Of a DNA stretch of 64,000 bases, positions 1 through 64,000 are shown one piece after another. Position numbers and translations under genes: made by a program. How positions within the stretch are numbered: the first letter of the stretch is position 1; each line of letters begins with the position of its first letter. The DNA comes from Actinokineospora inagensis DSM 44258 (lineage in GTDB: Bacteria; Actinomycetota; Actinomycetes; Mycobacteriales; Pseudonocardiaceae). The notes under the pieces are model-generated. The model was not told where the DNA came from. It made no database searches and saw only the letters and a program-made list of their open reading frames with translations. Where the stretch lies: positions 1 to 64,000 of the forward strand of contig NZ_AXWW01000028.1 of NCBI RefSeq assembly GCF_000482865.1, in the 5' to 3' direction.

Positions 1-1
1 A

Positions 2-313
2 AGCCGACACGACTCGCACTGCCTGAGAGAATCCGGAATGCTGGATGACCGTGACGTGACCGCCTGGATGGGCGACAAGGGCTATGTCGGCACCGGGATG
101 CTGACACCGATCAGGAAACCCAAACACCGCGACCTGCTCGACTGGGAGAAGGACTTCAACCACCACCACAACAAGAAGCGAGTCATCGTCGAACACGCCA
201 TCGCCAACCTCAAAACCTGGCGCATCCTCCACACCGACTACCGACGCCCCATCGACACCTTCGCCACCACCATCTCCGCAGTCCTCGGCCTACAGTTCTA
301 CAGGCAAGCGTGA
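2..313 (+). mobile_element. IS5-type transposase, C-terminal fragment cut by window edge
   Basis: The reading frame is open from base 2 and ends at 313, so only the last ~103 residues of a DDE transposase are present. It shows the end of the catalytic core of IS5/IS1480-like enzymes: a GDKGYVG block, a VIVEHAIANLKTWRIL helix carrying the catalytic Glu, then HTDYRR. The internal ATG at 38 is not the real start. No clear terminal inverted repeat is recognised after the stop. Whether the element is intact cannot be judged, because the 5' part lies outside the window. Confidence 0.85.
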
Positions 314-396
314 ATAACCCTCACAGCCTAAACGGCCCCACCGACAGTCCCCACCACCCCGCCACCCCGCCACCGACAGCCGCCAAGCAACAACCC

Positions 397-960
397 TCAC
401 CCCCCAAACACAATAAACGGCAAGATCAACCACCCCAACGCGATCCCCCCCGCCACCCCCACCGCGACCCACCGCCACGTCGGTACCTTCCGCGCCAACC
501 ACACCGACGGCAGCAACCCCGCACTGACCACCAGATTCGACGCCACCGCCAACAACGGTGTCGTCTCGTAGAGCGTCGCCGCCAATGTCACCACGGCGAA
601 CAGCACCAGCGCGCCGGTGAACGCCGCCACGACCAGCCCCACCCCCCACGGCGTGGGCTCGTCTGGAACAACAGGCGCGACGGTCTCGGTCGGCTGCACG
701 GTGGTCACCTCTCCAGTGAGCGGATCCTCGTACTGCACCGAGGTTCCCATGACGTTCGCGACGCGTTCGGCGAGTTGGTGCCCTCGTCGGTTGACCAGCT
801 CCACCGCCGCGGCGTCCTCGCTGCGGCGGACGGCCGCCACAACCTTCGCCCACTCGTGCAGGGCGGTGGCGAGATCACCGCCCAAGGCGAGCGAGTGCGG
901 ATCGACCTCAAGATCGTCATCCGCCAGGACGGCGCGGTCAGCGGTGGCACGCAGGCGCAT
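397..960 (-). CDS. DUF2537-like membrane protein
   Basis: A 187-residue protein with a soluble N-terminal half (~residues 1-105) and a hydrophobic C-terminal half with about three membrane segments, beginning at WGVGLVVAAFTGALVLF. It resembles the actinobacterial DUF2537 family that commonly accompanies a SpoU-type methyltransferase; function is unknown. The start overlaps the end of the upstream TrmH-like gene by 23 bp, so the two are almost certainly cotranscribed and translationally coupled. The family name is from memory and moderately sure; membrane location is read directly from hydrophobicity. Confidence 0.75.
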   Translation of the reverse strand: MRLRATADRAVLADDDLEVDPHSLALGGDLATALHEWAKVVAAVRRSEDAAAVELVNRRGHQLAERVANVMGTSVQYEDPLTGEVTTVQPTETVAPVVPDEPTPWGVGLVVAAFTGALVLFAVVTLAATLYETTPLLAVASNLVVSAGLLPSVWLARKVPTWRWVAVGVAGGIALGWLILPFIVFGG

Positions 961-1768
961 CGGTGCCCCTCTCGGCGAGCGCGTAGAAGGCGACCGCGGC
1001 GGCGGTGGCCACGTTGAGCGAGTCGACGCCGCGGGACATCGGGATGCACACCGCGGTGTCGGCGGCGGCGATGGCCTCGGGGGTGAGGCCGGGGCCTTCT
1101 GACCCCAACAACACCGCCACCCGTTCGTCCGCGCCGACAGCCTCGGACAGCGGTACCGCGTCCGCAGCCGGGGTGAGCGCGAGGACGCGGAAGCCGCTGT
1201 CGCGCAACCACTTCAGGCCGTCCGGCCAGGGTTCGACTGCGGTGAACGGGATGGCGAGCACGTGCCCCATGGAGACCCGGACGCTGCGCCGGTAGAGCGG
1301 GTCGCTGCAGCCCGGTCCGAGGAGCACTCCGTCGACGCCGAGGGCGGCGGCGTTGCGGAACAGGGCGCCCAGGTTCTCGTGGTCGCCGACGCCTTCCAGG
1401 ACGGCCAGGGTCCGGGCTTTCCCGGTCAACGACGCCAGTTCCGGTGCGGGTGCCCGATCGGCGGTGGCCAGCACACCACGATTCAGGTGGAATCCGACGA
1501 CGGCGGCCATGACCTCCGCACTGGCCACGTACGCCGGTACGTCCAATTCGGCGATTTCCTCGGCGAGCGAGTCGATTCGGCGGGCGACGCCGAGCAGGGC
1601 GCGCACCGGGTACGGCGAGGCGAGGAGGCGTCGCACCACCACGACACCCTCCGCGACGACCAGTCCACGGCCGCCTGGGCGGTCCGGACGGCGGTCGGCG
1701 GTCGACAGGTCGCGGAAGTCGTCCAGCCGTGGATCCGCCGGGTCGCTCACCTCGATCACCTGCGCCAC
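938..1768 (-). CDS. TrmH/SpoU-family RNA 2'-O-methyltransferase
   Basis: A 276-residue SPOUT-fold enzyme that should transfer a methyl group from S-adenosylmethionine to a ribose 2'-OH of tRNA or rRNA. The three family motifs are visible in the C-terminal half: a GDHENLGALFRNAAALG motif 1, LLGSEGPGL motif 2 and IPMSRGVDSLNVATAAA motif 3 that builds the trefoil knot. An N-terminal domain (~residues 1-115) precedes them, as in TsnR/RlmB-like proteins. Start is a GTG at 1768. It leads a two-gene operon with the DUF2537 gene. The RNA target cannot be told from sequence alone; the M. tuberculosis counterpart is probably Rv0881. Confidence 0.9.
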   Translation of the reverse strand: MAQVIEVSDPADPRLDDFRDLSTADRRPDRPGGRGLVVAEGVVVVRRLLASPYPVRALLGVARRIDSLAEEIAELDVPAYVASAEVMAAVVGFHLNRGVLATADRAPAPELASLTGKARTLAVLEGVGDHENLGALFRNAAALGVDGVLLGPGCSDPLYRRSVRVSMGHVLAIPFTAVEPWPDGLKWLRDSGFRVLALTPAADAVPLSEAVGADERVAVLLGSEGPGLTPEAIAAADTAVCIPMSRGVDSLNVATAAAVAFYALAERGTDAPACHR

Positions 1769-1946
1769 GGGGGCAGTCTCGCACGCCTGCGGCGAACGGG
1801 TAGCCCGGTCGCCCCCTGCTCGCTCTGTGTCACGGAGCGATAACGCACTGCACCAGTTTGGGCGCTAGCCCGACCGGGTTGGCTGTGCGAACGTTGGCTC
1901 CCCGCGCGTGTGCCGGACGCGAAATCCGGCCAGACGGGAGGGCGGC

Positions 1947-3440
1947 ATGGGGCAGGACGTACGCATCGACGCTTTCAGCCGAGAACACCGGCAACGCTAC
2001 CGCCAGAAGGTGCGCCGGTGCCTGGACGCGCTGGAGCGCATGCTGGCCGAGGGTGGTTTCGCCGACGAGCACCCGAGAATGGGCCTGGAGATAGAACTGA
2101 ACCTGGTCGACGACGCGCTGGCGCCCGCCATGCTCAACCGCACGGTCCTGGAGAAGATCGACGACCCGTGCTACACGACCGAACTCGGGCAGCACAACCT
2201 GGAGCTCAACGTGCGGCCGCGGCCGCTGCGCGACGAGCAGTCCACCGACCTGGAAGCCGAACTGCGGCACTCGTTGGCCACCGCCGGGCACAAGGCGCAG
2301 GACGCGGGCGCCACCCTGGTGATGATCGGCGCGCTGCCCACCTTGCGCGGTGAGCACTTCGACGTGAAGTGGATCACCCAGAACCCGCGCTACCGCCAGC
2401 TCAACGACCAGATCTTCGCGCTGCGCGGCGAGGAACTGCTGCTGCACATGGAGGGCGTCCCGCTGCCCGGCCAGCGCGCGGAGCGGTTGCGGTGCCTGCA
2501 GGACTCCATCGTGGCCGAGGCGGCGTGCACGTCGGCGCAACTGCACCTGCAGGTGGCGCCGGACAAGTTCGCCGCCAACTGGAACGCCGCGCAGTGCCTG
2601 GCCGGGGTGCAGGTGGCGATCGCGGCCAACTCGCCGTTCCTGCTGCGCAAGGCGCTCTGGCACGAGACCCGCATCCCGCTGTTCCTGCAGGCGACCGACA
2701 CCCGCCCGCAGGAGCTGAAGAACCAGGGGGTGCGGCCGCGGGTGTGGTTCGGCGAGCGCTGGATCACCTCGATCTTCGACCTGTTCGAGGAGAACGTCCG
2801 CTACTTCCCCGGGTTGCTGCCGGAGGTCGACGACGAGGACCCGTTCGAGGCCCTGGATTCCGGCCGCGCGCCGCGGCTGGCCGAGCTGCGGCTGCACAAC
2901 GGCACCATCTGGCGGTGGAACCGCCCGGTGTACGACGTGGCCGACGACGTCCCGCACCTGCGGGTGGAGAACCGGGTGCTGCCCGCCGGTCCCACTGTGG
3001 TCGACCTGATCGCGAACGCGGCCTTCTTCTACGGCGCGCAGCGGGCGCTGACCGCCGAAGACCGTCCACTGTGGACCAAGATGTCCTTCCAGGCCGCCGA
3101 GGAGAACCTGCACGCGGGTGCCCGGCACGCCTTCGACGCCCAGCTCTACTGGCCCGGCATCGGCTGGATCCCGCCGGACGAACTGGTCCTGCGCCGCCTG
3201 CTGCCGATGGCACACGAGGGCCTGCGCGATTGCGGCGTGTCCGACGAGTCCCGCGAGCGCTACCTCGGCGTCATCGAGGCCCGCTGCGTCGCCCGGCGAA
3301 CCGGCTCCACCTGGCAACGCGAGACTGTCGCCACCCTGGAGTCCCGCGGCCTCGACCGGGACGCCGCACTCGTCGGCATGCTCCGCCGCTACATCGAACT
3401 CAGCGACGCCGGTGACCCGGTTCACACCTGGCCGGTGTGA
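1947..3440 (+). CDS. Glutamate-cysteine ligase (GCS2) family protein
   Basis: A 497-residue protein of the carboxylate-amine ligase / GCS2 family, which joins an amino group to the gamma-carboxylate of glutamate using ATP. An early [10 protein letters not shown] acidic motif and the following [11 protein letters not shown] segment match the metal/ATP-binding part of the fold. The ATG at 1947 is chosen because GGGAGG lies a few bases upstream; a longer reading from 1908 has no such site. It stands alone between divergent or unrelated genes. These actinobacteria make mycothiol rather than glutathione, so the true substrate pair is uncertain (ergothioneine-type or other gamma-glutamyl products are possible). 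Confidence 0.8.
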
Positions 3441-3510
3441 GGGCCGGTCCCACGACCAGGGCTACTGCCAGTATGTTGCAAGTAGTACCGACTGGCATCA
3501 AGGAGCGCAG

Positions 3511-4146
3511 GTGGCTCAGTACGTCCTGCCCGAACTCGACTACGACTACGGGCAACTCGAGCCGGTGATCATCGGCGACATCAACGAACTCCACCACGGC
3601 AAGCACCACGCGGCCTACGTCAAGGGCACCAACGACACCCTGGACAAGATCGAGGAGGCCAGGGACAAGGGCGACTTCGGCTCGATCGTCGGCCTGGAGA
3701 CCACGCTGGCGTTCAACCTGGCCGGGCACACCCTGCACACCCAGTGGTGGGAGAACCTGAGCCCGGACGGCGGCGACAAGCCGACCGGTGAGCTGGCGGC
3801 GGCCGTCGACGAGCACTTCGGCTCGTTCGACAAGCTCCGCGCCCAGCTCAACGCGGTCTCCGGCACCATCCAGGGCTCCGGCTGGGGCGTGCTGGCGTGG
3901 GACCCGCTCGGCTCCCGGCTGATCACCCAACAGCTCAAGGACCACCACTCGAACCTGTCGATCGCCAGCACGCCGCTGCTGGTGTTCGACACTTGGGAGC
4001 ACGCGTACTACCTGCAGTACAAGAACGTGAAGACCGACTACATCGACCGGCTCTGGAACATCGTGAACTGGGCCGACGTGGCCGCGCGGTTCGACGCGGC
4101 GCGCGCCGGGGTCAACGGGTTGCGACCCCCGGCTCCGACGGCCTGA
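3511..4146 (+). CDS. sodA: Superoxide dismutase (Fe/Mn type)
   Basis: A 211-residue Fe/Mn superoxide dismutase, converting superoxide to hydrogen peroxide and oxygen. The metal ligands are visible: His28 in ELHHGKHH, a His in [12 protein letters not shown], and Asp and His in [13 protein letters not shown]. The Gly-His after NLA (rather than Gln) resembles the Mn-type layout, but metal choice cannot be settled by eye. The GTG at 3511 follows an AAGGAG site; the longer frame starting inside the previous gene is not real. A TATGTT -10-like hexamer lies at 3472-3477. No secretion signal is seen. A strong terminator follows. Confidence 0.96.
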
Positions 4147-4197
4147 CCGGCCCCGCGAACACCCGGCAGGATGCTCCGACAAGCTCCCGCCGGATGC

Positions 4198-4237
4198 GCG
4201 AGACCCCCGCACCGGACGCTTGGTGCGGGGGTCTCGC
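4198..4237. terminator. Terminator hairpin after sodA
   Basis: A perfect 16-bp inverted repeat (GCGAGACCCCCGCACC and its complement) with an 8-base loop, 51 bases after the sodA stop. The stem is GC-rich and lacks a long T run, as is usual in high-GC actinobacteria. It can act in both directions between the convergent sodA and MFS genes. Confidence 0.85.
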
Positions 4238-4281
4238 TGTTCCCGAACTGACTGCCGCTCCCACCACGAAGCGGTTGAGAG

Positions 4282-4300
4282 TTAGGTTAGCCTAACCTCT
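4282..4300. promoter_or_regulatory. Iron-box palindrome (IdeR/DmdR-like) between convergent genes
   Basis: TTAGGTTAGCCTAACCTCT agrees at 17 of 19 positions with the IdeR/DtxR consensus TTAGGTTAGSCTAACCTAA, with a perfect AGGTTAG-C-CTAACCT core. It lies one base beyond the stop of the MFS gene and ~45 bases past the sodA terminator, so no start codon follows it in a normal promoter position on either strand. See findings. Confidence 0.75.
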
Positions 4301-4301
4301 G

Positions 4302-5717
4302 TCACGAGGCAAGAGGGGACTTCGGGCCGCCGCGCGCGTACCCGGGGCGGCGCAGCAACAACCGGCCCCAGCCGGTGACCGGCCGCTGGATGCCGCCGCG
4401 GCGGAACAGGACCAGACCGCTGACGACCGCGGTCAGCGCGGCGATGGCACCGCCGACGACGAACGGGGACCGGCCGCCCCACTCGTCGGCCATCCAGCCG
4501 ACCATCGGGGCGCCCAGCGGGTTGCCGCCGACGAAGACCAGCATGTAGAGGCCCATCACCCGGCCGCGCATCTCCGGGGCGACGGAGAGTTGGACGGTGG
4601 AGTTCGCCGTGGTCATGAAGGTCATCAGGCACAGGCCGACCGGGATCAGCGCGACCGCGAACGACGCGTACGTCGGCATGAACCCGACCAGCACCTCGAG
4701 CAGGCCGAACGCCAGCGCCGAGCCGAGCAGCAACCGGGTCCGCGGCTTGCCCCGCGAACTGCGCCGCACCGCCCACAGCGCCCCGGCCAGCGTGCCGATC
4801 GCCAGGGTCGTGGACAGCAGGCCGTACCCGTCGGCGTTCCGCCCGAACACGTTGGCGGCGACGACGGCCAGGGTCACGAAGAAGGTCATGCCGAAGGTGC
4901 TGACGAAGAACACCAGCACCATGACGGTCAGGATGTCCTTGCGCCCCCAGACATAACGCAGCCCCTCCAGCAGTTGCCCCTTGGCGCGCGGGACCTTCGG
5001 GCCGAGGATGAGCTTGGCCGGGTCCATCAGCAGCAGGCCCGCGATCACCGCGACGGTGAACAGGGCGTTGCCGAGGAACAGCCAACCGGTCCCGACCAGG
5101 GTGATCATCACGCCCGCGATGGCCGGGCCGACGATGCGGGCCAGGTTGAAGCTGGTCGAGTTCAGCGCGACCGCGTTGGCCACCTGGGCCCGGCCGACGA
5201 TCTCGGCCACGAAGGACTGCCGCACCGGGACCTCGACCGCGGAGAACGTGCCGAGCACGAAGCACAGCACGTACACGTGCCACACCTGCACGACCCCGGT
5301 CACGTCGAGCAGCCCGAGCACCAGCGCGCAGCAGGCCAGGCCCGCCTGCACCGCCACCAGCAGCTTGCGCTTGTCCAGCCGGTCGGCCAGGACACCGGCC
5401 CACAGCGAGAACAGCAGCGTGGGCAGGAACTGCAGCGCGGCGGCGATCCCCAGCGCCACCGGGTTGTTGTGGGACAGGACGAGCACCAGCCAGTCCTGCG
5501 CGATGCGCTGCATCCAGGTGCCCACGTTGGACACGACCTGGCCGGTCGCGAACAGCCGGTAGTTGCGGACCTTCAGCGAGGAGAACATGCCCGGCTTCGG
5601 GTCCACAGTGGACTTCGGTTCGGCGCTCGACACCGGGGCAGGGCTGTGCCGTCGCCGCGGGGGTGTCGAGGGAGTGAGTTGGGTCTGCTCTCGGGTACCA
5701 CCCGCGTGTGTCGGCAT
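4302..5717 (-). CDS. MFS exporter, EntS-like
   Basis: A 471-residue major facilitator transporter with about 12 membrane segments after a 45-residue Pro/Ser/Thr-rich cytoplasmic tail. It looks like the MFS_3/EntS group (FSSLKVRNYRLFATGQVVSNVGTW opening region and the GVLADRLDKRK loop-2 signature), which includes exporters of siderophores and drugs. Its ATG directly abuts the stop codon of the upstream MarR gene, so the pair is one operon and the regulator probably senses a substrate of the pump. An iron box lies just beyond its 3' end, but not at its promoter. Substrate unknown. Confidence 0.85.
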   Translation of the reverse strand: MPTHAGGTREQTQLTPSTPPRRRHSPAPVSSAEPKSTVDPKPGMFSSLKVRNYRLFATGQVVSNVGTWMQRIAQDWLVLVLSHNNPVALGIAAALQFLPTLLFSLWAGVLADRLDKRKLLVAVQAGLACCALVLGLLDVTGVVQVWHVYVLCFVLGTFSAVEVPVRQSFVAEIVGRAQVANAVALNSTSFNLARIVGPAIAGVMITLVGTGWLFLGNALFTVAVIAGLLLMDPAKLILGPKVPRAKGQLLEGLRYVWGRKDILTVMVLVFFVSTFGMTFFVTLAVVAANVFGRNADGYGLLSTTLAIGTLAGALWAVRRSSRGKPRTRLLLGSALAFGLLEVLVGFMPTYASFAVALIPVGLCLMTFMTTANSTVQLSVAPEMRGRVMGLYMLVFVGGNPLGAPMVGWMADEWGGRSPFVVGGAIAALTAVVSGLVLFRRGGIQRPVTGWGRLLLRRPGYARGGPKSPLAS

Positions 5718-6164
5718 CTAGTTCTGGTTCCCCGCCATCCTGTCGATGATGTCGGCGGCGCGGGCGAGGACCGCCCTGTCCTCGTCGTCCAGCTCCGCCA
5801 ACCGCTTGTCCAGCCACGCCTCCCTGGCGGAGATGTCCGCCTCGATGTAGGCCCGGCCGTCGTCGGTCAACGCGACGATGGCCTGCCTGCCGTCGCTCGG
5901 GTGCGGGCTCCGGCTCGCGTACCCCAGTTCCTCCAGCGCCGCGATGACCCGCGTCATCGACGGCGGCTGGACCCCTTCCTTGGCGGCCAACTCGCCCGGC
6001 GTCAACGGCCCGCACTTGTGCAGGCAGGACAGCGCCGAGATCTGGGTCAGGGTGACCGACGAGTTGGTCCGCTGCGCCCGCAGCCGCCGGTTGAGCCGCA
6101 CCACCGCCAGCCGCAACCGGCTGGTCAGCGCGCGCTCAGCGGACTCGGACACAATGGTTAGCAT
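5718..6164 (-). CDS. MarR-family transcriptional regulator
   Basis: A 148-residue winged-helix regulator. Residues ~45-110 (LTQISALSCLHKCGPLTPGELAAKE, then SMTRVIAALEELGYASR and the HPSDGRQAIVALT wing) are the MarR DNA-binding domain, flanked by dimerisation helices. It sits immediately upstream of the MFS pump gene with zero spacing and is divergent from the acetyltransferase. The ATG at 6164 lies within a segment carrying a TTAG-N9-CTAA dyad (6157-6173), a possible autoregulatory site. The ATG has no well-spaced ribosome site, so the message may be leaderless or a downstream GTG may be used. Confidence 0.88.
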   Translation of the reverse strand: MLTIVSESAERALTSRLRLAVVRLNRRLRAQRTNSSVTLTQISALSCLHKCGPLTPGELAAKEGVQPPSMTRVIAALEELGYASRSPHPSDGRQAIVALTDDGRAYIEADISAREAWLDKRLAELDDEDRAVLARAADIIDRMAGNQN

Positions 6165-6230
6165 ACCTCACTAATATGTCGGCGGGCCACGAACTCACGC
6201 CGACATCACACGACGCGGTAAAGTTGATCT

Positions 6231-6734
6231 ATGCAGGTTCGCCGCGCCCGCCCCGGGGACGGCTCCGGCATGGCCCGCGTCCACGTCGCCGCCTGGCGCG
6301 TCGGCTACCGCGGCATCATGGGCGACGACCGGTTGGCGAACCTCTCCGAACGCGCCTTCGCCCGACGGTGGGAGACGATCGTCACATCCCCGTCCGAGGC
6401 CAGGACCTTCGTCGCCGACCACGACGGCACCATCGTCGGCATCGCCACCGCCGGACCACCCCGCCACCCGGCACCCCCGGGCGCGGGCGAGGTCCGCATG
6501 GTCAACGTGCACCCCGACCACTGGCGCACCGGCGCGGGCACCGCCCTGCTCACCCGCTGCCTCGACGAACTCCGCCTACTCGGCCACACCAACGCCTACC
6601 TGTGGGTCGCCGAAGGCAACACCCGCGCCACCACCTTCTACACCCACCACGGCTGGACCCCCACCGGCGAAACCCTCGACGACGACCGCGAAACCCCACC
6701 CCTACGCGAACTCCGCTACACCCTCGACCTCTAG
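6231..6734 (+). CDS. GNAT-family N-acetyltransferase
   Basis: A 167-residue single-domain GNAT acetyltransferase. The acetyl-CoA-binding motif A is clear as VRMVNVHPDHWRTGAGTALL, followed by the motif B region FYTHHGW. Substrate not predictable. A TAAAGT hexamer at 6219-6224 lies six bases before the ATG with no ribosome-binding site, so a leaderless transcript is likely. It is divergent from the MarR-MFS operon, which shares its 66-bp promoter region. Confidence 0.88.
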   Translation: MQVRRARPGDGSGMARVHVAAWRVGYRGIMGDDRLANLSERAFARRWETIVTSPSEARTFVADHDGTIVGIATAGPPRHPAPPGAGEVRMVNVHPDHWRTGAGTALLTRCLDELRLLGHTNAYLWVAEGNTRATTFYTHHGWTPTGETLDDDRETPPLRELRYTLDL

Positions 6735-6759
6735 CAACCACGCCCGCACCTGGCTGCTC

Positions 6760-6815
6760 GCCGAAACGCCCAAGTACGCCCACGAGGCCGTTCCGACGCC
6801 TTGCCAGGAACACCG
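6760..6815. repeat. Dispersed intergenic repeat R4, copy 1
   Basis: A 56-bp stretch that recurs with few changes at 44729-44786 (shared blocks include CCGAAACG, AGTACGCCCA, CGAGGCCGTTCCG and CGCCTTGCCAGGAAC). Both copies lie in non-coding DNA just after or before genes. On the minus strand it can be read as FLARRRNGLV-GVLGRFG, but no start or gene context supports a protein. Confidence 0.7.
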
Positions 6816-6937
6816 CCGACCCAGCAGCGAAATCAGCGACAAACTCGAAACGCCGACACAGCGACTCCATCACAGCGAATGAAAACTCGCGGCACCAACC
6901 TTGACTTCAGCACCGCCCTTGGCCAAGCCGGACCCCT

Positions 6938-7040
6938 CCCACCCGGGGCCACGGGGCCCCATTCCTGACCGTATCGCGAACTGCGGCTTGTCAAGAGGAC
7001 CAGCCGGCTGCCTGTGGATGAGTGAGTCCGTTGTGGATGA
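6938..7040. repeat. Dispersed promoter-like repeat R3, copy 1
   Basis: About 100 bp shared with 28375-28477. Both contain a GGGGC..C hairpin, ATTCCTGAC, a GTAnCGCG block, GCGG-TTGTCAAG and then two TGTGGAYRA motifs spaced 19 bases apart. On the minus strand the block reads TTGACA, 15 bases, TACGGT, CAGGAATGGGG, which resembles a -35/-10 pair pointing left. Together with R4 this accounts for most of the 388-bp gap between the acetyltransferase and monooxygenase genes; no gene is supported there. Confidence 0.65.
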
Positions 7041-7122
7041 AAGCGCTCGTGCCGGGGCGTTGACTCGGTGCCGGCATTGGCTCGGTGAAGCCGCAGGCAA
7101 GCGGTCCTCGCGCGGAACAACG

Positions 7123-8586
7123 TCAACGCGTGGCGTCGAGTGGTGGGCCGAACCAGGTGTGAAGTGCGTGCTGCAGGGGCGGGGCGGTCGGGGAGGCGGT
7201 CCAGGCGATGTGGGCGTCGGGGCGGAGGAGGAGGGCTGGGGCGGGGGGTACGGGCGTGGTGGCGGTGTGGATGTCGACTCGGTCGCGCCAGGGGTGGGCC
7301 ATGGCGCGGAGGGCAGGGGTGTCCGCGAGGTCGAGGAGCACGGGCCCGGCCGGGCGCATGAGGGTGGCGACCGTCGTGGGGCCGGTGGCGGTGTGCAGGG
7401 GGAGATCGGGGGCGAAGGTGCCGGTCAGGGGGTGGTTGTCGTCGGTTGGGTGGCGGAGGTCGGTGCCCGCCATGATGGCGCCGAGGCGGTGGAGGGGTTG
7501 GGGGTCGGTGAGGAGTTCGAGGAAGAGGGTGCGCAGCGCCTGGCCTGCGGCGTCGTGGGTGCGGCGGAGGGCGACCTGGGCCTGGCTGTGCAGCATGGCG
7601 CGGGTACCGGCGTGGTGGCGTTCGCCGTGGTAGGTGTCCAGGAGGTCGGTCGGGGCCCAGCCGTGGACGGTGGCGGCGAGTTTCCAGGCGAGGTTCGCCG
7701 CGTCGAGCATTCCGGCGTTGAGGCCGATGCCGGTGGTGGGGAATTGGTGGGCGGCGTCGCCAGCGAGGAAGACGCGGCCCGCGCGGTAGCTCGGGGCTTG
7801 GCGGGACTGGGATTGGTAGCGGGACAGCCGGATGGGATCTTTCAGCGGGATTTCGGTGCCGAGGACGCGGCGGATGCTGTGCTGGAACTCGGTGAGGGTC
7901 ATCGGGGTGTCGTCGTATTCGGTGGGTTCGTCTTCGGCGGTGGAGATCAGCGTGACGCCGGGGGCGAGGTGGCCGAAACCGAAAAGACCAGTGTCCGTAC
8001 GGGTGAAAGTGCCGCTGGTCAGACCGGGAACCTCGACGTCGTAGGCGAATTGGCCGAGTCGGTTGACCTCCGGATACGTGGTGCCGGGGAACGTGATTCC
8101 GGCGAGTTCCCTGATTCGGCTGCGGCCGCCGTCACAGCCGACGAGGTAGCGAGCGGTGACCTGGTACGTGCCGACGTCCACGGTGACCCCGGCGTCATCC
8201 TGCACGAACCCGACCACCTCGTGTCCGCGTCGGATCTCGGCGCCGAGTTCGCGCGCGTGTTCGTCGAGCAGTGTCTCCAGGCGCGGTTGCGGAATTGTCA
8301 CACCGCGCAGCGGTGGGTCCGCCAGGGACGAGAAGTCGACGTGGACATCACCGAACGGGTACCGGGGCGCCGGATGGGTGGCGCCGCCCTCCGCTTCAAT
8401 TCGGTCCAGCAAACCCCGGTAGCGCAAGAGTTCCAGGATTTGACCCGCGATGCCGTTGGCTTTCGGGACCGCCCACACCGCGGGCTGCCGTTCCAGAACG
8501 AGCACGTGCACGCCCGCCAAACGCAATTCGGCTGCCAGCATCAATCCGGTCGGCCCTGCGCCAGCCACGACGACGTCCGCGTCCAT
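7123..8586 (-). CDS. FAD-dependent aromatic monooxygenase (PgaE/RdmE-like)
   Basis: A 487-residue class A flavoprotein hydroxylase. It opens with the Rossmann GxGxxG motif in VVVAGAGPTGLMLAAELRLA, carries the DG motif in YLVGCDGGRSRIRELAG, and the GD motif in VFLAGDAAHQFPTTGIG, where FAD ribityl is bound; a thioredoxin-like C-terminal domain (~residues 370-487) completes the polyketide-hydroxylase layout. It should insert oxygen into an aromatic substrate using NAD(P)H. The ATG at 8586 follows GGGGGCGG; the 41-residue extension in the longer frame runs into the divergent promoter and is rejected. No biosynthetic partners are next to it, so the substrate is unknown. Confidence 0.9.
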   Translation of the reverse strand: MDADVVVAGAGPTGLMLAAELRLAGVHVLVLERQPAVWAVPKANGIAGQILELLRYRGLLDRIEAEGGATHPAPRYPFGDVHVDFSSLADPPLRGVTIPQPRLETLLDEHARELGAEIRRGHEVVGFVQDDAGVTVDVGTYQVTARYLVGCDGGRSRIRELAGITFPGTTYPEVNRLGQFAYDVEVPGLTSGTFTRTDTGLFGFGHLAPGVTLISTAEDEPTEYDDTPMTLTEFQHSIRRVLGTEIPLKDPIRLSRYQSQSRQAPSYRAGRVFLAGDAAHQFPTTGIGLNAGMLDAANLAWKLAATVHGWAPTDLLDTYHGERHHAGTRAMLHSQAQVALRRTHDAAGQALRTLFLELLTDPQPLHRLGAIMAGTDLRHPTDDNHPLTGTFAPDLPLHTATGPTTVATLMRPAGPVLLDLADTPALRAMAHPWRDRVDIHTATTPVPPAPALLLRPDAHIAWTASPTAPPLQHALHTWFGPPLDATR

Positions 8587-8707
8587 TCCGCCCCCAATTC
8601 CTCGAATGTCGACCACGGGCGTGGATTCTGCGGTACGACCGGGGTCTTGCCGCAAGCCCCCCGGTGCGCTATACGTTGACAATGGCGGCGTGGGATAGCC
8701 TGGCCCC

Positions 8708-8965
8708 ATGTCCGGTCCGACTGAACCAGCGTTGCGCCCACCCCCGCCGCTCCCGCCGCGGCTGTTGGCGATGGGGCCGATCGTCTACACCGGAACCGCC
8801 GCCTGGTTCGTGGTCGGCGTGGTCCTGGCCGTCGCTGGTGTTCCGGCGATCTGGACGTGGACGGCGTTGGCGGGCGGCGGACTGGGCGTCATCGGCGCGC
8901 TGATCATGGTGTGGCAGCGCAACGCCGGGCGGCGCGGGTCGAAGGCAGCGCAGCGCGTGGATTAA
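8708..8965 (+). CDS. DUF2530 small membrane protein
   Basis: An 85-residue protein with a Pro-rich N-terminus and two membrane helices (~residues 20-43 and 50-70), then a basic tail. It matches the actinobacterial DUF2530 family, of unknown function. TTGACA (8676-8681) and TAGCCT (8696-8701) upstream look like promoter elements with a short spacer, and the ATG falls at about the expected transcription start, so the mRNA may be leaderless. Its stop codon overlaps, tail to tail, the stop of the large ATPase gene on the other strand. Confidence 0.8.
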   Translation: MSGPTEPALRPPPPLPPRLLAMGPIVYTGTAAWFVVGVVLAVAGVPAIWTWTALAGGGLGVIGALIMVWQRNAGRRGSKAAQRVD

Positions 8966-11889
8966 GTCACATAATGCGCTGGTTCCTCGATCAGGGCGGT
9001 GAAGGTGTGCCGGTCGGGCCAGCAGTCGGTGGTCCAGGCCAGCGCGCGGGCCAGCGCCTCGGGGGTGTCCTCGCAGTGCACGACCCCGTCGAGGACCCAC
9101 CAGGGGACGTTGTGGTCGCCGGTGGGGGTGCGGACCACCAGTTTGTCGTGCACGAGCAGGCTGCCCGCCGGGATGGGGACGTCGAGGAGCTCGCAGGCCG
9201 CGGCGACGGCGCCCAGGTCCGACCAGGGCACCGGGTCGGCGGCGGAGACGATCTCGCCGCCGGTCTCCTCGGTGGCCAGTGGCAGGTCGAGCAGTTCGGC
9301 GAGCGGTTCGGCCAGCGCGAAGTCGGGGCCCGCGGCGATGACTTGGTCCTCGCTCAGCACGGTCAGCAGCCAGGGCGCGTCGAGGACGGCGCAGTCGGCG
9401 GCGACGGTGCCCGCGAGGGTGCGGGTGGTCTCGGGGAGGCGGACCTCGGTGGGGTCGAACAGCTCGTCGGCGACGGCCTCGGCGAGCGCGGCGTGGGTGC
9501 GCAGGACAGCGCCCGGGTGCAAGCCGCGGTCCGGGTCGCCCAAGCGCAGCAGCAGGTCTTCCGCGTCGTCGGCGTTGTCGACCCGCAGGCCGGTGCGCAC
9601 CCCGATGGCGGCGAGGACCCGGGGATCGACGCCGACGTCGGGCACGACGTCGTAGAGGCCCGCGAGGTCGTCGGCGTCGGGCAGGCGCCAGTCGGCGGGG
9701 GCGGCACCGGCGATGACGGCGTTGCGGGCGATCCACCAGCCGGTGTAGCCGTCCGGTTCCAGCAGCGCCCGCCAGGTGTCCGGTTCGGCGGCGAGCAGGG
9801 CGAGCGCGCGCGGCCACGCGTCGTCGGTGACCAGGTCGAGGTCGCGGACGGCGAGGACCCGGGCGGGCGGCTCCGGCTGGGCGTCCCACCACTCGGCCTC
9901 GTCGGCGAGGCCGTGGTCCGGGCCGGTCGGGGCCTCGTCGGCGACCAGGGCGAACGCGTCGAGCACGCCGACGGCGGAGAGGACGTGGTCGGGCCATTCG
10001 GCGGCGACCTCGGGGGACAACGCGCCGATCGGGGCGTCCTCGTCGAGGACGTCCAGCAGCGGTGACCCGGGCAGCGCGAGTTCGTCCGCGCGCCGCCAGT
10101 CGCCCACGGAGTCCTTGAGGGCCAAGGCGCCCAGCCAGGGCCGCTCGCCGGTGCGCACGCCGGCGTCGCGGACCAGGCGGAGCACCACCGAGACCAGGCC
10201 GGTGATGTCCACTCCGGACTCGACGTCGTCCAGGCTGCGTTCCACGGCGTCCTGCAGGCCGCCCGCGTCGAGCAGGTCGACCGGGCCGCCGCGGTGCGCG
10301 CCGAGCCGTTCCAGGACGGGGTGCGCGGCCTCGGCGTGCACGACGTGCAGGACGCCGACCTCGGCGTGCGAGAGCAGTTCCAGCAGTTCGGCGTCCTCGA
10401 CGAGGACCACACCGCGCGGACCGGGCAGGGTGCGGCCGTCGGCGAGCGGGACCGGGAGGCCGCCGAGTTCCATCCGGGCGGTGCCGTCGGTGTCCACGAC
10501 GGGGGCGAGCGCGGTGTAGAGCCGGTGCCACCACTCCGGCGGGCGAGCCCGGCCGGTGATCATCTCGACCACCTCGGACAGGCCGAGACCGCGGACGTCG
10601 AGAGCGGTGAGCGCACCCGCGTGCCGCTGGGCGGACAGCCACCCGGCGGCGAGGTCCGGGACGATCTCGGCGAGCAGGTCGGCGAGCCCGTCGGCCTCGA
10701 CGGCGAGGACCTCGGCGCGGGCGGGGGCGAGGTCGTCGCCGTCGGCGGCGGGCAGCCAGGTGGCCTGGCGCAGGGCCGACACGAGCAGGTCGCGCAGCCG
10801 GTCGTCGACCTCGGACAGCGGGAAGCCGACGAGCGGGACCAGCGCGGTGCGGTGCTCGGCCGGGATCAGCCGGACCAGTTCGGGGTAGGCGGCCGCGGCG
10901 GCGGCGAGGACGGCCTCGGCGGCGGGGCCGGAGTGCAGGCGGCGCCGGGTCGGTTCGATGGGCAGCGTCGCGACGAGCCGGGCGGGCAGCGAAAGCCGCT
11001 CGTCGGTGGGGGTGGGGGCGTGCAGGACGTCGTCGCCGAGGGGCAGCGGGAGCCCGTCGGCGTCGACCCGAGCGGCCCAGCAGACCGTCCACTCGCGACG
11101 TTCGCGGGCCTCGACCCCCAGGTTCGCCACCAGGTCGTCGGCGAGGGTGCCGTGGACGCGGTGCACCAGCCAGGACACGACGCCGTCCGGACCGTGGACC
11201 TCGACTCGGGCGCCGTTCTCGACCCGCCACCACGCCTGGTCGCCGATCTCGATCCGGTCAAGACCGGGGAGGGCGAGGAGGAGGTCGGCGGCTTGAGCGG
11301 CGAAATCGGCCAGCAGCCTCTTACCGTTGACGTCGCCGCGCAGCGGTAGCCGTACCTCGGTCGCGAACCCGACGGGGACCTCGGTCTCGGTAGGCCACAC
11401 CATGCGCAGGACCGGTACACGCCCACCGCGTTCGGCGGCCTTGGCGGCGAGGTCGGGGTGATCGGCGATGGCGGCACGGGTGTCTTCAGCGGAGAACGCA
11501 ACACCGCCGTTCGCGGACAAGACTGTCGGAGCGTCTGTGACGGCGAGCACGGCGGCGAAACCCACGCCGAACTGACCCACCCCCTGCGCCGGGCTCTTGG
11601 CCGACGCCCGTAAGGACGCGAGCGCGGCGACCCCGTCGGCGTCGAGCGGGCGACCGGTGTTGGCGGCGCGCAGCTCACCGTCCACAAGGGACACCCGGAG
11701 CGTGCCGGTGCCCTCGGCGGCGTCGGCGGCGTTCTGCGCCAACTCGACCAGCAGCCGGTCCCGGTATCCGCCGAGGTAGAGGTCTTCCTCGGCGTTGGCG
11801 TCCTCGCGGAACCGGGTCGGCGAGGTCGTCCAGGCGCTGAGCACGGCCGCACGCAGCGCGGCGGTGCCGAACGGGTCGGCGGCGCTCAC
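8962..11889 (-). CDS. Sacsin/Hsp90-type GHKL ATPase protein
   Basis: A 975-residue protein. The first ~200 residues carry a GHKL ATP-binding domain of the sacsin N-terminal/Hsp90 type: the Asn-containing helix LVELAQNAADAAEG, the ANTGRPLDADGVAAL lid region, and GVGQFGVGFAAVLAV. The remaining ~750 residues are acidic, Leu/Ala-rich and of unknown fold. It is probably a large chaperone-like ATPase, but the function in bacteria is not established. The GTG start overlaps the DUF3027 stop by 4 bp, so the two proteins are made together. Confidence 0.82.
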   Translation of the reverse strand: MSAADPFGTAALRAAVLSAWTTSPTRFREDANAEEDLYLGGYRDRLLVELAQNAADAAEGTGTLRVSLVDGELRAANTGRPLDADGVAALASLRASAKSPAQGVGQFGVGFAAVLAVTDAPTVLSANGGVAFSAEDTRAAIADHPDLAAKAAERGGRVPVLRMVWPTETEVPVGFATEVRLPLRGDVNGKRLLADFAAQAADLLLALPGLDRIEIGDQAWWRVENGARVEVHGPDGVVSWLVHRVHGTLADDLVANLGVEARERREWTVCWAARVDADGLPLPLGDDVLHAPTPTDERLSLPARLVATLPIEPTRRRLHSGPAAEAVLAAAAAAYPELVRLIPAEHRTALVPLVGFPLSEVDDRLRDLLVSALRQATWLPAADGDDLAPARAEVLAVEADGLADLLAEIVPDLAAGWLSAQRHAGALTALDVRGLGLSEVVEMITGRARPPEWWHRLYTALAPVVDTDGTARMELGGLPVPLADGRTLPGPRGVVLVEDAELLELLSHAEVGVLHVVHAEAAHPVLERLGAHRGGPVDLLDAGGLQDAVERSLDDVESGVDITGLVSVVLRLVRDAGVRTGERPWLGALALKDSVGDWRRADELALPGSPLLDVLDEDAPIGALSPEVAAEWPDHVLSAVGVLDAFALVADEAPTGPDHGLADEAEWWDAQPEPPARVLAVRDLDLVTDDAWPRALALLAAEPDTWRALLEPDGYTGWWIARNAVIAGAAPADWRLPDADDLAGLYDVVPDVGVDPRVLAAIGVRTGLRVDNADDAEDLLLRLGDPDRGLHPGAVLRTHAALAEAVADELFDPTEVRLPETTRTLAGTVAADCAVLDAPWLLTVLSEDQVIAAGPDFALAEPLAELLDLPLATEETGGEIVSAADPVPWSDLGAVAAACELLDVPIPAGSLLVHDKLVVRTPTGDHNVPWWVLDGVVHCEDTPEALARALAWTTDCWPDRHTFTALIEEPAHYVT

Positions 11890-12737
11890 TCGGCCGGGTC
11901 GGACTCGGGCTGGCCGGACGGCTCGCCTGCCACCTCGCTCTGGACCAGCGCGTCGACGGCCTGCTCGACCGACTCAGCGCTCAGTTCGTTGCTCTCGACG
12001 TCCAACTGGGCGTCGTCGTAGATGAGGTCGGCCACCAAGACCGGCGACACCTGCTCGACATCGGCCTCGGAGTGCGCGCCGCAGCCGTACGCGGCGTGGA
12101 CGGCGCGACCGTCCGCGGGCGCGATCTCATTGCCACACACACCGAAAGCAGCCCCCAACGAGCCTGCTACCGGCAGATAGAACCCGCACGTGCCACAGGA
12201 CGCGGGGGCGCCGCGGGCCATGTCCGCGTTGGGGCCGAACTCGCCGAGCTGCCACCGGTCGGCGGCGTCGAGGCGACCGAACCGGGACAGCACCCGGATC
12301 CGGCCGAGCCCGACCTCCACGGCCAGCTCCTCGACCGCGGGGTCGTCGGACTGGGCGTAGCCGGGCACCAGGCGCGGGTCGTCCGGGGCGGTCGGCAGCA
12401 GGTCGCCGACGCCGAGGTCACCCGCGCGGACCCGGTCCTGCCAGGGCACCCACGCCGGGGCGACCAGGGCGTCCGGGCCGGGCAGCAGCGCGACCTCGCT
12501 GACGGTCACGGTGTCGTCCGGTCCGGCGCTGGCGACGGTCACCGCCCACCGCCAACCGCGGTAGCCGGGCTTGTCCGCGTCGAACAGGTGCGTCGCCGAC
12601 GCCGAGTCCTCGGCCCGCACCTCGACGTGCGCGCCGACCTCGGCCCCGGCCTGGTCGCGCGCGGCGGCGCGCGCGAACTCGACCGCGGCGATCAACGCGG
12701 GGTCGGTCACGGCTTCTGGTGCTGGGGTCGAGGTCAT
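11886..12737 (-). CDS. DUF3027 protein with Cys cluster
   Basis: A ~283-residue protein of the actinobacterial DUF3027 family. A central block, ASCGTCGFYLPVAGSLGAA followed by VCGNEIAPADG and YGCGAHSE, holds four well-spaced cysteines and a histidine, consistent with a small zinc-binding site; this is inferred. Function unknown; the M. tuberculosis counterpart is probably Rv0883c. ATG 12737 or the adjacent GTG 12740 may serve as start, and neither has a clear Shine-Dalgarno sequence. It is the first gene of an operon with the Hsp90-like ATPase and is divergent from the cyclotransferase gene. Confidence 0.8.
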   Translation of the reverse strand: MTSTPAPEAVTDPALIAAVEFARAAARDQAGAEVGAHVEVRAEDSASATHLFDADKPGYRGWRWAVTVASAGPDDTVTVSEVALLPGPDALVAPAWVPWQDRVRAGDLGVGDLLPTAPDDPRLVPGYAQSDDPAVEELAVEVGLGRIRVLSRFGRLDAADRWQLGEFGPNADMARGAPASCGTCGFYLPVAGSLGAAFGVCGNEIAPADGRAVHAAYGCGAHSEADVEQVSPVLVADLIYDDAQLDVESNELSAESVEQAVDALVQSEVAGEPSGQPESDPAE

Positions 12738-12795
12738 CACCGGTGATTGTGCCCCACGCCCGAAGCGGGTGATACAGCCGTGTCACGCTTGCGGG

Positions 12796-13587
12796 GTGCT
12801 CGCCCGCCTGACCGCCGTCGTCGCCGCCGTCACCTGCCTGGCCGCGGGGTGCGCGGGCGGGCAGGCGCCACCCGCGCCGACCGGCCAGGACGTGGTCCGG
12901 CTCAGGCCGACCGTGCTCGCCGAGATCCCGCACGACCGGGACGCTTTCACCCAGGGCCTGGAGATCGCCGACGGCGTCCTCTACGAGGGCACCGGGCTGC
13001 GCGGCCACTCGGAGGTGCGGGCCACCGACCCGGCGACCGGGGCGGTCCGGCAGCGGGTAACCCTGTCGAGTGATCTGTTCGGCGAGGGCATCACCGTGGT
13101 GGGTGATCGGATCTGGCAGATCACCTGGCAGGAGGGTGTGGCCATCGAGCGCGACCGGAACACCCTCGCCGAACGCCGCCGGGTCGCCTACCAGGGTGAG
13201 GGCTGGGGCCTCTGCCACGACGACAAGCGCCTCGTGATGAGCGACGGCACCGACAAGCTCACCTTCCGCGACCCGCGGACGTTCGCGGCGACCGGCGAGG
13301 TCCACGTGCACGACGCGAACGGCCCGATGACCATGCTCAACGAGCTCGAATGCGTCGGCGGCGCGGTCTACGCGAACGTGTGGCAGACCGACCGGATCGT
13401 CCGGATCGACCCCGGGTCGGGCGCGGTGACCGCCGTCGTCGACCTGACCGGGCTGTTGCCGGAGGCCGACCGCGCCAACGCGGACGTGCTCAACGGTATC
13501 GCCGCGGTCCCCGGGACCGATGAGTTCCTCGTGACCGGCAAGTTGTGGCCCAAGTTGTTCCGAGTCCGGTTCGCGACCGCGGGCTAA
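12796..13587 (+). CDS. Glutaminyl-peptide cyclotransferase-like lipoprotein
   Basis: A 263-residue exported lipoprotein. The GTG at 12796 starts a signal peptide ending in the lipobox LAAGC, so the mature protein would be anchored on the outer face of the membrane. The rest is a five-bladed propeller-like repeat protein similar to plant-type/bacterial glutaminyl cyclases (FTQGLEI, LYEGTG, LNELECVGGAVYANVWQTD, LNGIA motifs), which form N-terminal pyroglutamate on peptides. The longer frame from 12571 overlaps the divergent gene and is rejected. A zinc site is not expected in this family. Confidence 0.85.
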   Translation: MLARLTAVVAAVTCLAAGCAGGQAPPAPTGQDVVRLRPTVLAEIPHDRDAFTQGLEIADGVLYEGTGLRGHSEVRATDPATGAVRQRVTLSSDLFGEGITVVGDRIWQITWQEGVAIERDRNTLAERRRVAYQGEGWGLCHDDKRLVMSDGTDKLTFRDPRTFAATGEVHVHDANGPMTMLNELECVGGAVYANVWQTDRIVRIDPGSGAVTAVVDLTGLLPEADRANADVLNGIAAVPGTDEFLVTGKLWPKLFRVRFATAG

Positions 13588-13657
13588 CCGGCCGAGACTG
13601 TCCACCTGGCCCGGTCAACCACCCCCAGAACAGGCCGCCATACGGCAGGATGGACTC

Positions 13658-15577
13658 GTGATTCGCAACCCCGCTGATCAGCCACCGTCCGGCCGCCGCT
13701 CGGGCCGGAAGGCGAAGCGGGGCTGGACCGATGTCCGGCAACCGAGCTGGCGCGAGCAGGAGCCCCCCACCGGGGGCATCCCCCGGCAGAACCCGCCGCT
13801 GCCCCCGCACGCCCCGCACCGGCGCGACCCGCTGGCCCAGCCGCCGCGCACCCGGCCGCTGGAGCAGCCCGAGGAACCCCGGTACGAGACCTACGGCGAC
13901 CGCGACCCCGACCGCTACGGCCGCCGCGAGCCCGACCGCCCGTTCCGCGACCACCCCGCCTACCGCGACTCGCGCGACTACCGGCGCGACGACCCCGACC
14001 ACGGTGATCGCCGCGACGACCGGAATTACCGCGATCCGCGAGATCACCGTGAACCCCGAGATCCCCGTGATCATGGCGACGACCGGGACTACCGGGACGA
14101 TCGCGGGTACGACCGGGACGAGCACCGCCGTGACCCCGGTGCGGAACCCGCGACGGAACTGGCGCGTCGGGACGGCCCGCCCGCCGGGTACCCGAAGAAG
14201 CTGACCGTGACCCGGGTCGCCGCCATCCGCGGCAAGCAGTTGACCGCGCAGGCGATGACCGCGTTCCGTAGGGCCGCGAACGCCGACGGTGCCGACAAGT
14301 CCGGCCTGACCTCGCTCACCTACGCCACGATGCTCAACTACGCCGGTGACGCGGCGATGGCGGTGGCGCTGGCGAACACGCTGTTCTTCTCCGCGGCCAG
14401 CGGCGAGAGCAAGGGCAAGGTGGCGCTCTACCTGCTGATCACGGTGGCCCCGTTCGCGCTGCTGGCGCCGGTCATCGGGCCGATGCTGGACCGGTTGCAG
14501 CGCGGCCGCAGGCTCGCCATGTGCGCGGCGTCGGCCGGTCAGGCGCTGATGTGCGTGATCATGGCGATCCACTTCAACGACTGGATGCTCTACCCGGCGG
14601 CGCTGGGGAAGATGGTGCTGTCCAAGTCGTTCACCGTGCTGAAGGCGGCGATCACGCCGAGAGTCCTGCCGCCGGAGATCACCCTGGCCAAGACCAACGC
14701 CCGGTTGACCGTGTTCGGGCTCGCCGCGGGCGCGGGCGGGGGCGCGGTCGCGGCGCTGTTCGCGAACATCTTCGACTCCCCGGGCGCGCTGTGGTTCACG
14801 GTGGTGATCAGCGTCGTCGGGGCGGTGCAGGCGCTGCGCATCCCGGCGTGGGTGGAGGTCACCGAGGGCGAGGTGCCCGCGTCGATCAGCGCCCGGATGC
14901 CGCTGCCGACGACGCGGCGGCAACCGATGGGTCGGCACGTCGTCGTCTCGCTGTGGGGCAACGGCACGATCCGGGTACTCACCGGGTTCCTGATGATGTT
15001 CGCCGCGTTCGCCGTGCGCGCGCAGAACGAGGCCGCGCCGGTCCAGCAGTTGTTGCTGCTGGGGCTCATCGCGGGCGCGGCGGGCCTGGGCAGCTTCGCG
15101 GGCAACGCCGTCGGCGCGCGTGTCCACATAGGTAATCACGAGCAGGTGGTGCTGGGCTGCGTGATCGCGGCGTTGGCGTCAACGATCGTGGCCACTCTTA
15201 CCGCGGGCATCTTCGCGGCGACCATGGTGGGCTTGGTCGGCTCGGTCGCGAGCGCCCTGGCCAAGAACAGCCTCGACGCCGTCATCCAGGACGACCTGCC
15301 GGAGGAATCGCGGGCGTCCGCGTTCGGCCGGTCGGAGACGGTCCTGCAGCTCGGCTGGGTCCTCGGCGGCGCGGTCGGCGTGCTGCTCCCGCCGATCTGG
15401 TGGGTCGGTTTCCTCGTCGTCACGGTGCTGCTCGCCGTCGGGTTCGCGCAAACCGTGCTCACCCGCCGCGGCAGCACCCTGATCCCCGGCTTCGGCGGGC
15501 AACGCGCGGTCGACGGCGTCGCCGCCGCCCTGCGCCGGTTCCGCCCCGCACCACGCCCCATGCGCGACGACACGTAG
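13658..15577 (+). CDS. MFS-like membrane protein with Arg/Asp-rich repetitive N-terminus
   Basis: A 639-residue protein. Residues ~1-175 are hydrophilic; within them ~75-160 is a run of DRD/RDP/RDY/RDH-type repeats with strongly alternating charges. Then come a conserved segment (LTVTRVAAIRGKQLTAQAMT), and about 11-12 membrane helices with an MFS-like loop (PMLDRLQRGRR). It is the likely equivalent of M. tuberculosis Rv0876c, whose substrate is unknown. The DUF2771 lipoprotein gene starts nine bases after its stop, so the two form an operon. The repeat region may be disordered and mediate interactions; that is inference. Confidence 0.82.
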   Translation: MIRNPADQPPSGRRSGRKAKRGWTDVRQPSWREQEPPTGGIPRQNPPLPPHAPHRRDPLAQPPRTRPLEQPEEPRYETYGDRDPDRYGRREPDRPFRDHPAYRDSRDYRRDDPDHGDRRDDRNYRDPRDHREPRDPRDHGDDRDYRDDRGYDRDEHRRDPGAEPATELARRDGPPAGYPKKLTVTRVAAIRGKQLTAQAMTAFRRAANADGADKSGLTSLTYATMLNYAGDAAMAVALANTLFFSAASGESKGKVALYLLITVAPFALLAPVIGPMLDRLQRGRRLAMCAASAGQALMCVIMAIHFNDWMLYPAALGKMVLSKSFTVLKAAITPRVLPPEITLAKTNARLTVFGLAAGAGGGAVAALFANIFDSPGALWFTVVISVVGAVQALRIPAWVEVTEGEVPASISARMPLPTTRRQPMGRHVVVSLWGNGTIRVLTGFLMMFAAFAVRAQNEAAPVQQLLLLGLIAGAAGLGSFAGNAVGARVHIGNHEQVVLGCVIAALASTIVATLTAGIFAATMVGLVGSVASALAKNSLDAVIQDDLPEESRASAFGRSETVLQLGWVLGGAVGVLLPPIWWVGFLVVTVLLAVGFAQTVLTRRGSTLIPGFGGQRAVDGVAAALRRFRPAPRPMRDDT

Positions 15578-15586
15578 GGTCGCGGC

Positions 15587-16048
15587 GTGCGCAAAGCCCT
15601 GACCGTCACACTCGCGGGTGCCGCAGTCGCCGTGGCCGGGTGCTCGGCACCGCCACCCCCCGAGGTGACCTTCTACACCGACGGCAACAGCGCCGCCGTC
15701 TCCCCGCGCCTGCTGTGCGAGATCGGCAAACCCACCTGCCTCGAAGACCCCGACGCGGTCGCCAACCTCAAGACCCGGCTCGGGCAGCCGGTGCAGATCT
15801 CGGTGTCCGAGAAGGTCGCCAGCACCCCGTGGGGGGTCGTGTTCTCCTACGTGGACGCCAACGGGCAACAGCAGGTGGCCAGCAGCCGGGCGATCTTCCC
15901 CAGCAGCGGGCAGCTCACCTACACGCTGAAACTGCCCGCCCCCACCGACCGCCTCATCTACGTCGAGGTCCGCAAGACCGAGGTCATCGACGGCAGCAAA
16001 CTCGTCGACTCCGGCATCTGGGCGCTGAGCACCGAACTGCGGTCCTGA
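15587..16048 (+). CDS. DUF2771 lipoprotein
   Basis: A 153-residue exported protein starting with GTG. A signal peptide ends in a lipobox (VAVAGCS), then comes a beta-rich domain of ~130 residues with two conserved-looking Cys (LLCEIGKPTC). It matches DUF2771, of unknown function; the M. tuberculosis neighbour Rv0875c is the probable equivalent. Cotranscribed with the preceding membrane transporter and closed by a strong hairpin. Confidence 0.82.
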   Translation: MRKALTVTLAGAAVAVAGCSAPPPPEVTFYTDGNSAAVSPRLLCEIGKPTCLEDPDAVANLKTRLGQPVQISVSEKVASTPWGVVFSYVDANGQQQVASSRAIFPSSGQLTYTLKLPAPTDRLIYVEVRKTEVIDGSKLVDSGIWALSTELRS

Positions 16049-16066
16049 CCACTGGCCACACGAGCA

Positions 16067-16102
16067 GTGACCCGTGCGGCCGGTCATGCCCGCACGGGTC
16101 AC
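16067..16102. terminator. Bidirectional terminator hairpin
   Basis: A perfect 13-bp inverted repeat GTGACCCGTGCGG / CCGCACGGGTCAC with a 10-base loop, between the convergent DUF2771 and cold-shock genes. No T run is present. Confidence 0.85.
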
Positions 16103-16129
16103 CTCGACGATCCGCCTACCCGCGTCGAC

Positions 16130-16516
16130 CTACGGGTCGAGCTCCCTGGCCACCGCCCGCACGACCTCGGCGATGCGCTTGGTCACCTTGCGGTCCGGGT
16201 AGCGGCCGCGCTGCAGGTCGGGCTGGACGGTGGACTCCAGCATCTTGATCATGTCCTCGACCAGCCCGTGCAACTCCTCGGCAGGCCTGCGCCGCGCCTC
16301 GACCACCGACGGCGGGGCGTCCACCAACCGCACCGACAGCGCCTGCGGCCCGCGACGCCCGTCGGCGACACCGAACTCGATCCGCTGGCCCGCCTTCAGC
16401 CCGGCCACCCCCGCGGGCAGCGCCGACGCGCGCACGTAGACGTCCTCGCCCCCGTCCTGCGTGACGAACCCGAAGCCCTTCGCCGAGTCGTACCACTTGA
16501 CCTTGCCGGTCGGCAC
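16130..16516 (-). CDS. cspB: Cold-shock domain protein, CspB type
   Basis: A 128-residue protein. Residues 1-65 form a cold-shock OB-fold with RNP1 (KGFGFV) and RNP2 (VYVRASAL) nucleic-acid-binding motifs. Residues ~66-128 are a helical, charged extension absent from classical 67-residue Csp proteins and typical of the actinobacterial CspB (Rv0871-like) form. It likely binds single-stranded RNA or DNA as an RNA chaperone. The role of the extension is unknown. Confidence 0.92.
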
Positions 16517-16716
16517 AATCCCACCGTTCCCTCATTCGTCCAGTCGCCCCGCGCAACACGTCCGCGCAAGACGAACGCGCCCCAGGGGTACCCGGGACGC
16601 GTCCCCTCAGCCTAAGCCAAACCAGGCACCTGCGGTTAGGTCGCCTCCGCCCCGCCCCCGCGTTACCTCCGCCTCTTCGCTGAGGGCGAAACGCACGGGA
16701 CGCCTATCCTGTTCCC

Positions 16717-16908
16717 ATGCCCGCCCAAACCCACCCGTCCCCCACCCTGCGCCTGGCATTCCTGCTGTTCGCGGTGGGCCTCACCGCCGTCGCCGCCATC
16801 TTCGTGCTGGCCGCGTTCAACCTGCACGCCCCCTGGCTCTGGCCCATCACCATGGCCTTCCCCACCGGCTTCGCCGTCGCCCTCCTCCACACCATCCGCC
16901 GCCGCTAA
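16717..16908 (+). CDS. Small two-helix membrane protein
   Basis: A 63-residue protein with two clear hydrophobic helices (~residues 10-33 and 38-57) and a basic RRR C-terminus. TATCCT at 16706-16711 sits six bases before the ATG, suggesting a leaderless promoter. No homologous family is recognised. It is divergent from cspB and is followed at once by repeat R1. Coding bias and the promoter support it, but it is short. Confidence 0.6.
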   Translation: MPAQTHPSPTLRLAFLLFAVGLTAVAAIFVLAAFNLHAPWLWPITMAFPTGFAVALLHTIRRR

Positions 16909-16910
16909 CC

Positions 16911-16984
16911 CCTTACGCCACCCCCTCCGGGCGCAGCCCGGCCCCCACCCTTCCCGGGGGGCGTCCCCGGTGCCAGTCTACCGG
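16911..16984. repeat. Dispersed two-hairpin repeat R1, copy 1
   Basis: About 70 bp nearly identical to 31231-31301. It contains two GC hairpins, CGGGCGCAGCCCG and CCGGGGGGCGTCCCCGG, then CCAGTCTACCGG. It directly follows the stop of the small membrane protein gene. It might act as a terminator or be a REP-like element; see findings. Confidence 0.75.
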
Positions 16985-17036
16985 TTCTGGCGGTGCGGAA
17001 CAGGGGGGCGGCTGGACTGGGGATGGGTGGGGGGAT

Positions 17037-17052
17037 TGTGGATAACTTGGCG
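17037..17052. repeat. DnaA-box-like TGTGGATAA with shared flank, copy 1
   Basis: TGTGGATAACTTGGCG contains the complement of a perfect DnaA box (TTATCCACA). The same 16 bases occur at 31337-31352, each time ~35-55 bases after an R1 repeat. A single box is not a replication origin; it may titrate DnaA or simply be part of the repeat. Confidence 0.6.
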
Positions 17053-17487
17053 CGCAGGTCGGGCGGGGTGTGGGGTGGGCTGGGTGGGGACTTCAGCCGA
17101 ATGAGGTGATGGGGGTCGCGGGGGAGGTCGGCTCGGGTGACGGGCTGGGATGGCCTATGGGGTGGAGTGGCCTGCGGCGCAGGCAGTTGTGGGGGTGGCG
17201 CGCGCTGGTGAGGTGGCGCGGCGCGCTGGTGAAGGCAGAGGCGGGCGGCACAGCGGACGGCGTAGTCGTTGGCCAGGGGTCGAGTTGGCAAGGCAGCGAT
17301 CAGAACCCACACGGCAAGCAAAAGGGCCGGCGTCGAAGACGCACGCCGGAAATGGGCACAAGCGCCCGAGAGCCGAGCCTCACACGGGCAGGCGGGACTG
17401 ACAACCGGCAAAGGCGCACAGCGGCAGACAAAAGAACGCACTCGACGCGGCGGTCAACAACCAGGAGTGCGGCCGGGCGGTGAGCGG
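17053..17487. other. 435-bp gap with no gene seen
   Basis: The stretch up to the YccF stop is G-rich on the plus strand to ~17250, then more A-rich. Several open frames exist, but none has a convincing start, ribosome site, codon bias or family resemblance. No tRNA, riboswitch or long inverted repeat was found. Confidence 0.5.
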
Positions 17488-17940
17488 TCAGGGGGCCGGG
17501 ACGATGCGGGAGCCCAGGGGGACCAGGGACACCGGGATCAGCTTGAAGTTCGCGATGCCGAGGGGGATGCCGATGATGGTGAGGCAGAGCAGGACGCCGG
17601 TGACGAGGTGGCCGATGGCGAGCCACCAGCCCGCGAAGATGATCCAGATGAGGTTGCCGATGGCGGAGGCGGCGCCCGCGTCGCGGCGGGGTTCGATGGT
17701 GCGGCCGAAGGGCCAGAGGGCGTAGTTGGCGATGCGGAACGACGCCAGGCCGAACGGGATGGTGATCACGAGGGCGCAGCAGATGATGCCCGCGATCAGG
17801 TAGCCGATCGCCATCCAGAGGCCGCAGAGGACGAGCCAGACGAGGTTCAGCAGCAGGCGCACGGTGTCCAGTTTGGCCCAACCCGGCCACGGGGGTGGAG
17901 GGATCGGGGCAGACGGTTGCAGGATGGTGACCCGAGCCAC
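17488..17940 (-). CDS. YccF-domain inner membrane protein
   Basis: A 150-residue membrane protein with two tandem YccF-type units (LLNLVWLVLCGLWMAIGYL.. and IGNLIWIIFAGWWLAIGHL..), each with paired helices and an IPFG/IPLG turn. Function unknown; E. coli YccF is an inner-membrane protein. The M. tuberculosis Rv0870c, next to cspB and moaA2, is the probable equivalent. The start lies 14 bp from the divergent acyl-CoA ligase gene, so their promoters must overlap. Confidence 0.88.
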   Translation of the reverse strand: MARVTILQPSAPIPPPPWPGWAKLDTVRLLLNLVWLVLCGLWMAIGYLIAGIICCALVITIPFGLASFRIANYALWPFGRTIEPRRDAGAASAIGNLIWIIFAGWWLAIGHLVTGVLLCLTIIGIPLGIANFKLIPVSLVPLGSRIVPAP

Positions 17941-17954
17941 AGTGAGGGGTTGTC

Positions 17955-19568
17955 ATGCCGTTGCCGAGTTACACGTCCGGGGTTTCCGCCGTACCGCTGC
18001 TCGGGGACACCATCGGCGGCAACCTTGATCGGACCGCGGCCGCGTTCCCGGATCGGGATGCCCTTGTCGAGAGCGCTACGGGCAGGCGGTGGACGTACCG
18101 GGAACTGGTGGCGGAGGTGAACTCGGTCGCGTTGGGGCTCACCCGGCTCGGGGTGGTCAAGGGTGACCGGGTGGGGATTTGGGCGCCGAACTGCGCGGAA
18201 TGGGTGTTGACCCAGTACGCGACCGCGAAAATCGGGGCGATCCTGGTCAACATCAATCCGGCTTACCGGGTGCACGAACTCGGCTATGTGCTCAACCAGT
18301 CCGGTGTGCGGACGCTCGTCGCGGCACCCGCGTTCAAGACGTCGGACTACGCGGCGATGATCGAAGAGGTCCGGCCGCGGTGCCTGGCGCTGTTGGACGT
18401 CGTGCTCATCGGTACCGAGTCGTGGGACGCGCTCAGGGCGGGAACCGGGGAGCTGCCGGAGATCCCGCTGTCGCCGGACGACCCGATCAACATCCAGTAC
18501 ACCTCGGGGACGACCGGTTTTCCCAAGGGCGCCACGCTGTCGCACCACAACATCCTCAACAACGGCTATTTCGTCGGCGAGCTGTGCGGGTATACCGAAC
18601 AAGACCGCATCTGCGTTCCGGTTCCTTTCTACCATTGCTTCGGAATGGTCATGGGAAATCTGGCAGGCACCTCGCACGGCGCTTGTCTGGTGATCCCCGC
18701 TCCGGGTTTCGATCCGAAAGCGACGCTCACGGCTGTTGCCGAGGAGAAATGCACCTCGCTCTACGGGGTGCCGACGATGTTCATCGCGATGTTGGCCTTG
18801 CCCGAGGTGGCCGAGCTGGACCTGGGGACGCTGCGGACCGGCATCATGGCGGGCTCGCCGTGTCCGGTTGAGGTCATGAAGCAGGTCATCGACCGGTTCG
18901 GGATGGCGGGGGTGACCATCTGCTACGGCATGACCGAGACGTCCCCGGTCTCCACGCAGACCCGCGCCGACGACGCGCTGGACCTGAGGGTGTCGACCGT
19001 CGGCAGGGTGCACCCGCACCTCGAGGTCAAAGTCATCGACCCCGACACCGGTTTAACCGTCCCCAGGGGCACTCCGGGCGAGTTCTGCACGCGGGGCTAC
19101 TCGGTGATGCTGGGCTACTGGGACGAGCCGGACAAGACAGCGGAGGCCATCGACAGCGCGCGGTGGATGCACACGGGGGATCTCGCGGTCATGACCGACG
19201 ACGGTTACCTCACCATCACCGGTCGTATCAAGGACGTGGTCATCCGCGGCGGCGAGAACATCTACCCGCGCGAGGTCGAGGAGTTCCTCTACACACACCC
19301 CGACATCCTTGACGCGCAAGTGATCGGTGTGCCCGACGAGCGCTACGGCGAGGAGTTGATGGCGTGGGTGCGGATGCGTGAAGGTGTTGCGCCCCTTGAT
19401 GTCGACAGCGTCCGCGCGTTCTGCGACGGCAAGCTCGCGCACTACAAGATCCCCCGTTATGTGCACGTGGTCGACGAGTTCCCGATGACGGTGACCGGCA
19501 AGGTTCGCAAGGTCGAGATGCGCGAGGTGTCGGCCCGACTGCTCGGTCGCGCCCGACAGCACGGGTAA
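17955..19568 (+). CDS. AMP-binding acyl-CoA ligase (FadD35-like)
   Basis: A 537-residue ANL-superfamily enzyme that activates a fatty acid as acyl-AMP and then acyl-CoA. Motifs: [20 protein letters not shown] (P-loop), [10 protein letters not shown] (A5), [23 protein letters not shown] (A7/A8 hinge) and [11 protein letters not shown] with the catalytic Lys near the end. Length and order match medium/long-chain acyl-CoA synthetases. The HAD phosphatase gene starts 9 bases after its stop. No beta-oxidation genes lie nearby, so the physiological substrate is unknown. Confidence 0.9.
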
Positions 19569-19577
19569 CTTGGTGCC

Positions 19578-20204
19578 GTGGCTGGCTTGGCGGTCGGGTT
19601 CGACCTGGACATGACGTTGATCGATCCGCGGCCGGGGATGGCGGCGGCGATGGACGCGCTGGCGGCGGAGTCCGGTCTCACGCTGGACGGCGCGCACTTC
19701 GCCGCCAACCTGGGCCCGCCGTTGGACATGGTGCTGCGCGGGTTCGAGGCCCCGGAGGAACGCATCCCCGGCCTGGTCGACCGGTTCCGCGCGCTCTACC
19801 CGGAGATCGTCATCCCGTCGACGATCGCGTTGCCCGGGGCGGCCGACGCGCTCGCGGCGGTGCGCGCGGTGGGCGGCCGGACCCTGGTCATCACCGGGAA
19901 GTACGGCCCCAACGCCGCCAAGCACCTGGTCGCGCTGGGCTGGGAGGTGGACGTCCTGGTCGGTGAGCGCTGGTCGGCCGCCAAGGGCGAAACCCTGCTC
20001 GACCACGGCGCCACGGTCTTCGTCGGCGACCACGGCGGCGACATGGCGGGCGCCCGGGTGGCGGGCGCCCGGGTGGCGGGCGCGACCGCCGTCGGCGTCA
20101 CCACCGGCCCGTACGACGAGGCGCGACTGCTGGCCGCGGGCGCGGATGTGGTGTTGGGCAGCCTCACCGAGTTCCCTGCCTGGCTGCAGTCCCACCTCGG
20201 GTGA
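19578..20204 (+). CDS. HAD-family phosphatase (phosphoglycolate phosphatase-like)
   Basis: A 208-residue haloacid dehalogenase-type hydrolase: DLDMTLIDPR carries the nucleophile Asp and acid/base Asp, LVITGK is motif II, the Lys of AAKGETL motif III, and FVGDHGGDMAGA motif IV. The cap is a four-helix insertion at ~residues 20-80. A 15-bp unit repeated twice (20046-20075) gives GARVAGARVAGA next to motif IV, a possible recent duplication. GTG start at 19578. Probably cotranscribed with the acyl-CoA ligase; substrate unknown. Confidence 0.85.
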   Translation: MAGLAVGFDLDMTLIDPRPGMAAAMDALAAESGLTLDGAHFAANLGPPLDMVLRGFEAPEERIPGLVDRFRALYPEIVIPSTIALPGAADALAAVRAVGGRTLVITGKYGPNAAKHLVALGWEVDVLVGERWSAAKGETLLDHGATVFVGDHGGDMAGARVAGARVAGATAVGVTTGPYDEARLLAAGADVVLGSLTEFPAWLQSHLG

Positions 20205-20217
20205 ACGCCGACCCGAG
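20196..20217. terminator. Short hairpin over the HAD stop codon
   Basis: CTCGGGT and ACCCGAG form a perfect 7-bp stem with an 8-base loop that includes the TGA stop, between two convergent genes. A plausible but weak terminator. Confidence 0.45.
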
Positions 20218-20222
20218 CACGT

Positions 20223-21017
20223 CTAGTCGATGTTGACGATCAGGCAGGGGCCGCCGACGAACAGGCCCGCGTCGATGCCCAGGGCCTTGCCGTTGGCGTA
20301 GCTGTGCGGGCCTTCGATCTGGGTTGGCAGGACGCCGATCTGGTCGGCGATGACGCTGTGCCCGTGCACCACCTGGCTACCGCCCAAAGTGGACAGCAGC
20401 AGGTCGGCGACCTGTTCCCCCTCCGGGCCGCGGAAGGCGTACCGGGTGGTCATCCGCCGCCACACCTCCCACCACTCGACCAGGTCGTCGGAGCGCAGGA
20501 CGGTCTGGACACCGGCGTTGATGGCGTCGATGTCGGTGCCCCAGCCGAGGTACTCGGTCGTGTCGGAGTGCATCAGCAGGTGGTCGCCGACCAGGGCGAC
20601 GACCGGGCGGGAGGTGAGCCACTCGACGTGGGCGTCGGTCAGCGACTCCTGGTCGGTGGCGATGCCGCCGTTCATCGCCCAACTGCGGGCGAAGCTGCGC
20701 TGGCCGTAGTCGGAGGGCACCTCCTCCTCGCCGAAGCGGTGCATGCCGAGCAGCAGGATCTCGTGGTTGCCGAGCAGCGTCTCGACCCGGCCGCCCGCCG
20801 CCTCCGCGCCCGCGGCGAGGGTGCGGACCAGGTCGATGACGCCGATGCCGTCCGGGCCGCGGTCGACGAAGTCGCCGAGGAACCACAGGTGGTCGGTGCC
20901 GCCCGCCCAGGCCCCGTCCTCGTCGGCCAGACCCACGGCGCGCAGGGCGTCGAGCAGCTCCGCGCGGTGACCGTGGATGTCACCGACCACGTAGGTCGAC
21001 CGGGGGTCTTGCTCCAC
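20223..21017 (-). CDS. Metallophosphoesterase of the PPP/ApaH-like group
   Basis: A 264-residue calcineurin-like phosphoesterase with the metal-binding signature GDIHG (near residue 15), GDFVDRG and GNHE, plus later His residues in LMHSDTTEY and VVHGHS. Such enzymes hydrolyse phosphoesters or Np4N-type dinucleotides with two metals. The GTG at 21017 is preferred because TATCGT lies seven bases upstream, giving a leaderless start; the longer frame to 21095 adds an Arg-rich tail and is the alternative. The exact substrate cannot be told. Confidence 0.85.
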   Translation of the reverse strand: MEQDPRSTYVVGDIHGHRAELLDALRAVGLADEDGAWAGGTDHLWFLGDFVDRGPDGIGVIDLVRTLAAGAEAAGGRVETLLGNHEILLLGMHRFGEEEVPSDYGQRSFARSWAMNGGIATDQESLTDAHVEWLTSRPVVALVGDHLLMHSDTTEYLGWGTDIDAINAGVQTVLRSDDLVEWWEVWRRMTTRYAFRGPEGEQVADLLLSTLGGSQVVHGHSVIADQIGVLPTQIEGPHSYANGKALGIDAGLFVGGPCLIVNID

Positions 21018-21114
21018 AGCGACGACGATAGGCGAGCGGCGGCGGCGACGCGCAGTGATCGCGCGACCACGCCGGTTCATCCCACGGCGGCTCATCGTGA
21101 CCCCCTCGTCCGGG

Positions 21115-21906
21115 TTACGCCTCGGGGAACGGGTCGGCGGTGCGGCCGACCAGGTCGGCGACCGAGCCGATGACCCTGGTCGGTCGGTACGGGAACAGCT
21201 CGGCGGTGCGCTCCCCGGAGATCCCGGAGAGCACCAGGATGGTGTTCAGGCCCGCCTCCAGTCCGCTGCGCACGTCGGTGTCCATCCGGTCGCCGATCAT
21301 CAGGGTGCTCTCCGAGTGCGCGCCGAGCCGCCGCAGCGCCGAGCGCATCATCAGCGGGTTGGGTTTGCCGACGTAGTAGGGGGCGCGGCCGGTGGCCCGC
21401 TCGATCAGCGCGGCCACCGCCCCGGTGGCGGGCAGCGAGCCCTCACGGCTGGGGCCGGTGGCGTCCGGGTTGGTGGCGATGAACCGGGCGCCCTCCTCGA
21501 CCAGCCGGATGGCCCGGGTGATGGCGGTGAAGCTGTACGTGCGGGTCTCGCCGAGGACCACGTAGTCCGGGTCGCGGTCGGTGAGCACGTAGCCGATCTC
21601 GTGCAGCGCCGTGGTCAGCCCGGCCTCGCCGATGACGAACGCGGACCCGCCGGGGCGCTGGCTGTCCAGGAACCTGGCGGTGGCCAGCGCGGAGGTCCAG
21701 ATGGCCGGCTCCGGCACGTCGAGGCCGGTGCGCAGCAGCCGGGCGCGCAGGTCGCGCGGGGTGTAGATGGAGTTGTTGGTCAGGACCAGGAACGGGGTGC
21801 CGGTCGTGGTCAGCTCCGCGATCAGCTCGTCCGCGCCGGGGATCAGGTGCTCCTCGTGCACCAGGACCCCGTCCATGTCCATCAGGTACGTCCACCGCCC
21901 GGTCAT
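21115..21906 (-). CDS. HAD-IIA phosphatase (NagD/4-nitrophenylphosphatase-like)
   Basis: A 263-residue HAD hydrolase of subclass [14 protein letters not shown] holds the two catalytic Asp, LTNNS motif II, the Lys in [11 protein letters not shown] motif III and IGDRMDTDV motif IV, with a large C2-type cap between motifs II and III. Likely acts on sugar or nucleotide phosphates. It lies 9 bp from the HTH-Mop gene and may be read in the same transcript. Confidence 0.9.
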
Positions 21907-21915
21907 GGCGTGAGG

Positions 21916-22311
21916 CTACCCAGGGGTCTCCACGATGACCTGGGTCGCCTTGACCAAGGCGACCGCGAGGGTGCCCGGGACCAGGCCGAGCTCGCGGACG
22001 GCCTCGGTGCTCATCAGCGAGACCACCCGGTGCGGGCCGCACTGCAGCTCGACCTGGGCCATGACCTGGTCGGCGACGATCGCGGTGACCAGGCCGACGA
22101 ACCGGTTGCGGGCGGAGCGGCCGACCCCGCTCGGATCGGGCACCTCGGTGGCCTGGTCGCGGGCGAACCGGGCCAGCGCGGCACCGTCGACGACCTTGCG
22201 GCCCGCGCCGTCGACCTCGGCGGCCAGGTGGCCGTGGTCGACCCAGCGGCGGACCGTGTCGTCGCTCACGCCGAGCAGCCGGGCGGCCTCGGCGACCCTG
22301 AAATACGGCAT
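21916..22311 (-). CDS. Helix-turn-helix plus Mop (TOBE) molybdate-responsive protein
   Basis: A 131-residue protein. Residues 1-50 are an excisionase/MerR-like helix-turn-helix (FRVAEAARLLGVSDDTVRRWVDHG); residues ~65-131 are a Mop/TOBE domain (NRFVGLVTAIVADQVMAQVELQCGPHRVVSLMS) that binds molybdate or tungstate oligomerically. It is divergent from moaA across 124 bp, which suggests it controls molybdenum cofactor synthesis in response to molybdate, though no palindromic operator was recognised there. Confidence 0.88.
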   Translation of the reverse strand: MPYFRVAEAARLLGVSDDTVRRWVDHGHLAAEVDGAGRKVVDGAALARFARDQATEVPDPSGVGRSARNRFVGLVTAIVADQVMAQVELQCGPHRVVSLMSTEAVRELGLVPGTLAVALVKATQVIVETPG

Positions 22312-22435
22312 GGCCCAGACAGTATCCCCGCAGGTGCGACCTTGTCGGCACGCACGGTCACGATCGCGCCGAGATCACCGGGTATCCGGGCGGGAACCGG
22401 CCACGGGGTTCGGTTCGGGGACTACGCTGGGCCCG

Positions 22436-23494
22436 GTGAGCGCGGTCGACCTCGGCATCCCCAGGCTCCGGGTCACGGCTCCCAGCGCGGACCGCCCGGA
22501 TTCCCCGCTCCTGCTCGACCGGTTCGGCCGGGTCGCGACCGATCTGCGCGTCTCGCTGACGGATCGGTGCAACCTGCGGTGCACGTACTGCATGCCCGCG
22601 GCCGGGTTGGACTGGATGCCGCGCGCGGAGATGTTGTCCGACGCGGAGATCGGCGCGGTACTTCGGGTGGCGGTGCGGGAGCTGGGGGTCACCAGTGTCC
22701 GGTTCACCGGCGGTGAACCGACCCTGCGCAAGGGCATCGAGCAGATCATCGCCGATACCGCGGCGTTGGCACCGCGACCGCGGATTTCCATGACCACCAA
22801 CGCGATCGGGCTGGCGCGGCGGGCGGCAGCGCTGGCCGATGCCGGTGTGGACCGGATCAACGTCTCGCTGGACACGTTGCGGCGCGACAGGTTCAGCGAG
22901 TTGACCCGCCGCGACCGGCTTGAGGACGTGCTGGCCGGTCTGGCCGCCGCGCGCGACGCCGGCCTGAACCCGGTGAAGGTCAACGCCGTCCTGGTGCGGG
23001 GCCGCAACGACGACGAGGCCGTGCCGCTGCTGCGGTACTGCCTCGACAACGGCTACCACCTCAGGTTCATCGAGCAGATGCCGTTGGACGCGCAGCACGG
23101 CTGGAACCGGGCGGACATGGTCACCGCGGCGGAGATACTTTCCCAACTGCGCAAGGCTTTCGACCTCACCCCCAGCCCGACCCCGCGCGGCGCGGCCCCG
23201 GCCGAGCGCTGGCTGGTGGACGGTGGACCGGCGGAGGTGGGGGTGATCGCGTCGGTCACCCGGCCGTTCTGCGGCGACTGCGACCGCACCCGGCTGACCG
23301 CCGACGGGCAACTGCGGTCGTGCCTGTTCAGCCAGACCGAGACCGACCTGCGCGGGCCGCTGCGGGCGGGCGCGGACGACGGGGAGATCGCCGAGCTGTG
23401 GCGGGCGGCGATGTGGGCCAAGCTCGCCGGGCACACCATCAACGAGGCCGGGTTCGCGCAGCCGCTGCGGCCGATGAGCGCGATCGGGGGGTGA
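22436..23494 (+). CDS. moaA: GTP 3',8-cyclase MoaA
   Basis: A 352-residue radical SAM enzyme for the first step of molybdenum cofactor synthesis. The N-terminal [4Fe-4S] cysteines are C45, C49 and C52 in RCNLRCTYC; the C-terminal GTP-binding cluster uses FCGDCDRTRL and a third Cys 14 residues on. The protein ends in Gly-Gly, as required for MoaA activity. The GTG at 22436 follows a TACGCT hexamer; the longer frame is an artefact. Its stop overlaps the moaD start (GTGA). Its products feed MoaC (26.3-26.8 kb) in the same window. Confidence 0.97.
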   Translation: MSAVDLGIPRLRVTAPSADRPDSPLLLDRFGRVATDLRVSLTDRCNLRCTYCMPAAGLDWMPRAEMLSDAEIGAVLRVAVRELGVTSVRFTGGEPTLRKGIEQIIADTAALAPRPRISMTTNAIGLARRAAALADAGVDRINVSLDTLRRDRFSELTRRDRLEDVLAGLAAARDAGLNPVKVNAVLVRGRNDDEAVPLLRYCLDNGYHLRFIEQMPLDAQHGWNRADMVTAAEILSQLRKAFDLTPSPTPRGAAPAERWLVDGGPAEVGVIASVTRPFCGDCDRTRLTADGQLRSCLFSQTETDLRGPLRAGADDGEIAELWRAAMWAKLAGHTINEAGFAQPLRPMSAIGG

Positions 23495-23754
23495 CCCTGG
23501 TGGGTCTGGTGACGGTGCGGTATTTCGCGGGCGCGCGCGCGGCCGCGGGCGTGCACGAAGAGAAGGTGGACCTGCCGGAGGCCGGGACCGTTCGCGACGT
23601 TCTTACGACAATCGAGCATCTTCATGGAGAAGCCCTCACTCGCGTCTTGAGCGCGGCGAGCTTCCTGCTCGACGGGATCGCGGTCCGGAATTTCGCAATT
23701 CGACCGCTCGACGGTGCCGCGCTCGATGTGCTGCCACCGTTCGCGGGCGGCTGA
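23491..23754 (+). CDS. moaD: Molybdopterin synthase small subunit MoaD
   Basis: An 87-residue ubiquitin-fold sulfur carrier: VTVRYFAGARAAAG at the start, LDGIAVRNF in the middle and the C-terminal PPFAGG whose terminal Gly becomes the thiocarboxylate. It donates sulfur to MoaE. The GTG at 23491 overlaps the moaA stop by 4 bp, so the two are translationally coupled. The mid-part is less GC-rich than its neighbours. Confidence 0.93.
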   Translation: MTLVGLVTVRYFAGARAAAGVHEEKVDLPEAGTVRDVLTTIEHLHGEALTRVLSAASFLLDGIAVRNFAIRPLDGAALDVLPPFAGG

Positions 23755-23908
23755 ATCACCATTCCCGGATGGCCCAGCGGCAGAATTCGACGTGAGCCAG
23801 ACCTCACCGACGGTTAAATATCTCGGCCCGGACACGGCCGGGTAACGCCCAAGTTGACTGGCCTGACCTGCGCGAACGTGGGGATCGCAGAAGGTTGCGC
23901 GGCGTTAC

Positions 23909-24879
<971 letters not shown>

Positions 24880-24900
24880 GACGCGTCCGCGCGGTTGTCC

Positions 24901-24946
24901 CGGGCCGTCACCGCACTCCTCTTAAGGGTTGTGCGGTGGCGGCCCG
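24901..24946. terminator. Terminator hairpin after rpf
   Basis: A 16-bp stem (CGGGCCGTCACCGCAC with its complement, one G-U pair) and a 14-base loop, 22 bases after the rpf stop. Confidence 0.85.
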
Positions 24947-24989
24947 GCCGCGTCCGGTGCCCGGTCGGGAACCGGCCTAACCTGGCGGC

Positions 24990-25370
24990 ATGGCATCGAG
25001 ACCGTGGATGACGCTGACGGCCGCCGTGCTCGACTCCGGGGACGCCCGCGAACTGGCGGGCTTCTACCAGCGGCTGCTCGGCTGGCCGCGTGGCGCGGAC
25101 GACCCGGACTGGGTCACCCTCCGCCCGCCCGGCGGCGGCACCGGGCTGTCCTTCCAGAGTGAACCCGAATACACCCCGCCGACCTGGCCGACCCGCCGGG
25201 GCAAGCAGCAGATGATGTCGCATCTGGACATCGAGGTCGCCGACCTGGACGCGGCCGGGCGGCGCGCGGTCGCCGCGGGCGCCGTGCTCGCCGAGTACCA
25301 ACCGCAAGAGGACGTCCGGGTCTACCTCGACCCGGCCGGACACCCGTTCTGCCTGTGGATCCGCCGGTAG
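24990..25370 (+). CDS. VOC (glyoxalase/bleomycin-resistance) superfamily protein
   Basis: A 126-residue protein with two beta-alpha-beta-beta-beta units typical of the vicinal oxygen chelate fold (LTAAVLDSGDARELAGFYQRLLGW; HLDIEVADLDAAGRRAVAAGA; DPAGHPFCLW). Metal-binding positions and substrate are uncertain. It lies alone between the rpf terminator and the convergent mogA-moaE gene. Confidence 0.88.
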   Translation: MASRPWMTLTAAVLDSGDARELAGFYQRLLGWPRGADDPDWVTLRPPGGGTGLSFQSEPEYTPPTWPTRRGKQQMMSHLDIEVADLDAAGRRAVAAGAVLAEYQPQEDVRVYLDPAGHPFCLWIRR

Positions 25371-25382
25371 CCCCTCGGTCCA

Positions 25383-26288
25383 CTAAGGACAGTTGACCCA
25401 TTCGTCGGTGCCGTCGGTGAACCGCTGGTGCTTCCAGATCGGCAACCGCGCCTTGACCTCGTCGACCAACCGGGCGCACGCGCCGAACGCCTGGGCCCGG
25501 TGCTCGGCGGCGACGGCACACGCCAGGGCGACATCACCGATCGCGAGGTCCCCGATCCGGTGCGTGACCGCGATCGCCCGCACCCCTTCGGTTTTCGCCA
25601 GATCCGCGGCGACCTCGGCGATCACGTCCTTGGCGCTGGGGTGCCCCTCATAGGTCAACCCGATGACACCGCGACCGTGGTCGTGATCGCGGACGACGCC
25701 CGCGAACCCGACGACGGCACCCGCCGCCCGGTGGGCGACCAGATCTTCGTGCTCCACAACGGAAATCGGCGCCTCGCTGACCTCGGCGCGCAACACCACG
25801 GCGGTCGGCGGGGCCACGCGCACGTGATCACCCCCGGCGAGTTGGTCGACCGCGTGGTCCAGAACCCCTTCCAGCACACCAAGTCCATCCCGCACACCAC
25901 CGGTCGAACCGGGCAGGTTGACCACCAGCGTGCGACCGGCGACGCCGGCGACCCCCCTGGACAACACGGCGGTCGGCACCTTCGGCAGCCCGGCGGCCCG
26001 GATCGCGTCGGCCAGACCGGGGACGTCGTGGTCGATCACCGCGCGGGTGGCCTCGGGGGTGCGGTCGGTGGGGCTGATGCCGGTCCCGCCGGTGGTGATG
26101 ATCACGTCCACCCCGACCGCGTCCCGCAACGCCCGCTCGACCGGGACACCGTCGGGAACCACGACCGGGTCGGGCGTCTCGTAGCCGCGGCCGCGCAGCC
26201 AGGCGACGATGAGGGGACCGGTGCGGTCCTCGTACACCCCCGCCGCCGCCCGGTTGGACGCGGTGATCACCCGGGCCGTGCGCGTCAT
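25383..26288 (-). CDS. MogA-MoaE fusion protein
   Basis: A 301-residue two-domain protein. Residues ~1-155 are MogA/MoaB-type molybdopterin adenylyltransferase (TTGGTGISPTDRTPEAT, VVNLPGSTGGV). Residues ~160-301 are MoaE, the large subunit of molybdopterin synthase (YEGHPSA, HRIGDLAIGDVAL, PIWKHQRF with the catalytic Lys, DGTDEWV). The same polypeptide would therefore make molybdopterin with MoaD and adenylate it. The ATG at 26288 overlaps the moaC stop by 4 bp; the longer upstream frame is a shadow of moaC. In M. tuberculosis mog and moaE2 are separate adjacent genes. Confidence 0.93.
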   Translation of the reverse strand: MTRTARVITASNRAAAGVYEDRTGPLIVAWLRGRGYETPDPVVVPDGVPVERALRDAVGVDVIITTGGTGISPTDRTPEATRAVIDHDVPGLADAIRAAGLPKVPTAVLSRGVAGVAGRTLVVNLPGSTGGVRDGLGVLEGVLDHAVDQLAGGDHVRVAPPTAVVLRAEVSEAPISVVEHEDLVAHRAAGAVVGFAGVVRDHDHGRGVIGLTYEGHPSAKDVIAEVAADLAKTEGVRAIAVTHRIGDLAIGDVALACAVAAEHRAQAFGACARLVDEVKARLPIWKHQRFTDGTDEWVNCP

Positions 26289-26761
26289 GGCGTCTCCCTG
26301 GTCCAGGGGCCGGACTTGCCGCCCTCCTTGCGGTCGAGGCGCACCGCGTCGAGGACGGCCGACGGGTCGACCGCCTTGATCATGTCGTGCAGGGTCAGCC
26401 CGGCCACCGCGACGGCGGTCAACGCCTCCATCTCGACACCGGTGCGACCGGTGGTGCGGACGGTGGCGGTGATGGTGACGTCGGTCGCACCCAGGTCCAG
26501 GTCGACGGTGACCCCCGAGATGGGCAGCGGGTGGCACAGCGGGATCAGGTCCGGGGTGCGCTTGGTCGCCATGATCCCGGCGATCCGGGCGGTGGCCAGC
26601 GCGTCGCCCTTGGGCAGCCCGTCGCGGCGCAGCAGGGCCACGACCTCGGCGGTGGTGCGGACCACACCACTGGCCACGGCGGTCCTGGCGGTCACCGCCT
26701 TGGTCGAGACATCCACCATCCGGGCCGCGCCGGTCACGTCCACATGGCTGAACTCACCCAC
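26285..26761 (-). CDS. moaC: Cyclic pyranopterin monophosphate synthase MoaC
   Basis: A 158-residue enzyme that converts 3',8-cH2GTP from MoaA to cyclic pyranopterin monophosphate. Family signatures: SHVDVTGAARMVDVS, KRTPDLIPLCHPLPIS with the catalytic His, GVEMEALTAVAVAGLTLHDMIKA and Lys-rich DRKEGGKSG. GTG start at 26761, 10 bp after the malic enzyme stop, so all three minus-strand genes here can share one transcript. Confidence 0.96.
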   Translation of the reverse strand: MGEFSHVDVTGAARMVDVSTKAVTARTAVASGVVRTTAEVVALLRRDGLPKGDALATARIAGIMATKRTPDLIPLCHPLPISGVTVDLDLGATDVTITATVRTTGRTGVEMEALTAVAVAGLTLHDMIKAVDPSAVLDAVRLDRKEGGKSGPWTRETP

Positions 26762-26771
26762 GACATTGATG

Positions 26772-28160
26772 CTAGTGGCTCGCCTGCGCGGCCTTTCGGA
26801 CCGCGTCGGCCACCGCGGGTGCCACGGCGGCGTCGAAGACGCTCGGGACGATGAACGACGGGTTCAGCCGGTCGCCGTCCACGATGTCGGCGATCGCCTC
26901 GGCGGCGGCCAGCAGCATGGCGTCGGTGATGCCCCTGGCCTGCGCGTCCAGCAGGCCGCGGAACACGCCGGGGAAGGCCAGCACGTTGTTGATCTGGTTC
27001 GGGTAGTCCGACCGGCCGGTGGCCACGACCGCGGCGTGCCGCTGCGCCTCCAGCGGGTCGATCTCCGGGTCCGGGTTGGCCAGGGCGAACACCACCGCCC
27101 CCTCGGCCATGGTGGCGACCTGCTCGGCCCCGAACAGGTTCGGCGCCGAGACACCGATGAACACGTCCGCGCCGACCAGGGCGTCGTGCAGGGTGCCGGT
27201 CCGGTTCTCCCGGTTCGTGTTCGCCGCCACCCACGCCATGTTGGCGTCCATGTTCACCCGGTCGCGGTGCACGATGCCGTCGATGTCGACCGCGACGATG
27301 TCGCCCGGGGTGCGCTGCAGCAGCAACCGGATGATCGCCGACCCGGCCGCGCCGACCCCGCAGACCACGATCTTGGTCTTCGCCATGTCCTTGCCGACCA
27401 CCCGCAGCGCGTTGCGCAGCGCGCCGACCACGCAGATCGCGGTGCCGTGCTGGTCGTCGTGGAAGACCGGGATGTCCAGCTTGTCCCGCAACCGCGCCTC
27501 GATCTCGAAGCACCGGGGCGCCGCGATGTCCTCCAGGTTGATGCCGCCGTACACCGGGGCGATCAACTCCACCGCGCGGATGATCTCCTCGGTGTCCTGC
27601 GTGTCCAGGCACACCGGCCACGCGTCGACCCCGGCGAACTTCTTGAACAGCGCCGCCTTGCCCTCCATCACCGGCAGGGCCGCTGCGGGACCGAGGTTGC
27701 CGAGGCCGAGCACCGCGGACCCGTCGGTCACCACCGCGACCGTGTTCCGCTTGATCGTGAGCCGCCGCGCGTCATCGGGGTTCTCGGCGATCGCGGTGCA
27801 GATCCGCGCCACCCCCGGGGTGTACGCGCGGGACAGGTCGTCGCGGTTGCGGAGCGCGACCTTCGCGGTGACCTCGATCTTGCCGCCGAGGTGCATCAGG
27901 AACGTCCGGTCCGACACCTTCCGCACGGCGACCCCGGGCAGCGCCTCCAACGCGGAGGTGATGTCCTTCGCGTGGTTGGCGGACATCGCGTTGCAGGTGA
28001 TGTCGACCACCACCCGATCACTGTGCGACTCGACCACGTCGAACGCCGTGATCACCCCACCGACCCGGCCCACCGCGCTCGTCAGATCCCCCGCCGCACT
28101 GGCACTCGGCGGCGCCTCAACCCGGACGGTGATCGAATAGCCGGGACCGGGGACGGGCAT
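26772..28160 (-). CDS. NAD(P)-dependent malic enzyme with N-terminal ACT domain
   Basis: A 462-residue enzyme catalysing oxidative decarboxylation of malate to pyruvate. Residues ~1-75 form an ACT-type regulatory domain ([19 protein letters not shown]), then the malic N-domain (YTPGVARIC with catalytic Tyr, [15 protein letters not shown], metal-binding [23 protein letters not shown]) and the NAD-binding domain ([17 protein letters not shown]). The ATG at 28160 follows GGGAG; the longer frame is rejected. ACT-malic enzymes are common in actinobacteria; which amino acid, if any, binds is unknown. Confidence 0.93.
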
Positions 28161-28374
28161 CGCGGACACTCCCGATGGGACGTAATTCACTGAATCGGCA
28201 CAGAGCCTAACCCCGCGCGATCCCGACCCCCGCGCCGACCTCTCGTTGATCACACCTTCCCGCCGACAACCCCGACCACCGACCGCTACGCGTCCACCGG
28301 ATTCCCCCACAACACCCGTACGAGCCGGGTTGTTCGCTTGACCGGCTCGCCACCCGGCGGCTACGCAGCACCCC

Positions 28375-28477
28375 ACCCACCCGGGGCGCCGGGGCCCATT
28401 CCTGACGGTAGCGCGGAACGCGGGTTGTCAAGGGCTGACATGGGTGGGCTGTGGACAACTGGCGCCGTTGTGGACAA
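28375..28477. repeat. Dispersed promoter-like repeat R3, copy 2
   Basis: Second copy of the element at 6938-7040, in the same orientation. The minus strand reads TTGACA, 15 bases, TACCGT, CAGGAATGGGC. Two TGTGGACAA motifs follow on the plus strand at 28450 and 28469, the same 19-base spacing as in copy 1. It occupies most of the 333-bp gap between the malic enzyme and the helicase-associated gene; no gene is supported in that gap. Confidence 0.65.
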
Positions 28478-28493
28478 ACCGGCGGAGGACCGA

Positions 28494-30737
28494 TCAGGGG
28501 GACGGGTCGACCAGGGCGGCCTGGGTGATGCGGTGCAGGGGTACCCGGGTGATCTCCTCGGTCGTCGGGTCCCGGCCCTCCAGGATGCCCCCGCCGATTC
28601 GCAGCGGCTCCAGGACGCGTTGTCGGGCCACCCCGTGCGCGTCCACGAGGCCGACCCACACGGTGGTGTGCGCGCGGGCGGCTTCCTGGAGGAGGGCCAT
28701 GGTTTCCGCGGTGTTCGCCCCCGAGCCCGCCGCCGCGGTGACCGATCGGCCGCGTTTGCTGTCGGCGGCGCGGTCGCCCGCGCGCATGGTGTGGACGATG
28801 TCGGTGATCTGGTCGTCGTCCGGGGCCTTGGGGGCGGTGCGGCGGACGGCGCGGACGGGGGCCTGCACGCGGCGGCCGGTGGGGCGCAGGTCGACGACCT
28901 GGCCCTCGGCGTCCTCGGCGGCGGGGGCGAACCCGGCGGCGCGCAGGTCGTCCAGGATCTCGGTGATCGGGACGGGGCTGACCAGCACGGTCGGCGCGAT
29001 CCGGCGCAGCCGCAGGGCGACGGCGGCGGGGCTGGCGGCGACCTCGGCGATCAGCGCCGGGTCGTCGCAGCGCAGGAAGGACGCGGTGGCGCCGCCGCGG
29101 AGCCTGCCGTGCCGCCGGGCGACGTCGTCGATCAGGTAGGTGAGGGACTGGGGGACCGGGGTGCGCGAGTGGACCCGGAACAGCTCGTGCAGGTCGCCCG
29201 CGGACCGGCCCGCGTCGAGCGCCCGCCGCAGCGAGATCTCACCGACCCGGTACACGGTGGCGCTGCCCGCCGACTCGATGTCCGCGACCTCGCTGATCCG
29301 CGCCGCCAGGTGCGGCTCCAGGGGGCCGGGGGCGACGACGGTCAGGTCGGCCTGGACCAGCACGTGGTCGATCGGTTCGGGCATCACCTCGGCCATCCGC
29401 TTGGCCGACGGCGCCGTGCCCTCCTCCAGCAGCGCCCGCCCCGGTCCGCTCAACGCGCCGTGCGCCACCACGCCCAGCGCCGTCGCCTCGGCCAGCGTCC
29501 AGCGGACGATCTCGTCGCGCAGCCGCCCACCCCGGCGGGGAGCACGCCACGCCAGCAGCGCAGCGAGCTCATCCGGGTCGACGATGCCGGTACCCGCCCG
29601 CAGGTCGGCCAGGACCCGCAACACCCGACCACGCTCCAGCGGCGCGACCGGCCTGCGCAGGTCCTCCGACAGCGGCGCCAGCACCCGCTCCTTCGCGTCC
29701 CGCAGACCACCGATACCGGGCAGCCGCGGCAGGTCGAGCCACGCCGTGGCCAGCGTCGCCCACTGGTTGGCCGGGGACGCGGACTGCCACAAGTCGCTGT
29801 GCGTCGTCGGGACGTACTCGGGGTTGGCCGCCGCCTCGTTGTCGGCCACCAGCGACGCGCCGACGGCCAACTCGACCAGCAGCACCGCGTCCCGCTCCCC
29901 GATGTCCAGCGCCTTCGTGAGCTTCCGCACGTCGCGCACACCGAGCCCACCGGACTTCAACACCTGCGGCGGCTCGTCCGACCACATCCGCAGCAACGTC
30001 TGCATGTGCCGCAGGAACTCCAGGGCGGCGCCCGCCGCGGTCGAGTCGACGGCCTTGTGCGCCTTGGTCCGCGGCACCGGCTCGTCCATGACGACCGTGT
30101 CGCCGCGCAACGCCAACCCGACCTGCCGGGGCAGCTCCACCGTCGTCGCGTCCACCCGGGTCAGCAGGCCACGCGCCAGCAGCCGCTGGATCGGCGTGAC
30201 CGCCTCCGCCAACGGCAGCACGGCCGCCGCGTCCTTGGTGTTGCCGACCGGACCGACCTCGGACAGCTTGCCCAGGACGTTGCGCTCGTCCTCCGGCAGC
30301 TCCGCCACGGCCGCCCGCACGTCGACCCCGTCCAACCCGGGTGACGGCCGCCCCAGCCCCGCCGGGAACAGCCCACCCGCCTCCCGCGCGGCCGGTACCA
30401 GCGACACCCCGTCGTCATCGCCCCACGCGATCGCCAACAGCCGCAACTGCTCAACTGCCGCCGAGACTCGTTCGGGCGGTACCCCGAGATCGATCGCACC
30501 GCTCGGCACCGGCTCCTGATCGGCGCCCGCCGCCAAGAACGCGTCGAGTACCGCGAGGGTGAACGTGTCCAGCCCCTCGGCGGCGCGCGCCACCGACGCC
30601 CTGGTCGCGGCCCTGGTGGCGAGGACCGTGGAGTTCGCAGGCCGCGGCGTGGCCAGGTCGGGACGGGCGCGCAGCACCGCGGCGAGCCTGTCGTCGTCCC
30701 CCGCGCGGAGCCAGTCGGTGAGCGTGGTGCCGGACAC
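28494..30737 (-). CDS. Helicase-associated domain protein (Rv0862c-like)
   Basis: A ~747-residue Leu/Ala/Arg-rich protein of the bacterial helicase-associated family found beside XPB helicases; the C-terminal ~150 residues ([31 protein letters not shown].. [15 protein letters not shown]) match the helicase C-terminal-like domain. Probably assists DNA repair or recombination with the XPB protein encoded at 42.1 kb; in M. tuberculosis the two genes (Rv0861c, Rv0862c) are adjacent. Start is a GTG at 30737 or 30746, preceded by TATACC, consistent with a leaderless message. It is divergent from the Rv0863-like gene. Confidence 0.85.
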
Positions 30738-30803
30738 CCTGACCACGGTATACGGCGACCCCGTCCAGTAACCTCGGCAGTGTTCGTGACAAGAGGAGGA
30801 CCA

Positions 30804-30986
30804 GTGGCGAAGACCGCCAAACCCGCCCGCGTCGACCCGACCTGGCGCGGCGACGACGACAACGGCTCCCACCCGGTCACCGAGCTGACCTCCGACCGCC
30901 AGGGCGCCCTCTCCCCCTTCGGGGACGTGACGTTCCCCCTGGACACGGTCCCGTACGTGCACCCGGTCACCGAGATCAACCGCTGA
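30804..30986 (+). CDS. Rv0863-like small conserved protein
   Basis: A 60-residue hydrophilic protein ([36 protein letters not shown]) with an internal HPVTE motif repeated at both ends. It resembles the small protein encoded beside the helicase-associated gene in many actinobacteria (Rv0863). The GTG at 30804 follows AGAGGAGGA. TAACCT at 30769-30774 may be its -10. Function unknown. Confidence 0.8.
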
Positions 30987-30993
30987 CCACCCC

Positions 30994-31029
30994 GTCCTTG
31001 AGGCCGCCCGCCCACGCGGCCTCAAGGAC
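30994..31029. terminator. Terminator hairpin after Rv0863-like gene
   Basis: A perfect 14-bp stem GTCCTTGAGGCCGC / GCGGCCTCAAGGAC with an 8-base loop, seven bases after the stop codon. Confidence 0.88.
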
Positions 31030-31230
31030 CCCCTTCGCCTCTTCGGTGCTCGCTCCGCCGTGCCTACAGACCCCCGGCACAATCACCCCAGCGTCGCCGC
31101 ACCCCCGATAGCCACGGGGCGTCTTCACCCTCAACGCCGTGTCTTGTCTCCGGCAGCCATGGGCGGACTTGACCACTTGGTCGTCCCCACCCACCGCCTT
31201 GCCCCGCGACCTCTTACCCCCACCAACGCC

Positions 31231-31301
31231 CTTAGCGCACCCCCCGGGCGCAGCCCGGCCCCCACCCTCACCGGGGGGCGTCCCCGAGGCCAGTCTACCG
31301 G
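31231..31301. repeat. Dispersed two-hairpin repeat R1, copy 2
   Basis: Second copy of the element at 16911-16984, same orientation, with both hairpins and the CCAGTCTACCGG end kept. It lies in the 580-bp gap between the Rv0863-like gene and the conservon; nothing else in that gap looks like a gene. Confidence 0.75.
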
Positions 31302-31336
31302 CTGACAAGGGCAGGGGCGAGGGGCGTTGGGCAGGC

Positions 31337-31352
31337 TGTGGATAACTTGGCG
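31337..31352. repeat. DnaA-box-like TGTGGATAA with shared flank, copy 2
   Basis: TGTGGATAACTTGGCG, identical to 17037-17052 and again just downstream of an R1 repeat. Confidence 0.6.
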
Positions 31353-31524
31353 GAGAAACCGCAGGTCGCTGGAATTCCGCCCGGAAAGATCATGCTTGTG
31401 GTGGGAAGCGTTTCTCAGAACGTCGGACAGGGCGGTCGGGCGCAACGACCTCCCCGGTGATGACGGCTCGCACCGGCACCACCGGTGTGCTGCTGCCCCA
31501 CGAAATGTGGTGCGGAAACGGGCA

Positions 31525-31552
31525 ACGGCCCCCGGGAGAACCCGAGGGCCGT
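31525..31552. terminator. Terminator hairpin after the conservon
   Basis: ACGGCCCCCGGG and CCCGAGGGCCGT form a 12-bp stem with one mismatch and an AGAA loop, 16 bases beyond the cvnD stop on the minus strand. Confidence 0.75.
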
Positions 31553-31567
31553 CGATGCGGCGAACGT

Positions 31568-32173
31568 TCAGACGGCGCGGGACATGCGTTGGTGCATGGC
31601 GTGCTCGACCAGGGTGATCAGGGTTTCCTTGGTGGAGTCGCGGTCGCGGGCGTCGGTGGTGACGATGGGGACGGAGGGTTCCACGGTGAGGGCCTCGCGG
31701 ACGTCCTCGATGCGGTGGTGCAGGACGCGGTCGAAGCAGTTGAGCGCGATCACGTAGGGCAGGCCGCGGTCCTCGAAGAAGTCGATGGAGGCGAAGGCGT
31801 CCGCTAACCGGCGGGTGTCGACCAGGACGATGGCGCCGATCGCGCCGCGGACCAGGTCGTCCCACATGAACCAGAAGCGGTGCTGGCCTGGGGTGCCGAA
31901 CAGGTACAGGATCAGGTCGGAGTCCAGCGACACGCGGCCGAAGTCCATCGCGACGGTGGTGGTGACCTTGTTCGGGGTCGACGACAGGTCGTCGACGTCG
32001 ACGCTGGCCTCGGTCATGACGGCCTCGGTGGTCAGCGGGACGATCTCCGAGACCGACCCGACCAGGGTCGTCTTGCCCACGCCGAACCCACCGGCCACGA
32101 CGATCTTCGCCGAGGTGGTCGGCTGCGGGGCAGCGCCGCGCGCGCTGAGAGGACTAGAGCCTGCGGAGCCCAC
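31568..32173 (-). CDS. cvnD: Conservon GTPase-like protein (CvnD)
   Basis: A 201-residue small Ras-like ATP/GTP-binding protein, fourth gene of a cvnABCD conservon. The P-loop GGFGVGKTT (residues 28-36), the TVAMDFG switch region, LFGTPGQHRFW (G3) and NCFD (G4-like, NKxD variant) are visible. In Streptomyces such proteins form a membrane-associated complex with the kinase and roadblock partners, resembling eukaryotic G-protein signalling. The GTG at 32173 lies 20 bp inside the DUF742 gene; the longer frame is not needed. Confidence 0.92.
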   Translation of the reverse strand: MGSAGSSPLSARGAAPQPTTSAKIVVAGGFGVGKTTLVGSVSEIVPLTTEAVMTEASVDVDDLSSTPNKVTTTVAMDFGRVSLDSDLILYLFGTPGQHRFWFMWDDLVRGAIGAIVLVDTRRLADAFASIDFFEDRGLPYVIALNCFDRVLHHRIEDVREALTVEPSVPIVTTDARDRDSTKETLITLVEHAMHQRMSRAV

Positions 32174-32861
32174 TGAGCACCCTTTCCATGAATTCGATCG
32201 ACGGCCGGTCACCCACGACCATGCCGCTCTGGTGGATCGAGACGAGGCCCATGCCCGCCATGTCGCCGATCAGGACCCTGGCCACCCCCAGCGGCAGCCG
32301 CAGGTGGGCGGCGACCTCGGCGACCGACCGGGTGTCCAGGCACAGGCCGCAGATGGACCTGTGCTCCGGGCGGACCGCGGCGTCGGGCAGCCTGCCCCGG
32401 TCGCTGGTGGAGACCAATGCCTCGATCGCGAGATCGTAGTCGGACCGGGTGCGGCCGCCGGTCTTGGTGTACGGGCGGACCAGGGACCCGGTCTCGTGCG
32501 GGGCGGGCTCGTCCGGGTCGGGTTCCGGCTCGAGCTCGACGGCCGGGATCTCCTTGCTGTCCCAGTCGGACTGGGCCGGGATGCCGGGGTCGCCGTAGAG
32601 GGTGGCGCTCGGCCCGCCGAACAGCCTGGCCCGGAACCCGTCGATGTCGAACCGGTTCGGCGGGTCGCCGAGGCCGGGTTCGGACAGCTCGTCCCACCCT
32701 CGTTCGGTCATCTCCGGCAGCCTCCGCTCGGGCTCGTCAACAAGCTGGTCCCGGGGGTGTTCGGTGTCCGGGGCACCGTAGGCGGCGTCCGGCTCGAACA
32801 GGTCCCGATAGGAGAAGTCGTCCTCGGTCCGTCTGCCCGCTGGTCTGCGGCCCGTGCTCAT
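32154..32861 (-). CDS. cvnC: Conservon DUF742 protein (CvnC)
   Basis: A 235-residue protein. The last ~115 residues are the DUF742 winged-helix-like domain (SLVRPYTKTGGRTRSDYDLAIEALVST.. CGLCLDTRSVAEVAAHLRLPLGVARVLIGDMAG.. RPSIEFMERVLSGLRRL). The first ~120 residues are an acidic, Pro-rich extension that is long compared with typical ~120-residue CvnC proteins and probably disordered. Overlaps cvnD by 20 bp; lies 30 bp after cvnB. Confidence 0.92.
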   Translation of the reverse strand: MSTGRRPAGRRTEDDFSYRDLFEPDAAYGAPDTEHPRDQLVDEPERRLPEMTERGWDELSEPGLGDPPNRFDIDGFRARLFGGPSATLYGDPGIPAQSDWDSKEIPAVELEPEPDPDEPAPHETGSLVRPYTKTGGRTRSDYDLAIEALVSTSDRGRLPDAAVRPEHRSICGLCLDTRSVAEVAAHLRLPLGVARVLIGDMAGMGLVSIHQSGMVVGDRPSIEFMERVLSGLRRL

Positions 32862-32891
32862 CGCGTCGTCACCCCGCCGTTCCGCCCGGTC

Positions 32892-33317
32892 TTACCTGCG
32901 TTGCGAGCCCTGGAGCTGCGCGCGCAGCTCCGGGGTCATCTGCTGGCCGACCCGCTCGACGAGGAGGGTCATCTCGTAGGCGACCAGCCCGATGTCGCAG
33001 TTGGGCGCGGCGAGCACGGCCAGGCAGGAGCCGTCGGAGATGGACATGAGGAACAGGTAGCCGCGGTCCATCTCGACCACGGTCTGGTTCACCCCGCCCG
33101 CCTCGAAGCACCTCGCGGCCCCGGCGGTGAGGCTGACCAGGCCGGAGGCGACCGCGGACAACTGCTCGGCGCGGTCGCGGGGCAGCCCCTGCGAACCGGC
33201 CAGCAGCAACCCGTCGGCGGACACCACCACGGCGTGCGCGACGCCAGGGACCTGTCGGACAAAGTCGGTGATGAGCCACCCGAAGCTTCCGGGCTGCTGT
33301 ACGGACGCGGTTGTCAC
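32892..33317 (-). CDS. cvnB: Conservon roadblock/LC7 protein (CvnB)
   Basis: A 141-residue roadblock/LC7-fold protein ([68 protein letters not shown]). It likely acts as a partner or GTPase-activating factor for the CvnD protein. GTG start overlaps the cvnA stop by 4 bp. Confidence 0.94.
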
Positions 33318-36300
33318 TCCTGCTCCTCGTCTTGGCGGCTCTCGTCTGAACCGGTCTGGTCACCAGCGTAGGCGTCGATCAAGGCGTGCCTGCCCCGACG
33401 GACCCCCTGCTGGAAGCTGGACATGCGGCCGCGGATGGCGTCGGCCGAGCGGGGCGGTAGCGCGGGCACGGCGGGTTGCTCCGCCGTGGTCTCCCGCGGA
33501 CCGGCCGACCCGGGCACCAGGTGCGCCTTGGGGACGCGCTTGGGCAGGCCCGCGGTGGTGATGGTGTCCGCGGTCGTGTCCAGCAGTGCGCGGGCGCGCT
33601 GCCAGCCGTCGTCGCCCGGCGAGCGCCAGGCGTCGACCTCGGGTTCAGGTTCGGGTTCGGGCTCCTCGGCCGGTACCGGCTCGACGTGCCCGGTGAGCTC
33701 GGCCTCGGTCTCGGGTTGGACCTCGGGGTGCACCGGGGCCACGGCGACGGCTTCCGGCTCGACCGGCTCGATGGTCTCCTCGGGGACGAGGTGGCCGTTG
33801 GTGACCGGGGTGGAGCCGGTGTCGCCCGCCTCGAACCACTGCGACAGCACGGCCTCGTAGATCGGCAGCCGCTCGGTGGGGGCGTCGATGGACCGGTCGA
33901 CCTCGCGGGGGGTGACCGGGGTGTGCGGCACGGCGCCGTTGCGGGCCTCGTGCCGGGGCGGGTCCTCCGGCTCGGGGAGCGGGAGGCCGAACAGGGAGCC
34001 GGTGACGGCGTTGTCGACCAGGTGCCCGTTGAGCCGGGACCGGATCTCCTCGGGGGACGCGGGCGGGCCCCAGCCGCCGGTGTCCTCGGGGCTGCCGTCG
34101 CGGGCGAACGCGGCCGGGTCGAACGCCGGGTACCCGGCGACCTCCTCGCCCGCGCGGTCGACCTGGGAGTCGCCGACCGGGGCCGCGGTGTCCGGGCGGG
34201 ACCGGGGCATGCTGCCGGTGAAGGCGCCCGCGATGCCGCTGGCCTTGGCCGCGGTGTCGCCGAGGCTGGGGGTCTGGGCGACGATGCTGGTCGGCTGGGC
34301 CGAGCTGGAGGTCTGGACCAGGTTGGCCGGGACGGTGATCCGGGCGATCAGGCCGCCCTCGATGTCCTCGTTGTCGCGCAGCCTGACCTTGATGTCGTGC
34401 CGCTTGGCCAGCCGGGCGACCACGTACAGACCCATCCGCCTTGTCACCGCGACGTCGATGTCCGGCGGGTCGGCGAGGCGGCCGTTGGCGGTCTCGATCT
34501 CCTCGTCGCTCATGCCGACGCCGGAGTCGGTGATCTGGATGGCCAGTTCCTTCTTGCGGGTGACGGCCATCCGCACGTAGACCTTCTTCTCCGGCTCGGA
34601 GAACGAGGTCGCGTTGTCCAGCAGCTCGGCGATGAGGTGGACCAGGTCGGAGACCGCGCGGCCCTGCACCGACACCTCGGGGGCGGAGAGAACGTCGATC
34701 CTGGCGTACTGCTCGACCTCGGAGACGGCCGCGCCGACGACCTCGGCGGCGGGCACCGGCCGGGACAACTGGCGGGACAGGCCGGAACCGGAGAGCACCA
34801 GCAGCGACTCGGAGTTGCGCCGCATCCGGGTGGCGAGGTGGTCGAGCTCGAAGAGGCTGGCGAGCTGGTCGGGGTCCTGCTCGTCCTGCTCCAGCCGGTC
34901 GATCAGCGACAACTGGCGCTCGACCAGGGTCTGCGACCGGCGGGACAGGTTGACGAAGATCGAGTTGATGTTGTCGCGCAGCAGGGCCTGCTCGGTCGCC
35001 ATCCGGACCGCCTGGTCGTGCACCGCGTCGAAGGAGCGGGCCAGTTGACCGGTCTCCTCGCGGGTGAACACCGGCACCGGCTCCACCGCGTTCTTCGACG
35101 CCTCGACCGGGTCGGGGTCGGCGAGGATGCGCTGCACCGTCTCCGGCAGCCGCCGGTTCGCCACGTCCAGGGCGTCGCGGCGCAGCACGCGCAGCGGCAC
35201 CAGCAGCGAGCGGGACACGATGAAGGTGACGACGAGGGCGATCAGGATCGCGGCGAGCACGATCATGGCGTCCCGCCAGGCGTTGGCCTTGGCGTCGTCG
35301 GCGGACTGGCTGGCCAGGGTGCGCAGCTTGCCCAGCAGCGTCACCTCGACCTTCTGCAGCGCGGTCGCGGTGGCCTTGGCGTCCGCGGTGAGCTGGTCCA
35401 TCTGGATGCCGAGGTCGCCGCCGGTGGGCGACTCGGCGCGGACGAACGCGGTCTGCTTGATCCGCTCCCGGTCGTCGACCTCGGCGCCGGAGAAGGTGTC
35501 CGAGAAGAACTGCGCCTCGCTGACGTCGGCGTTGGCCCGGAAGGTGGCGATCGAGGCGTTGTAGCTGGCCTCGGCGGCACGGGCCTGGTCGAGCATGCTC
35601 GACGGGAAGGCGTTGCGGGCGCCCGCGATGAGCAGGATGGCGTTCTGGCGGCCCAGGTACTCCTTGGCCTCGACGATGCTCAGCGAGGCGGCGGCCAGCC
35701 GGGCGATCTCGGGCTGGGCCAGCGACGAGGTGAACTCGGAGCCCGCGGCCAGCACGTTCTCCAGCAGCGCGGTGTAGGACTGGTAGACGCCGACGTCCGG
35801 GTAGAGGCTCGACAGCGCGGCCGAGCGCACCGCGTCGACCGCCTCCAGCCGGGTGGCCAGCGAGGCGAGCAGGTCGGCGTTGGTGGTGGAGACCTTCGTC
35901 ACGGCCTGCTTGAGGCGGGTGAGGGTGGCGTTGGTCTTCTGGATCTGCCCCTGCACCGGGGCGGTGTCACCGGTGCGGCCGCCCGCGACGAACGCGACCA
36001 TGACGTTGCGCTCGCTTTGCATCTCGTGCACGAGGGCGACGACGTCGAGGGTCGCGGTGACGCTGGTGGCGGCCTGGTCGAAGGTGTCGGCCCGGTCGAG
36101 TTCGTTGGTCGCGCGCAGCACGCCCAACGCGACCGCGGTGATGACCGGGACGAGCAGCACCGCGACGAGCTTGGTCCGCAGCCGCCAGTTGCGCAGCCGC
36201 CACCGCGAGCCGCCCTCCACGGTCTTGCGACCGGAGGGCCTCGGGGCGGGGGGCGCGCCTGCGTCTAGTTCGGACACGGCGGCACCACCGTCTTTCCCTG

Positions 36301-36343
36301 GGCCTGAGTGCACCCCAGTGGTGTGGTCGGGCACAGCCAGCAC
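33314..36343 (-). CDS. cvnA: Conservon sensor histidine kinase (CvnA) with NIT domain
   Basis: A ~1009-residue membrane sensor. A short N-tail precedes TM1 (~55-77), then an extracellular nitrate/nitrite-sensing-like NIT domain (~80-360, with [17 protein letters not shown]), TM2 (~365-390), HAMP, a helical dimerisation segment ([20 protein letters not shown].. [13 protein letters not shown]) and an HATPase_c domain ([22 protein letters not shown]). The last ~320 residues are acidic and low complexity. First gene of the operon. GTG 36343 is followed by other in-frame GTGs; the one nine codons or fewer downstream may be used. Confidence 0.93.
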
Positions 36344-36827
36344 ACTCCCTGCATCTGAGCCAGTAGCCCGTTACCCAGCAGGCCTGCTCCAACGGACAGC
36401 TACCCCAGTGAAGGACGCGGCACGTCGCGGACGCTCGGTGCGTGGCGCGGCTGCCCGCAAGATGTCGGACCGGGAGGGTCCAACGTTACTCGCGACCATG
36501 GCGCCAGCTCTCCCCTACCGCTCGGTTGAGCGCCTCACTGTGTGGACACAGAAGGTAGCGAACTCTCCGTCACGATGTAACCCTTACAGGGCATCATCAC
36601 AGCCAGTATCCGCTAGTTAGCCCCGGCAACATTTCATCAGGGTGATGTTGTGGTGGTTTTCCCCATGTTCACCATCGTCCATATGGATGAGCAATCTCTA
36701 ACCATCCCGATGTTCAGCTACCGACTGTAACCCCAGGTCAGGGCGGCCGCAGAGTTCCCCCACTTGGCTCAACAGGACCGCCCGAATCAGTGAGAGAGTT
36801 CACCGCAAGGCATCTTGTGCGCACTCA
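36344..36827. other. 484-bp non-coding region, less GC-rich
   Basis: Divergent promoter region of cvnA and the ABC transporter operon. It is clearly more AT-rich than its surroundings, especially 36580-36760. An imperfect dyad around CATCA-GGG-TGATG (36636-36648) is the only symmetry seen. No open frame with plausible start and codon usage, no tRNA and no known riboswitch was recognised. Confidence 0.5.
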
Positions 36828-36857
36828 TTGTGACTTGCACCCCTTGGTCTCTAGAGT
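36828..36857 (+). promoter_or_regulatory. Possible promoter of the ABC transporter operon
   Basis: TTGTGA (36828-36833) and TAGAGT (36852-36857) are separated by 18 bases and lie ~70 bases before the substrate-binding protein ATG. GACTTGCACCC occurs twice, at 36832 and 36881, flanking the expected start of transcription, and could be an operator pair. Confidence 0.4.
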
Positions 36858-36929
36858 GCGTCCTTGGTTCCGCAGGGGGACTTGCACCCACCTCGACAAA
36901 TACCGACCTCCTACGAGGAGAGGCTCCAA

Positions 36930-37985
36930 ATGCTTCGACGCGTTGCCACCAGACGGACCGCCGGGGTCCGTCTGCCGATCGCCGCTCTCGCCTTGACCCT
37001 GTTCGCCACGCTCAGCGGCTGCGGTCTGCTCGGCGGCGATGACTCGGGGTCGCCCTCCGGGCAGAACAACAGCGGCACCGGCGCGGTGGAGAAGGCCAAG
37101 ATCAAGGTCGGCGTGCTGCCGGTCGTGGACGTCGCCCCGTTCTACCGGGCCATCGAGCAGGGCTACTTCAAGGAGCAGGGCCTCGACGTCGAGCCGGTCG
37201 TCGAGGCGAGCGGCGCGGCGTCGATCAACGCGGTGCTCAGCGGTGACATCGACATCGCGTTCTCGTCCTACCCGGCACCGCTGCTCGCGCAGAGCCGCAA
37301 GTTCGCCGACTTCAAGATCGTCGCGGACGCGCTGGCCGCCAAGCCCGGTCACATCGTGGTCGTCGCGCCGCCGAACTCGCCGCTGAAGAAGGCCACCGAC
37401 GCCCCGGGCAAGCGGATCGCGATCACCGCCCGCAACACCATGACCGACCTGGCGCCGATGTCGGTGCTCAAGACCCAGAACGTCGACTACACCCAGATCC
37501 AGTGGCGCGAGATGAACTTCCCGGACATGATCCCGGCGATGCAGCGCGGTGACGTCGACGGCGCCGTGGTCGTGGAGCCGTGGGTGACCACCGCGGAGAA
37601 GAAGCTCGGCGCGATCCCGGTGTTCGACGGCGCGTCCGGCCCGACCGCCGAGATGCCGATGTCCGGTTACGTCGCCATCGGCGGCCAGGGCAAGTTCGCC
37701 ACCACCAGCCCGAACACCGTGGCCGCGTTCCAGCGCGCGCTGGCCAAGGCGCAGGCGGAGGCCACCGACCGGTCCAAGGTGGAGCCGATGTTCGTCAAGT
37801 ACGCGAAGATCGACGCCGAGACCGCGAAGCTGGTCACCATCGCCACCTACTCGACCTCGCTCGAGGCGAACCGGATCCAGCGGGTGGCGAACCTGATGGA
37901 GGAGTTCGGCGTGATCAAGGGGCACCTGGACGTGTCCACGATGATCGTCAACGGCAACAGCGGCAACTCGGCGGGCAACAAGTAG
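36930..37985 (+). CDS. NitT/TauT-type ABC transporter substrate-binding lipoprotein
   Basis: A 351-residue exported lipoprotein (signal peptide, lipobox LSGCG, Ser/Gly-rich spacer to ~residue 52) of the NMT1/SsuA-like periplasmic-binding fold: IKVGVLPVVDVAPFYRAIEQGYFKEQGLDV, GDIDIAFSSYPAPLLA, GDVDGAVVVEPWV. Ligands of this class include sulfonates, nitrate, pyrimidine precursors and aromatic acids; none can be chosen here. The ATG follows GAGGAGAGG. First gene of a four-gene transporter operon. Confidence 0.92.
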   Translation: MLRRVATRRTAGVRLPIAALALTLFATLSGCGLLGGDDSGSPSGQNNSGTGAVEKAKIKVGVLPVVDVAPFYRAIEQGYFKEQGLDVEPVVEASGAASINAVLSGDIDIAFSSYPAPLLAQSRKFADFKIVADALAAKPGHIVVVAPPNSPLKKATDAPGKRIAITARNTMTDLAPMSVLKTQNVDYTQIQWREMNFPDMIPAMQRGDVDGAVVVEPWVTTAEKKLGAIPVFDGASGPTAEMPMSGYVAIGGQGKFATTSPNTVAAFQRALAKAQAEATDRSKVEPMFVKYAKIDAETAKLVTIATYSTSLEANRIQRVANLMEEFGVIKGHLDVSTMIVNGNSGNSAGNK

Positions 37986-37995
37986 GTCTGGAGGC

Positions 37996-38017
37996 GGGCT
38001 CCCCGCCGGGGGAGCCC
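37996..38017 (+). terminator. Intra-operon hairpin after the binding protein gene
   Basis: GGGCTCCCC and GGGGAGCCC form a 9-bp stem with a short loop in the 42-bp gap before the first permease gene. Such hairpins often stabilise the binding-protein message or reduce read-through, giving more binding protein than permease. Confidence 0.6.
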
Positions 38018-38027
38018 ACACATCACC

Positions 38028-38804
38028 GTGAGCGGAGCTCCCCGGGTGCCCGCGAGCCTGATCGGTCTGGCCGGCTTCTTCGCCGTGTGGGAAGTCGCCA
38101 GCCGGACCGATCTCGTTCCGGAGTACTACCTACCGCCGCCGAGTGTCGTGCTGCCCAAGCTGGTCAGCCTCCTCGGCGACCCCGAGTTCGTGCGGGCGGC
38201 GGTGGCGACGTTCGCCGCCACCGTCCTCGCCCTGGTCATCGCGACGCTGGTCGCGGTACCGGCTGGACTGATTCTAGGAAGCGTACCGCCGGTCCGGCGG
38301 GCCGTGATGACCCTTGTCGAGTTCCTGCGACCGATCCCGTCGGTCGCCCTGATCCCGTTGGCCCTGCTGACCTTCGGCACCGGCCCGGACACCAAGGTCG
38401 CGCTCGCCGTCTACGGCGCGGTGTGGCCGATCCTGTTCAACACCATGTACGCGCTCGACGAGGTCGACCCGCTGCACGTCGAGACGGCTCGGGCGTTCGG
38501 CAGCGGCCGGGTGGCCGTGCTGGCCAGGGTCGCCCTGCCCAGCGCGGCGCCGTTCGTGCTCACCGGCGTCCGGCTCTCGTTCGCGATCGCGCTGGGCGTG
38601 GTGATCAGCACCGAGCTGTTCTCCGGCGGCACGGTCGGCCTCGGCCAGGTCGTGCAGGTGGCCAGCGGCGGCGGCCTCAACATGGACACCGTGCTGGCGG
38701 GCACCGTCCTGGCCGGACTGATCGGTTTCGGCGCCAACGCCGGTCTGGAGTGGTCGCACCGCAAGCTGTTCGCGTGGAACCTGCCCAGGGGCGGTGACAA
38801 GTGA
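38028..38804 (+). CDS. ABC transporter permease, NitT/TauT type (1)
   Basis: A 258-residue inner-membrane permease with about six helices and the BPD_transp_1 EAA-like loop (HVETARAFGSGRVAVLARVALPSAAPFVLTGVRL) that contacts the ATPase. GTG start. Its stop overlaps the next permease start by 4 bp. The two different permeases suggest a heterodimeric channel. Confidence 0.92.
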   Translation: MSGAPRVPASLIGLAGFFAVWEVASRTDLVPEYYLPPPSVVLPKLVSLLGDPEFVRAAVATFAATVLALVIATLVAVPAGLILGSVPPVRRAVMTLVEFLRPIPSVALIPLALLTFGTGPDTKVALAVYGAVWPILFNTMYALDEVDPLHVETARAFGSGRVAVLARVALPSAAPFVLTGVRLSFAIALGVVISTELFSGGTVGLGQVVQVASGGGLNMDTVLAGTVLAGLIGFGANAGLEWSHRKLFAWNLPRGGDK

Positions 38805-39601
38805 ACCGGCTGAGCGGGGTCGCGCAGCGCTGGGTCGTGCTCGTCGTCGCGGTCGGGGTGTGGGAGCTGGTCACCCGCGCCGCCCGCTCCGGCGACACGA
38901 GCATCAGCTTCTTCTTCCCGCCGCCGTCGGAGATCGCGGGCGCCGCGGGCAGGCTGTGGTTCTCCTCGGCGTTCGGCGACCACATCGTCCCCGGGGTCAG
39001 CCGGATGCTGGGCGGTTGGGCGCTGGCGGGTGTGATCGGCGTCGCCCTGGGTGTCCTGTTGGGCCGCTCGCGCGGCGCGATGGCCTACCTGGGCGCGGTG
39101 TTCAACTTCCTGCGGTCCATCCCGCCACCGCTGCTGGTGCCGTTCTTCGTGGCCAGCGTCGGGGCGACCAGCATGCAGTTGCCGACCATCGTGTTCGGCG
39201 CGATCTGGCCGGTGCTGCTCAACACCGTGGACGGCGCCCGCTCGGTGGACGCGACCAAAGTGGACACCGCACGGGTGTTCCGGCTGTCGCGGTCGCAGTG
39301 GCTCGTCGGCGTTGTGCTGCCGTCGGCGCTGCCGAAGGTGTTCGCGGGACTGCGGTTGAGCCTGTCCATCTCGCTGATCCTGATGGTGATCTCGGAGCTG
39401 GTCGGTTCGGCCAACGGCATCGGCAACCAACTGGTGCTCGCCCAGCGCGACTACGAGCCCGCGGACATGTGGGCGTGGATCGTGCTGCTGGGCGTGCTCG
39501 GTTACCTGTTCAACACCCTGTTGCTGGCGTTCGAGCGGCGCGCGCTGGCGTGGCAGCCACGGCACTCGCTCGAAGCGCAGGCGATCGCCACCGGAGGCTG
39601 A
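38801..39601 (+). CDS. ABC transporter permease, NitT/TauT type (2)
   Basis: A 266-residue second permease of the same family, with six predicted helices and an EAA-type loop (KVDTARVFRLSRSQWLVGVVLPSALPKVFAGLRL). It differs enough from the first permease to form a heterodimer rather than a recent duplicate. Coupled by a 4-bp overlap upstream and one base from the ATPase gene. Confidence 0.92.
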   Translation: MNRLSGVAQRWVVLVVAVGVWELVTRAARSGDTSISFFFPPPSEIAGAAGRLWFSSAFGDHIVPGVSRMLGGWALAGVIGVALGVLLGRSRGAMAYLGAVFNFLRSIPPPLLVPFFVASVGATSMQLPTIVFGAIWPVLLNTVDGARSVDATKVDTARVFRLSRSQWLVGVVLPSALPKVFAGLRLSLSISLILMVISELVGSANGIGNQLVLAQRDYEPADMWAWIVLLGVLGYLFNTLLLAFERRALAWQPRHSLEAQAIATGG

Positions 39602-39602
39602 C

Positions 39603-40376
39603 GTGAACATGTTGGAGGTCGACGGGGTCGGCCACACGTATCAAGGCAAGGACGGCGCTTACACCGCCATCGACGGGCTGAGCTTCACCGTTGGCATGGG
39701 CGAGTTGGTGTGCGTGGTGGGGCCGTCTGGTTGCGGTAAGTCCACTTTGCTGCGGTCGATCGCGGGTCTGTTGCGGCCGTCGCGCGGCACGGTGAGCCTG
39801 CACGGCAACCGGGTGGACGGCGTGCCGTCCGACCTGTCCGTGGTGTTCCAGGACTACAGCCGCTCGCTTTTCCCGTGGCTGTCGGTCACGCGGAACGTGG
39901 AGTTCCCGCTGCGGCGGCTGTCGCGCTCGGAGCGGTCCACACGCGCGGGTGAGGCGTTGGATGCCGTGGGGCTGGGCGGGGCGGGCAAGAAGTACCCGTG
40001 GCAACTCTCCGGCGGCATGCAGCAACGGGTCGCCATCGCGCGGGCGCTGGCCTACCGGCCCGCGCTGCTGCTGATGGACGAGCCGTTCGCGTCGGTGGAC
40101 GCGCAGACCCGGTTCGAACTGGAGGACTTGCTGCTGCGGGTGCGGCGCGAGCAGGACACCACCGTCCTGCTGGTCACCCACGACATCGACGAGAGCGTGT
40201 ACCTGGGCGACCGGGTGCTGGTGCTGTCGAAGTCCCCCGCGTGCGTGGTGGCCGACCTGGACGTGCCGCTCGGGTCCAGCCGGGACCAGATCACCACCCG
40301 GGCGAGCGAGCAGTTCGTCGAACTGCGGGCCAGGGTCGCCGGGATGTTGCAGGGCGGTCCGGTCACCGTTCGGTAG
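39603..40376 (+). CDS. ABC transporter ATP-binding protein, NitT/TauT type
   Basis: A 257-residue ATPase: Walker A GPSGCGKST (residues 40-48), signature LSGGMQQRVAIARAL, Walker B LLLMDEPFASVD and the switch His in LLVTHDIDES. It energises import by the two permeases. Start is GTG 39603 or the ATG six bases on. Last gene of the operon, followed by a good terminator. Confidence 0.94.
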   Translation: MNMLEVDGVGHTYQGKDGAYTAIDGLSFTVGMGELVCVVGPSGCGKSTLLRSIAGLLRPSRGTVSLHGNRVDGVPSDLSVVFQDYSRSLFPWLSVTRNVEFPLRRLSRSERSTRAGEALDAVGLGGAGKKYPWQLSGGMQQRVAIARALAYRPALLLMDEPFASVDAQTRFELEDLLLRVRREQDTTVLLVTHDIDESVYLGDRVLVLSKSPACVVADLDVPLGSSRDQITTRASEQFVELRARVAGMLQGGPVTVR

Positions 40377-40393
40377 TCCACCGGTCACAGCAC

Positions 40394-40425
40394 GAAGGCC
40401 CCGCCAGAGTTCCGGCGGGGCCTTC
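40394..40425. terminator. Bidirectional terminator hairpin
   Basis: A perfect 12-bp stem GAAGGCCCCGCC / GGCGGGGCCTTC with an 8-base loop, between the transporter operon and a convergent gene. Confidence 0.9.
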
Positions 40426-40447
40426 GGTTGTCCGGCTCAGGTCGGGC

Positions 40448-41176
40448 TCAGGCGTCGACCTTGAGGCACAGGGTGAACTTGGTCGGCTCGTTGTAGACCA
40501 GCGGCACGTTGTCCGCGCAGCCCTCCCGGTCGGCCTTGCCGTCGATCACGTCGACGACCTCCAGGTCGGACCCGGAGCCGCCGCAGGTGACCTTGCGGGC
40601 CTTCTCGTCGTCCTTGTAGTTGGCGACGCAGTCGCCCTTCTTCACGTTGTAGGCCAGGCAGAGCACGTAGCCGTTGCTGCCGGTCTGCTGGAACTCGGTG
40701 AAGTCGCTGTCGGACGGGCAACTGGAGGACGAGCTGTCCAGCTTCTTGCCGACCTTGTACAGCGCGGCCGGGTCACCGCAGTCGATCTTCTCCACGTCCG
40801 CGTTGGTCGCGCTGGCCTTGTTGATCTTGATGCAGTCGCCGACCGAGGCGGTCGCGGGCGACTTGGTGAAGTAGTAGACCGCGCCACCACCCACGACGAG
40901 CAGCACGATCAGGATCAGCACGATCCGCAGCACCTTCTTGCCGCCACCCCGCTTGGCCGGGGCGACCTGCGGCGGCGCGGCCGGGTAGCCGACCGGCGGC
41001 TGCCCGAACGGGGGCGGCGGCGCCTGGCCGGGCGGCGGCGGGAACTGCTGGCCGCCGGGCGGGGTTCCCGGGCCCTGCTGCGGGTAGGGCTGACCGCCGG
41101 GCGGGGTTCCCGGACCCTGCGGGAAGGGCTGGCCCTGCGGAGGACCGAACTGACCCGGCTGCTGCGGGTTGGACAT
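40448..41176 (-). CDS. Pro-rich single-pass membrane protein, LppU/septum-formation-like
   Basis: A 242-residue protein. Residues 1-75 are a cytoplasmic Pro/Gly/Gln-rich tail with GTPPGGQ repeats; one membrane helix follows (~VLRIVLILIVLLVVGGGAVYYF); the C-terminal ~140 residues are extracellular with several paired Cys (SVGDCIKI.. VEKIDCGD.. GYVLCLAY.. GDCVANY). The layout matches actinobacterial LppU/SCO3897-like proteins of unknown function. The ATG at 41176 is preferred over an upstream frame. It has a paralogue directly upstream. Confidence 0.78.
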   Translation of the reverse strand: MSNPQQPGQFGPPQGQPFPQGPGTPPGGQPYPQQGPGTPPGGQQFPPPPGQAPPPPFGQPPVGYPAAPPQVAPAKRGGGKKVLRIVLILIVLLVVGGGAVYYFTKSPATASVGDCIKINKASATNADVEKIDCGDPAALYKVGKKLDSSSSSCPSDSDFTEFQQTGSNGYVLCLAYNVKKGDCVANYKDDEKARKVTCGGSGSDLEVVDVIDGKADREGCADNVPLVYNEPTKFTLCLKVDA

Positions 41177-41332
41177 GTGCACCTCATGGGATCCAAAAGC
41201 GACTGGGCCTGCACCATCCCCCCTGGGGACGCGGCTGGTGCGGCGGTGCAATCTAACCCGTAGCTCGAACGGACGTAACGGAAACCCCACAATTGGGACC
41301 GAGATTACTTTGTGTAACTAGCTACCCGGTGG

Positions 41333-41977
41333 TTACCGGCCTGCAGGGGTCGGCGGCGCCAAACAGAACACGACCGGCGGTTCGGCATAGGCCAAACCGC
41401 TACTCTCCGGACACCTGGACGAGTCGGTGGTGTTCGCCAGCTCGTCGGTGACCTTGATCGCCTCCGGCGCGTCGCAGGACCCCACCTCGAAGGCCTGGTC
41501 GGCGTCGTCGGCGACGTAGCAGTTGCCCGCCCGGAAGTTCGGCATCAGGCAGAGCAGCTCCGTGTCCGTCCGCACCTCCCGGTAGGCGCCCTCGGCGCAG
41601 CCCGCCACCGACAACCCCTTGCGGGACGCGACCCGGAACGTCGCCGAGCCCGCGTCGCAGCCGACGAACCGGACCTCGGCGTGCTCGTTGGTGCCGGTCA
41701 CCACCGCGCACCCGGCGCCGCTCGACGAGTCGTCGCCGAGCACGTACCGGAACACGACGAACCCGACCCCGGCGATCAGCAGCGCGATCAACCCGACCGC
41801 CCACAGCGGCAACACCTTGCGCTGCCCGGGATCGGACTCGAACCGGTTGCGCTCGTGGTCACCGGGTTCGGGTTCGCCGCGCTCGGGGTCGAGGTCACCG
41901 CCTGCCAAGATGTCCAGCGGGTGTTCCTCCGGCGTCGGCTGGTCGACCGGGGTCTCCGGCCCTTCCGGCTTGCTCAT
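41333..41977 (-). CDS. Single-pass membrane protein, LppU-like paralogue
   Basis: A 214-residue protein with an acidic N-terminal tail (~70 residues), one membrane helix (LPLWAVGLIALLIAGVGFVVF) and an extracellular domain with Cys pairs (GCAVV, RFVGCDAG, VAGCAEGAY, LLCLMPNFRAGNCYVAD, VVFCLAPP), arranged like the downstream neighbour. The two probably arose by duplication and may be paired envelope proteins. Divergent from the XPB helicase gene across ~170 bp. Confidence 0.75.
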   Translation of the reverse strand: MSKPEGPETPVDQPTPEEHPLDILAGGDLDPERGEPEPGDHERNRFESDPGQRKVLPLWAVGLIALLIAGVGFVVFRYVLGDDSSSGAGCAVVTGTNEHAEVRFVGCDAGSATFRVASRKGLSVAGCAEGAYREVRTDTELLCLMPNFRAGNCYVADDADQAFEVGSCDAPEAIKVTDELANTTDSSRCPESSGLAYAEPPVVFCLAPPTPAGR

Positions 41978-42146
41978 GCTGCCCCAGGTGCCAGTGGTGC
42001 GGGTTCGATGCCCGTGGACGGTAGCGGGCGGCACCGCGGGCGACGGGCGGCGGTTACCGAACTGTGCCCGCCCCCGCACCGTGCCCGCCCCTGCCCGTCT
42101 GCCTGCCCGTCCCCTGCCTGCCCGTCGGGTTTGCGACACTGGGGTG

Positions 42147-43802
42147 GTGACAGACGGCCCGCTGATCGTGCAGTCCGACAAGACCCTGCTGCTGGAGATC
42201 GACCACCCCAGCGCGGGCGACGCGCGCACCGCCATCGCGCCGTTCGCCGAACTCGAGCGCGCGCCCGAGCACGTGCACACCTACCGGATCACCCCGCTGG
42301 CGCTGTGGAACGCGCGCGCGGCCGGGCACGACGCCGAGCAGGTGGTGGATGCGCTGTCCACCTACTCCCGCTACCCGGTGCCGCAACCGCTGCTGATCGA
42401 CGTGGTGGACACCATGGGCCGGTTCGGGCGGCTCACCCTGCACAACCACCCCGCGCACGGGCTGGTGATGACCTCGATCGACCGCGCGGTGCTGACCGAG
42501 GTGCTGCGCAACAAGAAGATCATCCCGATGCTGGGTGAGCGGATCGACGACGACACGGTCATCGTGCACCCCAGCGAGCGCGGCAGGCTCAAGCAGGTGC
42601 TGCTCAAGGTCGGTTGGCCCGCCGAGGACCTCGCCGGGTACGTCGACGGCGAGGCGCACCCGATCGCCCTGGTCGAGGAGGGGTGGCAACTGCGCGACTA
42701 CCAGCGGATGGCCGCCGAGTCCTTCTGGGCGGGCGGGTCCGGTGTCGTCGTGCTGCCGTGCGGCGCGGGCAAGACCATGGTCGGCGCGGCGGCGATGGCG
42801 CACGCCCAGGCCACCACGCTGATCCTGGTGACGAACACGGTGGCGGGCAGGCAGTGGAAGCGCGAACTGGTCGCCCGCACCTCGCTCACGGAGGACGAGA
42901 TCGGCGAGTACTCCGGTGAGCGCAAGGAGATCCGGCCGGTCACCATCGCCACGTACCAGGTGGTCACCCGCAAGTCCAAGGGCGAGTACAAGCACCTGGA
43001 ACTGTTCGACTCCCGCGACTGGGGCCTGGTCGTCTACGACGAGGTGCACCTGCTGCCCGCACCGGTGTTCCGGATGACCGCGGACCTGCAGTCCCGCCGC
43101 CGCCTCGGGCTGACCGCCACCCTGGTCCGCGAGGACGGCCGGGAGGGCGACGTGTTCTCGCTGATCGGCCCCAAGCGCTACGACGTGCCGTGGCGCGACA
43201 TCGAGGAGCAGGGCTGGATCGCGCCCGCCGAGTGCACCGAGGTCCGGGTCACCCTCACCGACAACGAGCGGCTGGAGTACGCCACCGCGGAGCCGGACGA
43301 GCGGTACAAGCTGTGCTCGACGGCGCGCACCAAGATCCCGGTGGTCAAGTCGATCCTGGACCGGCACCCGGACGAGCCGACCCTGGTCATCGGGGCGTAC
43401 CTGGACCAGTTGGCCGAGCTGGGCGAGGCGTTGGACGCGCCGGTGATCCAGGGCGCGACGAAGAACAAGGACCGCGAGGAGCTGTTCGACGCGTTCCGGC
43501 GGGGTGAGCTGCGGACGCTGGTCGTGTCGAAGGTGGCGAACTTCTCCATCGACCTGCCGGAGGCGTCGGTCGCGGTGCAGGTGTCCGGGACGTTCGGGTC
43601 GCGCCAGGAGGAGGCGCAGCGGCTCGGTCGGCTGTTGCGGCCCAAGGGCGACGGGCGGCAGGCGCACTTCTACTCGGTGGTCGCCCGGGACACCCTGGAC
43701 ACCGAGTACGCCGCGCACCGGCAGCGGTTCCTCGCCGAACAGGGCTACGCGTACCGGATCTGCGACGCCGACGACCTGCTCGGACCGCCGCTGCCCGGGT
43801 GA
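42147..43802 (+). CDS. XPB/Ssl2-like DNA repair helicase
   Basis: A 551-residue superfamily 2 helicase. An N-terminal damage-recognition-like domain (~1-180) precedes the Walker A motif LPCGAGKT (residues 203-210), the DEVH box (298-301), LTATLVREDGREGD (motif III), and motifs V-VI (VSKVANFSIDLPEASVAVQVSG, RQEEAQRLGRLLRPK). It unwinds DNA with 3'-5' polarity in related proteins (Rv0861c). The GTG at 42147 (or 42144) is the start; the longer frame runs through the divergent promoter. Its helicase-associated partner is encoded 12 kb away. Confidence 0.95.
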   Translation: MTDGPLIVQSDKTLLLEIDHPSAGDARTAIAPFAELERAPEHVHTYRITPLALWNARAAGHDAEQVVDALSTYSRYPVPQPLLIDVVDTMGRFGRLTLHNHPAHGLVMTSIDRAVLTEVLRNKKIIPMLGERIDDDTVIVHPSERGRLKQVLLKVGWPAEDLAGYVDGEAHPIALVEEGWQLRDYQRMAAESFWAGGSGVVVLPCGAGKTMVGAAAMAHAQATTLILVTNTVAGRQWKRELVARTSLTEDEIGEYSGERKEIRPVTIATYQVVTRKSKGEYKHLELFDSRDWGLVVYDEVHLLPAPVFRMTADLQSRRRLGLTATLVREDGREGDVFSLIGPKRYDVPWRDIEEQGWIAPAECTEVRVTLTDNERLEYATAEPDERYKLCSTARTKIPVVKSILDRHPDEPTLVIGAYLDQLAELGEALDAPVIQGATKNKDREELFDAFRRGELRTLVVSKVANFSIDLPEASVAVQVSGTFGSRQEEAQRLGRLLRPKGDGRQAHFYSVVARDTLDTEYAAHRQRFLAEQGYAYRICDADDLLGPPLPG

Positions 43803-43810
43803 GTTCCCGC

Positions 43811-43844
43811 GCTCATGGCACCGGGAACCCCCGGTGCCATGAGC
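43811..43844. terminator. Bidirectional terminator hairpin
   Basis: A perfect 15-bp inverted repeat GCTCATGGCACCGGG with its complement and an AACC loop, between the convergent XPB and serine hydrolase genes. Confidence 0.9.
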
Positions 43845-43851
43845 GAACAGT

Positions 43852-44655
43852 TCAGCGGTCCGCCAGAACCCCGTCCGTGAACGGCGGCCACGCCAGCACG
43901 GCCCACTCGCCGAACGGCCGGTCGGTGAGCGCGACGCAGGCCAGCGCGTGCTCCGGGTCGACCCAGAGGAACGTGCCGGACTGGCCGAAGTGGCCGAAGG
44001 CTCGCGGCGAGCTGCGTTCTCCGGTCCAATGTGGACTCTTGGTGCCGCGGACCTCGAAGCCCAGTCCCCAGTCGTTCGGCTTCTGCATGCCGTAACCCGG
44101 GAGCACACCGTTGAGGCCGGGGAACGCCACCGTCGTCGCCTCGGCCACGGTCTCGCCCGCGACCAGGGTCGGCCGCTGCAGTTCGGCGGCGAACTTGGCC
44201 AAGTCGGCGGCGGTGGACACCGCGCCAGCGCCCGCGGAGCCCTCCAGCGCGGAATCCGACATGCCGAGGGGCTCGAACACGGCCTCGGTGAGGTACTGGG
44301 CGAACGGGATGCCGGTCGCCTTGTGGACGGTGTCGGCGAGCACGTCGAACCCGGTGTTCGAGTAGATCCGGCGGGTCCCGGGCTCGGCCTGCTGGGTCAT
44401 CGAGTCGAACGCCAGCCCGGAGGCGTGCGCGATCAGGTGCCGCACGGTGGCGGGCCCGGCGGGCTGGTCCCACTCGACCGCGCCCTCCTCGACCGCGACC
44501 AGGACGGCGTACGCGGACAGCGGCTTGGTCACCGAGGCCAGCGGGAACCGGCGGGTCTGCTCGCCGAACGTCCCCAGCACGGTCCCGTCGGCCGCCACCA
44601 CCGCCGCGGCCGCGTTGTCCACCGGCCAGCGCCCCACCACGTCCAGGCTGTGCAT
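43852..44655 (-). CDS. Serine hydrolase of the beta-lactamase/PBP-like family
   Basis: A 267-residue class C beta-lactamase-like hydrolase. SVTK holds the nucleophile Ser and Lys, YSN the second motif and HFGQSG the third (KTG-like) motif. No signal peptide is visible, so it is probably cytoplasmic and more likely an esterase or D-amino peptidase than a true beta-lactamase. Confidence 0.9.
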   Translation of the reverse strand: MHSLDVVGRWPVDNAAAAVVAADGTVLGTFGEQTRRFPLASVTKPLSAYAVLVAVEEGAVEWDQPAGPATVRHLIAHASGLAFDSMTQQAEPGTRRIYSNTGFDVLADTVHKATGIPFAQYLTEAVFEPLGMSDSALEGSAGAGAVSTAADLAKFAAELQRPTLVAGETVAEATTVAFPGLNGVLPGYGMQKPNDWGLGFEVRGTKSPHWTGERSSPRAFGHFGQSGTFLWVDPEHALACVALTDRPFGEWAVLAWPPFTDGVLADR

Positions 44656-44728
44656 GGCACCAAGCCTAGTGACCCGACCCAGGGGGTTGGCAGGGTCTCG
44701 ACCTGCCCACGACGTCCCTGGCCGCGTT

Positions 44729-44786
44729 GCCGAAACGACCGAGTACGCCCAGTACGAGGCCGTTCCGGCGCCTTGCCAGGAACGCC
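44729..44786. repeat. Dispersed intergenic repeat R4, copy 2
   Basis: Second copy of the 56-bp sequence at 6760-6815, in the 223-bp gap between the serine hydrolase and menC genes. This copy is slightly longer, with one two-base insertion. Confidence 0.7.
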
Positions 44787-44878
44787 GTGGACAGGCCGAT
44801 ACCCAACCAACCCCCTGGGTCGAGCCACTTGTTCGGCGATCGTGAGCTTCTGTCAGCGCGGTCTGCGACGATGCGGGG

Positions 44879-45835
44879 GTGTTCGCCGAGCAGACGCGTG
44901 TCTACGCCATCCCCATGCGGACGAAGTTCCGCGGCATCACTGTCCGCGAGGGCCTGCTGCTGCGCGGCGACGCGGGCTGGGGCGAGTTCTGCCCGTTCGC
45001 CGACTACAGTGACACCGAATCCGTGCCCTGGCTCGCCTGCGCCCGCGAGGCGGCTGACATCGGCTGGCCCGCGCCGGTGCGGGACCGGGTGCCGGTGAAC
45101 GCGACCGTGCCGGTGGTGGACCCGGAGCGCGCGGCCGAGATCGTCCGGGCCTCGGGGTGTACGACGGCGAAGGTGAAGGTGGCGGACCCGCGGTCGACGC
45201 TGGGGCAAGACGTCGACCGGGTGGCTGCCGTGCGCGCGGCCCTCGGACCGTCCGGCCGGGTTCGAGTGGACGCGAACGGGGCGTGGGACGTGGACCGGGC
45301 GGTCGCCGCGATCACCGCGCTGGACCGGGCGGCGGGCGGTTTGGAGTACGTCGAACAGCCCTGCCGGACGATCGAGGAACTGGCCGCCGTGCGCCGTCGA
45401 GTCGATGTCCCGATCGCCGCCGACGAGTCGATCAGGCGAGCGGAGGACCCGCTGCGGGTGGCCGTCGCGGGGGCGGCCGACATCGCGGTGCTGAAAGTGG
45501 CGCCGCTCGGCGGGGTCCGCCGGGCGCTCGCGGTGGCCGAGTCCGCTGGGCTGCCGTGCGTGGTGTCGTCGGCGCTGGAGACGAGCGTGGGTATCGCGGC
45601 TGGTCTCGCGCTCGCGGGGGCCCTTCCGGAACTGGACTACGCGTGCGGCCTGGGCACCTTGTCCCTGTTGACGGCCGATGCCGCCGTCGACCCCCTCCAC
45701 CCCGTCGGCGGCTGGCTGCCCGTACCCCGCGTGGCACCCGAACCAGACGCCCTCCCCGACGCCGACCCCCGCACCCGCGACCGCTGGCTGTCCCGCCTCG
45801 CCCGGGTCACCGCCCTCAGCTCCCGGGGCGCGTGA
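44879..45835 (+). CDS. menC: o-Succinylbenzoate synthase MenC
   Basis: A 318-residue enolase-superfamily enzyme that dehydrates SHCHC to o-succinylbenzoate in menaquinone synthesis. Catalytic residues are visible: Lys pair in AKVKV, metal ligands Asp in RVDANGAW, Glu in YVEQPC and Asp in ADESIRR, and the second Lys in LKVAPLGG. Length fits actinobacterial MenC. No other men genes are in the window. Its 3' end overlaps the convergent capA remnant by 20 bp. Confidence 0.92.
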   Translation: MFAEQTRVYAIPMRTKFRGITVREGLLLRGDAGWGEFCPFADYSDTESVPWLACAREAADIGWPAPVRDRVPVNATVPVVDPERAAEIVRASGCTTAKVKVADPRSTLGQDVDRVAAVRAALGPSGRVRVDANGAWDVDRAVAAITALDRAAGGLEYVEQPCRTIEELAAVRRRVDVPIAADESIRRAEDPLRVAVAGAADIAVLKVAPLGGVRRALAVAESAGLPCVVSSALETSVGIAAGLALAGALPELDYACGLGTLSLLTADAAVDPLHPVGGWLPVPRVAPEPDALPDADPRTRDRWLSRLARVTALSSRGA

Positions 45836-46924
45836 GACCGTCCTTGGCGGCGCCCCGGCTGAGGACGAAGCCGTCGGTTCGGGTGAGCGCTTCCGCCTTG
45901 CGGGCGGCCGGGGTGGCGGGGTCGGTGCTGAGGTCGCGCAGCCGGATCGGCGGGCCGAGGTCGACCAGGATGGGGAGGTATTCGGCGCGGTCCGCGGTCC
46001 AGCCGGTGGCGGACTTGGTGAAGTGGAAGCGGGCCAGGACGCCCTCTTCGGTGTCGCCACGGGGTTCTTCGTGGCGGGCGACCATGTTGCCGAGGCCGTA
46101 GGTGACCCACTTGCCGTTGACCTTCTCGATGGGCTGCACGACGTGCGCGTGGTGGCCGATGATCAGGTCGACGGCCGGGTCCGCCAGCAGCGCCTTCGCG
46201 GTCCGTACCTGGTCGGCGGTCGCCTCGTGCCTGCCCTCGACACCCCAGTGCAGGCTGGCGACGACGACCTCCGCGCCCGCCGCTTTCGCGGCCTTCGCCG
46301 CGGCCAACACGGCGTCGGTGGTGAGCAGGTTCGCCGTCCAGGGCGCACCCGGCGGGCGGGAGGTGCCGGAGTTCAGCCCGAACGTGAACGACACGAAGCC
46401 GACCTTGACACCAGCCACGTCCCGCAGCAGCGGCCGGGCCGCCTCGGCAGCGGACCGCGCCGAACCGGTGTGGGTGATCTTCGCGGCGTCCAGGGTGTCG
46501 AGGGTGCTGGTGACGCCGGTCGCGCCGCGGTCGAGGGTGTGGTTGGACGCGGTGGAGCACGTGTCGAAACCGGTCTGCACCAACGCGGACGCGATCTCGG
46601 GCGGGACGCTGAACCTCGGGTAGCCCAGGAACGGCCCGGCTGCGGGCGCGATCGGCGTCTCCAGGTGGCAGACGGCGACATCGGCGGCCTCGGCGACCGG
46701 CTTGATCCCGGCCGGCAGCGGGGCGTAGTCGCGGGTGCCGTGCCCGTCGGCGGTGGCCTGCTCGGTGAGCGCGGGGTGGCGGGTTGGGTTGTTGTCGTGG
46801 CCTGTGGCGGGGTCGTGCCTGTCACCTCGGGGACCTGCCCGACCGTGGGATCACCGGTGCAGGCAGCCAGGAAGAGTACCCCGGCGAGTGTGGCTGAACC
46901 GAGGCGTCTGTGGGACCGGGTCAC
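45816..46924 (-). pseudogene. CapA-like metallophosphoesterase, frameshifted
   Basis: The 5' part (46924 to ~46760) encodes a lipoprotein signal peptide (VLFLAACTG) and a Pro/Thr linker. The CapA/PgsA-type phosphoesterase domain (HPALTEQATADG.., ETPIAPAAG, TASNHTLDRG, SLHWGVEG, GHHAHVVQPIE, YGLGNMV) continues in another frame that has no start codon of its own before 46583. The first beta-strand with its metal-binding GDV-type motif is not evident at the junction, so a small deletion rather than a simple base error is likely. The GTG start overlaps the prs stop by 4 bp. A sequencing error is the alternative. Confidence 0.7.
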
Positions 46925-47859
46925 GGGGCGTCGAAGAGGGCGCTGACCGATTCACCGTTGTGGATGCGGCGGACGGCCTCGGCGAGCGCGGGCGCGACGG
47001 AGAGGACGGTGAGCTTGTCGGAGTGCTCGTGGATGGGGACCGTGTTGGTGCAGACGATCTCCAGGACCTCGGGCTGGTCGCCGATCCGCTTGAGGGCGCC
47101 GGCGGCGAACAGGCCGTGCGTGCAGGCGACGCGGACCGAGCGGACGTCGTGTTCGCGCAGCCGGGCCAGCAGCTCGATCACCGTGCTGCCCTTGGCGATC
47201 TCGTCGTCCAGGACGATGACGTCGCGGCCGTCCACATCGCCGATGACCGAGGAGATGGCGACCCGGTCGTCGGCGAAGCGCTGCTTGGCGCCCGCCGCCA
47301 CCGGGACGCCGAGCAGCCGGGCGAACCGGGCGGCCTCCTTGGCGTTGCCCAGGTCCGGCGAGACGACGGTCGTGGTGGACAGGTCCAGCGTGCTGAAGTG
47401 CCCGGCCAACTCGCGCAGGGCGTGCAGGTGGTCGACGGGCACGCTGAAGAACCCGTGCACCTGCGGCGAGTGCAGGGTCATGGTCAGCACCCGGTCGGCC
47501 CCGGCGGCCACCATCAGGTCGGCCACCAGCCGCCCCCCGATGGAGATCCGCGGCGCGTCCTTCTTGTCCGACCGCGCGTACGCGTAGTGCGGCAGCACCA
47601 CGGTCGTCCGCCCCGCCGACGCCCCACGCGCGGCGTCGAGCATGAGCAGCAACTCGACCAGGTTCTCCTGCACCGGCTGCACCAGCGGCTGGATCAGGAA
47701 CACGTCCCGCTCCCGGCAGTTGGCCTGCAGCTGCACCTCGAGGCAGTCGTTGGCGAACCGCTGGACCCGCACCGGGTGCAGCGGCGCCCCGAGGTGCTCG
47801 GAGATCTCCTGGGCGAGCGCCGGGTGCGCGCTCCCCCCGAACAAGGCGATGTCCCGCAC
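46921..47859 (-). CDS. prs: Ribose-phosphate diphosphokinase (PRPP synthetase)
   Basis: A 312-residue enzyme making phosphoribosyl pyrophosphate from ribose 5-phosphate and ATP. RDIALFGGSAHPALA begins the fold, HYAYARSDKKDAPR is the catalytic flexible loop region, TLHSPQVHGFF the metal/ATP site, and VIVLDDEIAKGSTV the PRPP-binding loop. Some positions differ from housekeeping Prs (RISIGGRLVAD instead of the usual RxPIxAK), suggesting a second, divergent copy. The GTG at 47859 follows GGGAG; the longer frame is rejected. Translationally coupled to the capA remnant. Confidence 0.88.
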   Translation of the reverse strand: MRDIALFGGSAHPALAQEISEHLGAPLHPVRVQRFANDCLEVQLQANCRERDVFLIQPLVQPVQENLVELLLMLDAARGASAGRTTVVLPHYAYARSDKKDAPRISIGGRLVADLMVAAGADRVLTMTLHSPQVHGFFSVPVDHLHALRELAGHFSTLDLSTTTVVSPDLGNAKEAARFARLLGVPVAAGAKQRFADDRVAISSVIGDVDGRDVIVLDDEIAKGSTVIELLARLREHDVRSVRVACTHGLFAAGALKRIGDQPEVLEIVCTNTVPIHEHSDKLTVLSVAPALAEAVRRIHNGESVSALFDAP

Positions 47860-47980
47860 AAGCACTCCCGTCGACGCAGGCCTCACACCCACAGCGGTCG
47901 CTGCGACCCAACCCTAATGGCCGCTTGCCAACCACCCCGCGCCGACCCGGCACCGGGACACCACAACCCGATCCGCGCGA

Positions 47981-49090
47981 TCACCTCCCCCGTCGCCGAA
48001 CAGCCAGCACGATCAGGGCGACCAACACAGCGACCAACACCGGCGCCACCCGCCGAGCCAACGACGGTCCGGCGAACTCCAACAGATCGATCGGTTCAGC
48101 CTCCGGCACCGAGCGCACCGGACCCGAACCACCACGCGACTCCGCCCCGCTCACCCCGGCTGGCGCAGCACCACCGTCACCCGATTCAACTTCCGGCACC
48201 GAGCGCACCGGACCCGAACCACCACGTGACTTCGCCGCGCTCACCCCGACCGGTAGAACCACACCCGCATCCGGCTCGACATCCGACACCGAGCGCGCCA
48301 GATCCGAACCACCACGCGACTCCGCGCCACTCACCTCGGCTGACGCGGCACCACCGTCACCTGACTCGGCTTCCGGTGCCGAGCGCACCGGAGCTCCTTG
48401 CGGTTTCTCGGCTTCGTCGTCGGCCGGTCGGGGCACGTCCGGACGCGGTTCCGGTTCGGGCTGGTCTTCTTGCTTCTCGCCAACCGGCTCGGGGCTGTCC
48501 GTCGACTCTGCGGGCGGTTGCGACTGTTCGGTGGCCGCGTCTTCGGTTGGCTCAGTCGATTCTCCTGGTTCTGGTGCGGCTTGTCCGGTGTCTTGTGCTT
48601 GCGGCGGATCGGGTTCGGCAACTGGGGTGGCGTCCTGTTCGCCCGTGGGTGGGGCGAGCTTGTCGGCGAGGCACGTGGCGAAGGTGTCGAGGATCTTGCC
48701 GCCGACCTCGCTGATCAACCCGCGGCCGAACTGGGCGGGTTTGCCGGTGATGGCGAGGTTGCTGACCACCGTGCCGCCGGTGGCGTCGCCCTCGTCGACC
48801 AGGGTCACGGTCACGGTCGCCGCGGCGGTGCCGTTGCCGCGGGAGTCCTTGCCGGAGGCCTTGATGACGAGCTTGTGCGCGTCGTCGTCGCGTTCGAGGA
48901 ACTGGCCGTTCCCCTTGTACAGCAGGGAGATCGGGCCGAGCTTGACCTTCACGGTGCCCTCGAAGGTGTCGCCGGTGACCTCGGTAAGGGTGGCGCCGGG
49001 CAGGCACGGCGCCACCCGGTGCGGGTCGAGCAGGGCGGCCCAGACCTCGCCGACCCGGGCGGGGACGGTGAACCGGTGTTCCAGTTTCAC
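47981..49090 (-). CDS. coxG: CoxG-like SRPBCC protein with repeat region and C-terminal anchor
   Basis: A 369-residue protein. Residues ~1-150 are the CoxG/SRPBCC domain (FTVPARVGEVWAALLDPHRVAPCLPGATL; KVKLGPISLLYKGNG), which in CO dehydrogenase clusters is linked to membrane attachment of the enzyme. Residues ~150-320 are acidic and Pro/Glu-rich with a 30-residue tandem repeat; a C-terminal helix (VAPVLVAVLVALIVLAV) followed by RRRGR anchors it. GTG start follows GGAGGT nine bases after the coxM stop. Last gene of the cox operon. Confidence 0.88.
   Translation of the reverse strand: MKLEHRFTVPARVGEVWAALLDPHRVAPCLPGATLTEVTGDTFEGTVKVKLGPISLLYKGNGQFLERDDDAHKLVIKASGKDSRGNGTAAATVTVTLVDEGDATGGTVVSNLAITGKPAQFGRGLISEVGGKILDTFATCLADKLAPPTGEQDATPVAEPDPPQAQDTGQAAPEPGESTEPTEDAATEQSQPPAESTDSPEPVGEKQEDQPEPEPRPDVPRPADDEAEKPQGAPVRSAPEAESGDGGAASAEVSGAESRGGSDLARSVSDVEPDAGVVLPVGVSAAKSRGGSGPVRSVPEVESGDGGAAPAGVSGAESRGGSGPVRSVPEAEPIDLLEFAGPSLARRVAPVLVAVLVALIVLAVRRRGR
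48111..48390. repeat. 90-bp tandem repeat inside coxG
   Basis: GAGCGCACCG-type blocks recur at 48111, 48201, 48291 and 48381, an exact 90-bp period with some divergence. Each unit encodes 30 residues of the type [20 protein letters not shown] followed by SGAESRGGSG. Confidence 0.85.
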
Positions 49091-49099
49091 ATCGACCTC

Positions 49100-49954
49100 C
49101 TACGCGCCGACGGCGGCGGTGACGGCGCGCGAGGTGAGCACGCGGGCCAGGTGTTGGCGGTAGGCGACATCGGCGTCGCCGTCCGCGGTGGGGCTGGTGC
49201 CCTCGGCGGCGTGCGCGGCGGCCGCCTTGATCGACTCCGCGGTGGCCGGGCTGCCGACCAGGGCCCGCTCGACCGCGTCCGCGCGGACCGGCACCGCGGA
49301 CATGTTCGTCAACGCCACCCTGGCCTCGGCGATCACCCCACCCTCAACGCGGACGGCGACCGCGACGGCCACGATCGACCAGGCCTGGGCGACCCGGCTG
49401 AACTTCTCGTAGTGCGCGCCCCAGCCGGTGTGCTTGGGAATCCGCACCGCCACCAGGAGTTCGTCCTGGCGGAGCGCGGTGGTGAAGTAGTCGGTGAAGA
49501 AGTCCGCCGCGGCGACGGTGCGGCGGCCCGCCGGGCCGTGCAGGACCAGTTCGGCGTCCAGGGCGAGGGTTGGGGCGAGCAGGTCGCCCGCCGGGTCGGC
49601 GTGGACGAGCGCGCCACCAAAGGTGCCGCGGTGGCGGACCTGCGGGTCGGCGACCGTGTCGGTGGCGGCCCGCAGCAGCGGCGCGTGCACGCGGACCAGC
49701 GGATCGCGCTGCACCTCGTAGTGGGTGGTGGTCGCACCGATCACCAGCTCGTCACCATCGTCGCGGATACCACGCAACTCGGGGACGCGGCCGATGTCGA
49801 CGAGGGTGGTCGGGGCGGCCAATCGCATGCGCAGCACCGGAATCAGGCTCTGCCCACCCGCGATCACCTTGGCATCCTCACCCGATTCGGCGAGTGCGCG
49901 GACCGCATCCTCCACAGTGGACGGTGCGGTGTAGTCGAACGCCGCCGGGATCAC
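49100..49954 (-). CDS. coxM: Molybdenum hydroxylase FAD subunit (CoxM)
   Basis: A 284-residue FAD-binding medium subunit. AGGQSLIPVLRMRLA is the FAD pyrophosphate-binding loop and HRGTFGGALVHADPAGDL the second conserved FAD motif; a CO dehydrogenase flavoprotein C-terminal domain follows. It passes electrons from the iron-sulfur subunit to an acceptor. The GTG at 49954 overlaps the coxL stop by 4 bp. Confidence 0.95.
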   Translation of the reverse strand: MIPAAFDYTAPSTVEDAVRALAESGEDAKVIAGGQSLIPVLRMRLAAPTTLVDIGRVPELRGIRDDGDELVIGATTTHYEVQRDPLVRVHAPLLRAATDTVADPQVRHRGTFGGALVHADPAGDLLAPTLALDAELVLHGPAGRRTVAAADFFTDYFTTALRQDELLVAVRIPKHTGWGAHYEKFSRVAQAWSIVAVAVAVRVEGGVIAEARVALTNMSAVPVRADAVERALVGSPATAESIKAAAAHAAEGTSPTADGDADVAYRQHLARVLTSRAVTAAVGA

Positions 49955-52386
49955 AGGGCACCTCCGGTCGAGTCGATGGAGCCGAGTCCGCCGCCTGCCT
50001 CGCCCCCGGGGCCACCCGCGTCGGTGGGGCCGCCGTTGATCGCTGTCCAGACTCGCATGGGGGTGCATGGCATCTGGATGTCGTCGACTCCGAAGTGGCG
50101 CACCGCGTCGACCACGGCGTTGACCACGGCCGGGGTCGAGGCGATGGTGCCCGCCTCGCCGACGCCCTTCACGCCGAGCTGGTTGGTGGTCGACGGCGTC
50201 TCGGTGCGGTCGGTGTCGAAGTGCGGCAGGTCCACCGCGGACGGGAGCAGGTAGTCGGCGAACGTTCCCGTTGTCAACGTGCCGCTCTCGTCGTGCACGG
50301 CCTCCTCGTAGAGCGCCTGGGCGATGCCCTGCGCCAGTCCACCGTGGACCTGGCCCTCGACGATGACCGGGTTGACCACGACGCCAACGTCGTCGACGCA
50401 GACGTACTTGCGGATCTTGACGAACCCGGTCTCTGTGTCGACCTCGACCGCGCACAGGTGGGTGCCGTGCGGGAAGGAGAAGTTGTCCGGGTCGAAGGTG
50501 GCCGCCGAGTCCAGCGACGGCTCGACCCCGTCCGGCAGGTCGTGCGCGGCGAACACGGCCAGCGCGACCTCGGTGATGCCGGTGGACCGCTCGGTGCCGC
50601 GCACGGTGAACCGGCCGCCGGTGAACTCCAGGTCGTCCTCGGCGCACTCCATCATGTGCGCGGCCACCCGGCGGGCCTTGCGGATGACCTTCTCGCCCGC
50701 CTTGAGCACCGCCATGGCGCCCACGGTGAGCGAGCGGGAGCCGTATGTGTCGAGGCCCTTGGGCGAGGACTGGGTGTCGCCGTGCAGGACCTCGACGTCC
50801 TCGAACGGCACGCCGAGCTGGTCGGCGACGATCTGGCTCCACGCCGTCTCGTGGCCCTGGCCGTGCGCGGACGACCCGGTGACCACCTCGACCTTGCCGC
50901 TGGGCAACATCCGGATCGCGGCGTGCTCCCAGCCGCCCGCCCCGTACGAGAGCGAGCCGAGCACCCGGGACGGGGCCAGGCCGCACATCTCGGTGAAGGT
51001 GGAGGTACCGATGCCGAGCTGGACCGAGTCGCCCCGGTCGCGGCGCTCGCGCTGCTCGGCGCGCAGTTCGTCGTAGCCGAACAGTTCCTTGGCGCGGGCG
51101 GTGGCGGCCTCGTAGTTGCCCGAGTCGTACTCCAGGCCGCAGACGGTGGTGAACGGGAACTCGTCGTGCTTGATCCAGTTCTGCTCGCGCAGCTCGATCG
51201 GGTCGCGGCCGAGCTCGGCGGCCAGCTCGTCCATCAGCCGTTCGATGGCGAAGGTGGCCTCCGGCCTGCCCGCGCCCCGGTAGGCGTCGGTGGGGGTCTT
51301 GGTGGTGAACACGTTGGTGCAGGCGAACCGGTAGGCCGGGAACTTGTAGATGGCGTTGAACATGAACGCGCCCAGGATCGGCACGCCCGGGGTGACCAAT
51401 CGCAGGTAGGCGCCCATGTCGGCGAGCAGGTCGACCTTGAGGCCGGTGACGGTGCCGTCCCGGCGGGCGGCCAGGGTGAGCCGCTGGAGCTGGTCGCGGC
51501 CGTGGTGCGCGGACAGCAGCGACTCCGAGCGGGACTCGGTCCACTTCACCGGTTTGCCCAGCCGGGTGGCCACCACCAGGGCGACGACTTCCTCGGGGGT
51601 GACCTGGAGCTTGCCGCCGAACCCGCCGCCGACGTCGGGGGCGATGACGCGCAGCTTGTGCTCGGGGACGCCGGTGGTCAGCGCGAGCATGAGCCGCAGG
51701 ATGTGCGGGATCTGGGTGGCCGACCAGACGGTGGTCTGCTCCCCGGTGGGATCGACCAGCACGGACCGGGGTTCCATGAACGCCGGGATGAGCCGCTGCT
51801 GCCGGTAGGTGCGCTCGATGAGCACCTCGGCCTCGGCGATGGCCTGCTCGACATCGCCGCCGGTGCCCGCCTCGGCCGAGTCGAACACCCAGTGCGCGGA
51901 CCGGTTGGTGCCCAGATCCGGGTGGACCACGTCGGCGTCCTCGGCGATGGCGGCCCGCAGGTCGAGCACGACGGGGAGCTCGTCGTAGTCGACGTCGATG
52001 GCCTCCAGCGCGTCGTGCGCCTCGGCCTTGCCCCGGGCGACGACGACGGCCACCGCCTCACCCGCGAAGTTGACCTGGTCGACAGCCAGGGACGGCGCGG
52101 CGGGCGCCACCTGGTCGGCGGTGACCGGCCAGGCGCACGGCAGGCTGCCCTGCGCGTCGGCGATGTCGCGGCCGGTGAAGACCGCGACCACCCCGGGCGC
52201 GCGTCGGGCGGCCTCGACGTCGATCGAGGTGATCTTGGCGTGCGCGACCGGGCTGCGCAGGAAGGCCAGGTGCAGCAGGCCGGGGACGGTGAGGTTGTCG
52301 GTCCACCGGGTGCGGCCGGTGACCAGCCGCGCGTCCTCCTTGCGCGGCCTGGCCCGGCCGACCTCGGGCTCGATGGTGGCGGTCAC
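49951..52386 (-). CDS. coxL: Molybdenum hydroxylase large subunit, CoxL form II
   Basis: An 811-residue molybdopterin cytosine dinucleotide-binding subunit of the xanthine oxidase family. Conserved Mo-pterin segments include [31 protein letters not shown] and [10 protein letters not shown] with the catalytic Glu. The active-site loop reads AYRGAGR (residues 368-374), the form II signature, not the AYxCSFR of true aerobic CO dehydrogenase, so the substrate is probably an N-heterocycle, aldehyde or purine. Overlaps coxS by 4 bp. Confidence 0.96.
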
Positions 52387-52922
52387 CGCTCACCCCCGAC
52401 CAGTTCACCGGGGGTCGCAGTGGCCTCGGTGGCTTCGGTGGCCCCGGTCGGAGCCGGGTCCGGGCGCAGCCGCTGGGCGGCGTCCAGGACCGCGCGGACG
52501 ATGTTCTGGTAGCCGGTGCAGCGGCACAGGTTGCCCTTGAGGCCGTGCCGCACCGCCTGCTCGTCCGGATCGGGGTTGTCGGCGAGCAGGTCGATCGACT
52601 GCATGATCATCCCCGGGGTGCAGAAGCCGCACTGCAGGGCGTGGTTGTCGTGGAAGGCCTGCTGCAGCGGGTGCAGCACGCCGTCGCGGGCCAGCCCCTC
52701 GACGGTGGTGATCTCGGCGCCGTCGGCCTGCACGGCGAGCACCGAGCACGACTTCACGCTCTGCCCGTCGAGGTGCACGGTGCAGGCGCCGCAGTTGCTC
52801 GTGTCGCAGCCGACGACGGTCCCGGTCTTGCCGATCGCCTCCCGCAGGTGGTGGACCAGCAGTTGGCGTGGCGCCACCTCATCGCGGTAGGTGGTCCCGT
52901 CGACAGTGACGGTGATGCGCAT
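52383..52922 (-). CDS. coxS: Molybdenum hydroxylase [2Fe-2S] subunit (CoxS)
   Basis: A 179-residue small subunit with two [2Fe-2S] clusters: a plant ferredoxin-type [21 protein letters not shown] near residues 45-65 and the CGFCTPG / LCRCTGY pair in the C-terminal helical domain. Transfers electrons from the molybdenum centre to CoxM. ATG 52922 is preferred over a longer frame. The C-terminal ~25 residues are Thr/Ala-rich. The 175-bp gap before it probably holds a promoter. Confidence 0.96.
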
Positions 52923-53097
52923 CCTGCCTCCCAGCCCTCGCTCGGTTCCGCCCTGACGAGCCCGCATCCGTGATCGGGCTCACAACCAGCCTGCCCTCGT
53001 TGGCCGATCCGGACAAGCCCGATCCGCCCGCCTGTGGACAACTCGGTCGCCAATGGACGAAATACCCAGGTCGGAGCCGTCAACAGGCTCGACAGGA

Positions 53098-54210
53098 CTA
53101 GCCGTGGATGCGTCCGGAAAGGACGGACAGCCGCTGGCCGCCGCCGCCCCAGCGGGTCGCGATGATCTCCGCCGCGATCGACACGGCCGTCTCCTCCGGG
53201 GTGCGCGCGCCGAGGTCGAGGCCGATCGGCGAGGCGAGCGCGCCGAGCTCGGCCTCGGACAGGCCCGCCTCGCGCAGCCGCTCCAGCCGGTCCGCGTGGG
53301 TGCGACGGGAACCCATGGCACCGACGTAGCCCAGGCGGCTGCGCAGTGCTACCCGCAGGACGGGGATGTCGAACTTGGGGTCGTGGGTGAGTACGGCGAC
53401 CACGGTGCGCTCGTCCACCCTGTCCTCGGCGAGTTCGCGTTCCAGGTAGCGGTGGGGCCAGTCGACGACGACCTCGTGCGCGCTGGGGAACCGGCTGGTG
53501 GTCGCGAAGACCGGCCGCGCGTCGCACACGGTGACCCGGTAGCCCAGGTAGGCACCCATCCGGGCCATCGCGGCGGCGAAGTCGATCGCGCCGAAGACGA
53601 GCATCCGGGGCGGCGGCTCGAACGAGGTCACGAACACGCCCATGCCCTCGCCGCGGCGTTCGCCGTCCGGGCCGTAGCCGATCATCGCGGTGCGCCCGGT
53701 GGCGAGCAGGCCGCGCGCGTCGTCCACGATCGCGGCGTCGATCCGGTCGGAGCCGGTGCCACCCGTGTGCCGGTCCGACCAGACCAGTACCCGTTTGCCG
53801 AGGCGGTCCGGATCAGGGTGAGCGACGACGGTGGCGACGGCGACCGGGACCTCGCCGCGCACCGACTCGGCGAGCAGCTCGAAGTCGGGGAACGACGCGC
53901 GGTCGACCCGTTCGACGTAGATGTCGATGATCCCGCCGCAGGTCAGGCCGACCGCGAAGGCGTCGTCGTCGCTGACCCCGTAGCGCTGCAGCACCGGCCG
54001 CCCACTGGCGAGGACTTCCTGGCCGAGTTCGTACACCGCTCCCTCGACGCACCCGCCGGAGACACTGCCGGTGACGGTGCCATCGGTGGCGACAACCATG
54101 GCGGCGCCGGGCGCACGTGGGGCGGACGAGAAGGTGGCGACGACGGTGCCGACGGCCACGGATTCACCCGCCTGGTAGCGGCGAAGCACCTCGTCGAGCA
54201 CGTCACGCAC
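53098..54210 (-). CDS. xdhC: XdhC/CoxI family molybdenum enzyme maturation factor
   Basis: A 370-residue protein of the XdhC/CoxI family, which binds the molybdenum cofactor, promotes its sulfuration and hands it to the hydroxylase. The N-terminal XdhC_CoxI domain (AVGTVVATFSSAPRAPGAAMVV, SGSVSGGCVEGAV) and the C-terminal Rossmann XdhC_C domain (VFGAIDFAAAMARMGAYLGY, YVGAMGSRRTHADRLERL) are both present. Overlaps coxE by 8 bp. Confidence 0.94.
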   Translation of the reverse strand: MRDVLDEVLRRYQAGESVAVGTVVATFSSAPRAPGAAMVVATDGTVTGSVSGGCVEGAVYELGQEVLASGRPVLQRYGVSDDDAFAVGLTCGGIIDIYVERVDRASFPDFELLAESVRGEVPVAVATVVAHPDPDRLGKRVLVWSDRHTGGTGSDRIDAAIVDDARGLLATGRTAMIGYGPDGERRGEGMGVFVTSFEPPPRMLVFGAIDFAAAMARMGAYLGYRVTVCDARPVFATTSRFPSAHEVVVDWPHRYLERELAEDRVDERTVVAVLTHDPKFDIPVLRVALRSRLGYVGAMGSRRTHADRLERLREAGLSEAELGALASPIGLDLGARTPEETAVSIAAEIIATRWGGGGQRLSVLSGRIHG

Positions 54211-55300
54211 GGCGTACCTCCCGGAGCAGGAGATCGAGTGTGGCCACGCTGTGGCCCGCGAGCAAGCTGTCGATGTGCGGTAGCGCTACCGCGATGCCGG
54301 ACTGGACGGGTTGGTACACCGGCGATCCCGCGTGCGGGTTCACCCACAGGACCCGGTGGGCGAGCCTGCTCAACCGGGCCATCTGCGTCCCGAGCAGCGT
54401 GGTGTCGCCGCGCTCCCACCCGTCGGAAAACAGCACAACAACAGCTTGCCTGGCAACACCCCGTTGACCCCAACGGTCCAGGAAGGTCCTCAGGGTCTCA
54501 CCGAGTCTGGTCCCACCCGCGTAATCGGGGACGGCTCGCGCGGCGGCTGCCAGGGCGAGTTCCGGATCGCGTTGACGGAGTTGCCGCGTGAGCCTGGTCA
54601 GGCGGGTTCCGAGGGTGAACATCTCGGTGGGCGACCGGCGAGCCATGGCGTGGGCGAACCGTAGGAGCGCGTCGGCGTAAGAGGCCATCGAGCCCGACAC
54701 GTCAATCAGCAGGACGACTCGACGGGGCTTCCTGGCGCGGCGCTTGCGCGCGAGCCGCATGGGTTCGCCGCCGGTGGCCCGCATCAGCCGCAGGGTGCGC
54801 CGGTCATCGATCCGACCGCGTGGAGCCGGTCGCCACCGAACGGCCGCGCGTAGGGGTGGTTCGGGGCGCAAGAGGTCGATCATCTCGCGCAGGTGCGCGC
54901 GCTCGGCGGCGGTGAGATCAGCGATGTCCCGGTGGCGTAGGACCTCTTGCGAGCTGGCCAAGCGGTCGACGTGCATGGCGTTGTCACCCGTACCGGCACT
55001 TGTGGGTGAGAGAGACGCGATGTGGCCGCGCTGGGGGCGTGTCTCCTTGGTGGGTCTCGGCGCACGCGGCGTGTCGCCGGTGAACCACGCGTGGAAGGCG
55101 TTGTCGTAGCGCGGTAGGTCGTCCGGCTCCGCGCACAAGGTGAGCCTGCCTGCCCAGTACACCTGACTCACGTCGGCGAGGTCGACGAGCTCAACCGCGG
55201 CGAGGTAGGCCTGGACGCGATCCGGGCCGCAGGCCACCCCGGCGGCTCGCAACGCGGCGGCGAAGCCGACGAGACCGGGCAGCGGGTCGACCGGAGTCAC
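54203..55300 (-). CDS. coxE: VWA-domain protein CoxE
   Basis: A 365-residue protein with a C-terminal von Willebrand factor A domain; LLIDVSGSM is the metal-ion-dependent adhesion motif, with later Thr and Asp positions (FSDGWERGD). CoxE works with the MoxR-type ATPase CoxD in inserting the metal centre of molybdenum hydroxylases. Normally the coxD gene is next to it; here coxD lies 6 kb away beyond the pls locus. GTG start at 55300; the longer frame is a shadow of padR. Confidence 0.9.
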   Translation of the reverse strand: MTPVDPLPGLVGFAAALRAAGVACGPDRVQAYLAAVELVDLADVSQVYWAGRLTLCAEPDDLPRYDNAFHAWFTGDTPRAPRPTKETRPQRGHIASLSPTSAGTGDNAMHVDRLASSQEVLRHRDIADLTAAERAHLREMIDLLRPEPPLRAAVRWRPAPRGRIDDRRTLRLMRATGGEPMRLARKRRARKPRRVVLLIDVSGSMASYADALLRFAHAMARRSPTEMFTLGTRLTRLTRQLRQRDPELALAAAARAVPDYAGGTRLGETLRTFLDRWGQRGVARQAVVVLFSDGWERGDTTLLGTQMARLSRLAHRVLWVNPHAGSPVYQPVQSGIAVALPHIDSLLAGHSVATLDLLLREVRRA

Positions 55301-55334
55301 CCAGGCAGTGTGCCCCAGGTCACCCGGTCGGCGC

Positions 55335-55634
55335 TCAGGCCATGTCCTCGGCCAACTCGGTGAGCACGACGCGGCAGTCGGCGAGCACGCGCTTCCCCCG
55401 TTTGGTGGTCCGGTAGCGGCGGATCCGCCTGCCGTCGACCACCTCGGTGCGCGACTTGAGCAGACCGGCCTCCTGCAGCCGGTGCAGCAGCGGGTACAGC
55501 GTGCCGGGCGACACCCGATGCCCACGCGCGGCCAGTTCCTCGGTCAGCCAGGCCCCGTGCACCTCCTCGGCCGCCGCGTACCTGAGCACCCGCAGCCGCA
55601 GCGCCCCGTTGGCGAACTCCCGGACCACATCCAT
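55335..55634 (-). CDS. PadR-family transcriptional regulator
   Basis: A 99-residue winged-helix regulator (MDVVREFANGALRLRVLRYAA.. GHRVSPGTLYPLLHRLQEAGLLKS.. RRIRRYRTTKRGKRVLADC), about the minimal PadR size without a long C-terminal dimerisation domain. The ATG at 55634 is chosen by family alignment over 55670. A palindrome lies 10-26 bases upstream and a related site midway to the divergent pls gene, so it probably represses itself and pls. Confidence 0.88.
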   Translation of the reverse strand: MDVVREFANGALRLRVLRYAAAEEVHGAWLTEELAARGHRVSPGTLYPLLHRLQEAGLLKSRTEVVDGRRIRRYRTTKRGKRVLADCRVVLTELAEDMA

Positions 55635-55643
55635 CGGTCCACA

Positions 55644-55660
55644 ATATCGTGCCTCGATAT
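55644..55660. promoter_or_regulatory. Candidate PadR operator 1
   Basis: ATATCG-TGCCT-CGATAT is a perfect inverted repeat just upstream of the padR ATG, overlapping its promoter/translation start. Such AT-containing dyads are unusual in this GC-rich DNA and are typical of PadR autoregulatory sites. Confidence 0.6.
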
Positions 55661-55723
55661 CGCGAGCCAAGTCTGATCAAATCCGCAGCACAAGAAGCCA
55701 AAATGCTGTACTTATCGGTGGGT

Positions 55724-55740
55724 GATATCTGATCTCGATA
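55724..55740. promoter_or_regulatory. Candidate PadR operator 2
   Basis: GATATC-TGATCT-CGATA repeats the half-sites of operator 1 with near-identical spacing, 80 bases away in the padR-pls intergenic region. The region 55690-55770 is locally AT-rich, as expected for a promoter. Confidence 0.5.
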
Positions 55741-55891
55741 GCAAAACCGTTGGTACACAAGGATGTGAACCGCGACACGTGGGTAAGAGATCGACGAGAC
55801 AGGTCGATGACATGACCGGTAACGTGCTCTGGTCGCGGGTGCCGTTGAGGCCCGTGACCGCAGGAACCGCCCACAGGGACACACCGAAAAG

Positions 55892-58800
55892 GTGAGAAAT
55901 GCGTTCGCCGCGATGACGATGGTCCACCACCCGACCCCTCTGCTGACCGCTATCGATCCGCTGGCCGAGGCCGCCGCGCGCGGGCTCGCCGTGTTCCGCG
56001 CCGGACCGGAGAGCGCCCCGCGCACCCTGGTCGACGTCCTCCGCTCGACCGCCGCGCGCCACCCGGACGCCGACGCCCTCGACGACGGCACCACCGTGCT
56101 GAGCTACCGCGCGCTGCTGGCCGAGGTCGACGCGCTGGCCGCCACCCTCACCCTGGCCGGGGTCGGCCGGGGCGACCGGGTCGGTGTGCGGGTCCCGTCC
56201 GGCACCGCCGACCTGTACGTGTCGATCCTGGCCACCCTGGTCGCGGGCGCGGCCTACGTGCCGGTCGACTTCGACGACCCGGACGAGCGGGCGGACCTGG
56301 TCTTCGGCGAGGCAAACGCTTGCGCCGTGCTCGGCGGTGGCCGCTCGGTCACCCACCGGAGCAGCCCGGTCGGGCTGCCGGGCACCCCCGGCCTGGAGGA
56401 CGACGCCTGGATCATCTTCACCTCGGGGTCGACCGGCAAGCCGAAGGGCGTGGCGGTCAGCCACCGCAGCGCGGCCGCGTTCGTGGACGCCGAGGCCGAC
56501 CTCTTCCTGGCCGACGAGCCGATCAACCCGGACGACCGGGTGCTGGCGGGCCTGTCGGTCGCCTTCGACGCCTCCTGCGAGGAGATGTGGCTGGCCTGGC
56601 GCAACGGGGCCTGCCTGGTGCCCGCGCCGCGCGCGCTGGTGCGCACCGGGGTCGACCTGGGGCCGTGGCTGGTGGAGAAGGGCATCACCGTCGTGTCCAC
56701 GGTGCCGACGCTGGCCGCGCTGTGGCCTGCCGACGCGCTCGACGACGTCCGGCTGCTGATCTTCGGCGGCGAAGCGTGCCCGCCTGAGCTGGCCGAGCGG
56801 CTGGCCATCGAGGGCCGCGAGGTGTGGAACACCTACGGCCCGACCGAGGCGACCGTGGTGGCCTGCGGCGCCCAGTTGACCGGCGAGGGCCCGGTGCGGA
56901 TCGGGCTGCCGCTGGACGGCTGGGAGCTGGCCGTCGTCGACGAGGCGGGCGAGCTGGTGCCGATGGGCGAGGTCGGGCAACTGGTGATCGGCGGCGCCGG
57001 TCTGGCCAGGTACCTCGATCCGGTGAAGGACGCCGAGAAGTTCGCGCCGCTGCCCGCGCTGTCGTGGGACCGCGCGTACCGCAGCGGCGACATGGTCAAG
57101 GCGGAGTCGGCGGGGCTGCTGTTCCTGGGCCGGGCGGACGAGCAGATCAAGCTCGGCGGTCGGCGTATCGAGCTGGGTGAGGTCGACGCGGCGCTGCAGT
57201 CCCTGCCGTACGTGGCAGGCGCGGCTGCCGCCGTTCGCACTACCTCGGCCGGTAACCAGCTCCTGGTCGGTTATGTCGTCGTCTCCGACGGCTTCGACGC
57301 GGATGTCGCTATCGAGCGGTTGCGCGCTGAGCTGCCCGCGGCGCTGGTCCCGCTGATCGCCGTAGTGGACACGCTGCCCACGCGGACCTCCGGCAAGGTG
57401 GACCGCAACGCGCTGCCGTGGCCGCTGGACCTGGACACCTCCGACGTCGACACGGCGGCCCTGACCGATACCCAGCGCTGGCTCGCCGAGCTGTGGCGGG
57501 ACCTGCTCGGGGTGTCGGTGAGCAGTCCGAAGGCCGACTTCTTCGCCAACGGCGGCGGCAGCCTGTCCGCCGCGCAACTGGTGTCCAAGATCCGCGAGAA
57601 GCACCCCAGCATCGCGGTCGCCGACCTCTACCAGAGCCCGACGCTGGGCAAGCTCGCCGACCACATCGACGCGGCCGCGTCCAGCACGCAGAGCGACCGG
57701 GTAGTGCTACCGGTGCCGCGTCGCGCCCAGGTCATCCAGGCCCTCTTGACGCTGCCGATGTTGACGGTCGTGGGTGCCCGGTGGGTCGTGGCTCTTGCCG
57801 CGTTGAACAACCTGGTCGCCCTGCCGTGGGCACCGAAGGTGTCGTGGTGGCTCGTGTTCGCGGGCTGGTTGGTGTTCATGAGCCCGTGGGGGCGTATGGC
57901 GCTGGCTGCCGTGACCGCGCGCCTGCTGCTGCGAGGGGTCGAACCAGGCTCTTACCCGCGCGGCGGGAGTGTCCACCTACGGCTGTGGGCCGCGGAGCGG
58001 CTGGTCGAGCTGACCGGTGCGGCCGGTCTGCAAGGTGCGCCGTGGATGACGCACTACGCGCGGGTGCTCGGCGCGAAGATCGGCGACGGTGTCGACCTGC
58101 ACTCGCTGCCCCCGGTCACCGGCATGCTCCGGCTGGGCCGCGGCGCGGCGATCGAGCCCGAGGTCGACCTGTCCGGCCACTGGCTCGACGGCGACGTCCT
58201 GCACATCGGGTCGGTCCGGGTCGACGCGAACGCCACGGTCGGCGCGCGCAGCACGCTGTTCCCGGGTGCCCGGGTCGGCAAGCGCGCCGAGGTCGCGCCG
58301 GGTTCCGGGGTGATGGGCGCGGTTCCCGCCGGTCAGCGCTGGTCGGGCTCACCGGCCGCGCGCACCGGCAAGGCGAGCGCGAAGGGCGTGCGTCCGGAGC
58401 GCCGTCGGCGTTGGGTGGGCATCTATGCGCTGTCGTCGTTCGTGCTGAGTGTGCTGCCCGTCGCGGCAGCGGTACCGGCACTGTTTGTGCTGACGGCGTT
58501 CCTGGACGGCACGACCACCTTGAGCGGTGCCACCACCAAGGCCCTGGTCGCGGTTCCGGTTGTCACGCTGACCTGGATGGCCTCTTACGCGCTGTTGATC
58601 CTCGTGCTGGTGCGGTCGCTGTCGATCGGTATGCGTGCCGGTAAGCACGCGGTGCACAGCCGGGTCGCGTGGCAGGCCTGGGCGACGGAGCGGCTGATGG
58701 GCCTTGCCCGGTCCGGTCTGTTCCCGATGTACGCCAGCCTGTTCACCCCGGTGTGGCTGCGCGCCTTGGGGATGAAGGTCGGTAGGCGCGTCGAGGCGTC

Positions 58801-59785
58801 AACGGTGTTGGCGCTACCGAGCATGACCACCGTTGGCGACGGCGCGTTCTTGGCCGACGACACGATGATCGGCTCTTACGAGCTCGGCGGCGGTTGGATG
58901 CGCATCGGTGCCGCCAGCATCGGTAAGCGGGCATTCCTGGGCAACTCCGGTATGACCGCGCCCGGTAGGGCTGTCCCGAAGCGTGGCTTGGTCGGCGTTC
59001 TGTCGTCTACGCCCAAGAAGGCCAAGGCCGGTTCTTCGTACCTCGGCATGCCGCCGATGAAGCTTCCGCGCACTGTTGAGGCTGCCGACGAGAGCACCAC
59101 GTTCGACCCGCCGCGGCGTCTTGTGGTCGCCCGCGCGGTGGTCGAGGTGTGCCGTGTCATCCCGGTGATGGCGTCCGCCGCGTTGGCCGTTCTGGTCGCC
59201 GCGAGCCTGACCTACGCCGGGTTCTGGCTGGGCTTGGCGATCAGCGGGCTACTGCTGTTCGGCGCCGGTGTGACCGCGTGCGCGGTGGCCGTCCTGGCCA
59301 AGTGGACCCTGGTCGGGCGGTTCGGCACCGTGGACCACCCGCTGTGGAGTTCGTTCGTGTGGCGCAACGAGCTGGCGGACACGTTCGTCGAGATGCTCGC
59401 GGTGCCGTGGTTCGCGACCTGGGCGCACGGGTCGCCGCTGCTGTCGGTGTGGCTGCGCGGGTTGGGCGCCAAGATCGGCCGGGGCGCCTGGGTGGAGACC
59501 TACTGGCTGCCCGAGGCCGACCTGGTTCACGTCGGCCACGGCGCCACGGTCAGCCGCGGCTGCGTGCTGCAGACCCACCTGTTCCACGACCGGATCATGA
59601 GCATGGCCCCGGTGACCGTCGGCGACGGCGGCACGCTCGGTCCGCACGGCATCGTGCTGCCCGGCGCGACCATCGGCGAGCGCACCACCGTCGGCCCGGC
59701 GTCGCTGGTCATGCGTGGCGAGTCCGTCCCGGACGGCAGCCGCTGGCTGGGCAACCCGATCTCGGCGTGGCCGAGCAAGCGCTGA
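55892..59785 (+). CDS. Pls/PosA-type single-module poly-amino-acid synthetase
   Basis: A 1297-residue NRPS-like protein. Residues ~45-515 are an adenylation domain (FTSGSTGKPKG near 174; YGPTEATVV; YRSGDMV; SGKVDRNALP), ~525-600 a peptidyl-carrier domain with pantetheine Ser in FFANGGGSLSAA. Then come three pairs of membrane helices (~620-680, ~845-915, ~1075-1135), each followed by a left-handed beta-helix-like acetyltransferase-type block (GAKIGDGV.., GMKVGRRV.., GAKIGRGA..). This A-T-(TM2-LbH)x3 layout, without thioesterase or condensation domain, is that of epsilon-poly-L-lysine synthetase. Starts at GTG 55892 or ATG 55913/55919. Hand-read specificity residues suggest a basic amino acid. 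Confidence 0.93.
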   Translation: MRNAFAAMTMVHHPTPLLTAIDPLAEAAARGLAVFRAGPESAPRTLVDVLRSTAARHPDADALDDGTTVLSYRALLAEVDALAATLTLAGVGRGDRVGVRVPSGTADLYVSILATLVAGAAYVPVDFDDPDERADLVFGEANACAVLGGGRSVTHRSSPVGLPGTPGLEDDAWIIFTSGSTGKPKGVAVSHRSAAAFVDAEADLFLADEPINPDDRVLAGLSVAFDASCEEMWLAWRNGACLVPAPRALVRTGVDLGPWLVEKGITVVSTVPTLAALWPADALDDVRLLIFGGEACPPELAERLAIEGREVWNTYGPTEATVVACGAQLTGEGPVRIGLPLDGWELAVVDEAGELVPMGEVGQLVIGGAGLARYLDPVKDAEKFAPLPALSWDRAYRSGDMVKAESAGLLFLGRADEQIKLGGRRIELGEVDAALQSLPYVAGAAAAVRTTSAGNQLLVGYVVVSDGFDADVAIERLRAELPAALVPLIAVVDTLPTRTSGKVDRNALPWPLDLDTSDVDTAALTDTQRWLAELWRDLLGVSVSSPKADFFANGGGSLSAAQLVSKIREKHPSIAVADLYQSPTLGKLADHIDAAASSTQSDRVVLPVPRRAQVIQALLTLPMLTVVGARWVVALAALNNLVALPWAPKVSWWLVFAGWLVFMSPWGRMALAAVTARLLLRGVEPGSYPRGGSVHLRLWAAERLVELTGAAGLQGAPWMTHYARVLGAKIGDGVDLHSLPPVTGMLRLGRGAAIEPEVDLSGHWLDGDVLHIGSVRVDANATVGARSTLFPGARVGKRAEVAPGSGVMGAVPAGQRWSGSPAARTGKASAKGVRPERRRRWVGIYALSSFVLSVLPVAAAVPALFVLTAFLDGTTTLSGATTKALVAVPVVTLTWMASYALLILVLVRSLSIGMRAGKHAVHSRVAWQAWATERLMGLARSGLFPMYASLFTPVWLRALGMKVGRRVEASTVLALPSMTTVGDGAFLADDTMIGSYELGGGWMRIGAASIGKRAFLGNSGMTAPGRAVPKRGLVGVLSSTPKKAKAGSSYLGMPPMKLPRTVEAADESTTFDPPRRLVVARAVVEVCRVIPVMASAALAVLVAASLTYAGFWLGLAISGLLLFGAGVTACAVAVLAKWTLVGRFGTVDHPLWSSFVWRNELADTFVEMLAVPWFATWAHGSPLLSVWLRGLGAKIGRGAWVETYWLPEADLVHVGHGATVSRGCVLQTHLFHDRIMSMAPVTVGDGGTLGPHGIVLPGATIGERTTVGPASLVMRGESVPDGSRWLGNPISAWPSKR

Positions 59786-59817
59786 CGCGCCCGGGTGTCG
59801 TCATGTTGAATAGCGGT

Positions 59818-61179
59818 ATGAGCGCCAAGGCTGACCCGGCACGCGCCGGGCAGCCCGGCGCGAGTACGTCCCTGGACGCTTACCTGCCCAACCACGGCAA
59901 CGGCGGCTACCGGGTCCAGCACTACGACCTCGACCTGATCTACCGCGTCGGGCCGGGCAGGCTTGAGGGCCACGCCCGCGTCACCGCAGTGGCGACCCAG
60001 GCGTTGTCGCGGTTCACGCTGGATTTCGCCGGTCTGCGGCCGACGAAGGTAACCGTGAACGGTAAGGCCGTCCGGCATGTGCAGCGCGGTAAGAAGCTGC
60101 ACATCACGCCGCCGCGCGCCTTATCGGACGGCGGTATGTTCGTCGTCGACGTCCGCTACGTGGGCTCACCCGCGCCGGTAAGCAGTCACTGGGGCGAGAT
60201 CGGGTGGGACTACCTGGAGGACGGGGTGATCGTCGCCAGCCAGCCGATCGGCGCACCGTCCTGGTTCCCGTGCAACGACCACCCCAGCGACAAGGCGACC
60301 TACCGGATCGCGGTGACGACGGCTTCGCCCTACCAGGTCGTGGCGACGGGCGTGCTCGAGTCGAAGCAGTCGTCGGCCAGCACGACGACGTGGGACTTCC
60401 GGCTCTCGCAGCCGACCCCGACCTACCTGGTGAGTGTCCAAATCGGACGGTACGCGGAGCTGTCCTACGGGACGGTGCCGATGATGCACGCGGCGGTGCC
60501 CGCGCGGCTCACCGGGATGTTCGAGCACGACTTCGGGCGGCAGCCGCGGATGCTCGACGAGTTCTCGCGGATGTTCGGGCCGTACCCGTTCGAGCAGTAC
60601 GGCGTGGTGGTGGTGGACGCCGAGCTGGACGCGCCGATCGAGGCGCAGTCGTTGTCCGTGTTCGGCAGCAACCACGTGGACGGGCGGCGCGGGAGTGAGC
60701 GGTTGGTGGCGCACGAGCTCGCGCACCAGTGGTTCGGCAACAGCCTGACAGTGGCGCAGTGGCGGCACATCTGGCTGAACGAGGGGTTCGCGAACTACGC
60801 CGAGTGGTTGTGGTCGGAGGTCTCCGGGGGTGCCGCCGCGGAGGTGCACGCGCACCGGGCGTGGCGGGAACTCGCCGAGCGGCCGCAGGACATGCGGCTG
60901 GCCGATCCCGGGACGCGGTACCTGTTCGACGACCGGGTGTACCTGCGGGGCGCGGTCACGCTGCACGCCCTGCGGCTGCGCCTCGGTGACGACGCCTTCT
61001 TCGCCCTGCTCAAGGTCTGGACTTCGGCGCACCGGCACGGCGTGGTCACCACGGACGACTTCACCACGCTCGCGCAGCGGCACACGCCGTGGCCGCTGAC
61101 CGATCTGTTCGCCCGGTGGCTGCACTCGCCGGTCCTGCCGGAGTTCCCACGCCGAACGCCTGGCGCGGACCGGGAGTAG
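59818..61179 (+). CDS. M1-family metallopeptidase
   Basis: A 453-residue zinc aminopeptidase-like protein of the shorter M1 group. Zinc ligands are H299 and H303 in HELAHQWFG and E322 in WLNEGFANY (HExxH-x18-E). The usual GxMEN is replaced by PIEAQSLSVFG, as in leukotriene A4 hydrolase-like bacterial members. No signal peptide is seen. ATG 59803 is an alternative start. It begins 33 bp after the synthetase stop in the same direction, so it is probably cotranscribed and could cleave or trim the product. Terminator overlaps its end. Confidence 0.92.
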   Translation: MSAKADPARAGQPGASTSLDAYLPNHGNGGYRVQHYDLDLIYRVGPGRLEGHARVTAVATQALSRFTLDFAGLRPTKVTVNGKAVRHVQRGKKLHITPPRALSDGGMFVVDVRYVGSPAPVSSHWGEIGWDYLEDGVIVASQPIGAPSWFPCNDHPSDKATYRIAVTTASPYQVVATGVLESKQSSASTTTWDFRLSQPTPTYLVSVQIGRYAELSYGTVPMMHAAVPARLTGMFEHDFGRQPRMLDEFSRMFGPYPFEQYGVVVVDAELDAPIEAQSLSVFGSNHVDGRRGSERLVAHELAHQWFGNSLTVAQWRHIWLNEGFANYAEWLWSEVSGGAAAEVHAHRAWRELAERPQDMRLADPGTRYLFDDRVYLRGAVTLHALRLRLGDDAFFALLKVWTSAHRHGVVTTDDFTTLAQRHTPWPLTDLFARWLHSPVLPEFPRRTPGADRE

Positions 61180-61196
61180 GAGGGGTCCGCGCCAGG
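61159..61196. terminator. Terminator hairpin overlapping the peptidase stop
   Basis: A perfect 13-bp stem CCTGGCGCGGACC / GGTCCGCGCCAGG whose 12-base loop contains the TAG stop codon, so termination begins inside the gene end. Confidence 0.75.
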
Positions 61197-61547
61197 TGCG
61201 CCCCCGCGGCGCGCGCGGCCTGCTGGGGCCTGGGCGCGGCGGCGCCGGAATCGGCGTTCGGGAAACCACGCGAGGCCGCCTCGCGGGAGAACCCGCGAGA
61301 GAACCGGAGTGGCCCGAGACCAGGCCGCGGCACGACCGGACCACGGCGCCGCCACGCGCCCCGATCCGGCGAACCGCCCACGCGTCCATGGACTCCGGCG
61401 CGGTTTCCCACCACCATGGTGCACTCCACGCCCGGTCGAGCGCGACCGATTTTCCAGCGGTGCCAACGGAGATCGGGCGACCGGGCGTTCGCCCACCGCG
61501 AACACGACTACTGGATCATGGATCCGACCGTCGACTGTGGACGGTAG
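61197..61547. other. 351-bp gap with no gene seen
   Basis: Only a small CTCGCGGG-AGAA-CCCGCGAG hairpin (61280-61299) stands out. It lies between the convergent peptidase and coxD genes and may be a second terminator. No open frame here has gene-like features. Confidence 0.5.
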
Positions 61548-62390
61548 TCAGCCCGCGAGGAGCGCGTCCAGCCCTGCGGCCACGACGCGGTCGATGTCCT
61601 CGCGGTACTTGAGAACAGCGCCGAGGGTGCGGGCGGCGGTGGCGGCGTCGAGTTCGTCCCGGTGGAGGGCGGTGAGGGCGGCGGCCCAGTCAAGCGTCTC
61701 GGCGACTCCCGGAGGCTTGAGGAGGTCTTGGCCGCGGAGGCGACGGACGGCGTTGACGATCTGGGCGGCAAGGCGGTCGGGCAGACCGGGGTGGCGCAAG
61801 CGCAGGATGGCCAACTCGCGGGCGAGGGTGGGGTGGTCCAGCCAGTGGTACAGGCAGCGGCGCTTGAGGGCGTCGTGGACTTCCCGGGTGCGGTTGGAGG
61901 TCAACACGACCAGGGGTGGCTCCACGGCGCGGATTTCGCCCAGTTCGGGAATCGTGACGGCGGCCTCGCCGAGGATCTCCAAGAGGAACGCCTCGAACTC
62001 GTCATCGGCGCGGTCGATCTCGTCGACCAGCAGCACGCACGGGGTTTCGAGAGCACGAAGCAGGGGACGGGCCAAGAGGAACCGACGCGTATAGAGGGAT
62101 TCGACGGCTGAGCCCGCGCGTAGTTCCAAGAGCTGCCGGGGGAAGTCCCACTCGTAGAGGGCTTGAGTGGCGTCGATGCCCTCGTAGCACTGGAGGCGGA
62201 TCAGGTCCAGGTTCAACGATGACGCCAAGGCCGCGGCAAGGGCGGTTTTACCGGTGCCGGGTTCACCCTCGCAGAAGAGGGGACGGCGGAGGTTGACCGC
62301 GAGGTACGCGGCGGTCGCGAGGCCCTCGTCGGCGAGGTAGCCGACGGCCGCAAGAGCCGCGGCCATCTCCTCCGGGGTCCGGACAGGCAT
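61548..62390 (-). CDS. coxD: MoxR-family AAA+ ATPase (CoxD-like)
   Basis: A 280-residue AAA+ ATPase: Walker A GEPGTGKT (residues 42-49), Walker B LLVDEIDRAD, sensor 1 TSNRTRE, arginine finger region LKRRCLYHW. It is closest to the CoxD branch of MoxR ATPases, which cooperate with CoxE in maturing the Mo/S/Cu or Mo centre of CoxL-type enzymes. It is separated from coxE by the padR-pls-peptidase block, yet has the same orientation as the cox operon. ATG 62390 or GTG 62399. Confidence 0.9.
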   Translation of the reverse strand: MPVRTPEEMAAALAAVGYLADEGLATAAYLAVNLRRPLFCEGEPGTGKTALAAALASSLNLDLIRLQCYEGIDATQALYEWDFPRQLLELRAGSAVESLYTRRFLLARPLLRALETPCVLLVDEIDRADDEFEAFLLEILGEAAVTIPELGEIRAVEPPLVVLTSNRTREVHDALKRRCLYHWLDHPTLARELAILRLRHPGLPDRLAAQIVNAVRRLRGQDLLKPPGVAETLDWAAALTALHRDELDAATAARTLGAVLKYREDIDRVVAAGLDALLAG

Positions 62391-62486
62391 ACGGGTCACC
62401 CTAACCCGACCCCCGAAACGACCCCTAGTCCAGAACCCGGGTCGTTCCCCGATGGCAGGACGCGTGCCGCGGTCCACTCTTGAGGC

Positions 62487-62708
62487 ATGACGAACAACGT
62501 GTTCACCGAGGCCCAGACCACGGTCCGCAAGTTCCGCCGCAGTCGGTCCGACCGCATGGTCGCCGGTGTGTGTGGTGGCATCGCGAAGACGCTGAACATT
62601 GATCCGCCGTTGGTGCGCATCGGGCTGGTCGCAGCGACGCTGCTGGGGTTCGGCACTGGGGCGATCATCTACGGCGCGTGCTGGATCCTGCTGCCCGAGG
62701 AGGACTAA
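62487..62708 (+). CDS. PspC-domain membrane protein
   Basis: A 73-residue protein, essentially a single PspC domain (RSRSDRMVAGVCGGIAKTLN, then a membrane helix, ending WILLPEED). PspC proteins are linked to envelope stress sensing. No other phage-shock genes are beside it, so it is probably a stand-alone member. Confidence 0.9.
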   Translation: MTNNVFTEAQTTVRKFRRSRSDRMVAGVCGGIAKTLNIDPPLVRIGLVAATLLGFGTGAIIYGACWILLPEED

Positions 62709-62730
62709 CCGGGGTCGGTAGGGTCGGCGG

Positions 62731-63045
62731 GTGGCCGAGCAGCACGTGGTTAAGCAGCGGAGCGGGGCAGCGCGGATCGTCGTGCTGATCGCGGCGGCGG
62801 TGGTGTTCCTCGCCGGTGGGGTGGTCTGCTTCCTCGTCCTGTTGTTCGGCCCGGTGCTGGGCCACGGGAGTCCGATCGCGGCGGCGGCCGCTTACACGGG
62901 GGTGAGCGCGGTCGCCGCGGGGGTGGCGGTGGCCGTGGCGGTCCGGTCGGCGACGACCGGGCGGGTGGTGCTGTGGGGGTGCGGGACGCTGCTGGTGGGG
63001 ACCTTGGCGGCGGCCGGGGCGATGGTGTTGCTGCTCACCGGGTGA
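62731..63045 (+). CDS. Three-helix membrane protein of unknown function
   Basis: A 104-residue very hydrophobic protein with about three membrane helices (~15-38, ~45-68, ~78-102). GTG start 22 bp after the pspC stop, so the two are likely cotranscribed. No family recognised. Confidence 0.65.
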   Translation: MAEQHVVKQRSGAARIVVLIAAAVVFLAGGVVCFLVLLFGPVLGHGSPIAAAAAYTGVSAVAAGVAVAVAVRSATTGRVVLWGCGTLLVGTLAAAGAMVLLLTG

Positions 63046-63078
63046 GGATGACCGGATCGTGCCACGTCTCAAAACTGC

Positions 63079-63118
63079 CAAGAGCCGGTGGTATCCAACC
63101 CGGGGGACGCGGCTCTTG
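63079..63118. terminator. Hairpin after the membrane protein gene
   Basis: CAAGAGCCG and CGGCTCTTG form a perfect 9-bp stem with a 22-base loop, 34 bases after the stop at 63045. Confidence 0.5.
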
Positions 63119-63129
63119 TAAGGGTGTCT

Positions 63130-63143
63130 GAGTAGAACTACTC
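63130..63143. promoter_or_regulatory. Perfect palindrome GAGTAGAACTACTC
   Basis: A 14-bp perfect dyad in the 366-bp gap between the membrane protein and the inhibitor gene. Position suits an operator for the following gene, but the regulator is unknown. Confidence 0.35.
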
Positions 63144-63411
63144 GCCCCCGGAGCCAGCCATGAGCGACCAGTCGACCACGCGGGAGTGCCCGCGGCGACC
63201 GGTGGCGACGGGGTCGGATCAGACGGCGGCGCCGCCGGTCACCGGTGGGGTTGACCGGCGAGGACATGGCTGCACCGGCCTGCTCGGCCTGCCTGGTCCA
63301 GGCGACCGGGTGTCGGTGTGAGCCCGCGGACGACCGACGGCCGGACGGGTGCAGGGGACCTGTCCGGCCGTCGGGGCGTGTGCGGCGCGGAGCGCGGAGA
63401 AGGAGCACGAC

Positions 63412-63729
63412 GTGGGGTTGGTGCGGCTGTCAGTGCAGGACGCCGAGCGGCCAACCGAGTTGCGCCGGGGGGATACCGTCGAGTTGCGGCTCCCGGAGTC
63501 CGCGACCACCGGGTACCGGTGGCGTTGGTGGTTGCCGGAGGCGCTGCGCCTGATCGCCGACGAGCACGTCCCGGCGACGGTCGGCGCGGGTGCCCCGGGC
63601 TCGGCAGGCGAGCGGCGACTGGCCTTCGACGTCACCGCGACCGGTCAGCACGAACTCCGGGCCGAACTGGCGAGACCGTGGGAAGGGCAGGCGCGGCAGG
63701 CCCTGACGTTCGTCCTGTACGCGCGTTAG
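63412..63729 (+). CDS. Chagasin-like (I42) protease inhibitor family protein
   Basis: A 105-residue beta-sandwich-like protein. The GTG at 63412 follows AGAAGGAG. The loop LPESATTGYRWRWWLPE has the TTGYxW signature of I42 inhibitors of cysteine proteases, and the C-terminal FDVTATGQHELRAELARPWEG resembles the RPW loop of chagasin. No signal peptide is visible from this start, unlike most bacterial members. Target protease unknown. Confidence 0.7.
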   Translation: MGLVRLSVQDAERPTELRRGDTVELRLPESATTGYRWRWWLPEALRLIADEHVPATVGAGAPGSAGERRLAFDVTATGQHELRAELARPWEGQARQALTFVLYAR

Positions 63730-63863
63730 CGACACTGATGGAGTACAGCTTCACCCGAAAGAGTGAGCAAGGATGGGTGCGGACGCACCAACCTGCCACG
63801 GGACGATGTAGCCAGTGCCACCAGGACGCACAACCCCGGCAGACGGAGAATGGGGTGGGAGCG

Positions 63864-64000
63864 GTGACCGAGCAGCTCCACACGAGGACGAACCCGCCGT
63901 GGGACGGCCTCGAGGGGACCGAGCGCCACGCGGCGTGCGTGCTCGCGGCGCGGGACGGGCACCCGGGTGCGCTCGACACCCTGGTCGCCGAGCTGACCCC
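63864..64000 (+). CDS. RNA polymerase sigma-70 family (ECF) factor, N-terminus only
   Basis: The last 137 bases encode a GTG-started protein running off the window. After ~20 polar residues it reads ACVLAARDGHPGALDTLVAE, typical of the start of sigma region 2 in ECF factors. A GGTGGGAG ribosome site precedes it. Too little is present to assign a group. Confidence 0.6.
   Translation, partial: MTEQLHTRTNPPWDGLEGTERHAACVLAARDGHPGALDTLVAELT

Follow-up and report, generated by a model that had tools for sequence, protein, structure and literature searches.

A very probable epsilon-poly-L-lysine synthetase of Actinokineospora inagensis, its peptidase partner and a candidate leader reading frame

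Introduction

Epsilon-poly-L-lysine (epsilon-PL) is an antimicrobial polymer of lysine. The adenylation domain of an enzyme named epsilon-poly-L-lysine synthase is available as PDB entry 7WEW, which we take to be the S. albulus structure. A second synthetase, Pls of Corynebacterium variabile, is 51% identical to that of S. albulus, and upon expression in S. coelicolor its product was identified as epsilon-PL with chains of 26–35 residues (PMC8117764, cited throughout from excerpts). According to the same excerpts, no epsilon-PL was detectable from C. variabile itself or from C. glutamicum carrying its pls, and the polymer was obtained solely upon expression from a Streptomyces promoter in S. 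coelicolor (PMC8117764). A pls gene alone therefore does not prove production.

Other members of the family use different diamino acids. PosA of Acinetobacter baumannii makes delta-poly-L-ornithine and shares the family model, the architecture and the conserved Asp (position 1) and Glu (position 3) of the pocket, but its substrate code is D-M-E-H-N-G-T-V-S-K and its adenylation domain is 36% identical to 7WEW (PMC10522769, likewise cited from excerpts). The gamma-poly-diaminobutyrate synthetases belong to the same family as well, but carry Phe at code position 2 (PMC10522769) and have dat and ask as neighbors (PMC8117764). An operon of pls with a peptidase gene separates the epsilon-PL synthetases from the enzymes for diaminobutyrate (Dab) and diaminopropionate (Dap) (excerpts of PMC8117764).

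Results and discussion

The window analyzed here is a stretch of 64,000 nucleotides from A. inagensis DSM 44258 (contig NZ_AXWW01000028.1), in which an uninterrupted plus-strand frame of 1297 codons spans 55892–59785. We refer to the gene as pls, and its residue numbers count from GTG 55892 (Table 1).

Table 1. Features of the pls locus, with positions in the window
Feature	Position	Strand	Details
PadR-family regulator	55335..55670	-	Pfam PadR 60.3 bits; divergent from pls; start uncertain
Candidate leader mini-ORF	55899..55916	+	ATG CGT TCG CCG CGA TGA (MRSPR, stop); TGA overlaps ATG 55913 of pls
pls, putative epsilon-poly-L-lysine synthetase	55913..59785	+	1290 aa from preferred start; 1297 aa from GTG 55892; TIGR02353; best PDB match 7WEW
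Adenylation domain of pls, residues 51-502	56042..57397	+	Pfam AMP-binding and AMP-binding_C; pocket DAESIGTVVK against GrsA 1AMU and 7WEW
Carrier (thiolation) domain of pls, residues 529-592	57476..57667	+	Pfam PP-binding 49.2 bits
Predicted membrane-bound terminal (polymerizing) domain of pls, residues 614-1290	57731..59761	+	TIGR02353 full-length match; hydropathy
pldII-like M1-family zinc peptidase, 458 aa	59803..61179	+	Pfam Peptidase_M1 and Peptidase_M1_N; presumed epsilon-PL trimming/self-protection

A first-pass annotation, made from the sequence alone, had described a Pls-type synthetase with adenylation and carrier domains and no thioesterase. The profile searches bear this out: the TIGR02353 (Pls/PosA family) model matched pls residues 614–1290 over all of its 695 positions (1–695) with 754.9 bits against a curated cut-off of 423.1, and the protein contains four Pfam families, among them AMP-binding at residues 51–373 and AMP-binding_C at 430–502, with no condensation or thioesterase family included. 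The phosphopantetheine serine of the carrier, Ser557, is encoded at 57560–57562, and this position is Ser in all 142 aligned rows. Within the terminal domain, hydropathy places membrane-like segments in three clusters (617–644, 850–906 and 1077–1135), which are compatible with three helix pairs (six helices in all), although in the first pair the second one lies below the threshold used. A single hexapeptide-repeat stretch was recognized by Pfam (residues 776–807), scoring 27.5 bits where 27 is the cut-off. Members of this family would have six membrane helices between three acetyltransferase-like hexapeptide blocks; for pls, the three beta-helix-like blocks proposed in the first pass draw upon this one match and upon the family model.

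The gene was present in all 16 genomes of the genus examined, and the protein is 77–89% identical in 14 genus relatives and 71% identical in one more, which speaks for purifying selection. That level of conservation also bears upon the idea that pls is a decayed or non-polymerizing member of the family. Literature searches found no production data or polymer reports for the genus, as such an idea would have it, but the frame is open, the carrier serine and the pocket are intact and the terminal domain is full-length, so we consider this reading extremely improbable.

When the adenylation domain was aligned to GrsA with MAFFT, the pocket read D-A-E-S-I-G-T-V-V-K, reproducing exactly the D-A-E-S-I-G-T-V-V plus Lys that had been read by hand, while the GrsA control row in the same alignment gave D-A-W-T-I-A-A-I-C. 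The latter is the textbook code of GrsA. The acidic Glu upon which the hand reading had leaned was likewise kept in the proper alignment, and the contrary outcome, a pocket lacking the acidic residue, did not occur. The same code is found in 7WEW and in C. variabile Pls, as well as in 121 of 141 further aligned rows, the remaining 20 being paralogs with 10 other codes that were fetched deliberately for contrast. Among 20 loci collected later, nine of which overlap the earlier loci, Val replaces Ile at one pocket position in two lysine-clade rows. Since this pocket is common by descent, its repetition among relatives is not independent evidence.

Published structure work assigns Ala at code position 2 to the lysine-activating members, Met to the ornithine enzyme PosA and Phe to the Dap/Dab enzymes (excerpts of PMC10522769). 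The pls pocket, in which Ala occupies position 2 and Glu position 3, has the lysine configuration, and neither the Met of PosA nor the Phe that marks poly-Dab and poly-Dap synthetases is present in it. Polymerization of another diamino acid, be it ornithine, beta-lysine, Dab or Dap, appears very unlikely. Such an alternative draws upon the fact that all known family products are diamino-acid polymers, that codes do not always separate substrates, and that several substrates are placed close together in the family review (PMC10522769, in part). Against it stand the identity of the pocket to those of 7WEW and the confirmed C. variabile enzyme, and the placement of the epsilon-poly-beta-lysine enzymes on a separate branch in another group (excerpts of PMC10522769). 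Non-lysine codes also fell outside in our own tree, which held no confirmed beta-lysine sequence.

This tree was a quick one built from 60 rows, including C. variabile Pls, whose sequence came from a genome picked via an exact match to its published primers. The lysine-pocket side comprised 46 rows (SH-aLRT 100; the program flagged long branches in the outgroup), and 14 non-lysine rows lay apart from the side containing pls (SH-aLRT 100). Both pls and C. variabile Pls fell inside one 35-row set (SH-aLRT 100), which adjoins eight 7WEW-type rows. Placement among non-polymerizing families, the other outcome named in advance as adverse, was thus not obtained, as pls lies inside the lysine-pocket polymerizing clade.

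Pairwise comparisons are consistent with this arrangement. The best PDB match of the pls protein is 7WEW, with 67.8% identity over 487 aligned residues of the adenylation domain. Over the protein, pls is 57.7% identical to C. variabile Pls and 56.4% identical to the Streptomyces enzyme L148, the latter two being 50.8% identical to each other; the adenylation domain of L148 is 93.0% identical to 7WEW. The 7WEW-type Streptomyces loci L148–L152 have an identical pocket and the pls-pldII pair, but their enzymes are 56–57% identical to pls as whole proteins. Likewise, C. variabile shares the pocket, the domain order in the alignment and an M1 peptidase gene downstream, but belongs to another actinobacterial family, and its peptidase is 41% identical.

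The pldII-like gene begins 17 nt after the pls stop, and its product contains HEXXH-18-E and is 47–48% identical to its counterparts in L148–L152, the loci whose pls genes come closest to 7WEW. In every one of 110 loci (106 distinct, the repeats being L018=L035, L024=L047, L030=L050 and L034=L083), a peptidase gene lay downstream of pls in the same orientation. The pair is nevertheless not universal, as the peptidase is missing beside three lysine-pocket paralogs in other genomes (L159, L160 and L163). Neither dat nor ask was found next to pls, the adjacent genes encoding the PadR regulator and the M1 peptidase.

Based upon these features, pls very probably encodes a membrane-bound, iterative, single-module nonribosomal peptide synthetase making epsilon-poly-L-lysine. 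Homology, pocket, domain order, tree position and the conserved gene pair were computed here; the substrate, bond type, export and role of the peptidase are carried over from characterized relatives. The adenylation domain would activate L-lysine as the adenylate, with Asp226 contacting the alpha-amine and Glu230 the epsilon-amine, and the lysyl unit would be loaded onto Ser557. The terminal membrane domain would presumably link lysyl units by isopeptide bonds between epsilon-amino and alpha-carboxyl groups and release the chain outside the cell. The PldII-like peptidase may trim or degrade the polymer and shield the producer. The lysine/beta-lysine-type activator and the cationic isopeptide homopolymer or capped oligomer proposed initially are hence supported, and the identities and the tree sharpen the predicted substrate to L-lysine. 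Plain epsilon-PL is favored over beta-lysine or capped products because 7WEW and the confirmed C. variabile enzyme have this very pocket and a PldII-type gene is present.

Chain length is another matter, as it is unreadable from sequence, and repression of pldII in S. albulus altered the length range of the product. It is also conceivable that lysine is activated, but that the product consists of short or capped oligomers or of a cell-bound housekeeping polymer rather than a 25–35-mer antimicrobial; retention of pls in every genus genome examined exceeds what one would expect for an occasional antibiotic. This possibility seems rather unlikely, given that profile searches recognized no capping enzyme encoded by pls or by its peptidase neighbor and that the expressed C. 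variabile relative yielded the long chains mentioned above. As a predicted addition to an already known kind of enzyme, the identification is solid, and pls extends the well-supported epsilon-PL synthetases to a genus for which our searches retrieved no report of the polymer.

The 5' end of pls differs from the first-pass annotation, whose start coordinate of 55892 is probably 21 nt too early. At that codon the relative L017 has GTA, and a conserved purine-rich stretch has the customary spacing to ATG 55899 but not to 55892; GTG 55892 was therefore dropped. The conserved GAAAAGGTGAGAA is the ribosome-binding stretch upstream of a candidate mini-ORF that opens at ATG 55899. We consider ATG 55913, which the mini-ORF stop overlaps, probably the pls start; the protein would then comprise 1290 residues.

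A candidate leader ORF occurs in 15 of the 16 distinct genus loci. Outside the genus it was found in 13 of 79 other named loci versus 11 of 390 control genes, a rough control of genes with unknown start codons chosen by length and codon-position GC; the overall scan gave 35 of 129 loci, a total that includes repeated loci and is not one row per species, while the figures for the named loci are untouched by these repeats. Tentatively, then, in several actinobacterial lineages a tiny leader ORF with the sole good ribosome-binding site may gate pls, so that the synthetase would be made only by coupled re-initiation, and in A. inagensis the leader and translational coupling would drive pls translation. 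If true, this could represent a control point not yet described for epsilon-PL, a polymer with a regulation less well understood than its synthesis (excerpts of PMC8117764). A real leader ORF would also offer a simple handle on pls expression, and expression was the limiting step in heterologous production with the C. variabile enzyme (PMC8117764, in part). The nine distinct genus peptides are MRSPR, MRQTR, MRSSR, MRSLK, MRTKR, MRTQR, MRPTKRCEK, MRLTKRCET and MRSTKRCTR. A role as a lysine sensor is not supported, as they have Arg at position 2 in common and Lys in some only.

The PadR-family regulator may control the pls operon. Each of the 16 distinct genus loci has a padR gene next to pls, and no other locus in the 110-locus set does; none was found beside L148–L152 at E 1e-10. 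The nearest NCBIfam model for the regulator scores below its cut-off. The padR-pls-pldII segment lies between coxE-like and coxD-like genes, which adjoin each other in a relative.

Elsewhere in the same genome, a paralog (L115), 29.9% identical to the pls protein, is located beside dat and ask and looks like a poly-diaminobutyrate synthetase. From this genome, two distinct cationic polymers would consequently be expected.

Results and discussion

The predicted synthetase and its substrate pocket

The pls gene, which is predicted to encode an epsilon-poly-L-lysine (epsilon-PL) synthetase accompanied by PldII, a kind already known, spans 1297 uninterrupted codons. Its product matches the amino-acid adenylation domain family at residues 71-445 and the Pls/PosA family TIGR02353 at residues 614-1290 (754.9 bits versus a cut-off of 423.1; both NCBIfam), with a carrier domain at residues 529-592 and one hexapeptide-repeat stretch at residues 776-807 (both Pfam); neither a condensation nor a thioesterase domain was found among its Pfam families. 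Hydropathy places hydrophobic clusters at 617-644, 850-906 and 1077-1135 of the C-terminal half, in keeping with three putative helix pairs whose single helices are only partly resolved.

The top solved-structure match was 7WEW, 'Epsilon-poly-L-lysine synthase' (67.8% identity, 330/487 aligned residues). Using pocket columns taken from checked 1AMU numbering and residues counted from GTG 55892, the window pocket reads D226, A227, E230, S269, I290, G292, T314, V322, V323 and K502 (DAESIGTVVK), the same code that the first-pass annotation had read by hand and likened to lysine/beta-lysine activators. The identical columns yield DAESIGTVVK in 7WEW and DAWTIAAIC in GrsA. All ten residues are common to 121 of 141 further rows, comprising 80 loci of named organisms, 29 other relatives (four of which duplicate loci among the 80) and 12 Streptomyces loci near 7WEW; the remaining 20 are contrast paralogs carrying ten other codes, such as DFECLSVVTK and DFEYLGTVTK. 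A further set of 20 loci, nine of which overlap the earlier ones, has this code in 18 cases and Val in place of Ile in two. Code position 2 is reported as Ala in lysine-activating members, Met in PosA, the ornithine-polymer synthetase, and Phe in Dap/Dab enzymes, and in PosA both Asp at position 1 and Glu at position 3 are described as essential (PMC10522769).

Streptomyces coelicolor carrying Corynebacterium variabile Pls is reported to produce epsilon-PL of 26-35 residues (PMC8117764). A search with 25 bases of the forward primer published for this gene hit none of 401 genomes in a family sample and, with zero mismatches, one of 242 genomes of one genus; the gene recovered there encodes 1321 aa and ends with the published reverse-primer sequence as well. 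The window protein is closer to each reference enzyme than the references are to each other, because it shares 57.7% identity (730/1266) with C. variabile Pls and 56.4% (719/1275) with L148, a Streptomyces enzyme with 93.0% A-domain identity to 7WEW, versus 50.8% (654/1288) between the two references, a value near the 51% printed for C. variabile versus S. albulus (PMC8117764). A quick tree of 60 rows, for which the program warned of long branches meeting at the outgroup, agrees: C. variabile Pls and the window protein fall within one 35-row set, the eight 7WEW-type rows form a separate set and 14 non-lysine rows lie outside (SH-aLRT 100 for each).

Distribution and pairing with a peptidase

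Each of the 16 genus genomes carries a full-length ortholog. Among named loci, that of Actinokineospora bangkokensis is nearest (78%), and G002, a congener of the window genome, holds a locus identical to it; the host is therefore a member of the A. bangkokensis genus. Queries with the whole protein gave matches at E = 0 in 15/32 other family genomes and 12/32 order genomes, and the 7WEW A-domain was matched at E <= 1e-150 in 167 of 392 Streptomyces genomes; annotation of such clusters at class level is already routine.

The M1 peptidase encoded downstream contains HEXXH-18-E, and a peptidase follows pls on the same strand in 110/110 ortholog loci (106 distinct; 80 from named organisms and 30 others, including the window). 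Judged by extrapolated gene ends, 109 loci have a gap of no more than 105 nt and the other (L112) one of 610 nt; one peptidase copy (L031) is interrupted by a contig end. S. albulus PldII is described as a 1404-bp gene adjoining pls and translationally coupled to it, whose product degrades epsilon-PL. The pairing is not universal, however, as three of a set of 20 loci (L159, L160 and L163, in G034, G042 and G021) encode a lysine-pocket Pls and no PldII-like gene. These are extra copies, and the same genomes also hold a peptidase-paired copy. Identity of the three to the window protein is 56-58%, and the L160 copy is flanked by recO-like and undecaprenyl-diphosphate-synthase-like genes.

Candidate leader frame and probable insertion site

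Directly upstream of pls, the segment GAAAAGGTGAGAAATGCG is near-constant throughout the genus and supplies a strong, purine-rich ribosome-binding site lying a few nucleotides 5' of ATG 55899. This codon opens a five-codon frame, MRSPR, whose TGA overlaps the pls ATG at 55913, and we infer from the sequence that it is a leader mini-ORF. Candidate leader frames of five or nine codons occur in 15 of the 16 distinct genus loci (all except L023) and encode nine different peptides; since the peptides vary between lineages, it would be the arrangement and not the peptide that is conserved. Beyond the genus, the same scan (a mini-ORF of <=25 codons, a ribosome-like site and a TGA overlapping an in-frame pls start) detected such frames in 13/79 other named loci versus 11/390 control genes from the same loci (p = 1.8e-5 by a one-sided Fisher test), with none found in the other 66 named loci.

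Features of the pls neighborhood in the window
Feature	Position	Strand	Remark
Large subunit, molybdenum-hydroxylase cluster	49951-52386	-	below all curated cut-offs
Small subunit, molybdenum-hydroxylase cluster	52383-52967	-	below all curated cut-offs
XdhC-like	53098-54210	-	
coxE-like	54203-55525	-	
padR	55335-55670	-	divergent regulator gene
pls	55892-59785 (open frame)	+	
M1 peptidase (PldII-like)	start 59803	+	458 aa; 17 nt past pls stop
coxD-like	61548-62477	-	

In the window and in G005 of the compared genomes, coxD and coxE are separated by padR-pls-pldII. The two cox-like genes are adjacent in G001 (L172), 182 nt apart and followed by XdhC and the small and large subunits. Eleven of the 12 genus genomes having coxE carry it within 2 kb of pls, and in the stretches examined of G004 (a short contig), G013 and A. 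bangkokensis, XdhC is the sole cox-cluster gene found beside the module. The simplest reading is that the padR-pls-pldII module was inserted into a cox-like operon, part of which was later lost in some lineages. The new points are small, namely the putative leader ORF, the PadR partner, which was seen in this genus alone, and the insertion site.

Other Pls-family paralogs

Outside the window, the same genome encodes a second Pls-family synthetase (contig C7, L115:6985-11040, minus strand; TIGR02353 685.7 bits) with the pocket DFECLSVVTK, followed by diaminobutyrate transaminase (5612-7090) and aspartate kinase (4348-5610) genes. This order is that given for gamma-poly-diaminobutyrate synthetases, which are reported to occur with diaminobutyrate transaminase and aspartate kinase genes (PMC8117764). 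The genome may make two cationic polymers. Paralogs in two other genomes (L128 in G032 and L129 in G034) have the pocket DSECYGGVTK, the reported code of a homologue from Bdellovibrionales in which the A-domain showed its highest activity towards L-arginine (PMC10522769). Lastly, a paralog in G021 (L123) has the pocket DGESVSVVNK, one residue off an unassigned code reported for Methylomarinum (PMC10522769).
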